DNA of 54,768 nt from Lachnospiraceae bacterium (GTDB lineage: Bacteria; Bacillota; Clostridia; Lachnospirales; Lachnospiraceae), in the NCBI GenBank assembly GCA_028721415.1, contig JAQYIU010000059.1:1-54768 (forward strand), written 5' to 3'. Positions 1-54,768 of the stretch are shown here, piece by piece (within the stretch, counting starts at the first letter, position 1; the number at the start of each line of letters is the position of its first letter). Made by a program: the position numbers and the translations under genes. The notes beneath the pieces were generated by a model. It worked only from the letters and a program-made list of their open reading frames with translations, was not told the DNA's origin and did no database searches.

Positions 1-1
1 A

Positions 2-571
2 AATGCGAAGGAAACCGCAGCAGGCAATCCGAATGGTGCCATGATGGGATTCATGGGCATGGGAATGGCGCAGCAGGCTGGCGCAGCAGACTTTGGTGTG
101 GCACAGAGCTTTTACAACGCGGGTGTTCAGCAGGATATGGCGGCACAGCAGGCAGCAGCGCAGCAACAGGCGATGCAGCAGCAGGCGGCTCCGGCACCGG
201 CAGCAGGTGGGGCAGCAGGCGGCTGGACCTGTTCCTGCGGTGCGACGGCGACCGGCAAGTTCTGTCCGGAGTGCGGCTCCCCGAAACCGGAACCAAAACC
301 GGCAAACGCATGGAAATGCAGCTGCGGTACCATGGCGACCGGCAAGTTCTGTCCGGAATGTGGTTCCCCGAAGCCGGCAGAGGACGGCTGGACCTGTTCC
401 TGTGGCCAGGTAAACAAAGGTAAGTTCTGCTCTAATTGTGGTGCGAAGAAACCGGCAGGAGTCCCTCTTTATAAATGTGATAAATGTGGATGGGAACCGG
501 AAGATCCGGCAAATCCTCCGAAGTTTTGTCCGGAATGCGGAGACCCATTTAACGACAACGATATTCAGTAG
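2..571 (+). CDS. SPFH-domain zinc-ribbon protein, C-terminal part (5' end outside window)
   Basis: The reading frame is open from the first bases of the window, so this is the tail of a longer gene. What is visible is a Met/Gly/Gln/Ala-rich linker followed by four zinc-ribbon modules. Three have the form W-x-C-x-C-G ... G-K-F-C-x-x-C-G, and the last has CxxCGW ... PPKFCPECG. This tail is typical of bacterial SPFH/'virion core-like' membrane-scaffold proteins of Clostridia; the SPFH domain itself would lie upstream and is not seen, so the family name is inferred. The last ribbon resembles the last ribbon of the next gene (670-1716), suggesting proteins that share a partner or assembly. The stop is at 569-571, and a hairpin repeat follows ten bases later. 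Confidence 0.75.
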
Positions 572-580
572 AAATAGAAG

Positions 581-643
581 GGGGTCGGGCCTGATGACCG
601 ACTCAACCATTTGGTGCTGGTAATGGCCACCAGTCCCGACCCC
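581..643. repeat. Intergenic hairpin repeat, copy 1
   Basis: A 63-nt imperfect inverted repeat fills the gap between two zinc-ribbon genes. Outer arms GGGGTCGGG (581-589) and CCCGACCCC (635-643) are perfectly complementary. Inner arms CTGATGACC and GGCCACCAG pair with two A.C mismatches on the plus strand, which become G.U wobbles on the minus strand. The loop holds GACTCAACCATTTGGT, identical in copy 2 at 1728-1791. There is no T-run, so it is not a classical terminator. Function unknown; an RNA processing/stability element or a small non-autonomous repeat are both possible. Confidence 0.8.
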
Positions 644-669
644 AGAAGTAGAAGTAGAAAGGAGCAATC

Positions 670-1716
670 ATGGGTTTATTTGACAAAAAATATTGTGATA
701 TTTGTGGAGATAAGATTGGTTTATTAGGCAACCGTAAACTGGATGACGGAAATCTCTGTAAGGAATGTGCGAAAAAGCTTTCTCCTTGGTTTGAGGAACG
801 CCGTCACAGTACGGTGGATGCCATCAAAGAACAGCTGGCTTACCGGGAAGCAAACAAAGCAAAGGTTAGAGCGTTCCAGATCACCCGAGAGTTTGCTGCT
901 GACCGCTATCATGTTTACATTGATGATACCAAAGGACAGTTTGCGATCGCCAGAGCCATGAACGTCGATGTGAACCCGGATATTGTGGATCTGTCTCAGA
1001 TTATCAGCTGCAAGCTGGATGTCCAGCAGAATCGTGAGGAAGAGCAATATCGGGATAAAGATGGCAATCTTCAGGATTACGTTCCTCCGAGATATAAATA
1101 TTCTTATGATTATTCTATAAAGCTGGCCGTATCTTCTCCTTGGTTTGATGATATGGATTTTGATCTGAGTTCTTCTGCTATTGATGAACAGGAACGACAG
1201 CAAATCATGGAAATGGAAAATACAGGTAATCAGATTGTTGCCGCCTTAACCGGTATGCCATTGATGAATAACGGCTATTCACAGCCGATGGGAATGCAGA
1301 ACAACGGCTACGGTCAGCCGATGGGAATGCAGAATAACGGTTATGGTCAGCCGATGGGAATGCAGAATAACGGTTATGGTCAGCCAATGGGAATGCAGAA
1401 CAACGGTTATACACAGCCGATGAATCAGGGAATGCCTCAGCATGGAAACTTTGCCGGTGCCGTAGCCGGTGTGGCAGCAGCTGTAGCTGGTGGAGCTGCG
1501 GGAAATCAAAATATGAACAACGGGTCATGGCAGTGCAGCTGTGGCATGGTGAATTCCGGAAAGTTCTGCGCCCAGTGTGGACAGCCTCGACCGGCGATGA
1601 ACGCATCAGGCTACTCCCAGATGAATACCGTTCGCTGTAGCAATTGTGGATGGCAGCCGAGCGATCCGAGTCAAACTCCAAAATTCTGTCCGGAATGTGG
1701 AAATCGAATCGGATAA
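670..1716 (+). CDS. DUF4428-type zinc-ribbon protein with Gln/Gly/Met repeats
   Basis: 348 residues. The ATG at 670 follows AGGAG by a short spacer. Residues 1-45 form a CxxC...CxxC zinc knuckle (YCDICGDKIG ... LCKECAKKL) as in DUF4428 proteins. Residues about 75-175 resemble a compact PH/SHOCT-like sensor region seen in that family (weak, inferred). Residues 200-254 are five tandem 11-residue repeats, and the C-terminus has two zinc ribbons (SCGMVNSGKFCAQCG and [22 protein letters not shown]) like those ending the preceding protein. It is soluble with no signal peptide. Operon position between an SPFH tail and a zinc-ribbon membrane protein suggests a role at a membrane scaffold. Biochemical function unknown. 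Confidence 0.8.
   Translation: MGLFDKKYCDICGDKIGLLGNRKLDDGNLCKECAKKLSPWFEERRHSTVDAIKEQLAYREANKAKVRAFQITREFAADRYHVYIDDTKGQFAIARAMNVDVNPDIVDLSQIISCKLDVQQNREEEQYRDKDGNLQDYVPPRYKYSYDYSIKLAVSSPWFDDMDFDLSSSAIDEQERQQIMEMENTGNQIVAALTGMPLMNNGYSQPMGMQNNGYGQPMGMQNNGYGQPMGMQNNGYGQPMGMQNNGYTQPMNQGMPQHGNFAGAVAGVAAAVAGGAAGNQNMNNGSWQCSCGMVNSGKFCAQCGQPRPAMNASGYSQMNTVRCSNCGWQPSDPSQTPKFCPECGNRIG
1267..1431 (+). repeat. In-frame 33-bp tandem repeat, five units
   Basis: Five consecutive 33-bp units encode NNGYxQPMGMQ with x = S, G, G, G, T; the last unit degenerates to NNGYTQPMNQG. The units differ mainly at silent positions, so they are not all recent copies. They form a flexible linker between the folded N-terminal part and the C-terminal zinc ribbons. 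Unit number is likely to vary between strains. Confidence 0.85.
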
Positions 1717-1727
1717 AAAGGATAAAC

Positions 1728-1791
1728 GGGGATCGGGCCTGGTGACCGACTCAACCATTTGGTACCAGTAATGGTCACCAGTCCCGCCCCC
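1728..1791. repeat. Intergenic hairpin repeat, copy 2
   Basis: Second copy of the 581-643 element, again in the gap ahead of the next zinc-ribbon gene and ending ten bases before its AGGAG. The inner arms here are perfect (CTGGTGACC / GGTCACCAG). The outer arms GGGG-AT-CGGG / CCCG-CCCC pair with a two-base bulge. The central 18 bases CCGACTCAACCATTTGGT are identical in both copies. Stem changes between the copies largely preserve pairing, while the loop is fixed, which suggests the folded RNA or the loop sequence matters. Confidence 0.8.
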
Positions 1792-1815
1792 TTGAGTGAA
1801 AGGAGATGAATATCT

Positions 1816-2904
1816 TTGTCTGATATCATGGAATATAAATGTCCTGCCTGTGGCGGTGCAATGGAATTTGACAGTAAGAGTCAGAAGATGAAGTGCCCTT
1901 ACTGTGACACCGAGATGGAAGTAGCAGAATTCCAGAAACTGCAGGGTGAGGAAACCGGAAGTACCGGCGGAGCCGCTGAAGAATGGCAGGCCGCCAGTGA
2001 CGGACAGTGGAAGGAAGGCGAAACCGACGGAATACGGATTTATGCCTGTGAATCCTGTGGCGGTGAAATTGTTGCGGATGAGAGTACTGCAGCAACCAAT
2101 TGTCCGTTCTGCGGAAATAAGATCGTCATGAAAGGACAGTTCGCCGGTGATTTAAGACCGGATTATATCATCCCATTTAAACTGGATAAAAAGGATGCAA
2201 AAAATGCATATCTGAAACATTTGTCAGGAAAATCATTTCTGCCAAAGGTCTTTCGCGATCAGAATCATATTGATGAAATTAAAGGCGTTTATGTTCCGTT
2301 CTGGCTGTTCGATGCGGATGTGGATGCAGACATTGAATATAATGCAGTAAAGACCCGTATCTGGGAAAGTGGCGATACGGAATACACGGAACATTCTTAT
2401 TATAAAGCAGAAAGAGGCGGAAAGGTTTCATTTCAACGTATCCCAACCGATGGTTCAAAAAAAATGGATGATACACTGATGGAGTCCATTGAACCATATA
2501 AGTTTGAGGAAGCCGTTCCATTTGCACCGGCATATCTTGCCGGATATATGGCAGACCGTTATGATGTGGCTATGGAGGAACGTATGCAGCGTGCCAAAGA
2601 GCGAATCAGGTATTCCGCGGAGAGTGCGTTTCAAGATACGGTAACCGGATATACTTCCGTAAATGTGGAAAATAGCCAGGTTGTCATGTCCGATGTGAAA
2701 TATCTGTATGCATTGTATCCGGTCTGGCTGCTCAATACCACCTGGAACGGAGAAAAATTTACTTTTGCCATGAATGGGCAGACGGGACGGATGGTTGGCG
2801 ATCTTCCGCTGGACAAGGGTGCGTTCTGGAGATTTGTGGCGACAAGAGGTATCGCAATCGGCGCAATATTATATGCTCTTATGTGGATATTTGTTATGTT
2901 ATAG
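1816..2904 (+). CDS. TFIIB-type zinc-ribbon membrane protein
   Basis: 362 residues with a TTG start: AGGAG at 1801-1805 is ten bases upstream, whereas the next in-frame ATG (1828) is too far away. Two zinc ribbons lie in the N-terminal third (CPACGG ... CPYCD, and CESCGG ... CPFCGN). A long globular region with conserved aromatic and charged patches follows (KGVYVPFWLFDADVDAD, MSDVKYLYALYPVWLLNT). A single hydrophobic segment ends the chain (about residues 342-362), so it is probably a tail-anchored cytoplasmic protein. It matches the widespread Clostridial 'TFIIB-type zinc ribbon-containing protein'; function unknown. Thirteen bases separate it from the TPM gene, consistent with an operon. 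Confidence 0.8.
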   Translation: MSDIMEYKCPACGGAMEFDSKSQKMKCPYCDTEMEVAEFQKLQGEETGSTGGAAEEWQAASDGQWKEGETDGIRIYACESCGGEIVADESTAATNCPFCGNKIVMKGQFAGDLRPDYIIPFKLDKKDAKNAYLKHLSGKSFLPKVFRDQNHIDEIKGVYVPFWLFDADVDADIEYNAVKTRIWESGDTEYTEHSYYKAERGGKVSFQRIPTDGSKKMDDTLMESIEPYKFEEAVPFAPAYLAGYMADRYDVAMEERMQRAKERIRYSAESAFQDTVTGYTSVNVENSQVVMSDVKYLYALYPVWLLNTTWNGEKFTFAMNGQTGRMVGDLPLDKGAFWRFVATRGIAIGAILYALMWIFVML

Positions 2905-2917
2905 GGAGGAAGGAAGT

Positions 2918-4204
2918 ATGAGAAAAAGAGTATTTACCATAATGTTAACTGTCCTTCTGACCCTGACCATGGTTTTACCGGTAACGGCAGAAGAGAATAA
3001 ACTATATATTATTGATCAGTTAGGTGTGGTTTCCGGTCAGCTGACGGAATTAAATCAGGAGGCTTCCGATCTATCGGATACATATGGAGTGAATGTGACT
3101 CTGCTTCTGCTTAAGACGACAGATGGCGCCGGAACACCGGACATCAGTGAGAGAATATACCAGGCCAGCTTCGGTGAGAGTGACGGAATGATGCTTGTTT
3201 TCAGTCAGGATGAAAACGAATGGTTTATTTACAAAACCGGAACCGCAGCAGAAGTAATCACAGAGGAAGATGATAATGCTCTGTGGGAGGCCTTTGCCAG
3301 CGGAGAATATTACGATGACTGTGTCAATGCCTATCTGGATAAAGCACAGGAACAGCTGACTGAAAAACTCGGAAGCGGCGAAGCAACGACGACAGAAGCT
3401 GTGACGGAAGAGGCTGTTCAGGAGACGACAACCCAGGCAGAGGTGGCAACCGAGGAAACCGCCCAGGTAATTCCGGATAACCGATTGCTTCCACGACTGA
3501 CCGATGAAGCAGATCTGTTATCCGATTCGGAAGAAACCGATCTTTTAGCCAAGCTGGATGAGATCAGCGACCGTCAGAAATGTGATGTTGTGGTGGCAAC
3601 GGTAAATTCCTTAGAAGGCAAAACCGCCATGGAATATGCCGATGATTTCTATGATTACAACGGTTACGGATATGGGGAAGAAAGAGACGGAATCATTCTC
3701 CTGATCAGCATGGAAGACCGTGACTGGTGGATGAGTACCTGTGGATATGGCATCACAGCCTTTACCGATGCGGGACAAAAATATATGTCGGATAAATTTA
3801 TTCCGATGGTGAGCGACGGAGAATATGCCGACGCATTTACAAAATATGCCGACCTTTGTGATGAATTCCTGACCCAGGCCAAAACAGGAGAACCATATGA
3901 CAAGAGCAATATGCCAAAAGAATCCTTGAATATTATCTGGCTTCCAATCGATCTTGCCGTTGGTCTCTTTGCTGCTTTCATTGTTGCTTCGCTCAAGAAA
4001 TCGAAGCTGAAAACAGTGAGAAGAAAAGCGGCAGCGCAGGATTATGTGGTGGATGGCAGTTTTAGAGTCACTAAAAATTATGATCGTTTCATAACAAAGA
4101 ACGTGACAACCAGAACAATTCATCGCGATGATGATTCCGGCGGAAGTTCTACCCACACCAGCTCTTCCGGATCCTCCCATGGCGGCTCCGGAGGAAAATT
4201 CTGA
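2918..4204 (+). CDS. TPM-domain secreted/membrane protein
   Basis: 428 residues from the ATG at 2918, directly after GGGAGGAAGG. The N-terminus (MRKRVFTIMLTVLLTLTMVL then AEE) is a classic signal peptide. The protein has two TPM-like (DUF477) regions: residues about 28-145 appear degenerate, and about 180-320 contain the typical DRLLPRL-like opening, the DVVVATVNSLEGK strand and the YNGYGYGEERDGIILLISM signature. A Thr/Glu/Ala-rich linker (about 150-178) separates them. One transmembrane helix (about 340-360) precedes a cytoplasmic basic segment and a Ser/Gly-rich tail ending GGSGGKF, as in many TPM proteins. TPM domains have been linked to photosystem repair and phosphatase activity elsewhere; no activity is claimed here. 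Confidence 0.85.
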   Translation: MRKRVFTIMLTVLLTLTMVLPVTAEENKLYIIDQLGVVSGQLTELNQEASDLSDTYGVNVTLLLLKTTDGAGTPDISERIYQASFGESDGMMLVFSQDENEWFIYKTGTAAEVITEEDDNALWEAFASGEYYDDCVNAYLDKAQEQLTEKLGSGEATTTEAVTEEAVQETTTQAEVATEETAQVIPDNRLLPRLTDEADLLSDSEETDLLAKLDEISDRQKCDVVVATVNSLEGKTAMEYADDFYDYNGYGYGEERDGIILLISMEDRDWWMSTCGYGITAFTDAGQKYMSDKFIPMVSDGEYADAFTKYADLCDEFLTQAKTGEPYDKSNMPKESLNIIWLPIDLAVGLFAAFIVASLKKSKLKTVRRKAAAQDYVVDGSFRVTKNYDRFITKNVTTRTIHRDDDSGGSSTHTSSSGSSHGGSGGKF

Positions 4205-4206
4205 TT

Positions 4207-4975
4207 GGTATTTACAAAAAAATATTGATTCGCCACTATATGACTATGCCACTGCTGATTACTTTGGCTGGCGCCCTGATTGGAAATCTCCTTGGATACA
4301 CGCTCATGAAAAATGTCTGCGCCGGAATGTATTACGGTAGCTATAACCTACCGACTTATGTCACCGTCTGGAATGGAGAAGCCCTTCTGCTGACGACCCT
4401 TGTGCCGATTATTATGATGCTGTTAATTCAGCGGATCTTTTTCGGATACAGAAATCACGGATATCAGCGAGGAATATGTCGATTCTGTAATTGATCTGGA
4501 ATCACTGACGAAAATATCCAGGCAGTTGGATACCTCTATGGGAAAGATGATGTATCTGGTGGACGGATTTGCCGTTGCAATTTATATGATTTTAATTTAT
4601 CTGCTTTCCAGACTGATTATCGAAAAAAATGCATCGGCCATTTCCATGACGAAAATCCTGGGGTATACGGATGGAGAAATCGGTCAGCTCTATTTACTTC
4701 CCACTTCCTTAATTGTGGTGATCTGTCTTCTTTCAAGTTTTCCGATTGATTATTATTTCATACGAATATTATTTCGGACGATCATGATGAGCAGCATGAC
4801 CGGATGGATTTCCTTTTATGTTGCGCCGGAGATCTATGTCAAGATGTTTCTGTTGGGTGCAGGAACCTATGTTCTAGTAGCAGCGAAAGAATTTCAGAAG
4901 ATTAAGAAGATTCCGATGGAACAGGCATTAAAAACATTGTATAAAACAAATAATACGCTTTTGGACTATTTGTAA
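4207..4975 (+). pseudogene. FtsX-like ABC permease remnant (truncated, internal deletion, frameshift)
   Basis: Immediately after the TPM stop the sequence reads GIYKKILIRHYMTMPLLI, the start of a transmembrane block typical of MacB/FtsX-like permeases, to about 4440. The continuing homology (SDTEITDISEEYVDSVIDLE, then three transmembrane helices to PMEQALKT) is in another frame, from about 4442 to 4975. There is no start region, and the large extracytoplasmic domain normally between these blocks is missing. The gene has therefore lost its 5' end and its middle. It is a remnant unlikely to make a working transporter. No ATPase partner is visible nearby. Confidence 0.8.
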
Positions 4976-5002
4976 AAAATGACTTAAAGATACTTTTTTC
5001 AA

Positions 5003-5031
5003 TTGACCATTATATACAAAAGTGATATGAT
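5003..5031 (+). promoter_or_regulatory. Sigma-A-type promoter for dhaKLM
   Basis: TTGACC (5003-5008), a 17-base spacer and TATGAT (5026-5031), about 90 bases ahead of dhaK. It is the only good promoter in the gap after the permease remnant. Confidence 0.7.
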
Positions 5032-5066
5032 AATGATAAGGTTTGTAAATGTATTGACAAATCTGA

Positions 5067-5106
5067 ACAATAATTGAATCAAAACAATAATTGAATCAAA
5101 ACAATA
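5067..5106. repeat. 17-bp tandem duplication in the dhaK leader
   Basis: ACAATAATTGAATCAAA occurs twice back to back (5067-5083 and 5084-5100), followed by a partial third copy ACAATA. It ends just before the dhaK ribosome binding site. It may be a slippage duplication or an extended operator; no function is shown. Confidence 0.8.
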
Positions 5107-5120
5107 AGGAGGAGTTTGTT

Positions 5121-6119
5121 GTGAAAAAGATTATTAATGCAGTAGATCAGGTTGAGAATCAGATGATTGAAGGTATGGTGAAAGCGTTCCCTCAGTATGT
5201 TTCCAAATTAGACTGCGGTAATGTTGTTGTAAGATCCACCAAGAAAGAAGATAAAGTTGCTCTGATCAGTGGTGGTGGAAGCGGACATGAACCAGCTCAT
5301 GGTGGTTTTGTTGGTAAAGGTATGCTGGATGCTGCTGTTGCGGGTGCTGTATTTACTTCTCCTACACCAGACCAGATTTATGAAGGAATCAAAGCAATTG
5401 ACGCTGGCAAGGGCGTTTTAATGGTAGTAAAGAACTACACAGGTGACGTTCTGAACTTCGAGATGGCTGCTGAGATGGCTGCAGACATGGATGGCATTGA
5501 AGTGAAAGAAGTGATCGTTAACGATGACGTTGCAGTAGAAGATTCTACATGGACAACCGGACGTCGTGGTGTTGCTGGAACAGTTTTCGTACATAAGATT
5601 GCTGGTGCTTTAGCTGAGACAGGTGCTAGCCTTGATGAAGTACAGGCTGTTGCTCAGAAGGTTATCGATAATGTTAGAACAATGGGTATGGCAATCAAAC
5701 CTTGTATCGTTCCTGCTGCCGGAACTCCTGGATTTGAACTGGCTGAAAACGAGATGGAAATCGGTATCGGTATCCATGGTGAACCTGGTGTTAAAAAAGC
5801 TGAATTAGAGCCGGCTGACCAGATTGTTGATACATTACTTGAAAAGATTCTTGCAGATATTGATTATTCCGGATCAGAAGTAGCTGTTATGATCAACGGA
5901 TGTGGAGCTACTCCTCTGATGGAACTTTTCGTTGTAAATAATCGTGTTGCAGACGTTTTGGCAGAAAAAGGACTCAAAGTTTACAAGACATTAGTTGGCG
6001 AATACATGACATCTCTTGAGATGGAAGGTTTCTCTATTTCCTTACTTCGCTTAGACGATCAGATGAAAGAACTGTTAGACGCTGAAGCAGATACTCCTGC
6101 AATGACAGTTATCAAATAA
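5121..6119 (+). CDS. dhaK: Dihydroxyacetone kinase subunit DhaK
   Basis: 332 residues from a GTG start at 5121, preceded by AGGAGG (5107-5112) with an eight-base spacer. The beginning VKKIINAVDQVENQMIEG fits DhaK, and an upstream in-frame TTG would have no ribosome site. DhaK binds dihydroxyacetone covalently through a histidine; His219 in IGIHGEPG is in that position. The glycine-rich GGGSGHEPAHGGFVGKGM lies at about residues 53-70. In PTS-type kinases DhaK supplies substrate, DhaL carries ADP/ATP and DhaM passes phosphate from HPr. All three genes follow in order here, so glycerol/dihydroxyacetone use is expected. Confidence 0.97.
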   Translation: MKKIINAVDQVENQMIEGMVKAFPQYVSKLDCGNVVVRSTKKEDKVALISGGGSGHEPAHGGFVGKGMLDAAVAGAVFTSPTPDQIYEGIKAIDAGKGVLMVVKNYTGDVLNFEMAAEMAADMDGIEVKEVIVNDDVAVEDSTWTTGRRGVAGTVFVHKIAGALAETGASLDEVQAVAQKVIDNVRTMGMAIKPCIVPAAGTPGFELAENEMEIGIGIHGEPGVKKAELEPADQIVDTLLEKILADIDYSGSEVAVMINGCGATPLMELFVVNNRVADVLAEKGLKVYKTLVGEYMTSLEMEGFSISLLRLDDQMKELLDAEADTPAMTVIK

Positions 6120-6130
6120 GAAATACATGG

Positions 6131-6160
6131 AAGGCCGACGATGGTCCGTCGGCCTTTTCT
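6131..6160 (+). terminator. Hairpin with T-run between dhaK and dhaL
   Basis: AAGGCCGACG (6131-6140) pairs perfectly with CGTCGGCCTT (6147-6156) around a six-base loop and is followed by TTCTTTT. It has the form of an intrinsic terminator but lies inside the operon. It probably lets only part of the transcripts continue into dhaL-dhaM, or protects the dhaK mRNA 3' end (inference). Confidence 0.75.
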
Positions 6161-6183
6161 TTTAGGAAAGAGGTAAAATCATT

Positions 6184-6807
6184 ATGGCTGATACAAGTAA
6201 AGTTATTGAAATCATCAAAAAAATTATTGCGGATGTAGATGAGCAGAAATTATTTTTAACAGAATTAGACAACGTAATTGGTGACGGTGACCATGGAATT
6301 AACTTGGCTCGTGGCTTTGACGCAGTTGCTGCTGTGATGGATACTTTCGAAGGAAAAGACATCGGTGCCATCATGAAGGCAATCGGAATGAAACTGGTTT
6401 CTACAGTTGGGGGAGCATCCGGACCTTTATACGGAACTGCATTTATGAAAGCAGGAGCATACCTGAATGGCAAGACAGAAATGAACCTGGATGATTTTAT
6501 CGGTATGCTGGAAGTTGCCATTGACGGTATTATGAAACGTGGAAAAGCAGTAAAAGGTGAGAAAACAATGTTAGATGCTATGATTCCTGCACTGGATGCC
6601 ATGAAAGAATCTTACGGAGCAGATGGAGATGCTAAAAAAGCACTGGATGCCGGTGTGGCTGCAGCAGAAGAAGGAATCGAATATACAAAGACTATCATTG
6701 CAACAAAAGGACGTGCAAGTTATCTGGGAGAGAGAAGTATCGGACATCAGGATCCTGGTGCAACATCCTTTACCCTTATGCTGAAAGCTGTTCAGGCACT
6801 GGCATAG
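6184..6807 (+). CDS. dhaL: Dihydroxyacetone kinase subunit DhaL (ADP-binding)
   Basis: 207 residues; ATG at 6184 after a GAGGT site. The nucleotide-Mg site is clear: Asp29, Asp34 and Asp36 in LDNVIGDGDHGINLARG correspond to the three metal-binding aspartates of DhaL. Later motifs GGASGPLYGTAF (about residues 78-89), RASYLGERSIGHQDPGATS (about 179-197) and the all-helical composition also match. It works with DhaK to transfer phosphate to dihydroxyacetone, giving DHAP for glycolysis. Eleven bases separate it from dhaM. Confidence 0.97.
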   Translation: MADTSKVIEIIKKIIADVDEQKLFLTELDNVIGDGDHGINLARGFDAVAAVMDTFEGKDIGAIMKAIGMKLVSTVGGASGPLYGTAFMKAGAYLNGKTEMNLDDFIGMLEVAIDGIMKRGKAVKGEKTMLDAMIPALDAMKESYGADGDAKKALDAGVAAAEEGIEYTKTIIATKGRASYLGERSIGHQDPGATSFTLMLKAVQALA

Positions 6808-6818
6808 GAGGATCGATT

Positions 6819-7199
6819 ATGGTTGGTATTGTAATTGTATCCCACAGCCAGAAACTGGCAGAAGGTGTCATTGATCTGGCTGCACTGATGGCACCGGAGA
6901 CCCCGATGCGCGCTGCCGGCGGAATGGAAGACGGTGGTTTTGGAACAAGCTTTGAGAAAATCAACAATGCAATCGAAGAGATATACTCCGATGATGGTGT
7001 TGTGATTCTGATGGATCTTGGCAGTGCTGTTATGACAACGGAGATGGTACTGGAGATGATGGAAGATCGTAATATCAAGATGATTGATTGTCCGATCGTG
7101 GAAGGTGCCATTGCCGCAGCAGTAGTTGCTGCCGGAAACGCATCCATGGATGAAGTGATTCAGGTTGCTATCGCATCCAGAACAACGCCGAAGTTTTAA
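6819..7199 (+). CDS. dhaM: PTS-dependent dihydroxyacetone kinase phosphotransferase subunit DhaM
   Basis: 126 residues, a single EIIA-Man-like domain. The phosphorylated histidine is His9 in MVGIVIVSHSQKLAEGV. It lacks the HPr and EI-like domains fused in E. coli DhaM, as is usual in Firmicutes, so it must be phosphorylated by the cell's general HPr. The start ATG at 6819 follows AGGAGG. It ends the operon and is followed by a strong terminator. Confidence 0.95.
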   Translation: MVGIVIVSHSQKLAEGVIDLAALMAPETPMRAAGGMEDGGFGTSFEKINNAIEEIYSDDGVVILMDLGSAVMTTEMVLEMMEDRNIKMIDCPIVEGAIAAAVVAAGNASMDEVIQVAIASRTTPKF

Positions 7200-7217
7200 T
7201 TTCATCTTAGTAGAATA

Positions 7218-7270
7218 AATAGCTTGGCTTATGTAACACTAAGTGTTTCAGCCAGGCTATTTTTTATTTT
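7218..7270 (+). terminator. Terminator of dhaKLM
   Basis: AATAGCTTGGCT (7218-7229) pairs with AGCCAGGCTATT (7250-7261) with one G.U pair, followed by TTTTATTTT. A separate perfect 8-bp inverted repeat ATGCCGTG/CACGGCAT (7312-7343) lies further on and has no T-run. Confidence 0.85.
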
Positions 7271-7376
7271 ACACTAATTATGATTTTTGAATCAACGTGT
7301 GCCTATGGAAAATGCCGTGTTCTATCACCACAAATCACGGCATAAAAATATAAAAAATAGTGGGAAGGGATTGCCG

Positions 7377-7640
7377 ATGCCGAGATGGAAAAAGAAAATG
7401 GCGAGGGAAGAAAAAAAGCCTTCCTTTCGGGATAATCAGAAGGCATTCTTATGTACCGTCAATGGAACAAGAGAGCTTAATATAGAAAATTATGGGACAT
7501 TGGGCGATTTCAGTGAGAATAAGATCGTTTTAAACTGTTATAAATGTAAAATGATTATTGAGGGCGATCATTTGCGAATTGAATATTTTACCGATGTCGA
7601 TATGAGGATTATCGGTAGAATACATTCAATCCATTTTTAG
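7377..7640 (+). CDS. yqfC: Sporulation protein YqfC (YabP/YqfC family)
   Basis: 87 residues if started at the ATG 7377 (MPRWKKKMAREEK), which has GGGAAGGGA upstream and gives the usual family length of about 90. An in-frame upstream codon would add 30 unrelated residues. The body (LNIENYGTLGDFSENKIVLN ... GRIHSIHF) matches the YabP/YqfC fold. It is made in the mother cell under SigE in Bacillus and is always paired with yqfD, ten bases downstream here. Molecular role unknown; it supports a spore-forming host. Confidence 0.9.
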   Translation: MPRWKKKMAREEKKPSFRDNQKAFLCTVNGTRELNIENYGTLGDFSENKIVLNCYKCKMIIEGDHLRIEYFTDVDMRIIGRIHSIHF

Positions 7641-7650
7641 GAGAGAAATC

Positions 7651-8871
7651 ATGATTTTTGCTATTTTACATTTTCTGGGCGGATATTGCCAGGTTGCTCT
7701 GAGTGGCTCTCATCAAGAGCGTTTTCTCAATATCTGTGTTTCCAAACAAATTTGTATCTGGAAATTGATTCGAAAAGATTCCCATTATATATTTTATATC
7801 AGTAGAGCCGGCTTAAAAGAGCTGGATGATATTGTGGCAAAAACAGGATGTACATACCAATGCCTTTCCCAAAGAGGACTTCCATTTCTATTTCATCGCT
7901 ACAAAAAAAGAAAAATATTTTTTCTTTCCCTGATGATTTCCTTTACATTATTTTACATTTTATCCCTTTTTCTTTGGCAGATTCAGGTGAAGGGGTGCTA
8001 CAGCCATTCCGGAGAAGAAATTATGGATTATCTGAAAGAAAATGAAATTAAAGGCGGAATCAAACTGTCTTCCATTTCATGTCATAAGCTGGAAGAACAG
8101 ATTCGGAAAGACTATAAAGATATCGCCTGGGTTTCCTGTGATTTAAAAGGAACCCTTCTCACTGTGACCATCAAAGAAACGCTGGACAATGAAGCCATAG
8201 AAGAAGAGAAGAAAACCGTTCCCTGTAATCTCATTGCCTCCAAGGATGGAACCATTGATTCTATTATTGTGAGAAGCGGCAGTGCAAAAGTGAAGAAGGG
8301 AGATACGGTGAAAGCAGGTGATGTGCTGATTTCCGGTCTTGTAGAGCTGTACGATGACAGCGGACAGCTGACGGAAACCACCAATGTCATGGCGGAAGGG
8401 GACATATATGCCATCACAAAACAAGCCTATTCCGATTCCTTCGAGCTTTTATATTACAAAAAAGAATATACCGGCAATACCTCGACTGTCTTAAAACTTT
8501 TGATTGGAAAACATTTGTACACGTTACCGGAGAAAAAGAATCATTTTCAAAATTATGATGAAAAGACAAAGAAAATCATGTTACATATCGGTTCCCAACT
8601 CTATCTGCCCTGTTCTCTTTTTGTCACAACGAAACTGGAATGTAAAATCGTAGAACAAAAGTATTCCCAAAAAGAGGCACTGAATGAAGCAAAATCCAGG
8701 CTCAACCTTTTTGAAAATGAGCTGAAAGAAAAGGGGATGGAAATTTTAAATAATAATGTCAAGATAACCTGTGATGAAAATCAATGCACTGCCAAAGGAT
8801 CTCTGATGATCCGAGAACGCTTTGGCAAGATACAGGAGATTGGATCGTCAACAGATGAAATACTAAAATAA
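7651..8871 (+). CDS. yqfD: Sporulation protein YqfD
   Basis: 406 residues; ATG at 7651 after GGAGAG. The N-terminal region includes the family pattern LSQRGLPFLFHRYKKRK. One transmembrane helix (about residues 92-113) follows, then a long extracytoplasmic part with a POTRA/FtsQ-like start (IQVKGCYSHSGEEIMDYLKENEIKGG) and a barrel-sandwich-like segment (SGSAKVKKGDTVKAGDVLISG) resembling SpoIVFB-region/stage IV proteins. It is required for efficient sporulation in Bacillus. Its length is normal and no lesion is seen. Confidence 0.93.
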   Translation: MIFAILHFLGGYCQVALSGSHQERFLNICVSKQICIWKLIRKDSHYIFYISRAGLKELDDIVAKTGCTYQCLSQRGLPFLFHRYKKRKIFFLSLMISFTLFYILSLFLWQIQVKGCYSHSGEEIMDYLKENEIKGGIKLSSISCHKLEEQIRKDYKDIAWVSCDLKGTLLTVTIKETLDNEAIEEEKKTVPCNLIASKDGTIDSIIVRSGSAKVKKGDTVKAGDVLISGLVELYDDSGQLTETTNVMAEGDIYAITKQAYSDSFELLYYKKEYTGNTSTVLKLLIGKHLYTLPEKKNHFQNYDEKTKKIMLHIGSQLYLPCSLFVTTKLECKIVEQKYSQKEALNEAKSRLNLFENELKEKGMEILNNNVKITCDENQCTAKGSLMIRERFGKIQEIGSSTDEILK

Positions 8872-9016
8872 TTACTTTGAACAGCATTGGGGAGCCGGAG
8901 GTTTCCCTTTTTCTATTTTTTAAAAAAGGGTAGAAATATTGTGAAATAATGTTAAAATAGATATGTAACTGTGCAAAAAAGCGCAGTCGTACTTGTAATT
9001 AGGAAGGAGAACATAA

Positions 9017-10027
9017 ATGAATATAGCGGAAATGGATTTTCCTTTTCCAGCGGCTCATGCAGGAAATGTGTTCGGACAGTTTGACTGTCATATGAAAAAG
9101 ATGGAGAAGACTCTGCATGTGACGCTCATTTTTCGAGATGATAAATTAAAACTGATTGGCAGTGAAAAGGATTGCATTCGGGCAAAGGAGGTCGTGGATG
9201 AGCTTTTGAAGCTTTCGGAAAGAGGCAATATCATAACGGAACAAAATGTGAATTATGCCCTTTCTCTTTCGATGACTGACAAGGTTTCTGCCATGAGTGA
9301 TCTGGACAGTGAGATTATCTGCCATACGGTGATGGGGAAGCCCATCAAGCCAAAAACAAAAGGACAGCAGGACTATGTCCGTATGATTTCGGACAAAATG
9401 ATTGTGTTTGGTGTCGGTCCGGCGGGAACCGGTAAGACCTATCTTGCCATGGCCAAGGCCATCACGGCATTTAAGGCCAACGAGGTGAACCGGATCATTT
9501 TAACCAGACCGGCCATCGAAGCCGGAGAGAAATTGGGATTTCTCCCTGGGGATCTCCAGAGCAAGGTGGATCCTTATCTTCGCCCTCTCTATGATGCCCT
9601 TTATGAGATTATGGGAGCGGAAACTTTCATGAAAAATATGGAGAAGGGTCTTATTGAAGTGGCACCGCTGGCTTATATGCGAGGACGTACCCTGGATAAT
9701 GCCTTTGTTGTGCTGGATGAGGCACAGAATACTACTCCGGCTCAGATGAAGATGTTCCTGACCCGTATCGGTTTCGGTTCTAAGGCAATCATTACCGGAG
9801 ATATGACCCAGAAGGATTTGCCGGATGGCACACGCTCCGGTCTGGATGATGCCCTTCGGGTTCTGCGCAATATCGATGAGATCGGTGTCTGTATGCTTAC
9901 CAGCCAGGATGTGGTTCGACATCCGCTGGTACAGAAGATTGTCAGCGCCTACGATGAATATGAGAAAAAGAAAGAGGAGAAATCCAGAAAGAAACGTGCC
10001 GCCAGAAGAACAGGAGAGAGAAAATGA
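9017..10027 (+). CDS. phoH: PhoH-like ATPase
   Basis: 336 residues; ATG at 9017 after GGAAGGAG. The N-terminal part (about residues 30-75) is the KH-like segment usual before the ATPase. The Walker A is GPAGTGKT (about residues 134-141) and the Walker B is VVLDEAQN (about 230-237). It overlaps ybeY by four bases (ATGA), the conserved phoH-ybeY pairing that links it to ribosome/RNA quality control. The gap 8872-9016 before it holds weak AT-rich hairpins and a small CTGTGC/GCGCAG hairpin (8969-8986) but no convincing promoter. Confidence 0.95.
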   Translation: MNIAEMDFPFPAAHAGNVFGQFDCHMKKMEKTLHVTLIFRDDKLKLIGSEKDCIRAKEVVDELLKLSERGNIITEQNVNYALSLSMTDKVSAMSDLDSEIICHTVMGKPIKPKTKGQQDYVRMISDKMIVFGVGPAGTGKTYLAMAKAITAFKANEVNRIILTRPAIEAGEKLGFLPGDLQSKVDPYLRPLYDALYEIMGAETFMKNMEKGLIEVAPLAYMRGRTLDNAFVVLDEAQNTTPAQMKMFLTRIGFGSKAIITGDMTQKDLPDGTRSGLDDALRVLRNIDEIGVCMLTSQDVVRHPLVQKIVSAYDEYEKKKEEKSRKKRAARRTGERK

Positions 10028-10524
10028 CCATAGAAATAGAATATTGTTATGAAGAAAAATTCATTCCTGACTATAAAGCGATTATCGAGACGGTAATCAA
10101 CACCGCTCTGGATTATGAGAATTGCCCATATGAATCTCAGGTATATGTGTTGCTCACTGACAATGAGGAGATCCATCAGGTGAATCTGGAACAACGGCAG
10201 ATTGATCGACCGACCGATGTGCTTTCTTTTCCGATGGCAACCTACACGACACCAGCTGATTTCTCGGATCTGGAGGAACGAGAACCCGATGTTTTTCATC
10301 CGGAGACCGGGGAGTTGATTCTCGGTGATATTCTGATTTCCATGGATAAGGTAAAGGAACAGGCAAAAGAATACGGACATTCCTGCAAGCGGGAGTTGGC
10401 CTTCTTAGTTGCTCACAGTATGCTCCATCTCATGGGATATGACCATATGGTGGATGAAGAACGGCTGGTCATGGAGAAGAAACAGGAAGAGATTCTGTTC
10501 CAGTGTGGCTATGTGCGGGAATGA
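10024..10524 (+). CDS. ybeY: Endoribonuclease / rRNA maturation factor YbeY
   Basis: 166 residues; the start overlaps the phoH stop. The zinc site is the HSMLHLMGYDH motif at about residues 131-141, i.e. HxxxH plus a distal H. Serine replaces the glycine usual after the first histidine, a substitution that leaves the three metal ligands intact. YbeY is a metal-dependent RNase involved in 16S rRNA 3'-end processing and 70S quality control. The upstream LLTDNEEIHQVNLEQRQIDRPTDVLSFP block is the conserved family core. Confidence 0.95.
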   Translation: MTIEIEYCYEEKFIPDYKAIIETVINTALDYENCPYESQVYVLLTDNEEIHQVNLEQRQIDRPTDVLSFPMATYTTPADFSDLEEREPDVFHPETGELILGDILISMDKVKEQAKEYGHSCKRELAFLVAHSMLHLMGYDHMVDEERLVMEKKQEEILFQCGYVRE

Positions 10525-10536
10525 TGAGGTGTTGAG

Positions 10537-11784
10537 TTGAGAGAATATCAAACCATTATTGTGGGAGGAGGCGCATCCGGAATGGCGGCTGCTCTTGCCG
10601 CTGCAAGAGCAGGACAACGTGTTCTGCTTCTGGATCGCTGTGAGAAACTTGGAAAAAAAATTTTAGTGACGGGCAATGGAAAATGTAATCTGACAAACCT
10701 TGTTCAGGATCCATCCTGTTACCGCGGAGATGCTCCTGATTATGCCGGGAGCATTTTTTCTGAATTTGGTCTGAAGGAAACAAAAGCACTTTTTGCCCAT
10801 CTAGGGATTTATATAAAAGAAAAAAATGGATATGTATATCCTTATAATGAACAGGCCGCTACTGTAAGGGAAGCATTTGAGACGGCCCTTACGCACATTC
10901 CGAATCTGGATATTTCTCTGGAAACTGATGTGACAAATATCGAGAAAAAGAAGAGCAGTTTTGTGGTGTCTGCCGGGAAAACCCGGTATCAATGTCATAG
11001 CCTGATCATCGCCACAGGGGGAATGGCCGGCCCGAAGCTGGGGTGCGATGGAAGCGGGTATCGGTTTGCAAAAAAAATGGGACATCATATAATCCAGCCG
11101 CTGCCGGCACTGTCTGCCTTAAAATCCGGAGCCCCTTTTTTGAAAAAACTAAGTGGGGTACGAAATCAGGCGCAGATCACGCTTCTCATTGACGACAAGA
11201 AAATAGCGGAAGAGACCGGGGAACTTCAGTGGACGGATTATGGCATCTCCGGTGTTTCTGTGTTTCAGATCAGTCGCTTCGCCATCGTGGCATTGGAACA
11301 AAAGAAAAATGTGAGTCTGTCTTTGGACTTTATGCCGGAGAAAACAGCTACAGAAGTGTCAGACCTGCTTTCTTCCTATCGGAAACAATGTCCTTATAAA
11401 ACAGCCGAGTCCTTTTTGCATGGTTTTTTCCCATCAAAATTGGTACCGGTTCTTCTTCGGGAAGCCCGAATGGAACCGGATCAGTCCATCCGAAAGTGGA
11501 GGACGGAAGAGATAAGCCGACTGGTGGAAAGTATAAAAAATTTCACGCTCCGCATCAATGATTACATGGGTTATGAGAAAGCGCAGGTAACCCGCGGCGG
11601 AGTGGATGTGCGGGAGCTGACTTCTCATCTGGAATCCCGACTCTGTCCGGGACTATATTTTGCCGGGGAAGTCACCGATATTGACGGCACCTGTGGCGGA
11701 TACAATCTGCAATGGGCCTTCTCCAGCGGCAGTGTCGCCGGGCGGGCAGCCTGGATGCGAAATAACCGGAGTCGGGAGGTTTAA
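10537..11784 (+). CDS. HI0933-family NAD(P)/FAD-dependent oxidoreductase
   Basis: 415 residues from a TTG at 10537, with GAGGT just upstream; no other in-frame start fits. The dinucleotide-binding motif IIVGGGASGMAAALAAARAG begins at residue 7. GKKILVTGNGKCNLTN (about 41-56) is the HI0933 hallmark. A conserved C-terminal FAD segment YFAGEVTDIDGTCGGYNLQWAFSSG closes the fold. Databases often call this family BaiN/RdsA; a bile-acid role is not supported by the context here, which is ybeY on one side and another flavoprotein on the other. Substrate unknown. The next gene starts two bases after its stop. Confidence 0.9.
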   Translation: MREYQTIIVGGGASGMAAALAAARAGQRVLLLDRCEKLGKKILVTGNGKCNLTNLVQDPSCYRGDAPDYAGSIFSEFGLKETKALFAHLGIYIKEKNGYVYPYNEQAATVREAFETALTHIPNLDISLETDVTNIEKKKSSFVVSAGKTRYQCHSLIIATGGMAGPKLGCDGSGYRFAKKMGHHIIQPLPALSALKSGAPFLKKLSGVRNQAQITLLIDDKKIAEETGELQWTDYGISGVSVFQISRFAIVALEQKKNVSLSLDFMPEKTATEVSDLLSSYRKQCPYKTAESFLHGFFPSKLVPVLLREARMEPDQSIRKWRTEEISRLVESIKNFTLRINDYMGYEKAQVTRGGVDVRELTSHLESRLCPGLYFAGEVTDIDGTCGGYNLQWAFSSGSVAGRAAWMRNNRSREV

Positions 11785-11785
11785 C

Positions 11786-13396
11786 ATGATAAGAATATCC
11801 CAATTAAAATTAAAAATAAATCATACGAAAGAAGAACTGATGGATGCAATTCGCAAAAAAGCTCACGGAAACACTCCTTCTTCCTATCGCATCGTAAAAA
11901 GGTCTATCGATGCCCGAAAGAAACCGGATCTGTATTATATTTATACCATTGATGCCGCTTTTTCCAATGAGAAAAAAATTATTCAGAGAAAAAACAGTGG
12001 ATGGACAAACCCGAAGGATGTCATCTATCACTTTCCGTATAAATCGAGCCGGCCCCTGCGAGACGAGAAGCGCCCGGTGATTGTGGGAGCAGGACCGGCA
12101 GGGCTTTTTGCAGGTCTGGTTCTGGCGAGAGCTGGATTTGCTCCGGTGATTTTCGAGCGGGGAGATGCCGTAGAACTCCGGACAGAAAAGGTAGAAACTT
12201 TTTTCAATAACGGAATCCTGGATGAGGAATCCAATGTACAGTTCGGTGAAGGCGGCGCCGGAACCTTTTCGGATGGAAAGCTGAACACTCTTGTAAAAGA
12301 TAAATTTGGACGAAATCGTTTTGTTCTGCAAGAATTTGTAGCCCATGGTGCGCCGGAAGAGATTCTTTACGATGCGAAACCCCATATCGGGACCGATGTC
12401 CTGAAAAATGTGGTGGCATCCATTCGGGAAGAAATATTATCACTTGGTGGAGAGATTTTTTTTGGTACAAAGGTGACAGGGCTTTTGAAAAAAGATAATC
12501 TGACAGAAGATGCAGATCGTCTAATCGGAATTCGAATTAAGAAAGATGGAAAAGAGAAGGAATGGCCTTGTGAAAATGTCATTTTGGCCATCGGCCACAG
12601 TGCTAGAGACACCTTTTCTATGCTTTATGCGCAGAACATTTCTATGTCGCCGAAATCCTTTGCCATCGGTGTGCGGGTGGAACATCCTGCTCACATGATC
12701 AACGAAAGTCAGTATGGTAAAAGGTATCCGGAGTTTCTGTCTGCGGCCAGCTACAAATTGACCCATCAATGCCGGAACGGCAGAGGGATCTACTCCTTTT
12801 GCATGTGCCCGGGTGGCTATGTGGTTAATTCTTCCTCGGAAAAAGGTCGGCTCTGTATCAACGGCATGAGCTATTATGACCGTGGCAGCGAAAACTCCAA
12901 CAGTGCGATCATCATCACAGTGACACCCGAAGACTTCTCAGGCCAGGGTCCTTTAGCCGGCATTCAATTCCAGAGACATTATGAGGAGCTGGCCTATGCC
13001 ATAGGCAATGGAAAGATTCCGTTACAGCTATATGGAGATTTTAAAGAAAATCGGATCAGTCAGGGCTTTGGAGACTTCACCTCCTGTATGAAAGGGCAGA
13101 GTCAGTTTGCCAATCTGCGGGAATGTCTGCCGGAGTACGTGGTGGAATCCCTTCTGGAAGGAATGGAAGCCTTCGGACATAAAATCCACGGATACAACCG
13201 GGAAGATACCATTTTATCTGGGGTGGAAACCAGAACCTCCTCCCCATTGCGAATCGAAAGAAATCTGTCCGGTCAGAGTAATCTGGAGGGATTATTCCCT
13301 TGTGGAGAAGGTGCCGGATATGCCGGCGGAATCACATCGGCCGCAATGGATGGGATAAAAATGGCAGAAGCCGTAGCAGAAAAGATTTCCGTTTGA
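11786..13396 (+). CDS. COG2509-type FAD-dependent dehydrogenase
   Basis: 536 residues from the ATG at 11786, after GGGAGG. The N-terminal about 90 residues form a small alpha/beta lead domain (ISQLKLKINHTKEELMDAI) typical of this family. It is followed by the FAD motif VIVGAGPAGLFAGLVLARAG (about residues 98-117), GEGGAGTFSDGKLNTLVKD (about 160) and the C-terminal CGEGAGYAGGITSAAMDGIK. It is the uncharacterised 'NAD(FAD)-utilizing dehydrogenase' of Firmicutes. It is translationally tied to the preceding flavoprotein. Cytoplasmic; electron donor and acceptor unknown. Confidence 0.9.
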   Translation: MIRISQLKLKINHTKEELMDAIRKKAHGNTPSSYRIVKRSIDARKKPDLYYIYTIDAAFSNEKKIIQRKNSGWTNPKDVIYHFPYKSSRPLRDEKRPVIVGAGPAGLFAGLVLARAGFAPVIFERGDAVELRTEKVETFFNNGILDEESNVQFGEGGAGTFSDGKLNTLVKDKFGRNRFVLQEFVAHGAPEEILYDAKPHIGTDVLKNVVASIREEILSLGGEIFFGTKVTGLLKKDNLTEDADRLIGIRIKKDGKEKEWPCENVILAIGHSARDTFSMLYAQNISMSPKSFAIGVRVEHPAHMINESQYGKRYPEFLSAASYKLTHQCRNGRGIYSFCMCPGGYVVNSSSEKGRLCINGMSYYDRGSENSNSAIIITVTPEDFSGQGPLAGIQFQRHYEELAYAIGNGKIPLQLYGDFKENRISQGFGDFTSCMKGQSQFANLRECLPEYVVESLLEGMEAFGHKIHGYNREDTILSGVETRTSSPLRIERNLSGQSNLEGLFPCGEGAGYAGGITSAAMDGIKMAEAVAEKISV

Positions 13397-13410
13397 ATTC
13401 ATTTGACAGG

Positions 13411-13439
13411 TTTACAAATGGAAAAAAGTTTCGTATAAT
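13411..13439 (+). promoter_or_regulatory. Promoter of the DUF896 gene
   Basis: TTTACA (13411-13416), 17 bases, TATAAT (13434-13439), about 43 bases ahead of the ATG. A TTGACA eight bases further upstream is too far from this -10. Confidence 0.65.
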
Positions 13440-13481
13440 GTCAAAGAACATTTTGAAACATATGAGGAGAGTATATATTAA

Positions 13482-13706
13482 ATGAATCAAAAAAATATTG
13501 ATCGTATTAATGAGTTATATCATAAGTCAAAGAATGAAGGTTTGACTCCGGAGGAGGCAGCGGAGCAGAAGAAGCTGCGTCAGGATTATATTCAGGCGAT
13601 CCGTCGGAATCTTCGGGGGTCTCTCAATAATATTTCCATAGAAGAAAAGGATGGTTCGATTACCAACCTTGGAGAAAAATATGGAAGGAAATTCAAAGAA
13701 AACTAG
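13482..13706 (+). CDS. DUF896 family protein (YnzC-like)
   Basis: 74 residues; ATG at 13482 after GAGGAGAG. The sequence INELYHKSKNEGLTPEEAAEQKKLRQDYIQ is the two-helix hairpin defining DUF896; the rest is a short charged tail. In Bacillus a member lies in the SOS yneA-ynzC operon, but no LexA-like site was recognised here. Soluble, function unknown. Confidence 0.92.
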   Translation: MNQKNIDRINELYHKSKNEGLTPEEAAEQKKLRQDYIQAIRRNLRGSLNNISIEEKDGSITNLGEKYGRKFKEN

Positions 13707-13741
13707 CCGATAAGGCGTACAATCACAGGGAGGTGAATTTC

Positions 13742-13834
13742 ATGGACAGTTGCGATAGTACGGGACGAAGTACCATTAACGGTGGTAATAACAGAGCGAT
13801 ACTATGGATGCAGTCTGTTGTGAAATTTCCTTAG
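13742..13834 (+). CDS. Possible leader peptide (30 codons) ahead of mgtE
   Basis: ATG at 13742 sits six bases after GGGAGGTG, as good a ribosome site as any gene here. It reads MDSCDSTGRSTINGG, then NNRAILWMQSVVKFP and TAG. The antiterminator strand ACGGTGGTAA falls in codons 13-16, so a ribosome here would block or free that pairing. No homolog is recognised. It could instead be a chance ORF inside a structured RNA; the ribosome site and placement are the only support. Confidence 0.4.
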   Translation: MDSCDSTGRSTINGGNNRAILWMQSVVKFP

Positions 13835-13863
13835 ATTGTAGTCTTTTTTGGTTGCCTTTTTAC

Positions 13864-13947
13864 CACCGTGTTCGGTAATTCCTATACTTCACAACCGGTA
13901 ACTGGAGTTGATGTCAGGAATTATGGGAGACGGTGTTTTTCTTTTTT
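13864..13947 (+). terminator. Terminator arm of the mgtE leader
   Basis: CACCGT (13864-13869) pairs with ACGGTG (13930-13935), AATTCCT (13877-13883) with AGGAATT (13916-13922), and there is an inner CAAC/GTTG hairpin. A T-run TTTTTCTTTTTT (13936-13947) follows at once. Confidence 0.7.
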
Positions 13948-13997
13948 AGAAATTCTTCTGGGAAGACGCACTGTTTTCCAAAGAAATGGAGGCAATC

Positions 13998-14860
13998 ATG
14001 GAAAAAGAAATTTTAAAAGAACCAAATTATGAAAAAGAGCTGGTACAGATTATCCGCGGCGGACTCAGTGATGAGGATCTGATGGAGCATCTGTCCAATT
14101 ATCATGAAAATGATATTGCTGGTGCGCTGGAACAGTTAACCCCGGAAGAAAGAGACTCTATCCGGTTCTCAGGGAAGACAGAACCATTGTCGGAATCATC
14201 ACTGCTCAGGATATTGTGGAAGTGGTAGACGAAGAGATGGGAGACGACTATGCGAAGCTGGCTGGTCTGACTGCCGAAGAAGATCTGAAAGAAACTACCA
14301 TTGAGAGTATGAAAAAAAGGTTGCCTTGGTTGATCGTGTTGTTGTTCCTTGGAATGGCGGTTTCTTCTGTGGTCGGTATTTTCGAGACTGTGGTGGCGGT
14401 GCTTCCGATCGTCATGTGCTTTCAGTCACTGATTCTCGATATGGCCGGTAATGTGGGTACCCAGTCTCTGGCGGTAACAATCCGTGTGCTAATGGATGAA
14501 AATCTGACTACAACCCAGAAGATGGGTCTTGTGGTAAAAGAGATGCGGGTCGGTTTTTCCAACGGTCTGTTTTTGGGAATTTTGGCATTCCTTTTTATTG
14601 GATTGTATGTGTTTCTGTTTAAACACAATCCGCTCGGTCAAGCGTTCCTGATCTTCGGCTGTGTTGGAATGGCCCTGCTGGTAGCTATGGTGATTTCCAG
14701 TATGGTAGGAACCCTGATTCCGATGTTTTTCCACAAGATAAAGGTGGATCCGGCTGTGGCATCGGGACCGCTGATCACAACGGTTAATGACCTTGTGGCA
14801 GTCATCACCTATTATGGTCTAGCCTGGCTTCTTTTAATTAATGTGATGCAAATGATATAA
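13998..14860 (+). pseudogene. mgtE: Magnesium transporter MgtE, internally deleted
   Basis: The start ATG (13998, after GGAGGC) opens an MgtE N-domain (LSNYHENDIAGALEQLTPEERD) that breaks at about residue 54. The sequence then resumes in another frame inside the second CBS domain (LREDRTIVGIITAQDIVEVV) and runs through the complete five-helix membrane domain (LPIVMCFQSLILDMAGNVGTQSL ... VNDLVAVITYYG). Compared with a normal MgtE of about 450 residues, most of the N-domain, CBS1 and half of CBS2, roughly 200 residues, are missing. The Mg-gating regulatory domain is therefore lost and the frame is broken. The membrane half is intact and could only be made from an internal start. Confidence 0.85.
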
Positions 14861-14875
14861 CAGGAGGCAAAAGGT

Positions 14876-15442
14876 ATGCCGGAATTTATTGATAAAAATA
14901 CATTACGAAAACAAATGAAACAAAAGCGCAATACTCTCAATAAAGAAGAGCGCATAGAAGCGGCAGAGGGCTGCCTGCAGCAGCTTAGGCAAGTGCCCGG
15001 ATATGAACAGGTTTCATGGATGTACTGTTATATGTCCTACCTTTCGGAATTGGATACCCGGCGGATGATAGAGATTTTTTTGAAAGAAGGAAAGAGAGTT
15101 GCCGTGCCAAAGGTGCAGGGAACGGAGATGGATTTTTATGAGATCTTGGCTCTGTCAGATTGTGTGAACGGAGCCTTTGGCATACTGGAACCGACGGGGG
15201 ATAATGAGCCGATAACCGAAGCCGGTTGGATTCTGATGCCCGGACTGGCCTTCGACCTTCAGGGAAATCGACTGGGATATGGTGGTGGTTTCTATGATAA
15301 ATATCTGGAAAAACAGGATAATCTGGTGAAAATTGCCCTTGCCTATGACTTCCAGGTGATCCCGACTGTATCTGCAGAAATATTTGATCAGCCGGTAGAT
15401 TATATTGTGACACCGGAAAGAATCTTTAAAACGAAACCTTAA
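14876..15442 (+). CDS. 5-formyltetrahydrofolate cyclo-ligase
   Basis: 188 residues; ATG at 14876 after AGGAGG. It begins with the family pattern LRKQMKQKRNTLNKEER. The ATP/Mg-binding C-terminal motif PGLAFDLQGNRLGYGGGFYDKYL lies at about residues 122-144. The enzyme converts 5-formyl-THF to 5,10-methenyl-THF, returning stored folate to the one-carbon pool. Length is normal. It follows the mgtE remnant by 15 bases and probably shares its transcript. Confidence 0.95.
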   Translation: MPEFIDKNTLRKQMKQKRNTLNKEERIEAAEGCLQQLRQVPGYEQVSWMYCYMSYLSELDTRRMIEIFLKEGKRVAVPKVQGTEMDFYEILALSDCVNGAFGILEPTGDNEPITEAGWILMPGLAFDLQGNRLGYGGGFYDKYLEKQDNLVKIALAYDFQVIPTVSAEIFDQPVDYIVTPERIFKTKP

Positions 15443-15474
15443 ATCCGAACCGATCGCAATCAGGGGGGCATGAA

Positions 15475-15968
<494 letters not shown>

Positions 15969-16024
15969 AAAAATAAAATTAAGATGAAGTATTCTTCTTT
16001 TCTGGAAAAAGATTCAAAAAAAAC

Positions 16025-16053
16025 TTGATAAAATAAATCTGCGGTGCTATACT
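16025..16053 (+). promoter_or_regulatory. Promoter of the rimP-nusA-infB operon
   Basis: TTGATA (16025-16030), 17 bases, then TATACT (16048-16053) with an extended TGC just before it. Transcription would start near 16060, leaving a leader of about 115 bases that carries the hairpin below. Confidence 0.75.
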
Positions 16054-16078
16054 ATATAAGAATACTGTAGACGATGAC

Positions 16079-16102
16079 AAGAGTGGGCGTTCGCCCACTC
16101 TT
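16079..16102 (+). promoter_or_regulatory. Leader hairpin ahead of rimP
   Basis: AAGAGTGGGC (16079-16088) pairs perfectly with GCCCACTCTT (16093-16102) around a four-base loop. Only TTATTGT follows, so it is a poor terminator. It may be an mRNA-processing or NusA-autoregulatory structure (inference). Confidence 0.6.
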
Positions 16103-16174
16103 ATTGTATGTTATGAATTGTAAAGCTCGAAAAGAATTCGCGGGCGAATGACATGGAAAGAAGGTGAGAACAAC

Positions 16175-16636
16175 ATGAAAAGAACAGAGATTGTTGAAAG
16201 AGTAGAAGAACTGGTCACCCCGATCATTGACGAGAATGATTTTGAGCTTGTTGATGTAGAATATGTAAAAGAGGGAGCGAACTGGTATCTCCGTGTGTAT
16301 GCAGATAAAGATGGAGGAATTACCATTGATGACTGTGTGCTCATCAGCCGTGCCCTGGAGCAGAAGCTGGATGAAGAAGATTTCATTCAGGATGCCTATA
16401 TTCTGGAAGTAAGTTCCCCGGGACTGGGAAGGCAGCTGAAGAAAGACAAGGACTTTAAGAGAAGCCTTGGTGAGAAGGTGGAATGTAAATTATTTAAGGC
16501 CATCAATAAACAGAAGGAATTTGAAGGCATTTTAAAGGATTTTACGGAAGAAACCATCACATTGGGAATAGATGAAGCAGAGCAAATTATAAATAGAAAA
16601 GAAATTGCCATGATTCGTCTGGCAATCGATTTCTGA
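16175..16636 (+). CDS. rimP: Ribosome maturation factor RimP
   Basis: 153 residues from the ATG at 16175 (AAGGTGAG upstream); an in-frame ATG at 16151 lacks a ribosome site. The N-domain VDVEYVKEGANWYLRVYADK and GGITIDDCVLISRALEQKLDEED, and the motif LEVSSPGLGRQLKKDKDF, are characteristic. It assists late 30S subunit assembly. It heads the conserved rimP-nusA-rnpM-ylxQ-infB cluster, 31 bases before nusA. Confidence 0.96.
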   Translation: MKRTEIVERVEELVTPIIDENDFELVDVEYVKEGANWYLRVYADKDGGITIDDCVLISRALEQKLDEEDFIQDAYILEVSSPGLGRQLKKDKDFKRSLGEKVECKLFKAINKQKEFEGILKDFTEETITLGIDEAEQIINRKEIAMIRLAIDF

Positions 16637-16667
16637 GAATACCAGAAAGGTAGGAGGATAAGAAAAA

Positions 16668-17843
16668 ATGAGTGAATTAATCGATGCTCTTAATCAGTTA
16701 CAGAAAGAAAAAAACATCGAGAAAGAAGTAATCATGCAGGCCATTGAAGATTCTTTAGTTGCAGCATGTAACAGAGATTTCGGAAAGAATGCCATTGTTA
16801 AAGTGAATATGGATCGTATCACAGGCGATATTTCTGTTTTTGTTGAAAAAACAGTTGTGGAGGAAGTAGAAGATCCTGCTACAGAGATCAGTCTGGAAGA
16901 TGCAAAAATGATTCAGTTCCGCTATGATCTTGGAGATATCGTGAACATTGAAGTGACTCCGAAAAATTTTGGACGAATTGCCGCACAACATGCAAGAAGT
17001 GTCATTGTTCAGAAGATTAAGGAAGAAGAGCGACGTGTTCTGTTCCAGCATTTCTCACATAAAGAGAAAGATATCGTGACAGGTGTAGTACAGCGCTTTA
17101 ATGGAAAGAATATCTGTATCAGTCTCGATGACAAGACCGATGCGGTGCTTACAGAAAAAGAGCAGGTGAAGGGAGAAGTATTCCATCCGACCGACCGTAT
17201 TAAATTATATATTATCGAAGTAAAAGATACCAATAAAGGACCGAAGATTCTCGTTTCGAGAACCCATCCGGAACTGGTAAAACGTCTTTTCGAAAAAGAG
17301 GTTGCCGAGGTATATGATGGAACCGTGGAAATTAAGAGCATTGCCCGTGAGGCAGGATCCAGAACAAAGATTGCAGTGGCATCCAACGATCCGAATGTGG
17401 ATCCGGTTGGAGCATGTGTCGGTTTAAATGGTGCTCGTGTCAATGCAATTGTGAATGATCTTCAGGGAGAGAAGATTGATATCATCACATGGGATGATGA
17501 CCCTGCAACCTTAATTGAAAATGCTCTAAGTCCATCCAATGTTGTTTCTGTAGATGTGGATGAGGAAGAAAAGAGTGCAAAAGTAGTTGTTCCGGATTAC
17601 CAGTTATCTCTTGCCATCGGTAAAGAAGGACAGAATGCTCGTCTGGCAGCTAAACTTACCGGATATAAGATTGATATCAAGAGTGAGAGTCAGGCAGCAG
17701 AATTGGAAGAAGAACTGGATTTTGAAGACGATTTTGATATGGGTGATTCTTCCACAGATTTCATGGACAGTGAAACAGAAGAGATGACAGAAGATTTTAT
17801 GGAAGAAGATTTGGAAGAGTCTGTTCCGGAAATAGAAGAATAA
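16668..17843 (+). CDS. nusA: Transcription termination/antitermination factor NusA
   Basis: 391 residues. An RNAP-binding N-domain occupies residues 1-125, followed by an S1 domain (about 135-200) and tandem KH domains (about 205-345, including [25 protein letters not shown] and [19 protein letters not shown]). A strongly acidic tail (about 348-391, [16 protein letters not shown]-like) replaces the repeat domains of proteobacterial NusA. It modulates pausing and termination on RNA polymerase. The ATG at 16668 follows TAGGAGG. Confidence 0.97.
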
Positions 17844-17861
17844 TCTGACTGGTGATATATC

Positions 17862-18137
17862 ATGGGAAAAAAGATACCACAAAGACAGTGTGTGGGCTGT
17901 CACGAAATGAAGACAAAAAAAGAATTGATACGCGTAATAAAAACACCGGAGAATGAAGTTCTCCTTGATGCGAATGGCAAGCAAAATGGCCGTGGCGCCT
18001 ATCTGTGTTTTTCCACCGAGTGTCTTCAGAAAGCAAGACGTTCAAAAGGATTGGAACGTTCCCTGAAAATTGCCATTCCAGAAGAAATCTATGATCGTTT
18101 AGAGGAGGAGTTGAAGCAATTTGACACAGAGAGATAG
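17862..18137 (+). CDS. rnpM: RnpM / YlxR family RNA-binding protein
   Basis: 91 residues. Motifs RQCVGCHEMKTKKELIRVI and GRGAYLC define YlxR (DUF448), now known as RnpM for its binding to RNase P RNA. The two cysteines of CVGC are retained. It sits between nusA and the L7Ae-like gene as in nearly all Firmicutes and overlaps the latter by 17 bases. Confidence 0.95.
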   Translation: MGKKIPQRQCVGCHEMKTKKELIRVIKTPENEVLLDANGKQNGRGAYLCFSTECLQKARRSKGLERSLKIAIPEEIYDRLEEELKQFDTER

Positions 18138-18441
18138 AGTGTTATCGATGCTTGGGCTGGCAGCCAAAGCAGGAAAGATTGAAAGCGGTGAGTTTTCAAC
18201 AGAAAAAGCAGTAAAAAAAGGATTCGGACACCTTGTCATCGTTGCGGAAGACGCCTCTGATAATACGAAAAAAATGTTCAGAAACATGTGTGAATATTAT
18301 AAAGTTCCCATGGTTATTTTCGGAACAAAAGAAGAGTTGGGCCATTGGATTGGTAAGGCGTACAGGGCTTCCATCTGTATCTTAGATGAAGGTTTTGCAA
18401 AGTCAGTGTTAAAAAAGATTGATCTAAATATGGAGGTGTAG
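18121..18441 (+). CDS. ylxQ: L7Ae-family ribosomal protein YlxQ
   Basis: 106 residues from a TTG start at 18121, inside the end of rnpM; the site AGGAGGAG (18102-18109) lies eleven bases upstream. The L7Ae/L30e fold is seen in VLSMLGLAAKAGKIESGEF and HLVIVAEDASDNTKKMF. It is a presumed K-turn RNA-binding protein whose target is unclear. Its stop is three bases from the infB start. Confidence 0.92.
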   Translation: MTQRDRVLSMLGLAAKAGKIESGEFSTEKAVKKGFGHLVIVAEDASDNTKKMFRNMCEYYKVPMVIFGTKEELGHWIGKAYRASICILDEGFAKSVLKKIDLNMEV

Positions 18442-18444
18442 CGG

Positions 18445-21138
18445 ATGCCAAAAATGAGAGTACATGAAGTAGCAAAATTATTAAATAAAAGCAGTAAAGA
18501 AATCATCGCTGCCTTAAAGCAGCAGGGAATAGAAGTACAGAGTCACATGAGCACGGTTACGGAGGAAAATATTGCAAAAGTGAAATCGCATTTTCATCCG
18601 GCAGAACCGGCAAAAAAACCGGAACCGGCACAGCCTGTAGATAAGACAAAAGCTCGGGAAAAAGAGCAGCCAAAAGAAACAGTGAAGAAAAAAGAGGATA
18701 ACATACAAAGAGAAATGAGAGAGAAACGTCCGGAAGGCCGCAGAGAATTCTCCAGAGACGGTCGCAATGATAATAACAACCGTAATGGCAGAAATAATGA
18801 CGGCAACCGCAATTTCAATAATCGCAATAATGATGGAAACCGTGGCGGCAGAAATAGCGAGGACGGTAACCGTAATTTCAATAATCGCAATAACGATGGC
18901 AATCGTAACGGCAGAAATAATGACGGCAATCGTAATTTCAATAACCGCAATAACGATGGTAACCGTAATGGCAGAAATAATGACGGCAACCGTAATTTCA
19001 ATAACCGCAATAATGATGGCAATCGTGGAGGCAGAAATAATGAAGACGGCAGTCGTAATTTCAATAATCGTAATAACGATGGCAATCGTAACGGCAGAAA
19101 CAATGACAGAAGAAACCGCACCAAATCTGTCTTAGGTGGCGATACCCCAATCAACGCAAAAGAGACAAGAAACGGAAAAGAAAACCGTCATGACATTAAC
19201 CGTGAACACAGTCGCGACAATAATAATCGTAATAATGATGGTAATCGTGGCGGAAAGAATAATCGTCGGAATAACAATAATAACAGCCGCAAAGACGGAT
19301 ATAATACGATGCAGAAACGTCCGAAGAATAAGGTAAAACAGCCGGTTGTTCAGCCACCGAAGCAGGAAGAGCCAAAGGAAGATGTAATCCGTAACATTAC
19401 CCTTCCAAATCCGGTATCCCTGAAAGATCTTGCAGAAGCATGTAAGGTCACTCCTGCTGTCATCATCAAAAAGCTTTTCCTTGCAGGACAGATGGTTACA
19501 ATTAATACAGAATTTCCTTTCGAAGAAGCAGCAGAAATCGCTTTGGAATATAACTGTATTGCAGAAGAAGAAGTAAAGGTTGACGTGATTGAAGAACTTC
19601 TGAAAGAGGAAGAAGAGGATGAGAGCAATCTGGCAGGTCGTCCTCCGGTTGTCTGCGTTATGGGTCACGTTGACCATGGTAAGACCTCTCTTCTGGATGC
19701 CATCCGTTCCACTCATGTCACAGAAGGAGAAGCTGGTGGAATCACCCAGCATATCGGTGCATATGTGGTAAATATTAACGATGAAAAGATTACTTTCCTG
19801 GATACTCCGGGACATGAAGCATTTACTTCCATGAGACTTCGTGGTGCACAGGCAACGGATATCGCGGTACTTGTTGTAGCTGCCGATGACGGTGTTATGC
19901 CTCAGACGATTGAGGCGATCAACCATGCCAAAGCCGCTGAAGTTGAAGTAATTGTTGCTGTAAACAAAATTGATAAAGAAGGTGCAAATGTCGATCGTGT
20001 AAAACAGGAGCTTACCGAATACGGTCTGATTGCGGAAGACTGGGGCGGAAGTACCGTATTTGTTCCGGTTTCTGCAAAAACAGGAGAAGGTATCGAAGAA
20101 CTGCTTGAAATGATCACTCTTACCGCGGAAGTATTGGAATTGAAAGCCAATCCAAACAGAAAAGCGAGAGGTCTTGTCATTGAGGCAAAACTGGATAAAG
20201 GACGTGGTCCGGTTGCCACAATCCTGATTCAGAAAGGTACCCTTCATGTAGGAGATGCCATCAATATCGGGCATGCTTACGGACGTGTTCGTGCCATGTT
20301 AGATGATAAAGGAAATCGTGTAAAAGAGGCAGGTCCTTCAGTTCCTGTTGAGATTTTAGGTCTTAATGATGTACCGTTCTCCGGCGAAGTTATGATGGCT
20401 CACGATAATGAGAAAGAAGCTCGTACCACAGCAGATGCCTTTATTGCATATGGCAGAGAAAAAATGCTCGAAGAGACCAAGAGCAAACTTTCTCTGGATG
20501 ATTTGTTTGATCAGATTCAGGCAGGAAATGTCAAAGAACTGAATCTTGTTGTAAAAGCGGATGTTCAGGGCTCAGTGGAAGCGGTTAAACAGAGTTTAAT
20601 GAAGCTTTCCAATGAGGAAGTTATGATCAAAGTGATCCATGGTGGTGTTGGTGCCATCAATGAATCCGACGTTACTCTGGCTTCTGCTTCCAATGCGATC
20701 ATCATCGGATTTAATGTTCGTCCGGATGCCATGGCAAAATCCGTTGCAGAGCGTGAAAAAGTAGATATGAGATTATATCGTGTCATCTACAATGCTATTG
20801 AAGATATCGAGGCAGCGATCAAAGGTATGCTGGATCCTGTGTTCCGTGAAAAAGTCATCGGACATGTGGAAGTTCGTCAGACTTATAAAGCATCCGGTGT
20901 CGGAACCATCGCCGGCTGTTATGTCCTTGACGGAATGATCAGCAGAGCTTCTCAGGTTCGTATCGTCCGTGACGGTATTGTAATCTACGAGGGAACTCTG
21001 GCATCCTTAAAACGTTTTAAAGATGATGTAAAAGAAGTAAAATCCGGTTTCGAATGTGGTCTTGTATTTGAAAAATATAATGATGTGAAAGAAGGAGACC
21101 AGGTAGAAGCCTTTATTATGGAAGAAATTCCAAGATAA
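18445..21138 (+). CDS. infB: Translation initiation factor IF-2 with repeat-expanded N-terminus
   Basis: 897 residues. The N-terminal IF2N helix bundle ([33 protein letters not shown]) is followed by a Lys/Glu linker, a long Asn/Arg/Gly/Asp repeat tract (residues about 109-222) and a second low-complexity stretch to about 310. The second IF2N domain then appears ([22 protein letters not shown]). The GTPase is complete: [12 protein letters not shown] (G1), DTPGHEAF (G3), NKID (G4), SAK (G5). Domains II-IV follow. It delivers fMet-tRNA to the 30S subunit. The ATG at 18445 follows GGAGG. Confidence 0.97.
18769..19110 (+). repeat. Coding tandem repeat in infB (Asn/Arg/Gly/Asp-rich)
   Basis: About six units of 60-66 bp encode variants of [20 protein letters not shown] (20 residues), some with an extra ED ([14 protein letters not shown]). 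Copies differ at many silent sites. It encodes a disordered, strongly basic tract. Not a CRISPR: units are contiguous and in frame. Confidence 0.85.
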
Positions 21139-21157
21139 CAGGAGACGGAATATAATT

Positions 21158-21544
21158 ATGAGAAAAAACAGTGTTAAAAATACCCGGATTAATTCAGAGG
21201 TATTAAAAGAACTGAGTCGTATCATCTCCAGAGAAATCAAAGATCCGAGAATCAGCCCTATGACAACAGTTGTTGCTGTGGAGGTTGCTCCGGATTTAAA
21301 AACCTGCAAAGCCTATATCAGTGTGCTAGGTTCCGAAGAAGAACAGGAGAATACTGTGGAAGGCTTACGAAGTGCTCACGGATATATCAAACGTGAGCTG
21401 GCACGAAGCATTAATCTCCGTAACACACCGGATATCCGTTTCATACTGGATCAATCCATTGAATATGGTGTTAATATGTCCAGAAAAATTGATGTGATCA
21501 ATGCGGATATTCATAGAAGAGAAATGGAGGAGTCTGAAGAATGA
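21158..21544 (+). CDS. rbfA: 30S ribosome-binding factor RbfA
   Basis: 128 residues. The KH-like fold is visible in EVLKELSRIISREIKDPRIS and the helix-kink-helix AARVY-equivalent region LRSAHGYIKRELARSINLRNTPDIRFILD. It is needed for 16S 5'-end maturation and cold adaptation. It overlaps nrnA by four bases (ATGA). Confidence 0.95.
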   Translation: MRKNSVKNTRINSEVLKELSRIISREIKDPRISPMTTVVAVEVAPDLKTCKAYISVLGSEEEQENTVEGLRSAHGYIKRELARSINLRNTPDIRFILDQSIEYGVNMSRKIDVINADIHRREMEESEE

Positions 21545-22539
21545 CTTCTGGCACAATATTTCCAGAGAAAGATATTCAACAGTTAAATAAAAAGATAAAA
21601 AGAGCAAAAGCTATCGCCATTTCGGGTCACACCAACCCGGATGGCGACTGCATCGGTTCCTGTCTTGGGTTGTGTACTTATATTCTGGATCAGTATCCAG
21701 GGAAAAAAGTAGATGTTTTGCTTGAACCGATCAATAAAAAGTTTGGGTTCCTGAAATACGCAGATGGGATTGCACAAGAGAAAGAAACAAGAAGACCATA
21801 TGATTTGTTTTTTTCTCTTGACTGCTCAGATTCGGAGCGATTGAATCAATTTCAGCCATATTTGGAAGAAGCCAAAGATACGATTTGCATCGATCATCAT
21901 ATTACAAATGTCGGATTTGGTAATCTTCGTTTTATTGATCCGGAAGCTTCTTCTACCTGTGAGATTTTGTTCCGTCTTTTTGATTATGATAAAATATCCT
22001 TTGACTGTGCTCAGGATCTGTATCTGGGAATCGTCCATGATACAGGTGTTTTTAAGCATAGTAATACGACCCGCAAAGTTATGGAGATAGCCGGTGCGCT
22101 TATCGATAAAGGGGTTCGACCAGATTTCATCATTGATGAGACTTTTTACAAGAAAACCTATATTCAGAATCAGATTCTCGGTCGGGCATTGATGGAGAGT
22201 ATTCTGATCCTGGAAAAAAAAATGATTTTTTCAGTCATCACCAAAAAAGATATAGACTTATATGAGGTGACCAGCGATGATTTAGACGGAATTATCGATC
22301 AGCTTCGTGTTACAGAAGGCGTGGAATGTGCCTTGTTTTTATATGAAAAGGAACAGGGACAGTTCAAGGTGAGTATGCGTTCCAATGGCAAGGTGGACGT
22401 AAGTCGTATTGCAAGGACGTTTGGTGGTGGTGGACATGTGAAAGCTGCCGGATGTACCGTGTCAGGTAATGTCAGGGATATTATCAATAATATTTCCATG
22501 CATGTAGAACATCAGTTAAATCAGGATGAAAATATATGA
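21541..22539 (+). CDS. nrnA: DHH-family oligoribonuclease / pAp phosphatase (NrnA type)
   Basis: 332 residues. DHH-domain motifs GHTNPDGDCIGSCLGL (about residues 25-40), FSLDCSDSERL (about 92) and IDHHITN (about 118) bind two metal ions. The DHHA1 C-domain ends with GGGGHVKAAGC. NrnA degrades short RNAs and dephosphorylates 3'-phosphoadenosine 5'-phosphate. It is placed between rbfA and truB, as is standard, and overlaps both genes by four bases. Confidence 0.93.
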   Translation: MTSGTIFPEKDIQQLNKKIKRAKAIAISGHTNPDGDCIGSCLGLCTYILDQYPGKKVDVLLEPINKKFGFLKYADGIAQEKETRRPYDLFFSLDCSDSERLNQFQPYLEEAKDTICIDHHITNVGFGNLRFIDPEASSTCEILFRLFDYDKISFDCAQDLYLGIVHDTGVFKHSNTTRKVMEIAGALIDKGVRPDFIIDETFYKKTYIQNQILGRALMESILILEKKMIFSVITKKDIDLYEVTSDDLDGIIDQLRVTEGVECALFLYEKEQGQFKVSMRSNGKVDVSRIARTFGGGGHVKAAGCTVSGNVRDIINNISMHVEHQLNQDENI

Positions 22540-23441
22540 TCAGTGGAATTATCAATATAAAAAAAGAAAAAGGATTTACGTCTCATGATGTTGTGGCAAA
22601 AATGAGAGGGATTCTTCGTCAGAAAAAAATTGGTCATACCGGAACGCTGGATCCGGATGCAACCGGGGTACTTCCGGTGTGTCTTGGCAAGGCGACCAAA
22701 CTTTGCGACCTCATCGCCGATTGGGATAAAACGTACGAAGCGGTCCTTCTTCTGGGAAGAGAAACGGATACAGAAGATACTTCAGGAACGATTCTGAAAG
22801 AGGAAGAAGTGAAGGTGGATGAACAGACTATCTGCGAGATTATTTCATCTTTTGTTGGAGATACTATGCAGATTCCGCCAATGTATTCTGCCAAAAAAGT
22901 GAAGGGAAAAAAACTGTATGAACTGGCAAGGGAAGGAATTGTGATTGAGAGAAAACCGTGTCCAATCACGATTTCTTCCATTGAGATAAAAGAAGTAGCC
23001 CTTCCTTATGTGCGTTTTGAAGTCAGTTGTTCTAAAGGAACCTACATTCGTAGTCTTTGCAGAGATATTGGTGCGAAAGCAGGATGTGGAGGTTGTATGG
23101 CTTCGCTGATCAGAACGAGGGTGGCGGCTTTTCATATTGAAGAGGCGATCACATTAGATGAACTCGAAAAATTGCGGGATGACAATAACCTGGATACCTG
23201 CATCAGAGCCATTGATACAGTATTTTCAGAATATCCTTCTCTCACAGCATTAAAGGAGGCAGAACGATATTTATACAACGGCAACAAGATTGCCCTTCGA
23301 TACTGCAAAAATGATTCCGAATGGACAGGAGAAGGCTTTTGCCGGGTCTATGACACAGATGGTCATTTTATTGGAATCTATCAAAAAGAAAAACAGACAG
23401 ACATGATAAAACCACATAAATTATTTTTTGATTTACCATAG
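22536..23441 (+). CDS. truB: tRNA pseudouridine(55) synthase TruB
   Basis: 301 residues. The catalytic aspartate lies in KIGHTGTLDPDATGVLPVCLG (about residues 31-51). YxAxxxxG (MYSAKKVKGKKLYELAREG, about 113-131) and RSLCRDIGAKAGCGGCMASLIRTRVAAF follow. It makes pseudouridine 55 in the T-loop of tRNAs. The C-terminal domain is short but complete. Confidence 0.96.
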   Translation: MISGIINIKKEKGFTSHDVVAKMRGILRQKKIGHTGTLDPDATGVLPVCLGKATKLCDLIADWDKTYEAVLLLGRETDTEDTSGTILKEEEVKVDEQTICEIISSFVGDTMQIPPMYSAKKVKGKKLYELAREGIVIERKPCPITISSIEIKEVALPYVRFEVSCSKGTYIRSLCRDIGAKAGCGGCMASLIRTRVAAFHIEEAITLDELEKLRDDNNLDTCIRAIDTVFSEYPSLTALKEAERYLYNGNKIALRYCKNDSEWTGEGFCRVYDTDGHFIGIYQKEKQTDMIKPHKLFFDLP

Positions 23442-23461
23442 ATAAATACCAGGAGAGGAAA

Positions 23462-24388
23462 ATGAAATACATCAAAAGCGAGGATTTTCATCTGGAAAAT
23501 ACAGCAGTGGCACTGGGGAAATTTGAAGGAATTCACAGGGGACATCAGCTGCTGCTGGATGAAATCATAAAACAAAAAAAGAATGGTCTGCAAAGCGTTG
23601 TATTTACTTTTGATATGCCTCCGCGATCTGTGTTAAAAGGAGAAAGAGATTATCAGCAGATTTATACCAAAGAAGAGAGGCATCAGCTTCTGGAACGACA
23701 GAATATTGATATTCTGATTGAGCATCCTTTTACCAGAGAGTTTGCTTCTCTGGAACCGGAAGAATTTGTCCGTCATGTGTTACTGGAAAAAGCTGGTGCA
23801 AAAGCTGTTGTGGTCGGTACAGATTTTCGTTTCGGGCGGAAACGGTCCGGAGATATTAATGTTTTAAAAGAATTATCAGAAACCTTTGGATTTAAGTTGA
23901 TCGTGATAGATAAACTGAAAGTGGACCAAGAAGACGTAAGCAGTACCCGGATCCGAAACTTTTTGGAGCATGGACAGATGGAAGAAGCGGAAAGACTTCT
24001 CGGAAGACCTTATTCTATTGTAGGTACTGTTGTCCATGGAAAGGCTTTAGGACGTACGATTCAGATTCCTACTGTCAACCAGGTTGCTGATCATACAAAA
24101 CTGATTCCACCCAATGGAGTGTATGTTTCCAAGGTGCATGTTGATGGAGAAACTTTTTATGGCATTACGAATATCGGTGTAAAACCTACGGTAGAAGATC
24201 ATGCCATAAAAGGAATTGAGACAAATATTTTTAATTTTGATCAGGATATTTATGGAAAAATAATCGAAGTGGAGCTTTTGCATTATCACAGACCGGAAAT
24301 GCGTTTTGCTTCTGTCAACGAACTTCGTGCCTGCATGACGGATGATATCTCTTATGCAAAAGATTATATTAGGCAATATGCCGTATAA
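23462..24388 (+). CDS. ribF: Bifunctional riboflavin kinase / FMN adenylyltransferase
   Basis: 308 residues. The N-terminal FAD synthetase domain has the nucleotidyltransferase GKFEGIHRGHQ (about residues 20-30) and the later SSTRIRN (equivalent of the ISSTxIR motif, about 160). The C-terminal flavokinase domain has GRTIQIPTVNQ and PPNGVYVSKVHVDG. It converts riboflavin to FMN and then FAD. Last gene of the nusA-infB cluster. Confidence 0.95.
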   Translation: MKYIKSEDFHLENTAVALGKFEGIHRGHQLLLDEIIKQKKNGLQSVVFTFDMPPRSVLKGERDYQQIYTKEERHQLLERQNIDILIEHPFTREFASLEPEEFVRHVLLEKAGAKAVVVGTDFRFGRKRSGDINVLKELSETFGFKLIVIDKLKVDQEDVSSTRIRNFLEHGQMEEAERLLGRPYSIVGTVVHGKALGRTIQIPTVNQVADHTKLIPPNGVYVSKVHVDGETFYGITNIGVKPTVEDHAIKGIETNIFNFDQDIYGKIIEVELLHYHRPEMRFASVNELRACMTDDISYAKDYIRQYAV

Positions 24389-24423
24389 ACTGGTGAAAAA
24401 ACATATCCAAATTAGCAATAATG

Positions 24424-24432
24424 TGGTATAAT
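24424..24432 (+). promoter_or_regulatory. Extended -10 promoter for the kinase-like gene
   Basis: TGGTATAAT (24424-24432) is an extended -10; no convincing -35 is seen 17 bases upstream. It lies about 77 bases ahead of the ATG at 24509. Confidence 0.4.
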
Positions 24433-24508
24433 CAATGTATAGAGCAGAAGATGACAGGATATCGTCATATTCTTATTATAGTAAGAACCAGTATAAAGGG
24501 GTGGTACG

Positions 24509-25144
24509 ATGAATACGATTATCACGATTGGAAGACAGTATGGCAGCGGAGGCAAGGAAGTCGGAAAGAAATTATCCGAATACTATAACATTCCATTTTA
24601 CGATAAAGAACTGTTAAAAATAGCTGCCAGAGAAAGTGGCATCTGTGAAGAAATGTTCGAGAGCTACGATGAGAAACCGACGACGAGTTTTTTATATTCG
24701 CTAGTTATGGATCCATATGCCCTGGGTTATAACGCATCATCCTTTGATATGCCATTAAACCAGAAAGTCTTCCTGGCTGCATTTGATGCGATTAAAAAGG
24801 TGGCTGATGAAGGTCCATGTATCATTGTCGGAAGATGTGCTGATTACGCTCTGAAAGATTATGAGAATAAGTTAAATGTTTTTATTCATGCACCGATGTC
24901 TTTTAAAAAACATCGGATTAACGAGCAGTATAATATTCCTCTCGACAAGGCGAAAGACGAAGCTGTGAAGATTGATAAACAAAGAGCGAGTTATTATAAC
25001 TATTATACCTCCAAAAAATGGGGCGATTTAAAGAGTTATGATTTAAGCATTGACAGCAGCATCTTCGGAATTGACGGAACAGTCGAAATGATTAAAAATG
25101 CCATTAATCTGAAAGAACAGATGACAAGTCAGACGACAGAGTAA
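24509..25144 (+). CDS. Cytidylate kinase-like family protein
   Basis: 211 residues. The P-loop-like start TIITIGRQYGSGGKEVGKKLSEYYNIPFYDKELLK is the signature of the AAA_26 / cytidylate-kinase-like family. The nucleotide-binding GPCIIVGRCADYAL lies at about residues 109-122. Arginines and lysines in KHRINEQYNI and DKQRASYYNYYTSKKWG would contact phosphate. Unlike true Cmk it lacks the CMP-specificity insert, so the substrate is unknown. Monocistronic, with its own promoter and terminator. Confidence 0.85.
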   Translation: MNTIITIGRQYGSGGKEVGKKLSEYYNIPFYDKELLKIAARESGICEEMFESYDEKPTTSFLYSLVMDPYALGYNASSFDMPLNQKVFLAAFDAIKKVADEGPCIIVGRCADYALKDYENKLNVFIHAPMSFKKHRINEQYNIPLDKAKDEAVKIDKQRASYYNYYTSKKWGDLKSYDLSIDSSIFGIDGTVEMIKNAINLKEQMTSQTTE

Positions 25145-25152
25145 AGGAAGAA

Positions 25153-25189
25153 AAAGGATTGAAGACCGAGGGCTTCAGTCCTTTTCTTT
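25153..25189 (+). terminator. Terminator after the kinase-like gene
   Basis: AAAGGATTGAAG (25153-25164) pairs with CTTCAGTCCTTT (25173-25184), one G.U pair, followed by TCTTTA. Confidence 0.85.
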
Positions 25190-25228
25190 ATGAATATCTA
25201 TTTAGGAAACATTGAGAAAGGAAGACAT

Positions 25229-26608
25229 ATGGAAGAAGTACAGAAGATCAATCCTCTGGGAAATGATCCGGTTGGAGGACTGATGGTTCGTTTTGCAGTT
25301 CCAAGTATTGTGGCAATGCTTGTGAGTGCATTATATAATATTGTGGATCAACTTTTTATTGGACAATCGGTGGGAACACTGGGAAATGCTGCCACCAATA
25401 TTGCTTTCCCTCTTACCATGTCCTGTATCGCTCTTGCCCTTTTGTTTGGAATTGGCGGAGCATCCTGTTTTAATTTGAGCATGGGCAGAGGAGAGGAAGA
25501 AAAAGCCATTCATTATGTCGGGAATGCTGTTGTGTGCCTCTTTAGTTGTGGTTTTGTTTTATGTATCATCACCCAGTTATTTCTCACTCCAATGCTGAAA
25601 GCCTTTGGGGCTCCGGCAGATGTACTGCCCTATGCCGAAACTTATGTGAGAATTACTTCAATCGGGTTTCCATTTTTGATTATGACAACAGGAGGAGGAC
25701 ACCTGATTCGTGCAGATGGCAGTCCTAAGATGGCAATGCTTTGTAACCTTTCCGGTGCGATTATCAATACCATTCTTGATGCCTTTTTTGTTATGGGATT
25801 TGGATGGGGGATGGCAGGAGCTGCCCTTGCCACGATTCTTGGACAGATTTTTTCAGGAATGATTGTGGTTAATTATATGCGCCATTACAAAACCGTTCCT
25901 CTCTTGCCGAAACATTTGATTATCCGCAAAGAATATGTGGTACAAACTGCCAAAATTGGTATGGCATCTTTCTTTAATCAGATAGCTATGATGATCGTAC
26001 AGATTATCATGAATAATTCATTGGCTTATTACGGGGCACTTTCCGTTTATGGGGAGGCAATTCCATTAGCCTGTGCGGGAATTATCATAAAAGTGAATCA
26101 GGTCTTTTTCTCCATTGTCATTGGATTGGCTCAGGGAAGTCAGCCAATTGAGAGTTTTAATTATGGAGCAGAGAAATACGACCGTGTACGAAAGACATAT
26201 CGTCTGGCTTTGAGTTCCGGATTTTGTATTTCCCTGATTTCTTTTGTGTTATTTCAATTATTTCCAGTACAGATTATCTCTCTGTTTGGACAGGGATCCG
26301 AAAGTTATTTTGGATTCGGAGCAAAATTTTTCCGTATCTATCTGTTTTTTATCTGGGCCGATTGTTTACAGCCGATTACTTCAACTTTCTTTACTTCAAT
26401 TGGTAAACCGGTAAAAGGAATCTTTTTGTCCCTGACAAGACAGATCATCTTTTTGCTTCCGTTATTAATTATCCTTCCAATGTTTCTGGGAATTGACGGA
26501 ATCATGTACGCAGGTATGTTTGCTGATTTGTTTGCGGCTATTGTCACAGTGATCATGGCACGTATTGAATTCAAAGATATGAGACGATTGGAAAATAAAT
26601 CTGAATAA
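25229..26608 (+). CDS. MATE family efflux transporter
   Basis: 459 residues from the ATG at 25229 (MEEVQKINPLGNDPVGGLM), preceded by AAAGGAAG; a longer frame would start inside the previous terminator. Twelve hydrophobic segments in two halves are expected, with the MATE signature LVSALYNIVDQLFIGQSVG in helix 1 and GGASCFNLSMGRGEEEKA after helix 2. The family exports cationic drugs or metabolites using Na+ or H+ gradients. This subfamily is common in gut Clostridia; its substrate cannot be read from sequence. Confidence 0.93.
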   Translation: MEEVQKINPLGNDPVGGLMVRFAVPSIVAMLVSALYNIVDQLFIGQSVGTLGNAATNIAFPLTMSCIALALLFGIGGASCFNLSMGRGEEEKAIHYVGNAVVCLFSCGFVLCIITQLFLTPMLKAFGAPADVLPYAETYVRITSIGFPFLIMTTGGGHLIRADGSPKMAMLCNLSGAIINTILDAFFVMGFGWGMAGAALATILGQIFSGMIVVNYMRHYKTVPLLPKHLIIRKEYVVQTAKIGMASFFNQIAMMIVQIIMNNSLAYYGALSVYGEAIPLACAGIIIKVNQVFFSIVIGLAQGSQPIESFNYGAEKYDRVRKTYRLALSSGFCISLISFVLFQLFPVQIISLFGQGSESYFGFGAKFFRIYLFFIWADCLQPITSTFFTSIGKPVKGIFLSLTRQIIFLLPLLIILPMFLGIDGIMYAGMFADLFAAIVTVIMARIEFKDMRRLENKSE

Positions 26609-26609
26609 C

Positions 26610-26639
26610 AAAAAGAGCTGTCGTATTAGTTGCGGCAGC
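26610..26639 (-). terminator. Terminator of the minus-strand flavoprotein gene
   Basis: On the minus strand GCTGCCG pairs with CGACAGC (plus 26633-26639 with 26617-26623, one G.U), followed by TCTTTTTG. It separates the convergent MATE and reductase genes. Confidence 0.75.
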
Positions 26640-26649
26640 CCTTCATATC

Positions 26650-27363
26650 TTATTCTTCTTCCTGATATTTCTTATTCACTTTATTATATGAGGTAAAATA
26701 TGGTGCAAAGTTCTTTTGCTCCGGTGCTGTTTCTATTTTTCGGATAAAATTGGTGCGAACCTTTTTTTCTGGTGCCGGAGAATTGATACCGGCAACTTTT
26801 CCAGCTTCTATGCATTTTAGCATCCACGCCATATTGCGGGCAACGGTGCGCATAACCATAAGGCCTTCTTTATCCTGCTCAACTTCTTCCGGGGTATTGC
26901 CATGAACCATGTTCCAGTAAGCGGATGGAACGAGGGGCATATTATTCATCATGAAATATTTATTCAGCTGTTCTAAAGCAGCCGTGGAACCTGCACGGCG
27001 ACAGCTCACGATAGCAGCACCAGGTTTATGAGGAAATCCATTGCTGGCATAAAACATGCGATCAAGGAAAGAAGTGATATCCCCTGCTGCACCTGCATAG
27101 TGTACCGGAGAGCCGACGATCAGACCGTCACATTCTTCCATCTTTGCGATGGCAACATTTACAGGATCATCTCCGAAAATACATTTGCCAAGTTTGTTCT
27201 TCCGGCACATGCCACAGCCTTTACATCCGCGAATCGTGTGCATGCCGACCTGCATGAGTTCTGTTTCAATTCCTTCCATATGTAATACATTTATAATCTC
27301 CTGCAATGCCCGAGCAGTACATCCGTTTGTATGTGGGCTTCCATTCAATAATAATACCTTCAT
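26650..27363 (-). CDS. Flavodoxin-fold NAD(P)H-dependent FMN reductase family protein
   Basis: 237 residues from the ATG at 27363 (MKVLLLNGSPHTNGCT), with GGAAGGG upstream. The FMN phosphate loop is NGSPHTNGCTARAL. The Cys-rich RGCKGCGMCRKNKLGKC (about residues 44-60) is characteristic of the iron-sulfur-flavoprotein-like subgroup. GLIVGSPVHYAGAAGDITSFLDR is the flavin-ring loop. It may reduce quinones, nitro compounds or disulfides. It is transcribed divergently from pyc. Confidence 0.88.
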   Translation of the reverse strand: MKVLLLNGSPHTNGCTARALQEIINVLHMEGIETELMQVGMHTIRGCKGCGMCRKNKLGKCIFGDDPVNVAIAKMEECDGLIVGSPVHYAGAAGDITSFLDRMFYASNGFPHKPGAAIVSCRRAGSTAALEQLNKYFMMNNMPLVPSAYWNMVHGNTPEEVEQDKEGLMVMRTVARNMAWMLKCIEAGKVAGINSPAPEKKVRTNFIRKIETAPEQKNFAPYFTSYNKVNKKYQEEE

Positions 27364-27414
27364 CCAATTCATCCCTTCCAATTCTCAAGACATAATATGC
27401 CAATTTATTTTTTT

Positions 27415-27423
27415 ATTATAGCA
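27415..27423 (-). promoter_or_regulatory. Extended -10 promoter of the flavoprotein gene
   Basis: Minus-strand TGCTATAAT, an extended -10, about 50 bases before the gene start. The -35 is weak. Confidence 0.45.
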
Positions 27424-27443
27424 TGGCATGTTGAAAATGTATA

Positions 27444-27455
27444 GTGAATATTCAC
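27444..27455. promoter_or_regulatory. Perfect palindrome GTGAATATTCAC
   Basis: A 12-bp perfect palindrome in the divergent gap between the flavoprotein gene and pyc, just upstream of the flavoprotein -10. It resembles a redox-regulator (Rex-like) site but the half-site spacing is two bases short of that consensus. Candidate operator only. Confidence 0.4.
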
Positions 27456-27500
27456 AAATTTTGCTTGTTTTCAGTTGTTTATATAGATATACTTATCATA

Positions 27501-27516
27501 AGAAAATATATTTTCT
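27501..27516. promoter_or_regulatory. Perfect palindrome AGAAAATATATTTTCT
   Basis: A 16-bp perfect dyad 60 bases before the pyc start. It could be an operator, or an AT-only hairpin in the leader; the TTATTTTTTG that follows would also fit a weak attenuator. Confidence 0.35.
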
Positions 27517-27575
27517 GTTATTTTTTGCAGGGGGAGTAAGGGCAGAAATAGTAGTAATGTATGGAGGTATCAGGT

Positions 27576-30500
27576 ATGGATGTTGTAGTTCATAAATTTA
27601 AAAAAGTACTGGTAGCCAATCGGGGAGAAATTGCGATTCGTATTATCAGAGCTTTGGGAGAATTGGGAATCAGCTCGATTGCAATCTATTCCAAAGAAGA
27701 TCGCTATGCACTTTTTCGGACCAAAGCAGATGAAGCTTATCCGTTAAATCCGGATAAAGGGCCTGTGGATGCCTATCTGGATATTCCGACGATTATTGCA
27801 ATTGCAAAAGAAAAGAAGGCGGATGCGATTCATCCGGGTTATGGATTTTTATCAGAATCTCCAGAGTTTGCTGAAGCCTGCCGGAAGAATGACATCGTAT
27901 TTATTGGGCCGACGGTAGAATCCATGAATATTATGGGTGATAAAATTTCTGCGAAAAAAGCAGCGTTTGAGTCAAAAGTACCGATTATCAGCGGGACTGA
28001 TTTTGCGATTCCGGATGCGAAAACGGCCATGGTTGAGGCAGAAAAAATCGGGTATCCGGTTATGCTGAAGGCATCCAATGGCGGAGGTGGCAGAGGAATG
28101 CGTATCGTCCACTGCAAAGAAGATATGCCCGAAGCATTTGAAAAGGCAGAAAATGAATCAAAAAGAGCCTTTGGGGAATCCAAACTGTTTCTGGAAAAGT
28201 ATCTGATCCGTCCGAAGCATATCGAAGTGCAGATTCTCGGTGACAATTATGGGAATATCGTGCATTTATATGACAGAGATTGTTCGCTGCAGCGTCGCAA
28301 TCAGAAAGTGATAGAATTTGCTCCGGCATGGTCAATTTCAGAAGAAACTCGAAAGAAGATTCTCGATAGTGCCAAGCGGTTGGCAAGAAGAGTTGGATAC
28401 ACCAATGCAGGTACGATGGAATTTCTGGTGGATGAAGAGGAGAATCCATATTTTATCGAAATGAATCCGCGTATACAGGTGGAGCACACTGTAACGGAAA
28501 TGATCACAGGGATTGATCTGGTTGTCTGCCAGATTCTTGTGGCACAGGGATATCCGCTTAATAGTCCTGTGATACACATTTATTCTCAAAATGAAGTAAA
28601 ATGTAATGGATATTCCATTCAGGTTCGTATAACGACAGAAGATCCGGCCAACGATTTTCTGCCGGATAACGGTAAGATTGATCTGTATCGTTCCAGTTGC
28701 GGTAATGGAATCCGTCTGGACGGAGGAAATGCCTATGCAGGTGCCGTCATCACGCCTCATTATGATAGTCTTCTGGTGAAAGCGATATCTCATGACAGAA
28801 CTTTTGCCGGCGCGATTCATAAATCAATCCGTTGCTTAAAAGAATTTCGAATTCATGGCGTGAAGACCAATATGACATTTTTGATTAATGTGCTGAATCA
28901 TGAGGTATTTCAGCAGGGAAAATGTTATACCACATTTATCAGTGAGACGCCGGAGTTATTTGAACTGCATTATCGGCTGGATCGGACAACAAAAATATTA
29001 GAATTTCTTGCTAATAAGATGGTCAATGTCAATCCGGGACCAAAACCTTACTTGGAAGATCGAAGGGTTCCTGTCATTGATACGGAAAAACCGATTCGGG
29101 GAAGCAGGGATGACTTCCTGCGGCTGGGAGCCAGGGAGTTTACCCAGAAAATATATCGAAGCAAAAAATTATATATCACAGATACTACAATGCGCGATGC
29201 ACAGCAATCTTTGCTGGCCACCAGAATGCGTACAAAAGAAGTTGCAGGAGCTGCACGGGCAACCAATTTATATTTAAAAGATTCTTTTTCTATTGAGGCA
29301 TGGGGTGGAGCAACGTATGACACTGCCTATCGTTTCTTAAAAGAATCTCCGTGGAAACGTCTGGATATTTTGAGGGAGAGGATGCCAAATGTACTCATAC
29401 AGATGCTCCTCCGTGCTTCCAATGTAGTCGGTTACAGAACATATCCCGATAATGTGATAAAAAAATTTATCAAGGTTTCCAGTGATCACGGGATTGATGT
29501 TTACCGGATTTTTGACAGTATGAACTGGATAGAAAATATGAAGCTTCCGGTGGAGGAGGCTCTGAAAACCGGAAAAATTGTGGAAGGCGCGATCTGTTAT
29601 ACAGGGGATATGATGAATCTGAAAGAAACAAAATATACCCTGGATTATTATTGTCAAAAAGCAATAGAGCTGGAACAGATGGGATGTCATTGTATTGCCA
29701 TCAAAGATATGTCTGCACTATTGAAACCGTATGCAGCAAAAAAACTGATTGAGGCACTGAAAAAGGAATTGCATGTGCCTGTTCATCTTCATACTCATGA
29801 TACAACAGGAAATGGCATTGGAACATATCTGATGGCTGCCGAGGCTGGAGTGGATATTGTAGATGTTGCCATAGGTTCCATGAGTTCCCTGACCAGTCAG
29901 CCTTCCATGAATTCGCTCGTGGAAGCTTTGAAAGGAACAGAAAGAGATACACAGATTGATGCGGATGGGCTAGAAGTACTTGATGAGTACTATAGACATG
30001 TTCGTCAGGTCTATAAAGTATTTGAAAGTGATATGGAGGCACCCAATACTCAGATTTATAAATATGAGATTCCGGGAGGACAATATTCCAACCTGAGTGC
30101 ACAGATTAAAGAAATGGGTGCCGGAAATAATTTTAACGAAATTCGTAGATTATATAAAGAAGCAGATGAACTTCTGGGTAATATCATTAAAGTGACACCG
30201 ACTTCTAAAGTGGTAGGTGATCTTGCGATTTTCATGCTAAAAAATAATCTGACTAAAGATAATATTTTTACAGAAGGAAAAGATTTATCCTATCCGGATT
30301 CTGTCGTGGAATATTTTAAAGGAATGCTCGGACAGCCTGAGGGAGGATTCCCGGAACAACTCCAGAAAATTGTCCTGAAAGGGCAACAGCCGATCACAGT
30401 AAGACCCGGATCACTCCTTCCGGACGAGGATTTTGATGCGATTGATGCGCATCTCAGAAAAAACTATTATATGGATACTATGGAAAAGCCAGAAGTCATG

Positions 30501-31160
30501 GAACAAAAAGTCTTAAGTTATGCTTTGTACCCGAGAGTTTATGAAGATTATTGTGAACATTTTCAGGCTTATAATGATGTTTCCAAATTGGAAAGCCATG
30601 TCTATTTTTACGGCCTTCGTCCGGGTGAGGAGACAACCATTCAGATAGAAGAGGGGAATGATATTTTAATTAAATTTATTCGAACTTCTGATTCGGATGA
30701 AAATGGTTATCGAACTCTTCAATTTGAAGTCAATGGATTTTATAGAGAGATTCGTATTCTGGATAAACATTTTGAAGTAAAAGCAGACCGGCGATTAAAG
30801 ACCGATCGAAAAAATCCGGGACATCTTGGGGCATCTCTTCCGGGAACAATCTGTGATATCCGTATTAAAGAAGGAGAGTCTATTATAAAGAACACACCGC
30901 TTATGACCATAGAGGCCATGAAAATGGAGACAACAGTTACGGCAAAAGTATCTGGCGTGGTTGATAAGATTTATGTCTCTGATGGAGATGAAGTCAATCA
31001 GGATGATCTTCTTGTTTCTTTTGTTGTAGATGAAAAAGATATGCCGGAAAGAGTTCATCCGGAATTGCCGAAGATGGATCTTGCGACTTTAGACCAGGAT
31101 GAATTTAAATCCTTTGATCTGAAAGAAATGGTTACAGAAGAAAAGCGTGGATTAAAATAA
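27576..31160 (+). CDS. pyc: Pyruvate carboxylase
   Basis: 1194 residues from the ATG at 27576 (GGAGG eight bases upstream; an ATG at 27561 would contain that site). The biotin carboxylase domain (about 1-460) has VANRGEIAIRIIRA and the ATP-grasp loop KASNGGGGRGMRIV. The carboxyltransferase domain starts at DTTMRDAQQSLLATRMRT (about 536), with Gln in place of the common His after DA, as in some clostridial enzymes. The PYC_OADA domain follows, then the biotinyl domain with Lys1116 in EAMKMET. It converts pyruvate to oxaloacetate, the main anaplerotic step and the source of aspartate. Monocistronic. Confidence 0.96.
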   Translation: MDVVVHKFKKVLVANRGEIAIRIIRALGELGISSIAIYSKEDRYALFRTKADEAYPLNPDKGPVDAYLDIPTIIAIAKEKKADAIHPGYGFLSESPEFAEACRKNDIVFIGPTVESMNIMGDKISAKKAAFESKVPIISGTDFAIPDAKTAMVEAEKIGYPVMLKASNGGGGRGMRIVHCKEDMPEAFEKAENESKRAFGESKLFLEKYLIRPKHIEVQILGDNYGNIVHLYDRDCSLQRRNQKVIEFAPAWSISEETRKKILDSAKRLARRVGYTNAGTMEFLVDEEENPYFIEMNPRIQVEHTVTEMITGIDLVVCQILVAQGYPLNSPVIHIYSQNEVKCNGYSIQVRITTEDPANDFLPDNGKIDLYRSSCGNGIRLDGGNAYAGAVITPHYDSLLVKAISHDRTFAGAIHKSIRCLKEFRIHGVKTNMTFLINVLNHEVFQQGKCYTTFISETPELFELHYRLDRTTKILEFLANKMVNVNPGPKPYLEDRRVPVIDTEKPIRGSRDDFLRLGAREFTQKIYRSKKLYITDTTMRDAQQSLLATRMRTKEVAGAARATNLYLKDSFSIEAWGGATYDTAYRFLKESPWKRLDILRERMPNVLIQMLLRASNVVGYRTYPDNVIKKFIKVSSDHGIDVYRIFDSMNWIENMKLPVEEALKTGKIVEGAICYTGDMMNLKETKYTLDYYCQKAIELEQMGCHCIAIKDMSALLKPYAAKKLIEALKKELHVPVHLHTHDTTGNGIGTYLMAAEAGVDIVDVAIGSMSSLTSQPSMNSLVEALKGTERDTQIDADGLEVLDEYYRHVRQVYKVFESDMEAPNTQIYKYEIPGGQYSNLSAQIKEMGAGNNFNEIRRLYKEADELLGNIIKVTPTSKVVGDLAIFMLKNNLTKDNIFTEGKDLSYPDSVVEYFKGMLGQPEGGFPEQLQKIVLKGQQPITVRPGSLLPDEDFDAIDAHLRKNYYMDTMEKPEVMEQKVLSYALYPRVYEDYCEHFQAYNDVSKLESHVYFYGLRPGEETTIQIEEGNDILIKFIRTSDSDENGYRTLQFEVNGFYREIRILDKHFEVKADRRLKTDRKNPGHLGASLPGTICDIRIKEGESIIKNTPLMTIEAMKMETTVTAKVSGVVDKIYVSDGDEVNQDDLLVSFVVDEKDMPERVHPELPKMDLATLDQDEFKSFDLKEMVTEEKRGLK

Positions 31161-31171
31161 GGGACAGACTT

Positions 31172-31200
31172 TTGACGGAGAGTGTCTCTTATGGTATTAT
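31172..31200 (+). promoter_or_regulatory. Promoter of the M18 aminopeptidase gene
   Basis: TTGACG (31172-31177), 17 bases, TATTAT (31195-31200), preceded by TGG (extended -10). It starts 11 bases after the pyc stop; no terminator hairpin separates them. Confidence 0.75.
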
Positions 31201-31231
31201 GGTTTGGAAAAACAACAAGGAGGTTATTTTC

Positions 31232-32608
31232 ATGAAACAGAATGCATGGTTAACATATACAGAGGAAGATATCAAAGAACTGGAGGTTCTCTCGGATCAA
31301 TACAAAGTGTTTTTAAGTACGTGTAAAACAGAACGTGAGTGTACTGCGTTTTTTAAGGAAGAAGCAGAAAAGGAAGGGTACCGCGACCTGAATGAGCTGA
31401 TTCGGAATAATGTATCATTAAAACAGGGAGATAAAGTTTATGCACAGGGAATGGGAAAAACCATTGCACTTTTTGAAATCGGAAGTCAGCCGATGACAGA
31501 AGGGATGAATATCCTTTGTGCTCACATTGATTCTCCAAGACTTGATCTCAAACAGGTTCCTCTGTATGAGGATACAGAGCTTGCATTTTTAGATACCCAT
31601 TATTATGGTGGTATCAAAAAGTATCAATGGGTGACGATTCCAATGGCACTTCATGGTGTTGTTGCCAAAAAAGATGGAAGTGTGATTCCTGTCACTATCG
31701 GAGAAGATCCGGAAGATCCGATTATTTATATCACAGATCTGCTTGTTCATCTTGCCGGAAAGCAGATGGAGAAGAAAGGAACAGAAATCGTAACCGGAGA
31801 GAATCTGGATGTATTGATTGGAAGCCGTCCGCTGGAAGGGGAAGAAAAAGATGCTGTAAAGGCTAATATATTAAACTTGCTGGAAGAAAAATATCATATC
31901 GAAGAAGACGATTTTCTTTCTGCTGAGATAGAGGTAGTTCCGGCAGGAGCAGCCAGAGACTGCGGTCTCGACCGAAGCATGATCGCTGGCTATGGTCATG
32001 ATGACAGAGTATGTGCTTTTCCGTCTTTTCAGGCGATGATGGAAGTAACGGCATCCGAGAGAACTTCCTGCTGTATTCTTGTCGATAAAGAAGAAATTGG
32101 AAGCGTGGGGGCAACAGGACTCCAGTCCATGTTTTTTGAAAATACAGTGGCAGAAATTCTTGCACTGATGGGGATTGATTCCAATCTTGCAGTCAGAAGA
32201 ACTCTTTCCCGCTCCAAAATGCTTTCTTCCGATGTAAGTGCTGCCTATGATCCTGCATATAGTGAAGCATTTGAGAAGAAAAATTGTGCGTATTTTGGAA
32301 AAGGTCTGGTCATCAACAAATATACAGGTGCCAGAGGCAAATCCGGCTCCAACGATGCTAATGCTGAATATCTGGCAGAACTCCGTCGGATTTTTGATGA
32401 AAATAAAATTGCTTTTCAGACTGCAGAACTGGGAAAAGTTGATTATGGTGGAGGTGGAACGATCGCCTATATCGCAGCTTTATATGGTATGGAAGTCGTG
32501 GACAGTGGTGTGGCGGTGCTCAGTATGCACTCTCCATGTGAAGTCATCAGCAAAGCAGATTTATATGAAGCCAAAAAAGGGTATAAGGCATTTCTGGAAA
32601 ATGCATAA
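31232..32608 (+). CDS. M18 family aminopeptidase
   Basis: 458 residues from the ATG at 31232 after AAGGAGG; an in-frame TTG upstream lies in the promoter. Zinc ligands are expected in LCAHIDSPRLDLKQ (His, about residue 93), in AGYGHDDRVCAF (Asp), in VDKEEIGSVGATG (Glu pair) and in SMHSPCEV near the C-terminus (His). The family removes N-terminal acidic or neutral residues and forms dodecameric shells. Cytoplasmic, peptide recycling. Confidence 0.93.
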   Translation: MKQNAWLTYTEEDIKELEVLSDQYKVFLSTCKTERECTAFFKEEAEKEGYRDLNELIRNNVSLKQGDKVYAQGMGKTIALFEIGSQPMTEGMNILCAHIDSPRLDLKQVPLYEDTELAFLDTHYYGGIKKYQWVTIPMALHGVVAKKDGSVIPVTIGEDPEDPIIYITDLLVHLAGKQMEKKGTEIVTGENLDVLIGSRPLEGEEKDAVKANILNLLEEKYHIEEDDFLSAEIEVVPAGAARDCGLDRSMIAGYGHDDRVCAFPSFQAMMEVTASERTSCCILVDKEEIGSVGATGLQSMFFENTVAEILALMGIDSNLAVRRTLSRSKMLSSDVSAAYDPAYSEAFEKKNCAYFGKGLVINKYTGARGKSGSNDANAEYLAELRRIFDENKIAFQTAELGKVDYGGGGTIAYIAALYGMEVVDSGVAVLSMHSPCEVISKADLYEAKKGYKAFLENA

Positions 32609-32626
32609 ACAAGGATTGAGATATTT

Positions 32627-32962
32627 ATGAATTGTCAGGAAACGCAGTCAAATGTACTGAATTATATTAATCATAAACTGGATAATGAAGAAATTACCAG
32701 TTTCATTGAGCATATCCGCGAATGTGAAAATTGCAGAGATGAATTAGAAATATATTATATTACAATGATCGGTATGCAGCAGCTCGATGATGGCGAGCTG
32801 CTGACTGCTGATTTTCAAAAAGCACTGAAAGAAGATATGTGCCAGAGATATCTGCAATGTCAGAGAGAGAAAGATCGAACTCATTCTCTTTGTGTTCTGT
32901 TGGCAGCATTTCTGATTTCTATGCTTATGTGGTTTATTGGAGAGTTGATTGCTGTGTTATGA
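32627..32962 (+). CDS. zf-HC2-type anti-sigma-like membrane protein
   Basis: 111 residues. The N-terminal zinc-finger pattern CQETQSNVLNYINHKLDNEE ... FIEHIRECENCRDEL (Hx3CxxC) is that of anti-sigma factor zf-HC2 domains. A single membrane helix (about residues 88-108) ends the protein. No ECF sigma factor is adjacent, so its partner, if any, is elsewhere or lost. The start ATG at 32627 has only a weak ribosome site, suggesting coupling to the peptidase gene 18 bases upstream. Confidence 0.8.
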   Translation: MNCQETQSNVLNYINHKLDNEEITSFIEHIRECENCRDELEIYYITMIGMQQLDDGELLTADFQKALKEDMCQRYLQCQREKDRTHSLCVLLAAFLISMLMWFIGELIAVL

Positions 32963-33027
32963 TCCTGTCTGTACTTTTAAATGAAACAGACCTGTTATGA
33001 CACAGATGCATGTAGAGAGGAAAAAAG

Positions 33028-35664
33028 ATGCCAGATAAAATTATGCTCCTGGATGGACACAGTATCTTAAACCGGGCATTTTACGGTCTTCCGGTTCTGA
33101 GCAATACGGAAGGAGTGCATACGAACGCAGTTCTTGGGTTTTTAAATATTATGTTTCGTTATATGGAAGAAGAAAAACCCACATATCTGCTTGCTGCTTT
33201 TGATCGAAAGGAGCCGACATTTCGTCATGTAAAATATAAAGAATATAAAGGGACCAGAAAACCAATGCCTGAAGAACTGAGAGAACAGGTTCCTCTGATG
33301 AAGGAAGTTTTAAGTGCAATGGAAATTCCTGTGGTAACTCAGGCGGGACTGGAAGCGGATGATATTCTTGGAACGATTGGAAGAGAAGCAGAAAAAGAGA
33401 ATTTTGAGGTCGTGATTGTTTCGGGTGACCGTGATTTATTACAGCTTGCCACGGATCATGTAAAGATCAAGATTCCAAAGACCAAATCAGGCGGTACGGT
33501 TACAGAAGATTATTATGCGGCAGATGTGCAGGCACTGTATGGTGTGACTCCGAAAGAATTCATTGATATGAAGGGCCTCATGGGGGATGCTTCTGACAAC
33601 ATTCCGGGGGTTCCCGGAATCGGTGAGAAAACTGCTGCCAAATTAATTCAGGCATATCATTCCATAGAAAATGCTCATGAGCATATCGAAGAAGTGAAGC
33701 CGGCAAAAGCGAAAAACAATCTGCAGGCTTATTATGAGCAAGCGATTATGAGCAAATGGCTTGCCACGATTAAAACGGATTGTGAACTGGAATATCATTT
33801 TAAAGATGCAAAGATTGGGAATCTTTTTACAAAGGATGCCTATCACCTGTTTAAAAAACTGGAATTAAAAAGCCTTTTTAAATATTTTGAAGAAGAGCAG
33901 AAAGAAAAGAATGAAATTCAGATTTCCTGTACCAGTGATCTGTCCAGTATGGATCAGATTGTTTCAGAAATCATAGAAGAAGGTCGTGCAGGACTTGGCG
34001 TCATCGGATATGCCGGTAATTGCAGAGGATTGTCATTGACGTCAAAGAAGAAAACGGTTCTTTTACTTGCAGAGGGATTTGTGACAGAGAATCAGTTGAA
34101 AGATACCATAATCACTCTTCTCGAAAAAAATGTGGTATTAGATATATTGGATTATAAAGCACTTCTTCATTTTGAAGAAAGAGTACGGGAATTCGAACCA
34201 CAAATTGAAGATATCGGTATTCAGGCTTACTTGTTAAATCCGTTACAATCTTCTTATGATTTTGATGATATTGCCAGAAATTATCTGGATCTTGTGGTGC
34301 CATCCAGAAAAGAAGTCTGCGGAAAACAATCTCTGGAAGAAATCTTTTCCAGCAATCATGAGAAAGCTGTGCATTTGGCCGGAATGCTTTCTTATGTTCC
34401 GTATATGGCAGAACCGGTGCTGCGTAACAAAATAAAAGAGATGGATATGGAGTCTTTGTATGCCAATATTGAGCGGCCGACGGCGCCAACGCTTTACGAT
34501 ATGGAAAAATATGGAATCTCTGTAGAAAAAGATGCGCTGAAAGAGTATGGAGAACGGCTTACCGGTCGGATTTCCGAACTGGAAACTTCTATTCATCAGC
34601 AGGCAGGAAAAGAATTTAATATTAATTCTCCAAAACAGCTGGGTGTTATTTTATTTGAAGATCTGAAAATGCCATTTGCGAAAAAGACCAAAACCGGTTA
34701 TTCCACCAGTGCGGATATTCTTGAAAAACTGGCACCGGATTATCCGATCGTTTCTGATATTCTGGAATATCGCCAATTGACCAAATTAAAATCCACTTAT
34801 GCAGATGGTCTCGCTGCTTTTATTCAGGAAGACGGGAAAATTCACGGCATTTTCCATCAGAAAGTGACCGCTACCGGACGACTGTCAAGTTCTGATCCGA
34901 ATCTTCAGAATATCCCGATTCGAATGCCGCTGGGGCGGGCAATCCGAAAAGTTTTTGTTCCGGATCCGGGATATGTCTTTGTCAGTGCCGACTACTCCCA
35001 GATTGAACTTCGTGTTCTTGCACATATGGCAAAAGATCAGAATCTGATCGATGCTTACAAGCACAATGCAGATATCCATACCACCACGGCCTCCCAGGTA
35101 TTTGGAGTGCCGGTAGAAGAAGTGACGCCGCTTCTTCGTAGAAATGCAAAAGCGGTTAATTTTGGTATTGTATACGGAATCAGTGCGTTTGGTCTCAGTC
35201 AGGATCTGAATATATCCCGAAAAGAAGCCAATGAATATATTGATCGATATTTTTCGACTTATCCGGGAATTAAAAAATATCTGGATGGTAATGTGGATTT
35301 TGCAAAAGAAAAGGGCTATGTCACAACCTTGTATGGCAGGATCCGTCCGATTCCAGAACTGTCTTCGAGCAATTTTATGCAAAGGAGTTTTGGAGAGAGG
35401 GCGGCTATGAATTCGTCGATTCAGGGGACAGCTGCTGATATCATTAAGATTGCAATGGTAAGAGTAAGTAAACGTCTCAGGGAAGAAAAACTGGAATCCC
35501 GTCTGATCTTACAGATTCATGATGAACTTTTAATTGAAACGAAAAAAGAAGAAGTGGAACTAATCAAAACAATTCTCAGAGAGGAGATGATGGGTGCTGC
35601 CAATCTGAGTGTTCCTCTGAGTATTGATATAGAAGAAGGAAATACCTGGTATGAAGCAAAATAA
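33028..35664 (+). CDS. polA: DNA polymerase I
   Basis: 878 residues. The 5' nuclease domain (1-290: LLDGHSILNRAFYGL, GLEADDILGT, VSGDRDLLQL, GDASDNIPGVPGIGEKTAAKL) is intact. The middle 3'-5' exonuclease domain (about 300-470) lacks the DxE motif, so proofreading is presumably lost, as in many Firmicutes. Polymerase motifs A (DYSQIELRVLAH), B (RRNAKAVNFGIVYG) and C (QIHDELLIE) are intact. Roles: Okazaki fragment processing and repair. The coaE start overlaps its end by 14 bases. Confidence 0.97.
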   Translation: MPDKIMLLDGHSILNRAFYGLPVLSNTEGVHTNAVLGFLNIMFRYMEEEKPTYLLAAFDRKEPTFRHVKYKEYKGTRKPMPEELREQVPLMKEVLSAMEIPVVTQAGLEADDILGTIGREAEKENFEVVIVSGDRDLLQLATDHVKIKIPKTKSGGTVTEDYYAADVQALYGVTPKEFIDMKGLMGDASDNIPGVPGIGEKTAAKLIQAYHSIENAHEHIEEVKPAKAKNNLQAYYEQAIMSKWLATIKTDCELEYHFKDAKIGNLFTKDAYHLFKKLELKSLFKYFEEEQKEKNEIQISCTSDLSSMDQIVSEIIEEGRAGLGVIGYAGNCRGLSLTSKKKTVLLLAEGFVTENQLKDTIITLLEKNVVLDILDYKALLHFEERVREFEPQIEDIGIQAYLLNPLQSSYDFDDIARNYLDLVVPSRKEVCGKQSLEEIFSSNHEKAVHLAGMLSYVPYMAEPVLRNKIKEMDMESLYANIERPTAPTLYDMEKYGISVEKDALKEYGERLTGRISELETSIHQQAGKEFNINSPKQLGVILFEDLKMPFAKKTKTGYSTSADILEKLAPDYPIVSDILEYRQLTKLKSTYADGLAAFIQEDGKIHGIFHQKVTATGRLSSSDPNLQNIPIRMPLGRAIRKVFVPDPGYVFVSADYSQIELRVLAHMAKDQNLIDAYKHNADIHTTTASQVFGVPVEEVTPLLRRNAKAVNFGIVYGISAFGLSQDLNISRKEANEYIDRYFSTYPGIKKYLDGNVDFAKEKGYVTTLYGRIRPIPELSSSNFMQRSFGERAAMNSSIQGTAADIIKIAMVRVSKRLREEKLESRLILQIHDELLIETKKEEVELIKTILREEMMGAANLSVPLSIDIEEGNTWYEAK

Positions 35665-36265
35665 TAACAGAATTAAGGTAGTCGGAGTGACAGGTGGCGT
35701 TGGTTCCGGCAAAAGTGTTGTAATGCGTATGCTGGAAGAAGAATTTGGTGCCCGAATCATTCTGGCAGATCTGGTGGCCCATGATTTGATGGAACCAGGG
35801 GCTGTCAGTTATAAACAGATTGTCGATCATTTCGGGACAGAAATCTTAGCTTCGGATGGAACCATTGATCGTCCGTCATTATCGCAACTGGTCTTTTCTG
35901 ATCCGGATAAACTGTCTATTTTAAATCAGATTACACATCCGAATGTGAAAAAAGAAATATTATCCCGCATCGAGACATATCAGAAAGAGGGAACGGCTTC
36001 CCTCATTGCCGTAGAAGCAGCATTATTGATTGAAGAGGGATATCAGGAATTCTTTGATGAAATGTGGTTTGTTTATGTGGATGAAGAAACACGGATTCGT
36101 CGACTTATGGAAGGCCGGGGCTATTCTGAAGAGAAAAGTCGGTCGATTATGGAACAACAGCTTGGTGAAGAAGAATTTGTAGCCCATTGTGATAAAGTCA
36201 TCGATAATAACAGAGGATTGGAAGAACTGCGGGCACAGCTTCAGCAAAGTGGAGTATTTGACTGA
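35651..36265 (+). CDS. coaE: Dephospho-CoA kinase
   Basis: 204 residues. P-loop VTGGVGSGKSVV (about residues 13-24), the ILADLVAHDLMEPG motif that binds dephospho-CoA, and the LIAVEAALLIEEGY region. It phosphorylates dephospho-CoA to CoA, the last step of CoA synthesis. Translation is coupled to polA, a pairing common in Lachnospiraceae and other bacteria. Confidence 0.95.
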   Translation: MKQNNNRIKVVGVTGGVGSGKSVVMRMLEEEFGARIILADLVAHDLMEPGAVSYKQIVDHFGTEILASDGTIDRPSLSQLVFSDPDKLSILNQITHPNVKKEILSRIETYQKEGTASLIAVEAALLIEEGYQEFFDEMWFVYVDEETRIRRLMEGRGYSEEKSRSIMEQQLGEEEFVAHCDKVIDNNRGLEELRAQLQQSGVFD

Positions 36266-36301
36266 TTTTATGTTTTGACACAGCATTGAGCTAAATTAGA
36301 C

Positions 36302-36330
36302 TTTACGAATGTCATTTTGTGTTATATAAT
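36302..36330 (+). promoter_or_regulatory. Promoter of the MBL-ACT-DUF711 genes
   Basis: TTTACG (36302-36307), 17 bases, TATAAT (36325-36330), 31 bases before the ATG at 36362. Confidence 0.65.
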
Positions 36331-36361
36331 GACTAAGATTATGCTTAAAGGAAGGTAAAAG

Positions 36362-37153
36362 ATGGAATTAGCAAGTATTGCCAGTGGAAGCAGTGGTAAT
36401 TGTATTTATATAGGAAATAAAACCTCTCACTTTCTGATTGATACCGGAATCAGCCGAAAACGGATTGTGGAGGGATTAGCCCAGATGGAAATTACTCCGG
36501 ATATGATTGATGGGATTTTTATTACTCATGAGCATATGGATCATATCAGTGGGCTTGGGGTTTTTCTTCGAAAATACCCTGTGCCCGTTTTTGCGACATC
36601 AAAAACGATTGATGCGATTTTGTCAACCAGATCTCTGGGAGATATGAATCCAGAACTCTTTCATTCCCTTTCCCCGGATCATCCGGTGCGGATTGGAGAC
36701 ATTACAGCTAATGCATCCAGCATATATCACGATGCGGCAGATCCGGTATGTTATACCTTCACGGATGAACAATCGAAGGTGGGAATCGCTACAGATTTTG
36801 GAACCTATGACGATTATCTTATTGAAAAAATGCAGGGATGTGAATCTCTTCTTGTGGAGGCAAACCATGATCTCAATATGCTGATGGTAGGTCCTTATCC
36901 TTACCCTCTGAAAAGAAGAATCATGGGAAATAATGGACATTTGTCCAATGAGAGGGCAGGACAGTTTTTGTCCAGAATAATTGGGGAAGAATGCCAGCAC
37001 GTGTTTCTTGGTCATCTCAGCAAAGAAAACAACTATGGCGAGCTGGCTTATGAAACCGTAAAGGTAGAGCTGCTTTTACATAATATCGATATTGAAAAGA
37101 AGAATCTGACATTGCAGGTGGCAAGCCGAAGTGTTCCAACGATTGCAGTGTGA
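36362..37153 (+). CDS. MBL-fold metallo-hydrolase (YycJ/WalJ-like)
   Basis: 263 residues. The metal-binding motif THEHMDHISGL (HxHxDH) is at about residues 55-65; later ligands are in ATDFGTYDD and in VFLGHLSKENN (His). The start MELASIASGSSGNCIYIG is typical of the YycJ/WalJ group, which is exonuclease-like and, in Bacillus, linked to the WalRK operon. Here it is not next to a two-component system. It may act in DNA repair (family knowledge). Confidence 0.9.
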   Translation: MELASIASGSSGNCIYIGNKTSHFLIDTGISRKRIVEGLAQMEITPDMIDGIFITHEHMDHISGLGVFLRKYPVPVFATSKTIDAILSTRSLGDMNPELFHSLSPDHPVRIGDITANASSIYHDAADPVCYTFTDEQSKVGIATDFGTYDDYLIEKMQGCESLLVEANHDLNMLMVGPYPYPLKRRIMGNNGHLSNERAGQFLSRIIGEECQHVFLGHLSKENNYGELAYETVKVELLLHNIDIEKKNLTLQVASRSVPTIAV

Positions 37154-37174
37154 GAGGAAACAGGAGGAAGAAAA

Positions 37175-37462
37175 ATGAAAGAAAAACAGATGAAAAGATC
37201 CATTATTACTGTACTTGGTAAGGATTCCGTAGGAATTATCGCAAAGGTCTGCACGTATCTTGCCAGTAACAATATTAATATTCTGGATATTAATCAGACG
37301 ATCACAGCTGGTTACTTTAATATGATGATGATTGTGGAATCAGAAGAAATCACAAAAACATTTCCGGACATGGCATCAGAACTTGCACAGATCGGAGACG
37401 AGATTGGTGTGAGAATCCAGGCGCAGCATGAAGATATCTTTGAGATGATGCATCGTATTTAA
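37175..37462 (+). CDS. ACT-domain protein (UPF0237 type)
   Basis: 95 residues, almost entirely one ACT domain (RSIITVLGKDSVGIIAKVCTYLASNNINILDINQTI). Small ACT proteins bind amino acids and act as sensors. It is always found just before the DUF711 gene, 26 bases downstream here, so a joint function is likely. The ligand is unknown. Confidence 0.92.
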   Translation: MKEKQMKRSIITVLGKDSVGIIAKVCTYLASNNINILDINQTITAGYFNMMMIVESEEITKTFPDMASELAQIGDEIGVRIQAQHEDIFEMMHRI

Positions 37463-37488
37463 GAGAATAAATTGTACAGGAGGCTAAT

Positions 37489-38853
37489 ATGCTGAATATT
37501 AATGAGGTTATTGAGACCAATAAGATGATTCACGAGATGAATCTGGATGTCCGTACAATCACAATGGGAATCAGTCTTCTGGATTGTGTCGGTACTTCTG
37601 TTGATGAAGTTTGTGAAAAAATTTATCATAAAATCACAACAAAAGCAAAAGATCTGGTTAAGACCGGAAAAGAAATTGAGCAGGAATTTGGTATTCCGAT
37701 TGTAAATAAACGTATTTCTGTCACTCCGATTGCACTGGTGGGAGGCGGATGCTGTCAGGGACCGGAAGATTTTGTCCGTATTGCAAAAGAACTGGATCGG
37801 TGTGCAAAAGAGGTCGGAGTGAACTTTATTGGCGGTTATTCCGCTCTTGTGAATAAGGGGATGACACAGGCAGATGAATATCTGATTCGTTCGATTCCAC
37901 AGGCCCTTTCCGAAACAGAAAGAGTCTGCAGTTCTGTTAACGTAGGCTCTACAAAGACCGGAATTAATATGGATGCGGTCAAACTGATCGGTGAGATCAT
38001 CATTGAAACTGCGGAACTTACCAAAGAAAAGGATGGAATCGGTAATGCCAAATTTGTGGTATTTACCAATGCACCGGATGATAATCCGTTTATGGCAGGT
38101 GCTTTCCACGGTGTGACAGAAGCTGATTGTATTATTAATGTTGGTGTCAGCGGTCCTGGCGTAGTAAAGAGAGCCATTGAACAGGTAAGAGGAGAAAGTT
38201 TTGAAGTTCTCTGTGAGACAATCAAGAAAACAGCCTTTAAAGTTACCCGTGTAGGTCAGCTTGTAGCAAGAGAAGCATCCCGACGTCTGGATGTTCCATT
38301 TGGTATCATTGATTTATCCCTTGCTCCGACTCCGGCAGTGGGAGATAGTGTCGGTGAGATTCTGGACGAGATCGGTCTGGAATATGCCGGTGCTCCGGGT
38401 ACGACTGCTGGACTTGCTCTTTTTATTGACCAGGTAAATAAAGGCGGTGTTATGGCTTCCTCTTATGTAGGCGGATTGAGTGGTGCCTTTATTCCTGTTA
38501 GTGAAGATCAGAGAATGATTGATGCTGTAGAAGCCGGAGCTCTTTCGCTGGAAAAACTGGAGGCCATGACCTGCGTTTGTTCCGTTGGTCTTGATATGAT
38601 TGCGATACCGGGTGATACAAAAGCCTCTACCATTTCCGGAATCATCGCTGATGAGATGGCACTTGGTATGGTAAACCAAAAGACAACTGCAGTTCGTATT
38701 ATCCCTGTGATTGGAAAAGGAGTCGGAGATACAGTAGAATTTGGAGGTTTACTGGGATATGCTCCAATTATGCCGGTGAATCAGTTTGACTGTAGCGCTT
38801 TTGTAAATCGCGGTGGAAGAATTCCGGCACCAATTCACAGTTTTAAAAATTAA
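37489..38853 (+). CDS. DUF711 (UPF0210) PFL-like protein
   Basis: 454 residues; ATG at 37489 after AGGAGG. The fold is related to pyruvate formate-lyase-like barrels, hence the database name 'PFL family protein', but no glycyl-radical motif is present. Conserved stretches include [50 protein letters not shown] and [18 protein letters not shown]. Cytoplasmic and highly conserved in Clostridia and archaea. Biochemical role unknown; its link to an ACT sensor suggests amino-acid-related metabolism (inference). Confidence 0.92.
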
Positions 38854-38931
38854 TATTTTTTTGGATATAAAAGGTATACATTTTCTGCTTTTTCATATAT
38901 TAATGGAAAAGCGGGAAAAGAGTACTGATTT

Positions 38932-39252
38932 ATGGATGAAAAATCTTATAACAAGCCTGGAAATCATTACAGACATAGAGAAGAATTTTCTTCTCTATAT
39001 AGCTATGGCAGAAATAATATTACATACAGACATGATAGAGACGAAACTCCCTTGCCTTTTGGTATGGGATTTCGTCTTCGTCTGCTTTTATGTATCATAT
39101 TATTTCTGTTTTTTTTATTATCTGATCACTTTGTATTTCAAGAGAAAGAGATGCAGACCGTTTATCAGAAGCTGGAAGAGACAACTTCTGGAAAAGAATG
39201 GAAAAAATATGCAGTCACAGTTTTTGAAAATATAAAAGAATTGGATCAATAA
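38932..39252 (+). CDS. Hypothetical single-pass membrane protein
   Basis: 106 residues. A hydrophilic, Tyr/His/Arg-rich N-terminal 45 residues are followed by one strong hydrophobic helix (RLLLCIILFLFFLLSDHFVF, about residues 49-68) and a charged C-terminal tail. No signal peptidase site is seen, so type II orientation is likely. The ribosome site is weak. The long amphipathic-plus-helix layout looks protein-like, but no homolog is recognised. Separate from DUF711 by 78 AT-rich bases without a terminator. Confidence 0.6.
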   Translation: MDEKSYNKPGNHYRHREEFSSLYSYGRNNITYRHDRDETPLPFGMGFRLRLLLCIILFLFFLLSDHFVFQEKEMQTVYQKLEETTSGKEWKKYAVTVFENIKELDQ

Positions 39253-39344
39253 GATTAAATTTTACCATTGCATACCTTTAATATTTCGTATATAATTATA
39301 TTATAAATTATAATAAAACAACTTAAAATATATATTTACTATTT

Positions 39345-39560
39345 TCAAAAATGATCATTATCATCAGGAAAGTGCTCAATAATATCTTCAACTCGACAAT
39401 CGAGAATATTGCAAAGTCGATCAATGGTAATCACTGTAATATTTTTATTATGGCGGAGCCGGTCAAGCTGTGAGCGGTTCATATTATATTTAGTATATAG
39501 ATCGTATTGGGAGATTCCCTTTTCTTTCATTGTTTTCCAAAGTTTATCATATGTAATCAA
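39345..39560 (-). CDS. XRE-family helix-turn-helix regulator
   Basis: 71 residues from a TTG at 39560 (MITYDKLWKTMKEKGISQYD); AGGTGG lies eight bases upstream. An earlier GTG (39572) would lie within that site. The HTH is KGISQYDLYTKYNMNRSQLDRLRHNK, and the following TVITIDRLCNILDCRVEDII is the Cro/CI-type closing helix. It is a stand-alone DNA-binding domain of the small 'helix-turn-helix transcriptional regulator' kind. A dyad AATAGTGT-N10-ACACTATT lies about 55 bases upstream. Confidence 0.85.
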   Translation of the reverse strand: MITYDKLWKTMKEKGISQYDLYTKYNMNRSQLDRLRHNKNITVITIDRLCNILDCRVEDIIEHFPDDNDHF

Positions 39561-39614
39561 TTTTATTTCCACCTATCGTTTTTGTTTTCATTATCGGTGG
39601 AAATCAGATTACTT

Positions 39615-39640
39615 AATAGTGTTCATATATTGACACTATT
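39615..39640. promoter_or_regulatory. Inverted repeat upstream of the XRE gene
   Basis: AATAGTGT (39615-39622) and ACACTATT (39633-39640) form a perfect 8-bp dyad with a 10-base spacer. It is the right size and place for an operator used by the XRE protein or the ribbon-helix-helix protein; also possibly a weak hairpin. Confidence 0.5.
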
Positions 39641-39690
39641 TGATAATAAAAATGACTATAAGAATGGATATGAGAGAATGAAGAAGCAGA

Positions 39691-39852
39691 TTATTTTATC
39701 TCACCGTACTTTTTTTCGTGTTCTGCGATCAGTTTACGAATCAGATAAAGTAATTCTCCGTTCATGGATCTTCCCTCGAATTCAACGACATATTTAAATT
39801 TACGGTGGGTTTCAGAATCAATTCTTAAACCGATATGTTTATCTTTTTCCAT
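39691..39852 (-). CDS. Small Arc-like ribbon-helix-helix protein (53 aa)
   Basis: ATG at 39852 (AAAGGG upstream) to TAA at 39691. The product begins MEKDKHIGLRIDSETHRKFK and continues YVVEFEGRSMNGELLYLIRK before a charged end. The short beta strand (HIGLRIDSETH) followed by two helices with GRSMNGELLYLIR is the Arc/MetJ DNA-binding fold. The gene is below common length cutoffs and easily missed. It is probably a dimeric repressor. No toxin partner is adjacent, so a toxin-antitoxin role is not supported. Confidence 0.8.
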   Translation of the reverse strand: MEKDKHIGLRIDSETHRKFKYVVEFEGRSMNGELLYLIRKLIAEHEKKYGEIK

Positions 39853-39901
39853 TTTGATCCCTTTCTATATAGATAGTACTTTTCTTGTTTAGTAAGTTCA
39901 T

Positions 39902-39952
39902 TTTAAGTACGATTTATTCAGAAATGTTGTAAACGGACTTGTTTTAAGTACA
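39902..39952. repeat. Direct repeat TTTTAAGTAC upstream of the Arc-like gene
   Basis: TTTTAAGTAC occurs at 39902-39911 and 39943-39952, 41 bases (about four helical turns) apart, between the Arc-like gene and the divergent membrane-protein gene. A related AGTACTTTTC lies at about 39875. Such phased boxes suit cooperative binding by a ribbon-helix-helix dimer controlling both genes (inference). Confidence 0.5.
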
Positions 39953-39975
39953 GAGAATTTTGGGGAGGACAAAAG

Positions 39976-40308
39976 ATGGCTTTGAATTTAAAAGAAAAAA
40001 TAAAATATATCTATGCAAACAGAACGAAGACACACTTCCTTGATTTTTGTATAAAGGTGTCAATCATTTCATATTTTCTGTCATTTTTACTTTTGGGAAT
40101 CAGTGCGTTTCTTCCACAGCACAGTATGATTCGAACTCTGGTGACGATTGTGTCGGTGATTGCTGTAATATGTGGTGTTCTTCTTGCTGGATATGCAAAT
40201 GGACATGGAATTGATGAGAATGCATTTAAAGAAGATTATGTATTTGAAACAGAAGAAGAACTGAAAGAGTTACAGGAGATGATAGATTCTCGTAAGAGTA
40301 ATCTGTAA
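39976..40308 (+). CDS. Hypothetical two-helix membrane protein
   Basis: 110 residues; ATG at 39976 after GGGGAGGA. Basic N-terminal 25 residues, two membrane helices (about 27-48 and 54-74) joined by a short loop, and an acidic cytoplasmic tail (FETEEELKELQEMIDSRKSNL). No family recognised. Divergent from the Arc-like regulator, which may control it. Followed by a strong terminator. Confidence 0.75.
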   Translation: MALNLKEKIKYIYANRTKTHFLDFCIKVSIISYFLSFLLLGISAFLPQHSMIRTLVTIVSVIAVICGVLLAGYANGHGIDENAFKEDYVFETEEELKELQEMIDSRKSNL

Positions 40309-40316
40309 AGAAATAA

Positions 40317-40380
40317 AAAGGAAACCATTCTCTTACATGTATAATGACATTGGGGCGGATGGTTTCCTTTATTATTATGT
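40317..40380. terminator. Bidirectional terminator between the membrane-protein gene and nadA
   Basis: AAAGGAAACCAT (40317-40328) and ATGGTTTCCTTT (40369-40380) are perfect complements. A/T runs on both outer sides allow termination of both the plus-strand gene and the minus-strand nadA. Confidence 0.8.
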
Positions 40381-40441
40381 CCTGAACTATGATTTATGAT
40401 TTGATACGTGCGTTCGGCTTTAATGTTTATGAAAAGGATGA

Positions 40442-41359
40442 TTATCCAAGTTCGATCATGGTATCAAGACATGCCAGGGCTTTTTTCATTACTTCTTCAG
40501 ATAATGTGATTTCTTCGCCGCCAATGCCTTCTACACAATTAAGTACATCTCCTAAAGTGGTCATCTTCATATTATGACAGACACAATCTTTGGATAAAGG
40601 ATAGAAACGTTTATCCGGGCACATAAATTGAAGGTGCTGTACGATACTGTTTTCGGTTCCGATAACAAACTCTTTTTGTGCACTGTTTTTAGCATAATCC
40701 ATGATTCCTGTAGTGCTTCCGACATAATCCGCCTTTTCAGACACTTCCGGAAGACATTCCGGATGGACCAGAAGAAGAGCTTCCGGATGAAGTTTTTTTG
40801 CTTTTTTCACATCTTTTTCAGAAACTCTTACATGCGTCGGACATCCGCCGTGAACCAATTTGATATTCTTTTCCGGAACCTGTTTTGCAACCCATTGTCC
40901 CAGGTTACAGTCAGGGACAAAAAGAATATTCTGGGAATCCATGTTTTTGATGATTTTTACTGCGGAAGAAGAAGTCACGCACACATCACATACTGTCTTT
41001 AACGCAGAAGTGGTATTTACATAAGCAGCAACGGCATAACCGGGATTTTGCTCTTTTAACTGAAGGATCATTTCAGCATCCATTTGATTTGCCATAGGGC
41101 AATCGGCTTCAGAATTAGATAAAAGAACTTTCTTTTCCGGGGAAAGGATCTTTACTGTTTCGGCCATAAACCGGACACCGCACATCAGAACAGTGCTGCA
41201 ATCGGACTTGGCAGCCTGAACACTTAATCCATAAGAATCGCCTACATAGTCAGCAACTTCCCAGATATCGTGGCTCTGGTATGCATGAGCGAGAATACAA
41301 ATATCGTTTTCTTTTTTTAACTGCAGGATCCGTTCCTGCATTTCCTTTGTAGTATACAT
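40442..41359 (-). CDS. nadA: Quinolinate synthase NadA
   Basis: 305 residues from the ATG at 41359. Typical motifs are LAHAYQSHDIWEVADYVGDS (dihydroxyacetone-phosphate site), MCGVRFMAETVKILSPEKKV, VPDCNLGQWVA, HPECLPEV and GTENSIVQHLQF. Cysteines suited to the [4Fe-4S] cluster lie in VLMCGVRF, HPECLP and KDCVCHNM. It condenses iminoaspartate with DHAP to form quinolinate. Transcribed divergently from nadB, sharing a regulatory gap. Confidence 0.96.
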   Translation of the reverse strand: MYTTKEMQERILQLKKENDICILAHAYQSHDIWEVADYVGDSYGLSVQAAKSDCSTVLMCGVRFMAETVKILSPEKKVLLSNSEADCPMANQMDAEMILQLKEQNPGYAVAAYVNTTSALKTVCDVCVTSSSAVKIIKNMDSQNILFVPDCNLGQWVAKQVPEKNIKLVHGGCPTHVRVSEKDVKKAKKLHPEALLLVHPECLPEVSEKADYVGSTTGIMDYAKNSAQKEFVIGTENSIVQHLQFMCPDKRFYPLSKDCVCHNMKMTTLGDVLNCVEGIGGEEITLSEEVMKKALACLDTMIELG

Positions 41360-41422
41360 TTTTAATCTCCAATACTATAACTGTTTTTTCTCTGTCGCCT
41401 ATGAAAGAGAATTTTCTATCTG

Positions 41423-41451
41423 ATTATACAGCAGTCGTTATTCGCTGTCAA
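41423..41451 (-). promoter_or_regulatory. Promoter of nadA
   Basis: On the minus strand TTGACA (plus 41446-41451), a 17-base spacer and TATAAT (plus 41423-41428): a full consensus. The -35 abuts an ACAGGTGT box. Confidence 0.85.
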
Positions 41452-41452
41452 C

Positions 41453-41482
41453 ACAGGTGTAAAAAATATATTTAACAGGTGT
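41453..41482. promoter_or_regulatory. Two ACAGGTGT boxes, likely NiaR operators
   Basis: ACAGGTGT occurs at 41453-41460 and 41475-41482, exactly 22 bases (two turns) apart. One abuts the nadA -35 and the other abuts the nadB -35. Firmicute NiaR sites contain a similar TGT/ACA core, and niaR itself lies downstream of nadC, so repression by NiaR with nicotinate is the natural reading. Confidence 0.65.
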
Positions 41483-41483
41483 C

Positions 41484-41512
41484 TTGTCAGTTGATAATTA
41501 CTGTGTTATAAT
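41484..41512 (+). promoter_or_regulatory. Promoter of nadB-nadC
   Basis: TTGTCA (41484-41489), 17 bases, TATAAT (41507-41512). The -35 is directly after the second ACAGGTGT box. Confidence 0.8.
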
Positions 41513-41582
41513 CAATCCTGTTTGTGAGGCAGTGATATGAATATGATCTGCTGGTTTTGAAATAGACAGAAAGACAGGTATT

Positions 41583-42881
41583 ATGATGAAAACAGATATT
41601 TTAATTATAGGAAGCGGATGCTCTGGTCTTTATTGTGCATTACATCTTCCCGAAGAAAAACAGATTACGGTGATAACAAAGTCGGATCTTGAGAGCAGTG
41701 ATTCTTTCCTGGCTCAGGGAGGAATGTGCATGTTAAAAGATGACTTTGACTACAATAGTTATTTTGAGGATACCATGCGGGCAGGTCATTATAAAAATGA
41801 CGAGAAATCCGTGGAGATTATGATTCGTTCTTCCAGAGATATCGTTGATGATTTACTTGGGTATGGTGTTGATTTTCAGCGAGAAGAGGATGGAACCCTG
41901 GCATTTACCCGTGAAGGTGCTCATTCTGAACAACGAATTCTTTTTCATGAAGATATCACCGGCAAAGAGATTACCAGTAAGCTTTTGAAACAGGTAAAGA
42001 ATAGAAAGAATATCACTTTGATGGAGTATACAACCATGCTTGACATTCTTTGTAAAGATAATTGCTGTTATGGTGCTGTCGTACGTCATAAAGATGGGAA
42101 GCTGGAAAATGTATTATCTGATTATACGATTCTGGCTACCGGAGGAATCGGAGGACTTTATCTCCACTCTACGAATTTCAGACATTTAACAGGGGATTCC
42201 ATAGCGATTGCAATCAAACATCATATTGCGTTAAAAGATATTAACTATGTGCAGATCCATCCTACCACACTCTATACGGAACAGAACGAAGAACGAAGTT
42301 TTCTGATTTCAGAATCTGTGCGGGGAGAAGGAGCCAAACTGTACGACATTCATATGAATCGGTTTGTCAATGAACTTCTGCCAAGGGATGTGGTGACTGA
42401 TGCGATTCATCAGCAGATGCAGAAAGATCATTCGGATTATGTATGGGAAGATCTTCGTTCAATCCCGGAAGATGAATTGAAAATGCATTTTCCGAATATC
42501 GTGGAACATTGTGAAGCCATGGGATATGATGTAACGAAAGAATGTATTCCGGTAGTACCTGCGCAGCATTATTTTATGGGAGGAATTGCAGTGGATCATC
42601 AGAGTCGTACTTCCATGGAACATTTATACGCCGTGGGAGAGACAGCCTGCAATGGTGTTCACGGACAGAATCGTCTTGCTAGCAATTCCTTACTGGAAAG
42701 TCTTGTTTTTGCTAAGAGGGCTGCATTTGAGATAAAAAATACCTATTGCCCGATAGAACAGCTACAGGAAGATAACACCAATTTAGAACATTATCAGGAT
42801 AGTGAAAAGCTTGCAGAAGAGTATCGCAACCTTGTCCTTGGAGAGATTGAGAAAAGAGAAGCGGAACACTTATCCGCCTGA
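41583..42881 (+). CDS. nadB: L-aspartate oxidase NadB
   Basis: 432 residues. FAD motif DILIIGSGCSGLYCALHLP near the start, LAQGGMCML, and REGAHSEQRILFHEDITGKEI. The catalytic region has HPTTLYTEQNEERSFLISESVRGEGAKL and VVPAQHYFMGGIAVD. It oxidises aspartate to iminoaspartate, in anaerobes probably with fumarate as acceptor. It is shorter than E. coli NadB (540), lacking most of the C-terminal helical domain, as is common in Clostridia. The ribosome site is weak. Confidence 0.95.
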   Translation: MMKTDILIIGSGCSGLYCALHLPEEKQITVITKSDLESSDSFLAQGGMCMLKDDFDYNSYFEDTMRAGHYKNDEKSVEIMIRSSRDIVDDLLGYGVDFQREEDGTLAFTREGAHSEQRILFHEDITGKEITSKLLKQVKNRKNITLMEYTTMLDILCKDNCCYGAVVRHKDGKLENVLSDYTILATGGIGGLYLHSTNFRHLTGDSIAIAIKHHIALKDINYVQIHPTTLYTEQNEERSFLISESVRGEGAKLYDIHMNRFVNELLPRDVVTDAIHQQMQKDHSDYVWEDLRSIPEDELKMHFPNIVEHCEAMGYDVTKECIPVVPAQHYFMGGIAVDHQSRTSMEHLYAVGETACNGVHGQNRLASNSLLESLVFAKRAAFEIKNTYCPIEQLQEDNTNLEHYQDSEKLAEEYRNLVLGEIEKREAEHLSA

Positions 42882-42954
42882 AACATGATATATCAGTTTA
42901 AAAAGAAATAAATAAGAAATACAATCATAGATAGCAGAAAAAGGAGTTAATAAA

Positions 42955-43809
42955 ATGTTTGATCCAGTTACTTTACAATTAAATGTTGACCCGTTAATTC
43001 TCAGTGCGTTGAAAGAAGATATTACGAATGAAGATGTTTCAACAAACAGTGTAATGCCTAAAGCACAGGCAGGAGAAGCTGATTTGATCTGCAAGGAAGA
43101 TGGAATTATCTGTGGACTTCAGATTTTTGAAAGAGTGTTTGCTTTAATGGATGAAAAAACAGAAGTCGAAACTTATGTCCAGGATGGAGATTTGGTGGTA
43201 AAAGGACAATTGATGGCAAAGGTTCGCGGTGATATTCGTGTACTTTTATGTGGAGAGAGAACGGCCCTCAATTATCTGCAGCGGATGAGCGGGATTGCAA
43301 CCTATACTCACAGTGTGGCTTCCCTTCTCGAAGGAACGAAGACCAAACTGTTAGATACCAGAAAGACGACACCGAATAATCGTATTTTTGAAAAATATTC
43401 GGTTCGGATTGGAGGAGGAAATAATCATCGTCTGAATCTTTCGGATGGTGTCATGCTGAAAGATAATCATATTGGAGCTGCCGGCGGAGTGAAGGAAGCA
43501 GTTACTATGGCCAGAGAATATGCCCCTTTTGTTCGAAAGATCGAAGTGGAAGTAGAAAATCTTGATATGGTAAAAGAAGCTGTGGAAGCAGGGGCAGATA
43601 TTATCATGCTTGATAATATGAGCCATGAAATGATGCGACAGGCCATAGAGTATATTGATGGAAGAGCCCAGGTAGAGATATCTGGTAATGTCACAAAAGA
43701 AAATATTGCCAGACTTACCGACCTTGGGGTTGATTTCATTTCCAGTGGTGCATTGACGCATTCTGCTCCTATTCTGGATATTTCTTTAAAGAATCTCCAT
43801 CGTCTGTAA
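42955..43809 (+). CDS. nadC: Nicotinate-nucleotide pyrophosphorylase NadC
   Basis: 284 residues; ATG at 42955 after AAGGAG. Motifs GERTALNYLQRMSGIAT, LDTRKTTPNNRIFEKYSVRIGGGNNHR, LKDNHI, VEVENLDMVKEAVEAGADIIMLDNM and ISSGALTHSAPILDISL are those of quinolinate phosphoribosyltransferase. It forms NaMN from quinolinate and PRPP. Second gene of the nadB operon. Confidence 0.97.
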   Translation: MFDPVTLQLNVDPLILSALKEDITNEDVSTNSVMPKAQAGEADLICKEDGIICGLQIFERVFALMDEKTEVETYVQDGDLVVKGQLMAKVRGDIRVLLCGERTALNYLQRMSGIATYTHSVASLLEGTKTKLLDTRKTTPNNRIFEKYSVRIGGGNNHRLNLSDGVMLKDNHIGAAGGVKEAVTMAREYAPFVRKIEVEVENLDMVKEAVEAGADIIMLDNMSHEMMRQAIEYIDGRAQVEISGNVTKENIARLTDLGVDFISSGALTHSAPILDISLKNLHRL

Positions 43810-43878
43810 AAGGATGTCAGATATATCGTACAAAATTGTTACATTAATAACGGTATTTTGAATTTTTTTGGAGAATGA

Positions 43879-43907
43879 TTGACAGAATCTTTCACCATAA
43901 TTATAAT
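43879..43907 (+). promoter_or_regulatory. Promoter of niaR
   Basis: TTGACA (43879-43884), 17 bases, TATAAT (43902-43907). No ACAGGTGT box is present here, so niaR may be constitutive. Confidence 0.85.
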
Positions 43908-43972
43908 GAAATAGTGATGATCCCATTTAGCTTTTGGGAAAATAATAATTTGTAAGAAAGGTGACGCAGAAT

Positions 43973-44539
43973 ATGAACGGTAAAGATAGAAGAAAATGTA
44001 TTCTTCAGATTTTATCAGCCAGTGATAAACCGGTTTCCGGTGTGTCCATGGCAAAGCAATTGCAGGTCAGCCGTCAGATTATTGTACAGGATATCGCACT
44101 GCTGCGCGCCAATGGAAGTGAAATTCTTTCTACCAACCACGGATATCTCCTGCAAAGTGAACAAAGTGTGAGTCGGGTATTTAAACTGATTCACTCTGAC
44201 AGTGAAGTGGAGGAAGAATTATCAATGATCGTCGACATGGGCGGCATTGTGAGGGATGTTTTTGTTTATCATAAAGTATACGGTGTCGTGAGGGCGGAGA
44301 TGAATATCCGTTCCCGTCTGGATGCTCATAATTTTATGAAAGATATCGCTCTTGGAAAATCCAGTCTTCTCAAAAATATTACATCCGGTTACCATTATCA
44401 TACCGTATATGCCGACAGTGAGGAGACACTGGATCTGATTCAGGATCAGCTCCAGGAGAGAGGATTCCTTGCCAAATTGCAGGATTATGAGCCTGTTGAT
44501 TTTTGGAGCAAAACAGAAAAACAACCATCCTGTATGTAA
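43973..44539 (+). CDS. niaR: NAD biosynthesis regulator NiaR (HTH + 3H domain)
   Basis: 188 residues from the ATG at 43973 (AAAGGTG upstream). A winged HTH occupies residues 1-65 (KPVSGVSMAKQLQVSRQIIVQDI). The C-terminal 3H domain carries the naming histidines in VFVYHKVYGVV, LDAHNFM and GYHYHTV, which bind metal and the nicotinic-acid ligand. It represses NAD synthesis genes. Placed just after nadC, with targets likely at 41453-41482. Confidence 0.93.
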   Translation: MNGKDRRKCILQILSASDKPVSGVSMAKQLQVSRQIIVQDIALLRANGSEILSTNHGYLLQSEQSVSRVFKLIHSDSEVEEELSMIVDMGGIVRDVFVYHKVYGVVRAEMNIRSRLDAHNFMKDIALGKSSLLKNITSGYHYHTVYADSEETLDLIQDQLQERGFLAKLQDYEPVDFWSKTEKQPSCM

Positions 44540-44631
44540 AGTTTGACAAAAAAACATATATTTTTTGTGAAAAAAGATACAAGACTACTCTTTGTTATTT
44601 TAATAACTTGTGCTTTTTTGACAAAAAAAGA

Positions 44632-44660
44632 TTGATTTATCCTTCTGTATGTTATATATT
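44632..44660 (+). promoter_or_regulatory. Candidate promoter of the SDR gene
   Basis: TTGATT (44632-44637), 17 bases, TATATT (44655-44660), about 110 bases before the ATG. Two upstream TTGACA hexamers (44543, 44618) have no matching -10. The leader 44661-44771 holds nothing else recognised. Confidence 0.5.
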
Positions 44661-44771
44661 AAATAACAGAAATTGTATTGATTTGTGTACATGAAAGAAA
44701 GATGGAAGATATTTTTTCGTACGGTATCATTACAGAATCTATTTTATATATATACAGGAGGATTTTTTATT

Positions 44772-45575
44772 ATGAACAGATTAAAAGGCAAAGTTGCTAT
44801 TGTTACAGGATCCACCAGCGGCATCGGTGTTGGTATTGCAAGACTTTTTGTTGCGGAAGGTGCAAAAGTTGTTGTCTGCGGAAGAAGACAGGAGAAAGGT
44901 CAGGCTGTCGTTGATGAGATTACAAAAGATGGCGGCGAAGCATCTTATCACTTTATGGATATGACAAAGATTGAAAGTGTTGAAGCTTTGATTAACGATA
45001 CTGTTGAAAAATATGGTAAGCTTGATATTCTTGTAAACAATGCTGCCAATGTTGGTTTGAAAGATGGACGTGTAGATGAACTTACCCTTGATATGTGGGA
45101 TGCTATTTTCCAGAGTGACGTGCGAGGCACTTTCTATGCAACCAAGTGTGCGCTTCCTCATATGGAAAAGAACGAGAACGGCGGCTCCATCATCAATATC
45201 GGTTCCATGGCATCCTGTAGCGGTGACCTTGGATCTACTGCTTACGCATGTGCAAAAGCTGGTGTGGATAAATTAACACAGTATACTGCATTACAATATG
45301 GTAAGAAAAATATTCGCTGCAACTGTGTTCGTCCAGGCCTTATCGTAACGCCGGAGAACGAAGCTCATGTTCCACAGGCATTAAAAGATATTTTCTTAAG
45401 CAATATCGAGGTAAACCGTTACGGATGTCCGGAAGATATCGGTCATATGTGCGTATATCTTGCATCCGATGAAAGTGCTTACGTGACAGGACAGATTGTC
45501 AATGTAGACGGTGGTTTGAACTCCCACGTTTCAACAGTAGCACAGTTCAAAGAACTGAATTCCCGTACCTGGTAG
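44772..45575 (+). CDS. Short-chain dehydrogenase/reductase
   Basis: 267 residues from the ATG at 44772 after ACAGGAGG. Cofactor motif VTGSTSGIGVGIA (residues 11-23); CGRRQEKG after strand 2 suggests NADP(H). The NNAAN motif is near residue 90 and the catalytic Ser-Tyr-Lys in SMASCSGDLGSTAYACAKAG (Tyr158, Lys162). The C-terminal YVTGQIVNVDGG is standard. Substrate unknown. The convergent BASS transporter might tempt a bile-acid dehydrogenase reading, but no known HSDH signature is recognised. Confidence 0.9.
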   Translation: MNRLKGKVAIVTGSTSGIGVGIARLFVAEGAKVVVCGRRQEKGQAVVDEITKDGGEASYHFMDMTKIESVEALINDTVEKYGKLDILVNNAANVGLKDGRVDELTLDMWDAIFQSDVRGTFYATKCALPHMEKNENGGSIINIGSMASCSGDLGSTAYACAKAGVDKLTQYTALQYGKKNIRCNCVRPGLIVTPENEAHVPQALKDIFLSNIEVNRYGCPEDIGHMCVYLASDESAYVTGQIVNVDGGLNSHVSTVAQFKELNSRTW

Positions 45576-45612
45576 AAGATATTGTAGAAGATATTATAAA
45601 AGATTTTCCTAA

Positions 45613-45656
45613 TGAAAGGGGACATCTCCATTTCATATACATCCGGAAAACGCATG
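45613..45656 (-). other. Short relic resembling the N-terminus of the TIGR03960 radical SAM gene
   Basis: The minus strand encodes MRFPDVYEMEMSPFIRKIFY, resembling CFPDVYEIGMSHLGMKIIYD of the gene at 47342. Over 35 bases there are 28 matches, with most mismatches at third codon positions. No longer homology is visible. It may be a small relic of a duplicated gene, or chance. Confidence 0.3.
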
Positions 45657-45718
45657 GACAAGTACAAGTAAGATGATGTCGCTTTGATTAAGAAGCGCAG
45701 TTTCACTGACAAATAAAA

Positions 45719-45761
45719 GCGGAAACAGTTTCATTACGTGGCGTTATGAAACTGTTTCCGC
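45719..45761. terminator. Strong hairpin after the SDR gene
   Basis: GCGGAAACAGTTTCAT (45719-45734) and ATGAAACTGTTTCCGC (45746-45761) are 16-bp perfect complements with an 11-base loop; followed by ATTGTTGT. Likely terminates both convergent genes. Confidence 0.75.
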
Positions 45762-45775
45762 ATTGTTGTGCTTGG

Positions 45776-45806
45776 AGCTGCGCTTCATTTAGTGCGGCAG
45801 CTTTTA
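45776..45806 (+). terminator. Second hairpin with T-run after the SDR gene
   Basis: AGCTGC (45776-45781) with GCAGCT (45797-45802), then TTTTAC. Backs up the preceding hairpin. Confidence 0.55.
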
Positions 45807-45819
45807 CAATTACTTTGTT

Positions 45820-46803
45820 TTATTTATCAAGGTGTGCGAACCAGCCAGCCAGAAGAGTTCCGGAAATAGAATGCCATACACAGGAAACCGCGCAAATGAT
45901 GGCAGATTCTGGTGTGGAGGCAAACTGAGCTGTTGTTGTGGCAAGGTTTGTGGCAAGACCTGCGTTTTGCATACCAACTTCGATGGAAATAGTTCGTTTT
46001 TTTGCGGTGCTCATTCCTGTCAAACGACCGGCACCGTAACCGAGCAGGTATCCAAGGCTGTTATGAAGCAGCACTGCGACAAAAATCACAATACCAGATT
46101 GGAAGAAATGGGCCCCTTGAGAAGAGATGACTCCACCGACAACACAGGCAAGGCCTAAAACGGCAACACCTGGCATCATTTTCTGCACTTCCTGGAATTT
46201 TTTCTTGTTTCCAAACAGATAATTTAACACAAATCCAATGGCAACTGGTACGATGACCGTTTCAATAATCGACAGAAACATAGGAAGTCCATGGATTGAA
46301 ATCTTCGTTCCGCTGGCTAATAAGGAAACCATAAGCGGTGTCATGATTGGAGATAAAATCGTAGAAACTGTCGTCATTCCAACAGAAAACGCCACGTCAC
46401 CACCACAAAGATAAGACATAATATTAGAAGATACTCCACCAGGGCAACAGCCGACAAGGATCAGGCCGAGGGCGATCGCATCCGGAAGTCTTAATATTCT
46501 GGAAATAGAAAAAGCTAAAAATGGCATGATCAGATACTGGGCAATGGCACCGATGAAGATATCAAAAGGGCGTTCGGCGAGAATCACAAAATCCTGTGTC
46601 GTCAGCGCCAGTCCCATACTGAACATGATCACACCAATAATAATAGACTGACAGGTGATTTTATTTGCCAGAGGATCGGTAAATAACTGATAATTCACCC
46701 AACCCATTCCCTGTGGAACAAAAAATGTAATAATAGCAATGGCGATTACAACGATAGAAGTATAATCGGATAAAAATTTACTGAGTTTCTGTAATTGTTT
46801 CAT
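45820..46803 (-). CDS. BASS-family (bile acid:sodium symporter-like) transporter
   Basis: 327 residues from the ATG at 46803, AGGAGG upstream. About ten membrane helices. Family motifs: IIIGVIMFSMGLALTTQDF near helix 2, ILVGCCPGGVSSNIMSYLCGGDVAFSVGMT (the Na-site crossover), and ISIEVGMQNAGLATNLATT in the second crossover. Members transport bile acids, pantoate, pyruvate or other 2-oxo acids with Na+. Because its leader is a T-box (46894-47175), expression should respond to an uncharged tRNA. An amino-acid-related organic acid is therefore a better guess than bile acid. Confidence 0.92.
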   Translation of the reverse strand: MKQLQKLSKFLSDYTSIVVIAIAIITFFVPQGMGWVNYQLFTDPLANKITCQSIIIGVIMFSMGLALTTQDFVILAERPFDIFIGAIAQYLIMPFLAFSISRILRLPDAIALGLILVGCCPGGVSSNIMSYLCGGDVAFSVGMTTVSTILSPIMTPLMVSLLASGTKISIHGLPMFLSIIETVIVPVAIGFVLNYLFGNKKKFQEVQKMMPGVAVLGLACVVGGVISSQGAHFFQSGIVIFVAVLLHNSLGYLLGYGAGRLTGMSTAKKRTISIEVGMQNAGLATNLATTTAQFASTPESAIICAVSCVWHSISGTLLAGWFAHLDK

Positions 46804-46893
46804 GACGTATTCCTCCTGATGTCAAAATTAGTATCATATGGTGTTTTCCGTATTCGAAGCGTAAAAAGATTCTGAAAAGAACGTTTTTCTCAA

Positions 46894-47175
46894 ACAAAAA
46901 ATCCCCTCCAGGCAAATACCTGAAAGGGACGAAAGATTCCGCGTTACCACCCATATTCCGGAATAGAACATTCCGACACTCAACGTACTATCATACGCTT
47001 TCCCTTTAACGGAGGATCCCGGCGTAACTTACTCGTATATACTTTCAGCATGCTTCTTGGAGAGGATATCCGTATAAAGCAGACTACCTGTTCGCATCAA
47101 CCACAGGCTCTCTGTCAGACTACATAAATACGGCATTGTTCTCGTCAACGAATTTCGGTGAACCATATTTTATCT
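46894..47175 (-). ncRNA. T-box riboswitch controlling the BASS transporter
   Basis: On the minus strand the T-box core GGGTGGTAACGCGG (plus 46939-46952) is followed by a terminator (TCCCTTTCAGG / CCTGGAGGGGA, T-run; plus 46895-46929). The Stem I apical motif AGAGAGCC lies at plus 47106-47113, closed by CCTGT/ACAGG. A lower helix CCGTA/TACGG (plus 47129-47133 with 47070-47074) frames the specifier loop. The loop 3' side reads GCTTTA, so UUU (Phe) followed by A is the best-placed codon, but this is tentative. UGGU in the T-box fits a tRNA with A73. The antiterminator and terminator are mutually exclusive. Confidence 0.9.
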
Positions 47176-47181
47176 GTCACA

Positions 47182-47209
47182 ATTATATTACTGAAAATGA
47201 AAATGTCAA
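47182..47209 (-). promoter_or_regulatory. Promoter of the T-box leader
   Basis: On the minus strand TTGACA (plus 47204-47209), 16 bases, TATAAT (plus 47182-47187). Confidence 0.8.
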
Positions 47210-47274
47210 GTATTTATTTGTATACAATTATGATATGTAAATTGAAATGTAATCTAAATAATAATCATCTGTGT

Positions 47275-47303
47275 TTGACAAAAAAACGGTAATCTTGTAT
47301 TAT
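47275..47303 (+). promoter_or_regulatory. Promoter of the radical SAM operon
   Basis: TTGACA (47275-47280), 17 bases, TATTAT (47298-47303), 38 bases before the ATG at 47342. Divergent from the T-box promoter. Confidence 0.8.
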
Positions 47304-47341
47304 CATATGATGTAAAACTATGCAAAGAAAAGGATTGAAAG

Positions 47342-49240
47342 ATGTTTGATACAAATAAATCGTTAGCTTTGACGGATGAGGTTTTGATGAGCATTGAGAA
47401 ACCGGTCCGTTATATTGGAAATGAAATTAATTCCGTCATGAAGTCGCCGGAAGATAAAGTCCGGTTTGCTATGTGTTTCCCGGATGTGTATGAGATCGGT
47501 ATGTCTCATCTTGGCATGAAGATCATCTATGATATGATGAACCGCAGAGAGGATGTCTGGTGTGAACGAGTATTTTCTCCGTGGGTGGATCTGGATGAAG
47601 TGATGAGGAAAGAGAATATTCCACTCTTTGCTCTTGAAAGTCAGGATCCGGTATTTATGTTCGATTTTCTGGCCATTACTATCCAGTATGAGATGTGTTA
47701 TACCAATATTCTTCAGATTTTGGATCTGAGTCAGATTGGAATTTATGCCAAAGACCGAAGAGAAGATGCCCCGATTGTCATCGGCGGTGGCCCTTGCACC
47801 TATAACCCAGAACCGTTAGCGCCGTTTTTTGATCTCTTTTATATCGGAGAAGGTGAGACTGTTTACTATGATCTGATCGATTTATACACGGAGCATAAGA
47901 AAGCCGGCGGAAGTCGTAAAGAATTTCTCAGAAAAGCAGCACAGATTCCGGGTATGTATGTCCCGTCTCTTTATGAAACAACTTATAATGAGGATGGAAC
48001 GGTTGCTTCCATGGAACCGCTTTATCCTGAGGTTCCGAAGACAATCATGAAACAGGTACAGATGGATCTGACGAATACTTACTATCCGGACAAGCCGCTG
48101 GTACCGTATATCAAGGTAACACAGGATCGCTGCGTGCTGGAGATTCAGAGAGGCTGTACCAGAGGCTGTCGTTTCTGTCAGGCAGGAATGATTTACCGTC
48201 CTCTTCGAGAAAGAGGTCTTGATATGCTTGAAGATATGGCAGATAAAATGCTGGCTGCTACAGGCAATGATGAGATTTCTTTAAGTTCTTTAAGTTCCAG
48301 CGACTTCAGGAGACTTCCGGAATTATGTAATTTCCTTATTGATAATTACAGAAAGAAAAATATCAATATTGCTCTTCCATCGCTCCGTATTGATGCCTTT
48401 TCTCTGGATGTTATGAGTAAGGTACAGGATGTGAGAAAAAGCAGCCTTACGTTTGCGCCGGAGGCAGGAACCCAGAGAATGCGTGATGTGATTAATAAAG
48501 GTCTTACCGAAGAGGTGATTCTCCACGGTGCGGAAGAGGCATTTAAAGGTGGTTGGAACAAGGTAAAACTGTATTTCATGATGGGACTTCCTACAGAGAC
48601 AGAAGAAGACATGAAAGGGATTGCGCATCTTTGTGAGAAAGTTGCCATGAATTATTATAAGCTGGATTCCGAATATCGTCATGGACGTGTTTCTGTCGGT
48701 GCAAGCTGTTCTTTCTTCGTTCCAAAGCCATTTACCCCATTTCAGTGGGCATCCATGTGTGAGGAAGAGGAATATACTAGAAGAGCTCATTTGGTCAACG
48801 ATGAATTTAAGGCTCAGCATAATCGCAGAAGTCTTTCTTTCAAATATCATGATGCGAAAACGACGGTTCTTGAGGGAATTCTTGCCCGCGGAGACCGGAA
48901 AATTGCGGATGTTATTTACTCTGCTTATCAGAAAGGCTGTATCTATGATGCCTGGACAGAGTATTTCCATTATGACAGATGGATGGAAGCCATGGAAGAA
49001 AATGGATTGGATTATCATTTTTATACCACAAGAGAACGTAGTCTTGATGAGATTTTTCCATGGGATTTCATCGATATCGGTGTCACGAAGAATTTCTTAA
49101 AACGCGAATGGAACAATGCCATGGCGGAAAAGGTAACCCCGAACTGCCGGGAGAAATGTTCCGGCTGCGGAGCAAATCGTTTTGGAGGAGGTGTCTGCTA
49201 TGAAAGCAAGAATCAAATGGACGAAAACAGGTGTTCTTAA
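47342..49240 (+). CDS. TIGR03960 family B12-binding-domain/radical SAM protein
   Basis: 632 residues. The N-terminal half is a B12-binding-like domain (VRFAMCFPDVYEIGMSHLGM, GGGPCTYNPEPLAPFFD). The radical SAM cluster motif is CTRGCRFCQAG with Cys275, Cys279 and Cys282. A Cys-rich end (CREKCSGCGANRFGGGVC) may hold another metal site. The reaction is not established. The family is tied to the TIGR03936 partner, whose start lies inside its 3' end (41-base overlap), and to rng-rplU, suggesting an RNA or ribosome modification (inference). Confidence 0.93.
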   Translation: MFDTNKSLALTDEVLMSIEKPVRYIGNEINSVMKSPEDKVRFAMCFPDVYEIGMSHLGMKIIYDMMNRREDVWCERVFSPWVDLDEVMRKENIPLFALESQDPVFMFDFLAITIQYEMCYTNILQILDLSQIGIYAKDRREDAPIVIGGGPCTYNPEPLAPFFDLFYIGEGETVYYDLIDLYTEHKKAGGSRKEFLRKAAQIPGMYVPSLYETTYNEDGTVASMEPLYPEVPKTIMKQVQMDLTNTYYPDKPLVPYIKVTQDRCVLEIQRGCTRGCRFCQAGMIYRPLRERGLDMLEDMADKMLAATGNDEISLSSLSSSDFRRLPELCNFLIDNYRKKNINIALPSLRIDAFSLDVMSKVQDVRKSSLTFAPEAGTQRMRDVINKGLTEEVILHGAEEAFKGGWNKVKLYFMMGLPTETEEDMKGIAHLCEKVAMNYYKLDSEYRHGRVSVGASCSFFVPKPFTPFQWASMCEEEEYTRRAHLVNDEFKAQHNRRSLSFKYHDAKTTVLEGILARGDRKIADVIYSAYQKGCIYDAWTEYFHYDRWMEAMEENGLDYHFYTTRERSLDEIFPWDFIDIGVTKNFLKREWNNAMAEKVTPNCREKCSGCGANRFGGGVCYESKNQMDENRCS

Positions 49241-49910
49241 ATTTATCGGACATCTGGATGTACAGAGATATTTTCATAAAGCTATGATGAGAGCCCAGTT
49301 GCCGGTATCCTTTTCCAAAGGGATGAGTCCTCATCAGATCATGAGCTTCGCGGCACCTCTCGGTATCGGCATGACCAGCGAAGGAGAATATGTGGATATT
49401 ACCTTTGACTGGTGTTATTCCAGTGAGGAGATGCTCTCTCGCATGAATGCAGTTATGAACGAGGGAATCGAAGTTCTGGAATTTAAACAGATCGATGAAA
49501 AAGAAAAGAACTGTATGGCAGTCACTGCAGCAGCGGATTATCTTGTCACTTTCCGACAGGGATATTATTATACGGATGCGTTCTTAAAAAGAACAGAGCC
49601 ATTTTATTTTCAGGAACAGATTCCAATCGTGAAGAAGACAAAGCGCAGCGAGAAGAAAGTGGATATTGGACCGATGATTCTCGATATCCATGAGGAAGGC
49701 GAGGCAATTTTCATGAAACTTGTCACCGGAAGTGCTGAGAATCTAAAACCACAGCTTGTCATGGAGGCATTTTGTAATTATCTGGGATACGATTACAATC
49801 CCCATGGTTTCCAGTATCACCGTCTGGAAACGTATCTTAAAAAAGATGGAGAACTGTTGCCTCTTGGCGCGGTGGGACACGACGTGACGAAAGAAATAAA
49901 AAATAAATAA
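49200..49910 (+). CDS. TIGR03936 family (DUF2344) radical-SAM-linked protein
   Basis: 236 residues from the ATG at 49200, with GGAGGAGG just upstream inside the preceding gene. The core LKFIGHLDVQRYFHKAMMRAQLPVSFSKGMSPHQIMSFAAPLG is diagnostic. In many bacteria it is fused to the TIGR03960 protein, so the two probably work as one enzyme. Cytoplasmic. Confidence 0.93.
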   Translation: MKARIKWTKTGVLKFIGHLDVQRYFHKAMMRAQLPVSFSKGMSPHQIMSFAAPLGIGMTSEGEYVDITFDWCYSSEEMLSRMNAVMNEGIEVLEFKQIDEKEKNCMAVTAAADYLVTFRQGYYYTDAFLKRTEPFYFQEQIPIVKKTKRSEKKVDIGPMILDIHEEGEAIFMKLVTGSAENLKPQLVMEAFCNYLGYDYNPHGFQYHRLETYLKKDGELLPLGAVGHDVTKEIKNK

Positions 49911-49955
49911 GTTAAAATAAAAAGGAATAGAATCATTTCATTTGGGGGGGAGAAT

Positions 49956-52900
49956 ATGAAAAAAATATTGAAAGTTTTTTTGTTATTTATGATATTCCTT
50001 TGTTCTGGCAATATTCTTATTTTACATGCGGAAGGAAGTGTTGAATCTAATATTATTGCACAAGGTTCATGTGGCAGTAATGCCACGTGGCAATTAAATG
50101 ATGCAGGAGAATTGATCATAAGTGGAACTGGAGAGATGACGAATTATGGTACACAGGTTGACGAGGGAGCTTCGGTTACCGGATTTTTGGATACTCCGTG
50201 GTGTGAATATGTAGCTTCAATAAAAAAATTAATTGTTAGAGATGGAATTACAAATATTGGAACAGACACCTTGGCAAACTGCGATTATGTTGAAAGCGTT
50301 GTGATTGGGCAAGATGTAAAAATGATTGATCAGTTTCTTTTTTTTGAATGTCCACATTTGAACTGTATTAGTGTTTCTTCAAGTAATACTGCTTTTTGTT
50401 CTGTTGATGGAGTTCTTTTTAATAAAGACTGTACTTCATTGATTCGCTATCCGGCTAATAAACAGGGAGAATCTTATCAAATTCCAGAGGGAACGGAATC
50501 TATTGATCATTGTGGATTTCGGGGTTGTAATAATTTAGTTGAGATAACTATGCCTCAAACAATTCGTTCGATTGGTGATGCGGCATTTAATTATTGTAGT
50601 AAAATAAAAAATCTTATACTTCCGGATTTCGTAACCGAAATTTCTTTTGGAATGTTTTCTAATTGTTATTCATTAGAAACATTAACTTTGCCCAATAATT
50701 TGGAATATATATCTGGTTCAGCAGGTTCAATGATTGAGTTGAAAAAAATTATCATTGACGATTCAAATGTATTTTTTACGACAATAGATGGAGTATTATT
50801 TGACAAAAAGAAAGAAACCTTAATTTGCTATCCTACTGGGAAGGCTGATACAGAATATGTTGTTCCGGAAAATGTTGTAACAATTGGTAATGGATCCTCT
50901 GCTGCATTTGAAGGATGTATTAATTTAACAAAATTGGTCTGTTCAAAAAAATTGCAGCAAATTTCTGATTGGGCAATTACCTCAAAAAACTTGAATGAGG
51001 TTGTTTTAAATGAAGGATTAATAAAAATTGGAGCATATGCCTTTTATTGTTGTTCGGGTATTACAGATATAACCTTTCCGAAAAGTCTATTAGAGATAGG
51101 GACTGGGGCATTTGATTCTTGTACTCAACTAAAAAATGTAACTATACTTGGAGATAATACAAGCATTGGAGCGAACGCTTTTCACAATACTTTATGGGAA
51201 GAAGCTAAAAAAGAGTTTTTTATTGTAAATAAAGTTTTAATATCCTATAAAGGATCAGATGAAAACGTAATTATTCCAGAAGGTGTTGTTAAAATAGGGG
51301 AGAGGGCTTTTAATGGGTGTTCAACTTTAGTGAGTGTAACAATTCCGGAAACGGTGACAGAAATAGGTGTTGAAGCTTTCCTTTGTTGTAGAAATTTAAA
51401 AAATATAACATTTCCTGACCAGTTGAAAACCATTAGAACAGGGGCATTTTCTGGTAGTGGATTGGAAACGATAAATGGCGGAAATAATATTGAATATATT
51501 GAATCTGTGGCATTTGATAATACTCCATGGTTTTTGAAACAAGGGGATTTTCCGAATGTTAATGGAATTTTACTCAAATATTGTGGAAATGATTCGAATG
51601 TAATTATTCCGGATTCCGTAGTCCGTATTGCACCATGGGCATTTTGGAACTGTAGCAATGTAAAAAAAGTTCAGTTACCAAATAATTTAGTCGAGATTGG
51701 TAATAATGCATTTGATGCGGTCGGGCTTACAGAGATTATTTTGCCAGATCCTTTGCGCACGATTGGAGATGATGCTTTTTCTGGAACAAAAATCACTACT
51801 CTTTCAATTCCAAAAAACGTTTCCCAAATCGGATATTTGAAGAATGTCCCGACATTAAAAGAGATTATTGTAGATACCAATAACAAATATTATTCTTCAA
51901 AGAATGGTGTTTTATTTGATAAAAATCAGAAGACATTGATTTGTTTACCAAGCAAAAAGCCTGAAAAGGAATATACAATACCATCAAGTGTTACGACAAT
52001 TGCGGATAATGCTGCTGGATATTATGAAGGCGTTATTGTATTCTCTGAAAATATAAAATATATTAGTGATTGGGCTTTTAATGGATGCAGATTTAAAAAT
52101 GATATCTTAAAGCTTAAAAATGTATCACATATTGGAGAATTTGCTTTTACTGCTTGTGATATGAAAGATGTAATTTTGGAAGGACAGATGGATGAACTTT
52201 CACAAAATATTTTTTATTATTGTTATAGTTTGGAAAATGTGACCTTCGGCGCAGGAATAACGGAAATAAGTGATTTGATGTTCCGCAACTGTGCTTCGTT
52301 GACCAATGTTTCAATATCCAATACAGTTAAGGTAATTGGAAAAGCTGCATTTTATCAGTGTAATTCGTTAAAGAATATTGTTATTTCAGAAGGGGTGACA
52401 GAAATATGTGAAGACGCTTTTAATATGGAAAAAGAAGCTTCTGTTTCTTCTGATATAGAATTTAGTATTTTGAGTAATTCCAATGAGTTACAGTGGGTAG
52501 CAATTTATAATAGTAATTGTAATATAAAAGATAAAGAATCAACAATTTACAAATCGGCAACTATTTATGGAAAGAAAAATTCCACAGCCCAAAAGTATGC
52601 ACAGAAATATAATCGTAAATTTGTTGAGATACAACCCCTGACAATTCTGAAGCATCCATCAAGTGTTACTGCTTCATCTGGAAAAACTATTCATTTATCT
52701 GTAAAAGCTATAGGGAATAATGTGACTTATCAATGGCAAAAGTATGATAGTACAAAGAAAGCATGGAGTAATTGTAGAAATACAGGTTTCAATACATCTG
52801 ATATGTCTTTTTCCGCTCAAAAACAGGATAATGGAAAAATTTATCGATGTGTGATTAAAGATTGTTTTGGAAATGCAGTTACATCTAAGAATTGTAAATT

Positions 52901-53207
52901 AGTTGTAAGTGCTTCGAAAACAAAAAATAGTATAAAAATACTTAGTCAACCTAAAAATATTAAAATAAAAAAAGGTAAGAAAGCAAGCTTTAAAATTAAA
53001 GCCAAGGGATATAAACTTCGATATCAGTGGCAGTATTATAGTAAGAAGTCAAAAAAATGGAAATCGGCAAAATACAAAGGTAATAAAAAGAACTCCATTA
53101 TTTTCAAAGTATCAAAAAAACATAATAACTTAAAGTTGCGTTGTATAATTACAGATGGATACAAACAGAAAAAAATTTCCAAAACTGTTCGTTTGAAGGT
53201 TAAATAA
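49956..53207 (+). CDS. BspA-like leucine-rich-repeat surface protein with Ig-like domains
   Basis: 1083 residues. A signal peptide (KKILKVFLLFMIFLCSGN) is followed by about 750 residues of LRR_5/BspA (Treponema pallidum-type) repeats with the cycle 'IGxxAFxxCxxLxxVxIPxxVxxI', interrupted by 'DGVLFxKxxxTLIxYP' insertions. Two Ig-like/bacterial-surface domains follow (about 887-985 and 993-1083) with the YQWQ...YRCVI and YQWQ...LRCII pattern, ending in a very basic tail. There is no LPXTG or choline-binding repeat, so it may be secreted or held by charge. It is much more AT-rich than its neighbours and sits between the TIGR03936 and rng genes. Confidence 0.9.
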   Translation: MKKILKVFLLFMIFLCSGNILILHAEGSVESNIIAQGSCGSNATWQLNDAGELIISGTGEMTNYGTQVDEGASVTGFLDTPWCEYVASIKKLIVRDGITNIGTDTLANCDYVESVVIGQDVKMIDQFLFFECPHLNCISVSSSNTAFCSVDGVLFNKDCTSLIRYPANKQGESYQIPEGTESIDHCGFRGCNNLVEITMPQTIRSIGDAAFNYCSKIKNLILPDFVTEISFGMFSNCYSLETLTLPNNLEYISGSAGSMIELKKIIIDDSNVFFTTIDGVLFDKKKETLICYPTGKADTEYVVPENVVTIGNGSSAAFEGCINLTKLVCSKKLQQISDWAITSKNLNEVVLNEGLIKIGAYAFYCCSGITDITFPKSLLEIGTGAFDSCTQLKNVTILGDNTSIGANAFHNTLWEEAKKEFFIVNKVLISYKGSDENVIIPEGVVKIGERAFNGCSTLVSVTIPETVTEIGVEAFLCCRNLKNITFPDQLKTIRTGAFSGSGLETINGGNNIEYIESVAFDNTPWFLKQGDFPNVNGILLKYCGNDSNVIIPDSVVRIAPWAFWNCSNVKKVQLPNNLVEIGNNAFDAVGLTEIILPDPLRTIGDDAFSGTKITTLSIPKNVSQIGYLKNVPTLKEIIVDTNNKYYSSKNGVLFDKNQKTLICLPSKKPEKEYTIPSSVTTIADNAAGYYEGVIVFSENIKYISDWAFNGCRFKNDILKLKNVSHIGEFAFTACDMKDVILEGQMDELSQNIFYYCYSLENVTFGAGITEISDLMFRNCASLTNVSISNTVKVIGKAAFYQCNSLKNIVISEGVTEICEDAFNMEKEASVSSDIEFSILSNSNELQWVAIYNSNCNIKDKESTIYKSATIYGKKNSTAQKYAQKYNRKFVEIQPLTILKHPSSVTASSGKTIHLSVKAIGNNVTYQWQKYDSTKKAWSNCRNTGFNTSDMSFSAQKQDNGKIYRCVIKDCFGNAVTSKNCKLVVSASKTKNSIKILSQPKNIKIKKGKKASFKIKAKGYKLRYQWQYYSKKSKKWKSAKYKGNKKNSIIFKVSKKHNNLKLRCIITDGYKQKKISKTVRLKVK

Positions 53208-53228
53208 CAATTTTCTTAAGGAGATAAA

Positions 53229-54464
53229 ATGAATAATAAACATACTCTGGTCATCACAGAAAAAAATGATATCGTTTATTACGGTTATTTCTTAGATGGA
53301 AATCCGATTGAACTATATTGTGAGAAAAAACAATCGGAAAGTTTGCTTGGAAATATTTATGCGGCACGAGTAGAGCGTGTGGCAGAAGGAATTCACGGAG
53401 CTTTTCTGGAGATTGCCAATGGAGAGAAGTGTTATTATTCTACTGCGAAGAAAACACAGCCGGTAAAGATTTCTCCAGGTCATGAGGATCGTTTGTATGG
53501 CGGAGATATCATTCTTGTTCAGATTGTTAAGGATGCCGTAAAGACAAAGCTTCCTGTGGCAGACGGAAATATCAGCCTCACCGGAAAATATTTTGTTCTG
53601 ACCTTATCAGATAAGCGTTCCAGCGTTTCCAAAAAAATAAAGGATAAAGAGGAGAGAGCGCGGCTGTCAAGTCTTCTAGCACCATTTCTCAGCGAAGATT
53701 ACGGCATCGTAATTCGAACAAATGCAGCGGGGATGGATACCGCTGTGTTAGAAAAAGAGCTGCGTATCCTGACTGGACGTTATCAGGAACTGATGCGAAA
53801 AGCAAAATTTTCACCGGGAAAAACACTGTTGTACCGGGATCCTCCTCATTATATTACGTTTGCGCAGGATCTTCCTAAAGATAAGATGGACGAGATTATC
53901 ACGGACAGACAGGATATCCATGAAGAATTAAGAAGTTTTTTTCATTCCCATGGTGATGAGGAGAATGAAGCGAAAACTTGTCTATATAAGGATGATTACT
54001 CTCTTTTCCAATTGTATCGCCTGGAACATCATTTTGAAAAGGCGAGAGAAAAACTGGTATGGTTGAAATCCGGTGGGAGCATTGTGATTGAACAGACGGA
54101 AGCCATGGTGGTCGTGGATGTGAATACCGGCTGTGTTACTAAAAATCGAAAGCAGGCGGATGACTTGTTTTTCAGGATGAACTGTGAGGCAGTGGAGGAG
54201 ATTGCCAGACAGCTTCGGCTCCGTAATCTTTCAGGAATTATTATCATTGATTTTATTAACATGAAAAATAAAAAACATCAGGAAGAACTGCTCTATCTTT
54301 TGCAGGAAGAATGTGCAAAAGACAGAGTGGCTACGAGAGTGATCGATATGACCGGCCTCCATCTGGTGGAAATGACCAGAAGCAAGGTGAGACGCCCTCT
54401 CCATGAACAGTGGAAGGTGGCACATGGCAGAGATAAAACAAACTGTTCTGAAATTCTAAAATAA
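53229..54464 (+). CDS. rng: Ribonuclease G/E family protein
   Basis: 411 residues. An S1-like RNA-binding segment (SLLGNIYAARVERVAEGIHGAFLEI, about residues 35-100) is followed by the RNase H-like/DNase I-like catalytic part. Metal-binding aspartates are in VVDVNTGCV and IIIDFINM. The chain ends soon after LVEMTRSKVRRPLHE, so the CPxCxG zinc-link that tetramerises E. coli RNase E/G is absent, as in other short clostridial forms. Expected role: mRNA and rRNA processing. The start ATG at 53229 follows AAGGAG. Confidence 0.93.
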   Translation: MNNKHTLVITEKNDIVYYGYFLDGNPIELYCEKKQSESLLGNIYAARVERVAEGIHGAFLEIANGEKCYYSTAKKTQPVKISPGHEDRLYGGDIILVQIVKDAVKTKLPVADGNISLTGKYFVLTLSDKRSSVSKKIKDKEERARLSSLLAPFLSEDYGIVIRTNAAGMDTAVLEKELRILTGRYQELMRKAKFSPGKTLLYRDPPHYITFAQDLPKDKMDEIITDRQDIHEELRSFFHSHGDEENEAKTCLYKDDYSLFQLYRLEHHFEKAREKLVWLKSGGSIVIEQTEAMVVVDVNTGCVTKNRKQADDLFFRMNCEAVEEIARQLRLRNLSGIIIIDFINMKNKKHQEELLYLLQEECAKDRVATRVIDMTGLHLVEMTRSKVRRPLHEQWKVAHGRDKTNCSEILK

Positions 54465-54482
54465 TTAAAGACTAATTTTTTT

Positions 54483-54509
54483 ACTCGCCACCTATAGAGG
54501 TGGAGTTTT
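54483..54509 (+). terminator. Terminator after rng
   Basis: CCACCT (54488-54493) pairs with AGGTGG (54498-54503), extended by ACTC/AGT arms, followed by TTTT. Confidence 0.7.
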
Positions 54510-54560
54510 ATCCTGCTGAGATAAATTTGCGATAATTTATTGTATTTATGTAAAAAACAT

Positions 54561-54589
54561 TTGACAGAATATCAATTTGATGATATGAT
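54561..54589 (+). promoter_or_regulatory. Promoter of rplU
   Basis: TTGACA (54561-54566), 17 bases, TATGAT (54584-54589). Confidence 0.85.
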
Positions 54590-54669
54590 ATTAACCGTAT
54601 GCCGCACAGTTAGGTAAAAGCTTCGTAAGAACACCAAAACTGGCGAGTAATTGTTATAGGAGGTGCCAT
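54590..54669 (+). promoter_or_regulatory. Structured leader of rplU (L21-leader-like)
   Basis: CAGTT ... AACTG closes a compact fold with inner GGT/ACC and CTTCGTAAG arms, just upstream of AGGAGG. Firmicute rplU genes carry an L21 leader thought to mediate autoregulation; this is assigned by position and fold, not by a verified match. Confidence 0.55.
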
Positions 54670-54768
54670 ATGTACGCTATTATTGCAACAGGTGGTAAAC
54701 AGTATAAAGTAAGCGAAGGCGACGTTATCAGAGTTGAGAAACTTGGCGTTGAAGCCGGCTCTGCTTAT
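54670..54768 (+). CDS. rplU: 50S ribosomal protein L21, N-terminal part (cut by window end)
   Basis: The first 33 codons read [20 protein letters not shown] and on to GSAY, the invariant start of bL21. The ATG at 54670 follows TAGGAGG. The rest lies outside the window; rpmA is expected downstream. Confidence 0.96.

Follow-up and report, generated by a model that had tools for sequence, protein, structure and literature searches.

An open reading frame (ORF) with the peptide start M-D-S-C-D-S-x-G-R-S lies ahead of mgtE in the Lachnospiraceae and also, within the same class, in five or more further families, and it probably acts as a ribosome-mediated attenuator of that gene, with low Mg2+ as the most likely signal. 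As judged from sequence comparison, this is a new and widespread family of the ribosome-mediated attenuator, itself a known kind of device; a full-text literature search, with supplements and most subscription papers outside its scope, returned no description of an MDSCDSxGRS-mgtE leader. The leader was recognized in a stretch of 54,768 nucleotides from a Lachnospiraceae bacterium (contig JAQYIU010000059.1 of assembly GCA_028721415.1), hereafter the window. A preliminary description of this DNA had noted a small ORF overlapping a terminator/antiterminator pair and had offered two readings, a different Mg-responsive RNA or a leader-peptide attenuator; its observation was correct, and even understated. 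The second reading is now strongly supported by the conserved start, Shine-Dalgarno (SD) sequence and amino acids, by a concentration of pairing at nt 34-48 of the ORF and by compensatory changes. Sequence analysis shows coding constraint on the ORF, competing pairings, a conserved position for the antiterminator strand (segment B) and a link with mgtE.

The elements of the leader are collected in Table 1. As had been described, the ORF is preceded by the SD sequence GGGAGGTG and contains B (ACGGTGGTAA), a perfect complement of segment C (TTACCACCGT), with which it paired in the predicted folds. The CACCGT of C doubles as the 5' end of a long hairpin with bulges, the 3' end of which, ACGGTG, is followed by TTTTTCTTTTTT, and the claim that a terminator competes for the same segment was upheld, none of 200 shuffled sequences folding as stably as this hairpin. 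The whole window leader was equaled by 2 of 200 shuffles (z -2.79) and the antiterminator part alone (13726-13876) by 18 of 200 (z -1.48). Given that the antiterminator is unremarkable in a single sequence, the case for this half of the device depends on the comparison of relatives.

Table 1. Features of the mgtE leader and its surroundings in the window
Feature	Position	Strand	Basis
Sigma-A-like promoter 5' of the DUF896 gene	13411..13439	+	TTTACA-17-TATAAT, 11/12; consensus only
DUF896 gene, upstream of the leader	13482..13706	+	PF05979, E 3.3e-22
Shine-Dalgarno GGGAGGTG of the leader ORF	13728..13735	+	sequence; kept in relatives
Leader ORF, 30 codons, MDSCDSTGRSTINGGNNRAILWMQSVVKFP	13742..13834	+	sequence; relatives
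Conserved codons 1-10 (MDSCDSxGRS); Arg9 = CGA at 13766-13768	13742..13771	+	
Segment B, antiterminator strand within the leader ORF	13779..13788	+	10-bp complement of 13860-13869
Segment C, predicted partner of B (ON) or D (OFF), downstream of the ORF stop	13860..13869	+	
Intrinsic terminator hairpin; 3' end = segment D (ACGGTG)	13864..13935	+	-32.4 kcal/mol, z -4.92
Terminator U tract	13936..13947	+	sequence
mgtE, broken by 528-bp and 4-bp deletions relative to congener G158 (L004/L044)	13998..14860	+	

The statement that the leader stands ahead of mgtE held with one correction: mgtE does follow (PF01769 match in 14216-14860, with pieces matched by tblastn), but the gene is not intact. Relative to the congener, 528 bp have been lost in this assembly between two TCCGGTTCTC repeats in the region 14150-14180 and a further 4 bp just upstream of that gap, so that the N- and C-terminal parts are out of frame (ORFs 13986-14228 and 14216-14860). 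The leader itself is intact despite these deletions, and in this lineage it may belong to a transcript from the promoter 5' of the DUF896 gene.

Within the genus, a DNA search recovered the leader from 4 of 24 genomes (the window's own, G158, G153 and G152), which have in common an ORF beginning MDSCDS. Across the family, a 17-base start pattern was found at 20 places, in 19 of 397 genomes and 18 of 334 genera; a reversed-pattern control gave one place among the matches listed. One of the 20 places (L023) was rejected as spurious, having neither SD nor mgtE, and at another (L018) no MgtE match was found within 1.5 kb downstream; in the latter (G390:C78) the leader is kept and is followed by a short mgtE-like start (MMREVLK) and then by an unrelated gene. 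A longer pattern identified 51 loci in named genomes, and the Mg2+ transporter gene mgtE lies directly downstream in 47 of them. The remaining four are cut off 47-224 nt past the ORF start; L075 and L076 share contigs with L020 and L011, where mgtE follows, and L077 shares one with L018, where it does not. Genera carrying the leader include Anaerobutyricum, Coprococcus, Hominisplanchenecus and Oribacterium.

A second sampling was anchored on mgtE and comprised 180 family genomes, the window's own included and the others at least 90% complete. The MgtE matches fell into a close type I (at least 49% identity, 57 copies besides that of the window) and a distant type II (about 28% among the matches listed). 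The DNA preceding mgtE was inspected for 56 type I copies, the copy of G039 being left out as it stands at a contig start with no upstream DNA and those of L101, L121 and L132 having less than 800 nt, and for 34 type II controls, drawn from the first 37 listed with G135 and G068 (in-frame stops) and G069 (partial match) skipped. When the upstreams were scored simply on SD and peptide start, a value of at least 4 was reached by 21/56 type I versus 0/34 type II upstreams, the best of the latter scoring 3.0. Eight weaker type I leaders were added by eye, giving 29 in total; no leader was recognized at first in 27 of the 56 copies, with four diverged ones being seen later, and type I copies having a leader could not be told apart from those lacking one by their spacing from the preceding gene. 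The peptide variants encountered included MDNCDS, MDGSDS, MDKCDS, MDKSDS, MDSPDG and MEGCDN. Downstream of L010 and L034, the MgtE match starts at query residue 129 and the N-terminal domain seems absent, and G114:C53 carries a tandem pair of type I copies at 14027-16901. Leader-like ORFs with the triad of pairings defined below precede type II mgtE genes at L137 (G024:C37; MDSSPGRSRQ, with a TTG start, picked by eye) and L144 (G124:C99; MDGNSDRSRY).

A profile of the SD and codons 1-11, applied to 392 genomes of the class, gave ten matches with E <1e-3 besides the window, nine of them preceding an MgtE gene. Seven (L174-L180) belong to families f5, f18, f40 and f49, L181 to family f26, with a distant MgtE downstream, and L172 to the window's own family; the tenth, L182, had neither SD nor MgtE. 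Most weaker matches in the class appear to be due to chance. Across the phylum (348 genomes), the three matches with E <=0.01 were the window and two others (0.0081 and 0.0097), about the chance expectation, and a tblastn search of plasmids with the peptide returned only matches of E 6, in four Arsenophonus records.

Pairing was compared in 78 leaders (87 minus duplicates, L023 and L018 excluded). The mgtE-anchored set contributed 22 of these; several of the 22 had been assigned by eye, and L137 and L144 among them stand ahead of type II mgtE. Helices formed by ORF nt 27-75 with the leader further 3' had an energy of -19.7 for a leader's own partner versus -15.2 for swapped partners, a contrast attained in none of 20,000 permutations; orientation controls gave z values of -0.8, -0.6 and -2.9, the last of these, for the other strand, being not quite null (matched by 49/20,000). 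Measured against shuffles, mean downstream pairing amounted to z -2.66 for nt 33-55, -0.68 for nt 55-75 and -0.26 for the SD, and in sliding windows (n=78) its maximum was at start positions nt 34 (z -2.2) and nt 37 (z -2.3). Hence both a conserved mean position and specificity of pairing characterize segment B across relatives. The conserved codons themselves (1-6, 4-10 and 7-11) did not pair downstream beyond shuffles in the 78 leaders (z -0.02 to -0.08). In the window fold, the ORF start (GTTGYGATAGT) pairs with a region 3' of C, ACTTCACAAC; across the set this pairing was likewise within chance, and it was discarded.

A triad was defined as a C segment able to pair with both B and a D arm, the latter either running out into a U tract or masking the mgtE SD. 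A triad score of at least 14 was obtained for 42 of the 78 leaders versus 8.6 expected from swapped B zones, and a leader's own triad exceeded all 14 swaps in 23/78 and the median swap in 62/78; at a threshold of 10 the contrast was small (69 versus 55.8). The automatic triad table (78 rows) is permissive, and weight was placed on the permutation, swap and sliding-window tests. In 24 leaders with a CGRTGG/CCAYCG-like core, a variable pair was G-C in 8, A-U in 12, G-U in 3 and A-C in 1 (Fisher p 0.002, uncorrected for kinship), the G-C/A-U changes being compensatory; covariation in relatives had been proposed as a check. In L007, L015, L021 and L031, C pairs with the mgtE SD region and not with a terminator arm, according to the automatic search; L016 was judged by eye to be of this SD-hiding kind, the search having picked another triad. 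The picture outside the family is mixed: for seven leaders from there plus L191 from within the family, the search labels were T in 2, SD in 5 and neither in 1, several being weak, and L174, one of the outsiders, has the terminator form by eye. The B:C helix is also weak in L036, L039, L052, L054 and L058. An ORF strand thus contributes to an antiterminator in these leaders, and the competing structure is a terminator or an SD hairpin, but this feature is not strong everywhere.

We infer how the leader would work: its translation, the behavior of the ribosome, the Mg2+ signal, the direction of regulation and the roles of CGA and of Asp. The ORF would be translated while it is being transcribed. 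If ribosomes are lost or stopped within about the first nine codons (MDSCDSxG-R), B would be left free and would bind C, thereby blocking the terminator or, in certain relatives, the SD-hiding hairpin of mgtE, and mgtE would be ON; if ribosomes advance, B would be covered, C:D would form, and mgtE would be OFF. The proposal is that a nascent chain bearing Asp2 and Asp5 destabilizes the ribosome while still short if Mg2+ is low, with the fixed CGA at codon 9 perhaps assisting. A ribosome with this CGA in its A site would have its front edge near nt 36-37, given the usual toeprint distance, and B is predicted to start near the front edge of a ribosome decoding that codon. Low Mg2+ is the likely though unproven best guess for the signal, in view of the conservation of Asp2 and Asp5 and the link with mgtE.

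Partition-function folding of 12 leaders, hand-picked from the strong triads and with a ribosome imitated by blocked bases, was applied to this scheme. With B covered, C:D formed in 12/12 (0.60-0.96), and with C just emerged, B:C formed in 12/12 (0.55-1.00); at full length with the ribosome absent, B:C was favored in 7/12 and C:D in 5/12. For the window leader, covering B in silico changed B:C 0.65/C:D 0.32 to 0/0.85. In these models, covering of B would decide the outcome, and the order of synthesis would help B:C. With a ribosome imitated at codon 9, B:C was favored in 5/12 and C:D in 7/12; a pause at CGA alone would therefore be insufficient in the latter unless B:C formed first during transcription, and ribosome loss appears to fit better than a lasting CGA pause. 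Two further features speak against the proposal. Leader ORFs of 24-49 codons continue about 8-33 codons beyond B, so that a ribosome finishing the ORF would leave B uncovered unless another follows; and the acidity of MDSCDS falls short of that of the enterobacterial motifs.

The same folding bears on a scheme of opposite sign, in which MDSCDSxGRS is an arrest peptide that stalls the ribosome on B (codons 10-12) at high Mg2+ or with another ligand to favor the terminator, and in which the ribosome, when the signal is absent, continues and leaves B free. Short arrest peptides of comparable length exist, the conserved block stops at codon 10, immediately 5' of B, and full cover of B is what produced C:D in all 12 folded leaders. 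A pause at CGA9 would, however, sit just short of B, and ordinary translation would also cover B at times, such that additional cover would provide less contrast. We consider arrest unlikely, and early ribosome loss remains the preferred account.

Examination of codon conservation in the ORF, which had also been proposed, revealed a conserved peptide with variable third positions. In the 29 leaders of the mgtE-anchored set, Asp2 and Asp5 were each found in 25, Ser6 and Arg9 in 22, Cys4 in 19, and Ser3 and Gly8 in 17; an acidic residue within the first five codons, as in leaders of the MgtL/MgtQ type, is accordingly usual. All four codons were used for Gly8 and both for Asp and for Cys, which indicates that conservation acts on the peptide. 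The combination of a short ORF and SD conserved as coding sequence, expected of an attenuator, bears on the idea that the ORF start is instead an RNA aptamer or a protein-binding site, with translation incidental. Nucleotide conservation there is indeed strong and extends to codon choice, and in L176, where a 1-nt difference shifts CGAAGT out of frame, the letters are kept (the downstream MgtE is 79% identical). Set against this are the variable third positions, the presence of the SD, the lack of local structure in codons 1-10 (mean fold z +0.6) and the lack of pairing with the rest of the leader. These findings render a binding site at the ORF start improbable, and for the same reasons (a conserved part that is unstructured and unpaired downstream, with varying third positions) the earlier suggestion of a different Mg-responsive RNA is disfavored.

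Rfam scans also offered no help to an aptamer. No family reached the gathering threshold in the window leader or at 20 related loci (19 with the leader), and a relaxed scan of 13400-14100 to E 10 gave sub-threshold matches to other families only, at E 0.6 or worse; the M-box (RF00380) was absent at gathering level in the window and from the matches to E 10 in that region. The preliminary description had seen no recognized riboswitch class and no M-box cores, and the Rfam/Infernal scan it called for agrees. The M-box (ykoK) controls Mg2+ transport genes, often mgtE, via a terminator or SD, and the clostridial leader would resemble it in such control of a Mg2+ transport gene. The leader gives no match to it; in a survey with Infernal's stricter filters, M-boxes were carried by 23 of the 180 family genomes, and by coordinates, among the matches listed, 10 of the 23 lay just 5' of a type II mgtE and none beside type I. 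A known riboswitch was set aside as a candidate, neither the Rfam scans nor the survey giving it support. In G024, an M-box (105211-105370) and the leader-like ORF L137 precede the same type II mgtE, and the two may represent Mg2+-type devices in tandem.

Codon usage raises the further question of codon- or amino-acid-specific attenuation, whereby starvation for aminoacyl-tRNA (Arg via CGA, Cys or Ser) would stall the ribosome before B. Arg9 is CGA in 21 of 22 leaders, whereas CGA makes up 6.6% of Arg codons across the 51 loci (long ORFs) and 11.9% across the window, and at Ser 3/6/10 AGT prevails over AGC by 48 to 3, against backgrounds of 16.5 to 17.8% (51 loci) and 21.5 to 12.6% (window). 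Yet there is a single conserved Arg codon and no regulatory codon run, Cys4 is replaced by Ser, Gly, Pro or His in 10 of the 29 leaders, which disfavors cysteine attenuation in particular, and the gene controlled encodes a Mg2+ channel and not an amino-acid function; starvation is improbable as the signal. Finally, chance hairpins beside an ordinary terminator, without regulation, would suit an antiterminator part unremarkable by shuffling and an assembly in which a broken mgtE leaves nothing to regulate, but this is scarcely credible, being contradicted by conservation of the start pattern in 18/334 family genera, by the 51 named loci and by own-partner-specific pairing.

The proposed early loss of ribosomes has its nearest known parallels in the enterobacteria. 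According to the available text on Salmonella mgtQ-mgtB, this leader is similar in its short ORF, strong SD, acidic positions 2 and 5 and downstream Mg2+ transporter gene; alternative stems hide or free the transporter SD, and early ribosome loss favors expression in the authors' model (PMC8092293). Asp2/Glu5 of MgtQ reduce translation of the upstream ORF (uORF) and increase MgtB, with ribosome destabilization being, per the authors, not demonstrated in that study (PMC8092293). As described there, mgtQ differs in having 8 codons and another peptide and in preceding mgtB and not mgtE, and removal of its start codon lowers mgtB since a stem inside the ORF forms (PMC8092293); codons 1-10 of the clostridial leader have no stable local fold, loss of translation is predicted to turn mgtE ON, and many clostridial leaders, unlike mgtQ, would act via intrinsic terminators. 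In the available text on E. coli mgtL-mgtA, a Mg2+ transporter is similarly placed under a leader peptide with early acidic residues, ribosome drop-off at EPDP at low Mg2+ leading to read-through (PMC11282234). The differences there are an EPDP motif with Pro, Rho-dependent termination and a Gram-negative host, and clear dependence on EttA required at least DPEE (PMC11282234). Two further elements appear in the available text of another report: mgtE motif SRC-65-1, also a candidate cis-element 5' of mgtE, is by its description there restricted to Thioalkalivibrio and a structured RNA containing the mgtE start, with no leader peptide described, and the Corynebacterium ilvB-II uORF likewise combines a uORF, terminator and antiterminator, with stalling predicted to favor the antiterminator, but differs in stalling at Ile/Leu/Val codons, in its peptide and in its gene (PMC11109978).

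A bolder proposition, which we advance tentatively, is that the leader constitutes a class-wide clostridial Mg2+ sensor in which early ribosome loss on the Asp2/Asp5 chain would be timed by a CGA abutting the antiterminator. It would be a Gram-positive counterpart of MgtL/MgtQ that arose independently and in which intrinsic terminators and SD hairpins serve as exchangeable outputs; in G024 it would stand in tandem with an M-box. If so, many clostridia would sense Mg2+ via ribosome stability and not through an RNA aptamer, and intrinsic ribosome destabilization as a sensor, as in enterobacteria, would be a strategy found repeatedly. Direct handles on the way in which Mg2+ might be read by a nascent chain of ten residues would then be offered by the variation among the peptides, by the fixed CGA and by the constant distance to the antiterminator.

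Elsewhere in the window, at 15475-15968, the start of a regulator that we take to be LacI-like leads straight into the C terminus of a GH1 glycosidase, and similarity to congener L044 ends at about 15577, which suggests another deletion or junction. An 897-aa ORF at 18445-21138, presumably resembling IF-2, carries numerous repeats rich in Asn, Arg and Gly (NNRNNDGNR) in the N-terminal portion, and a T-box leader is located at 46922-47157 on the minus strand (105.9 bits).
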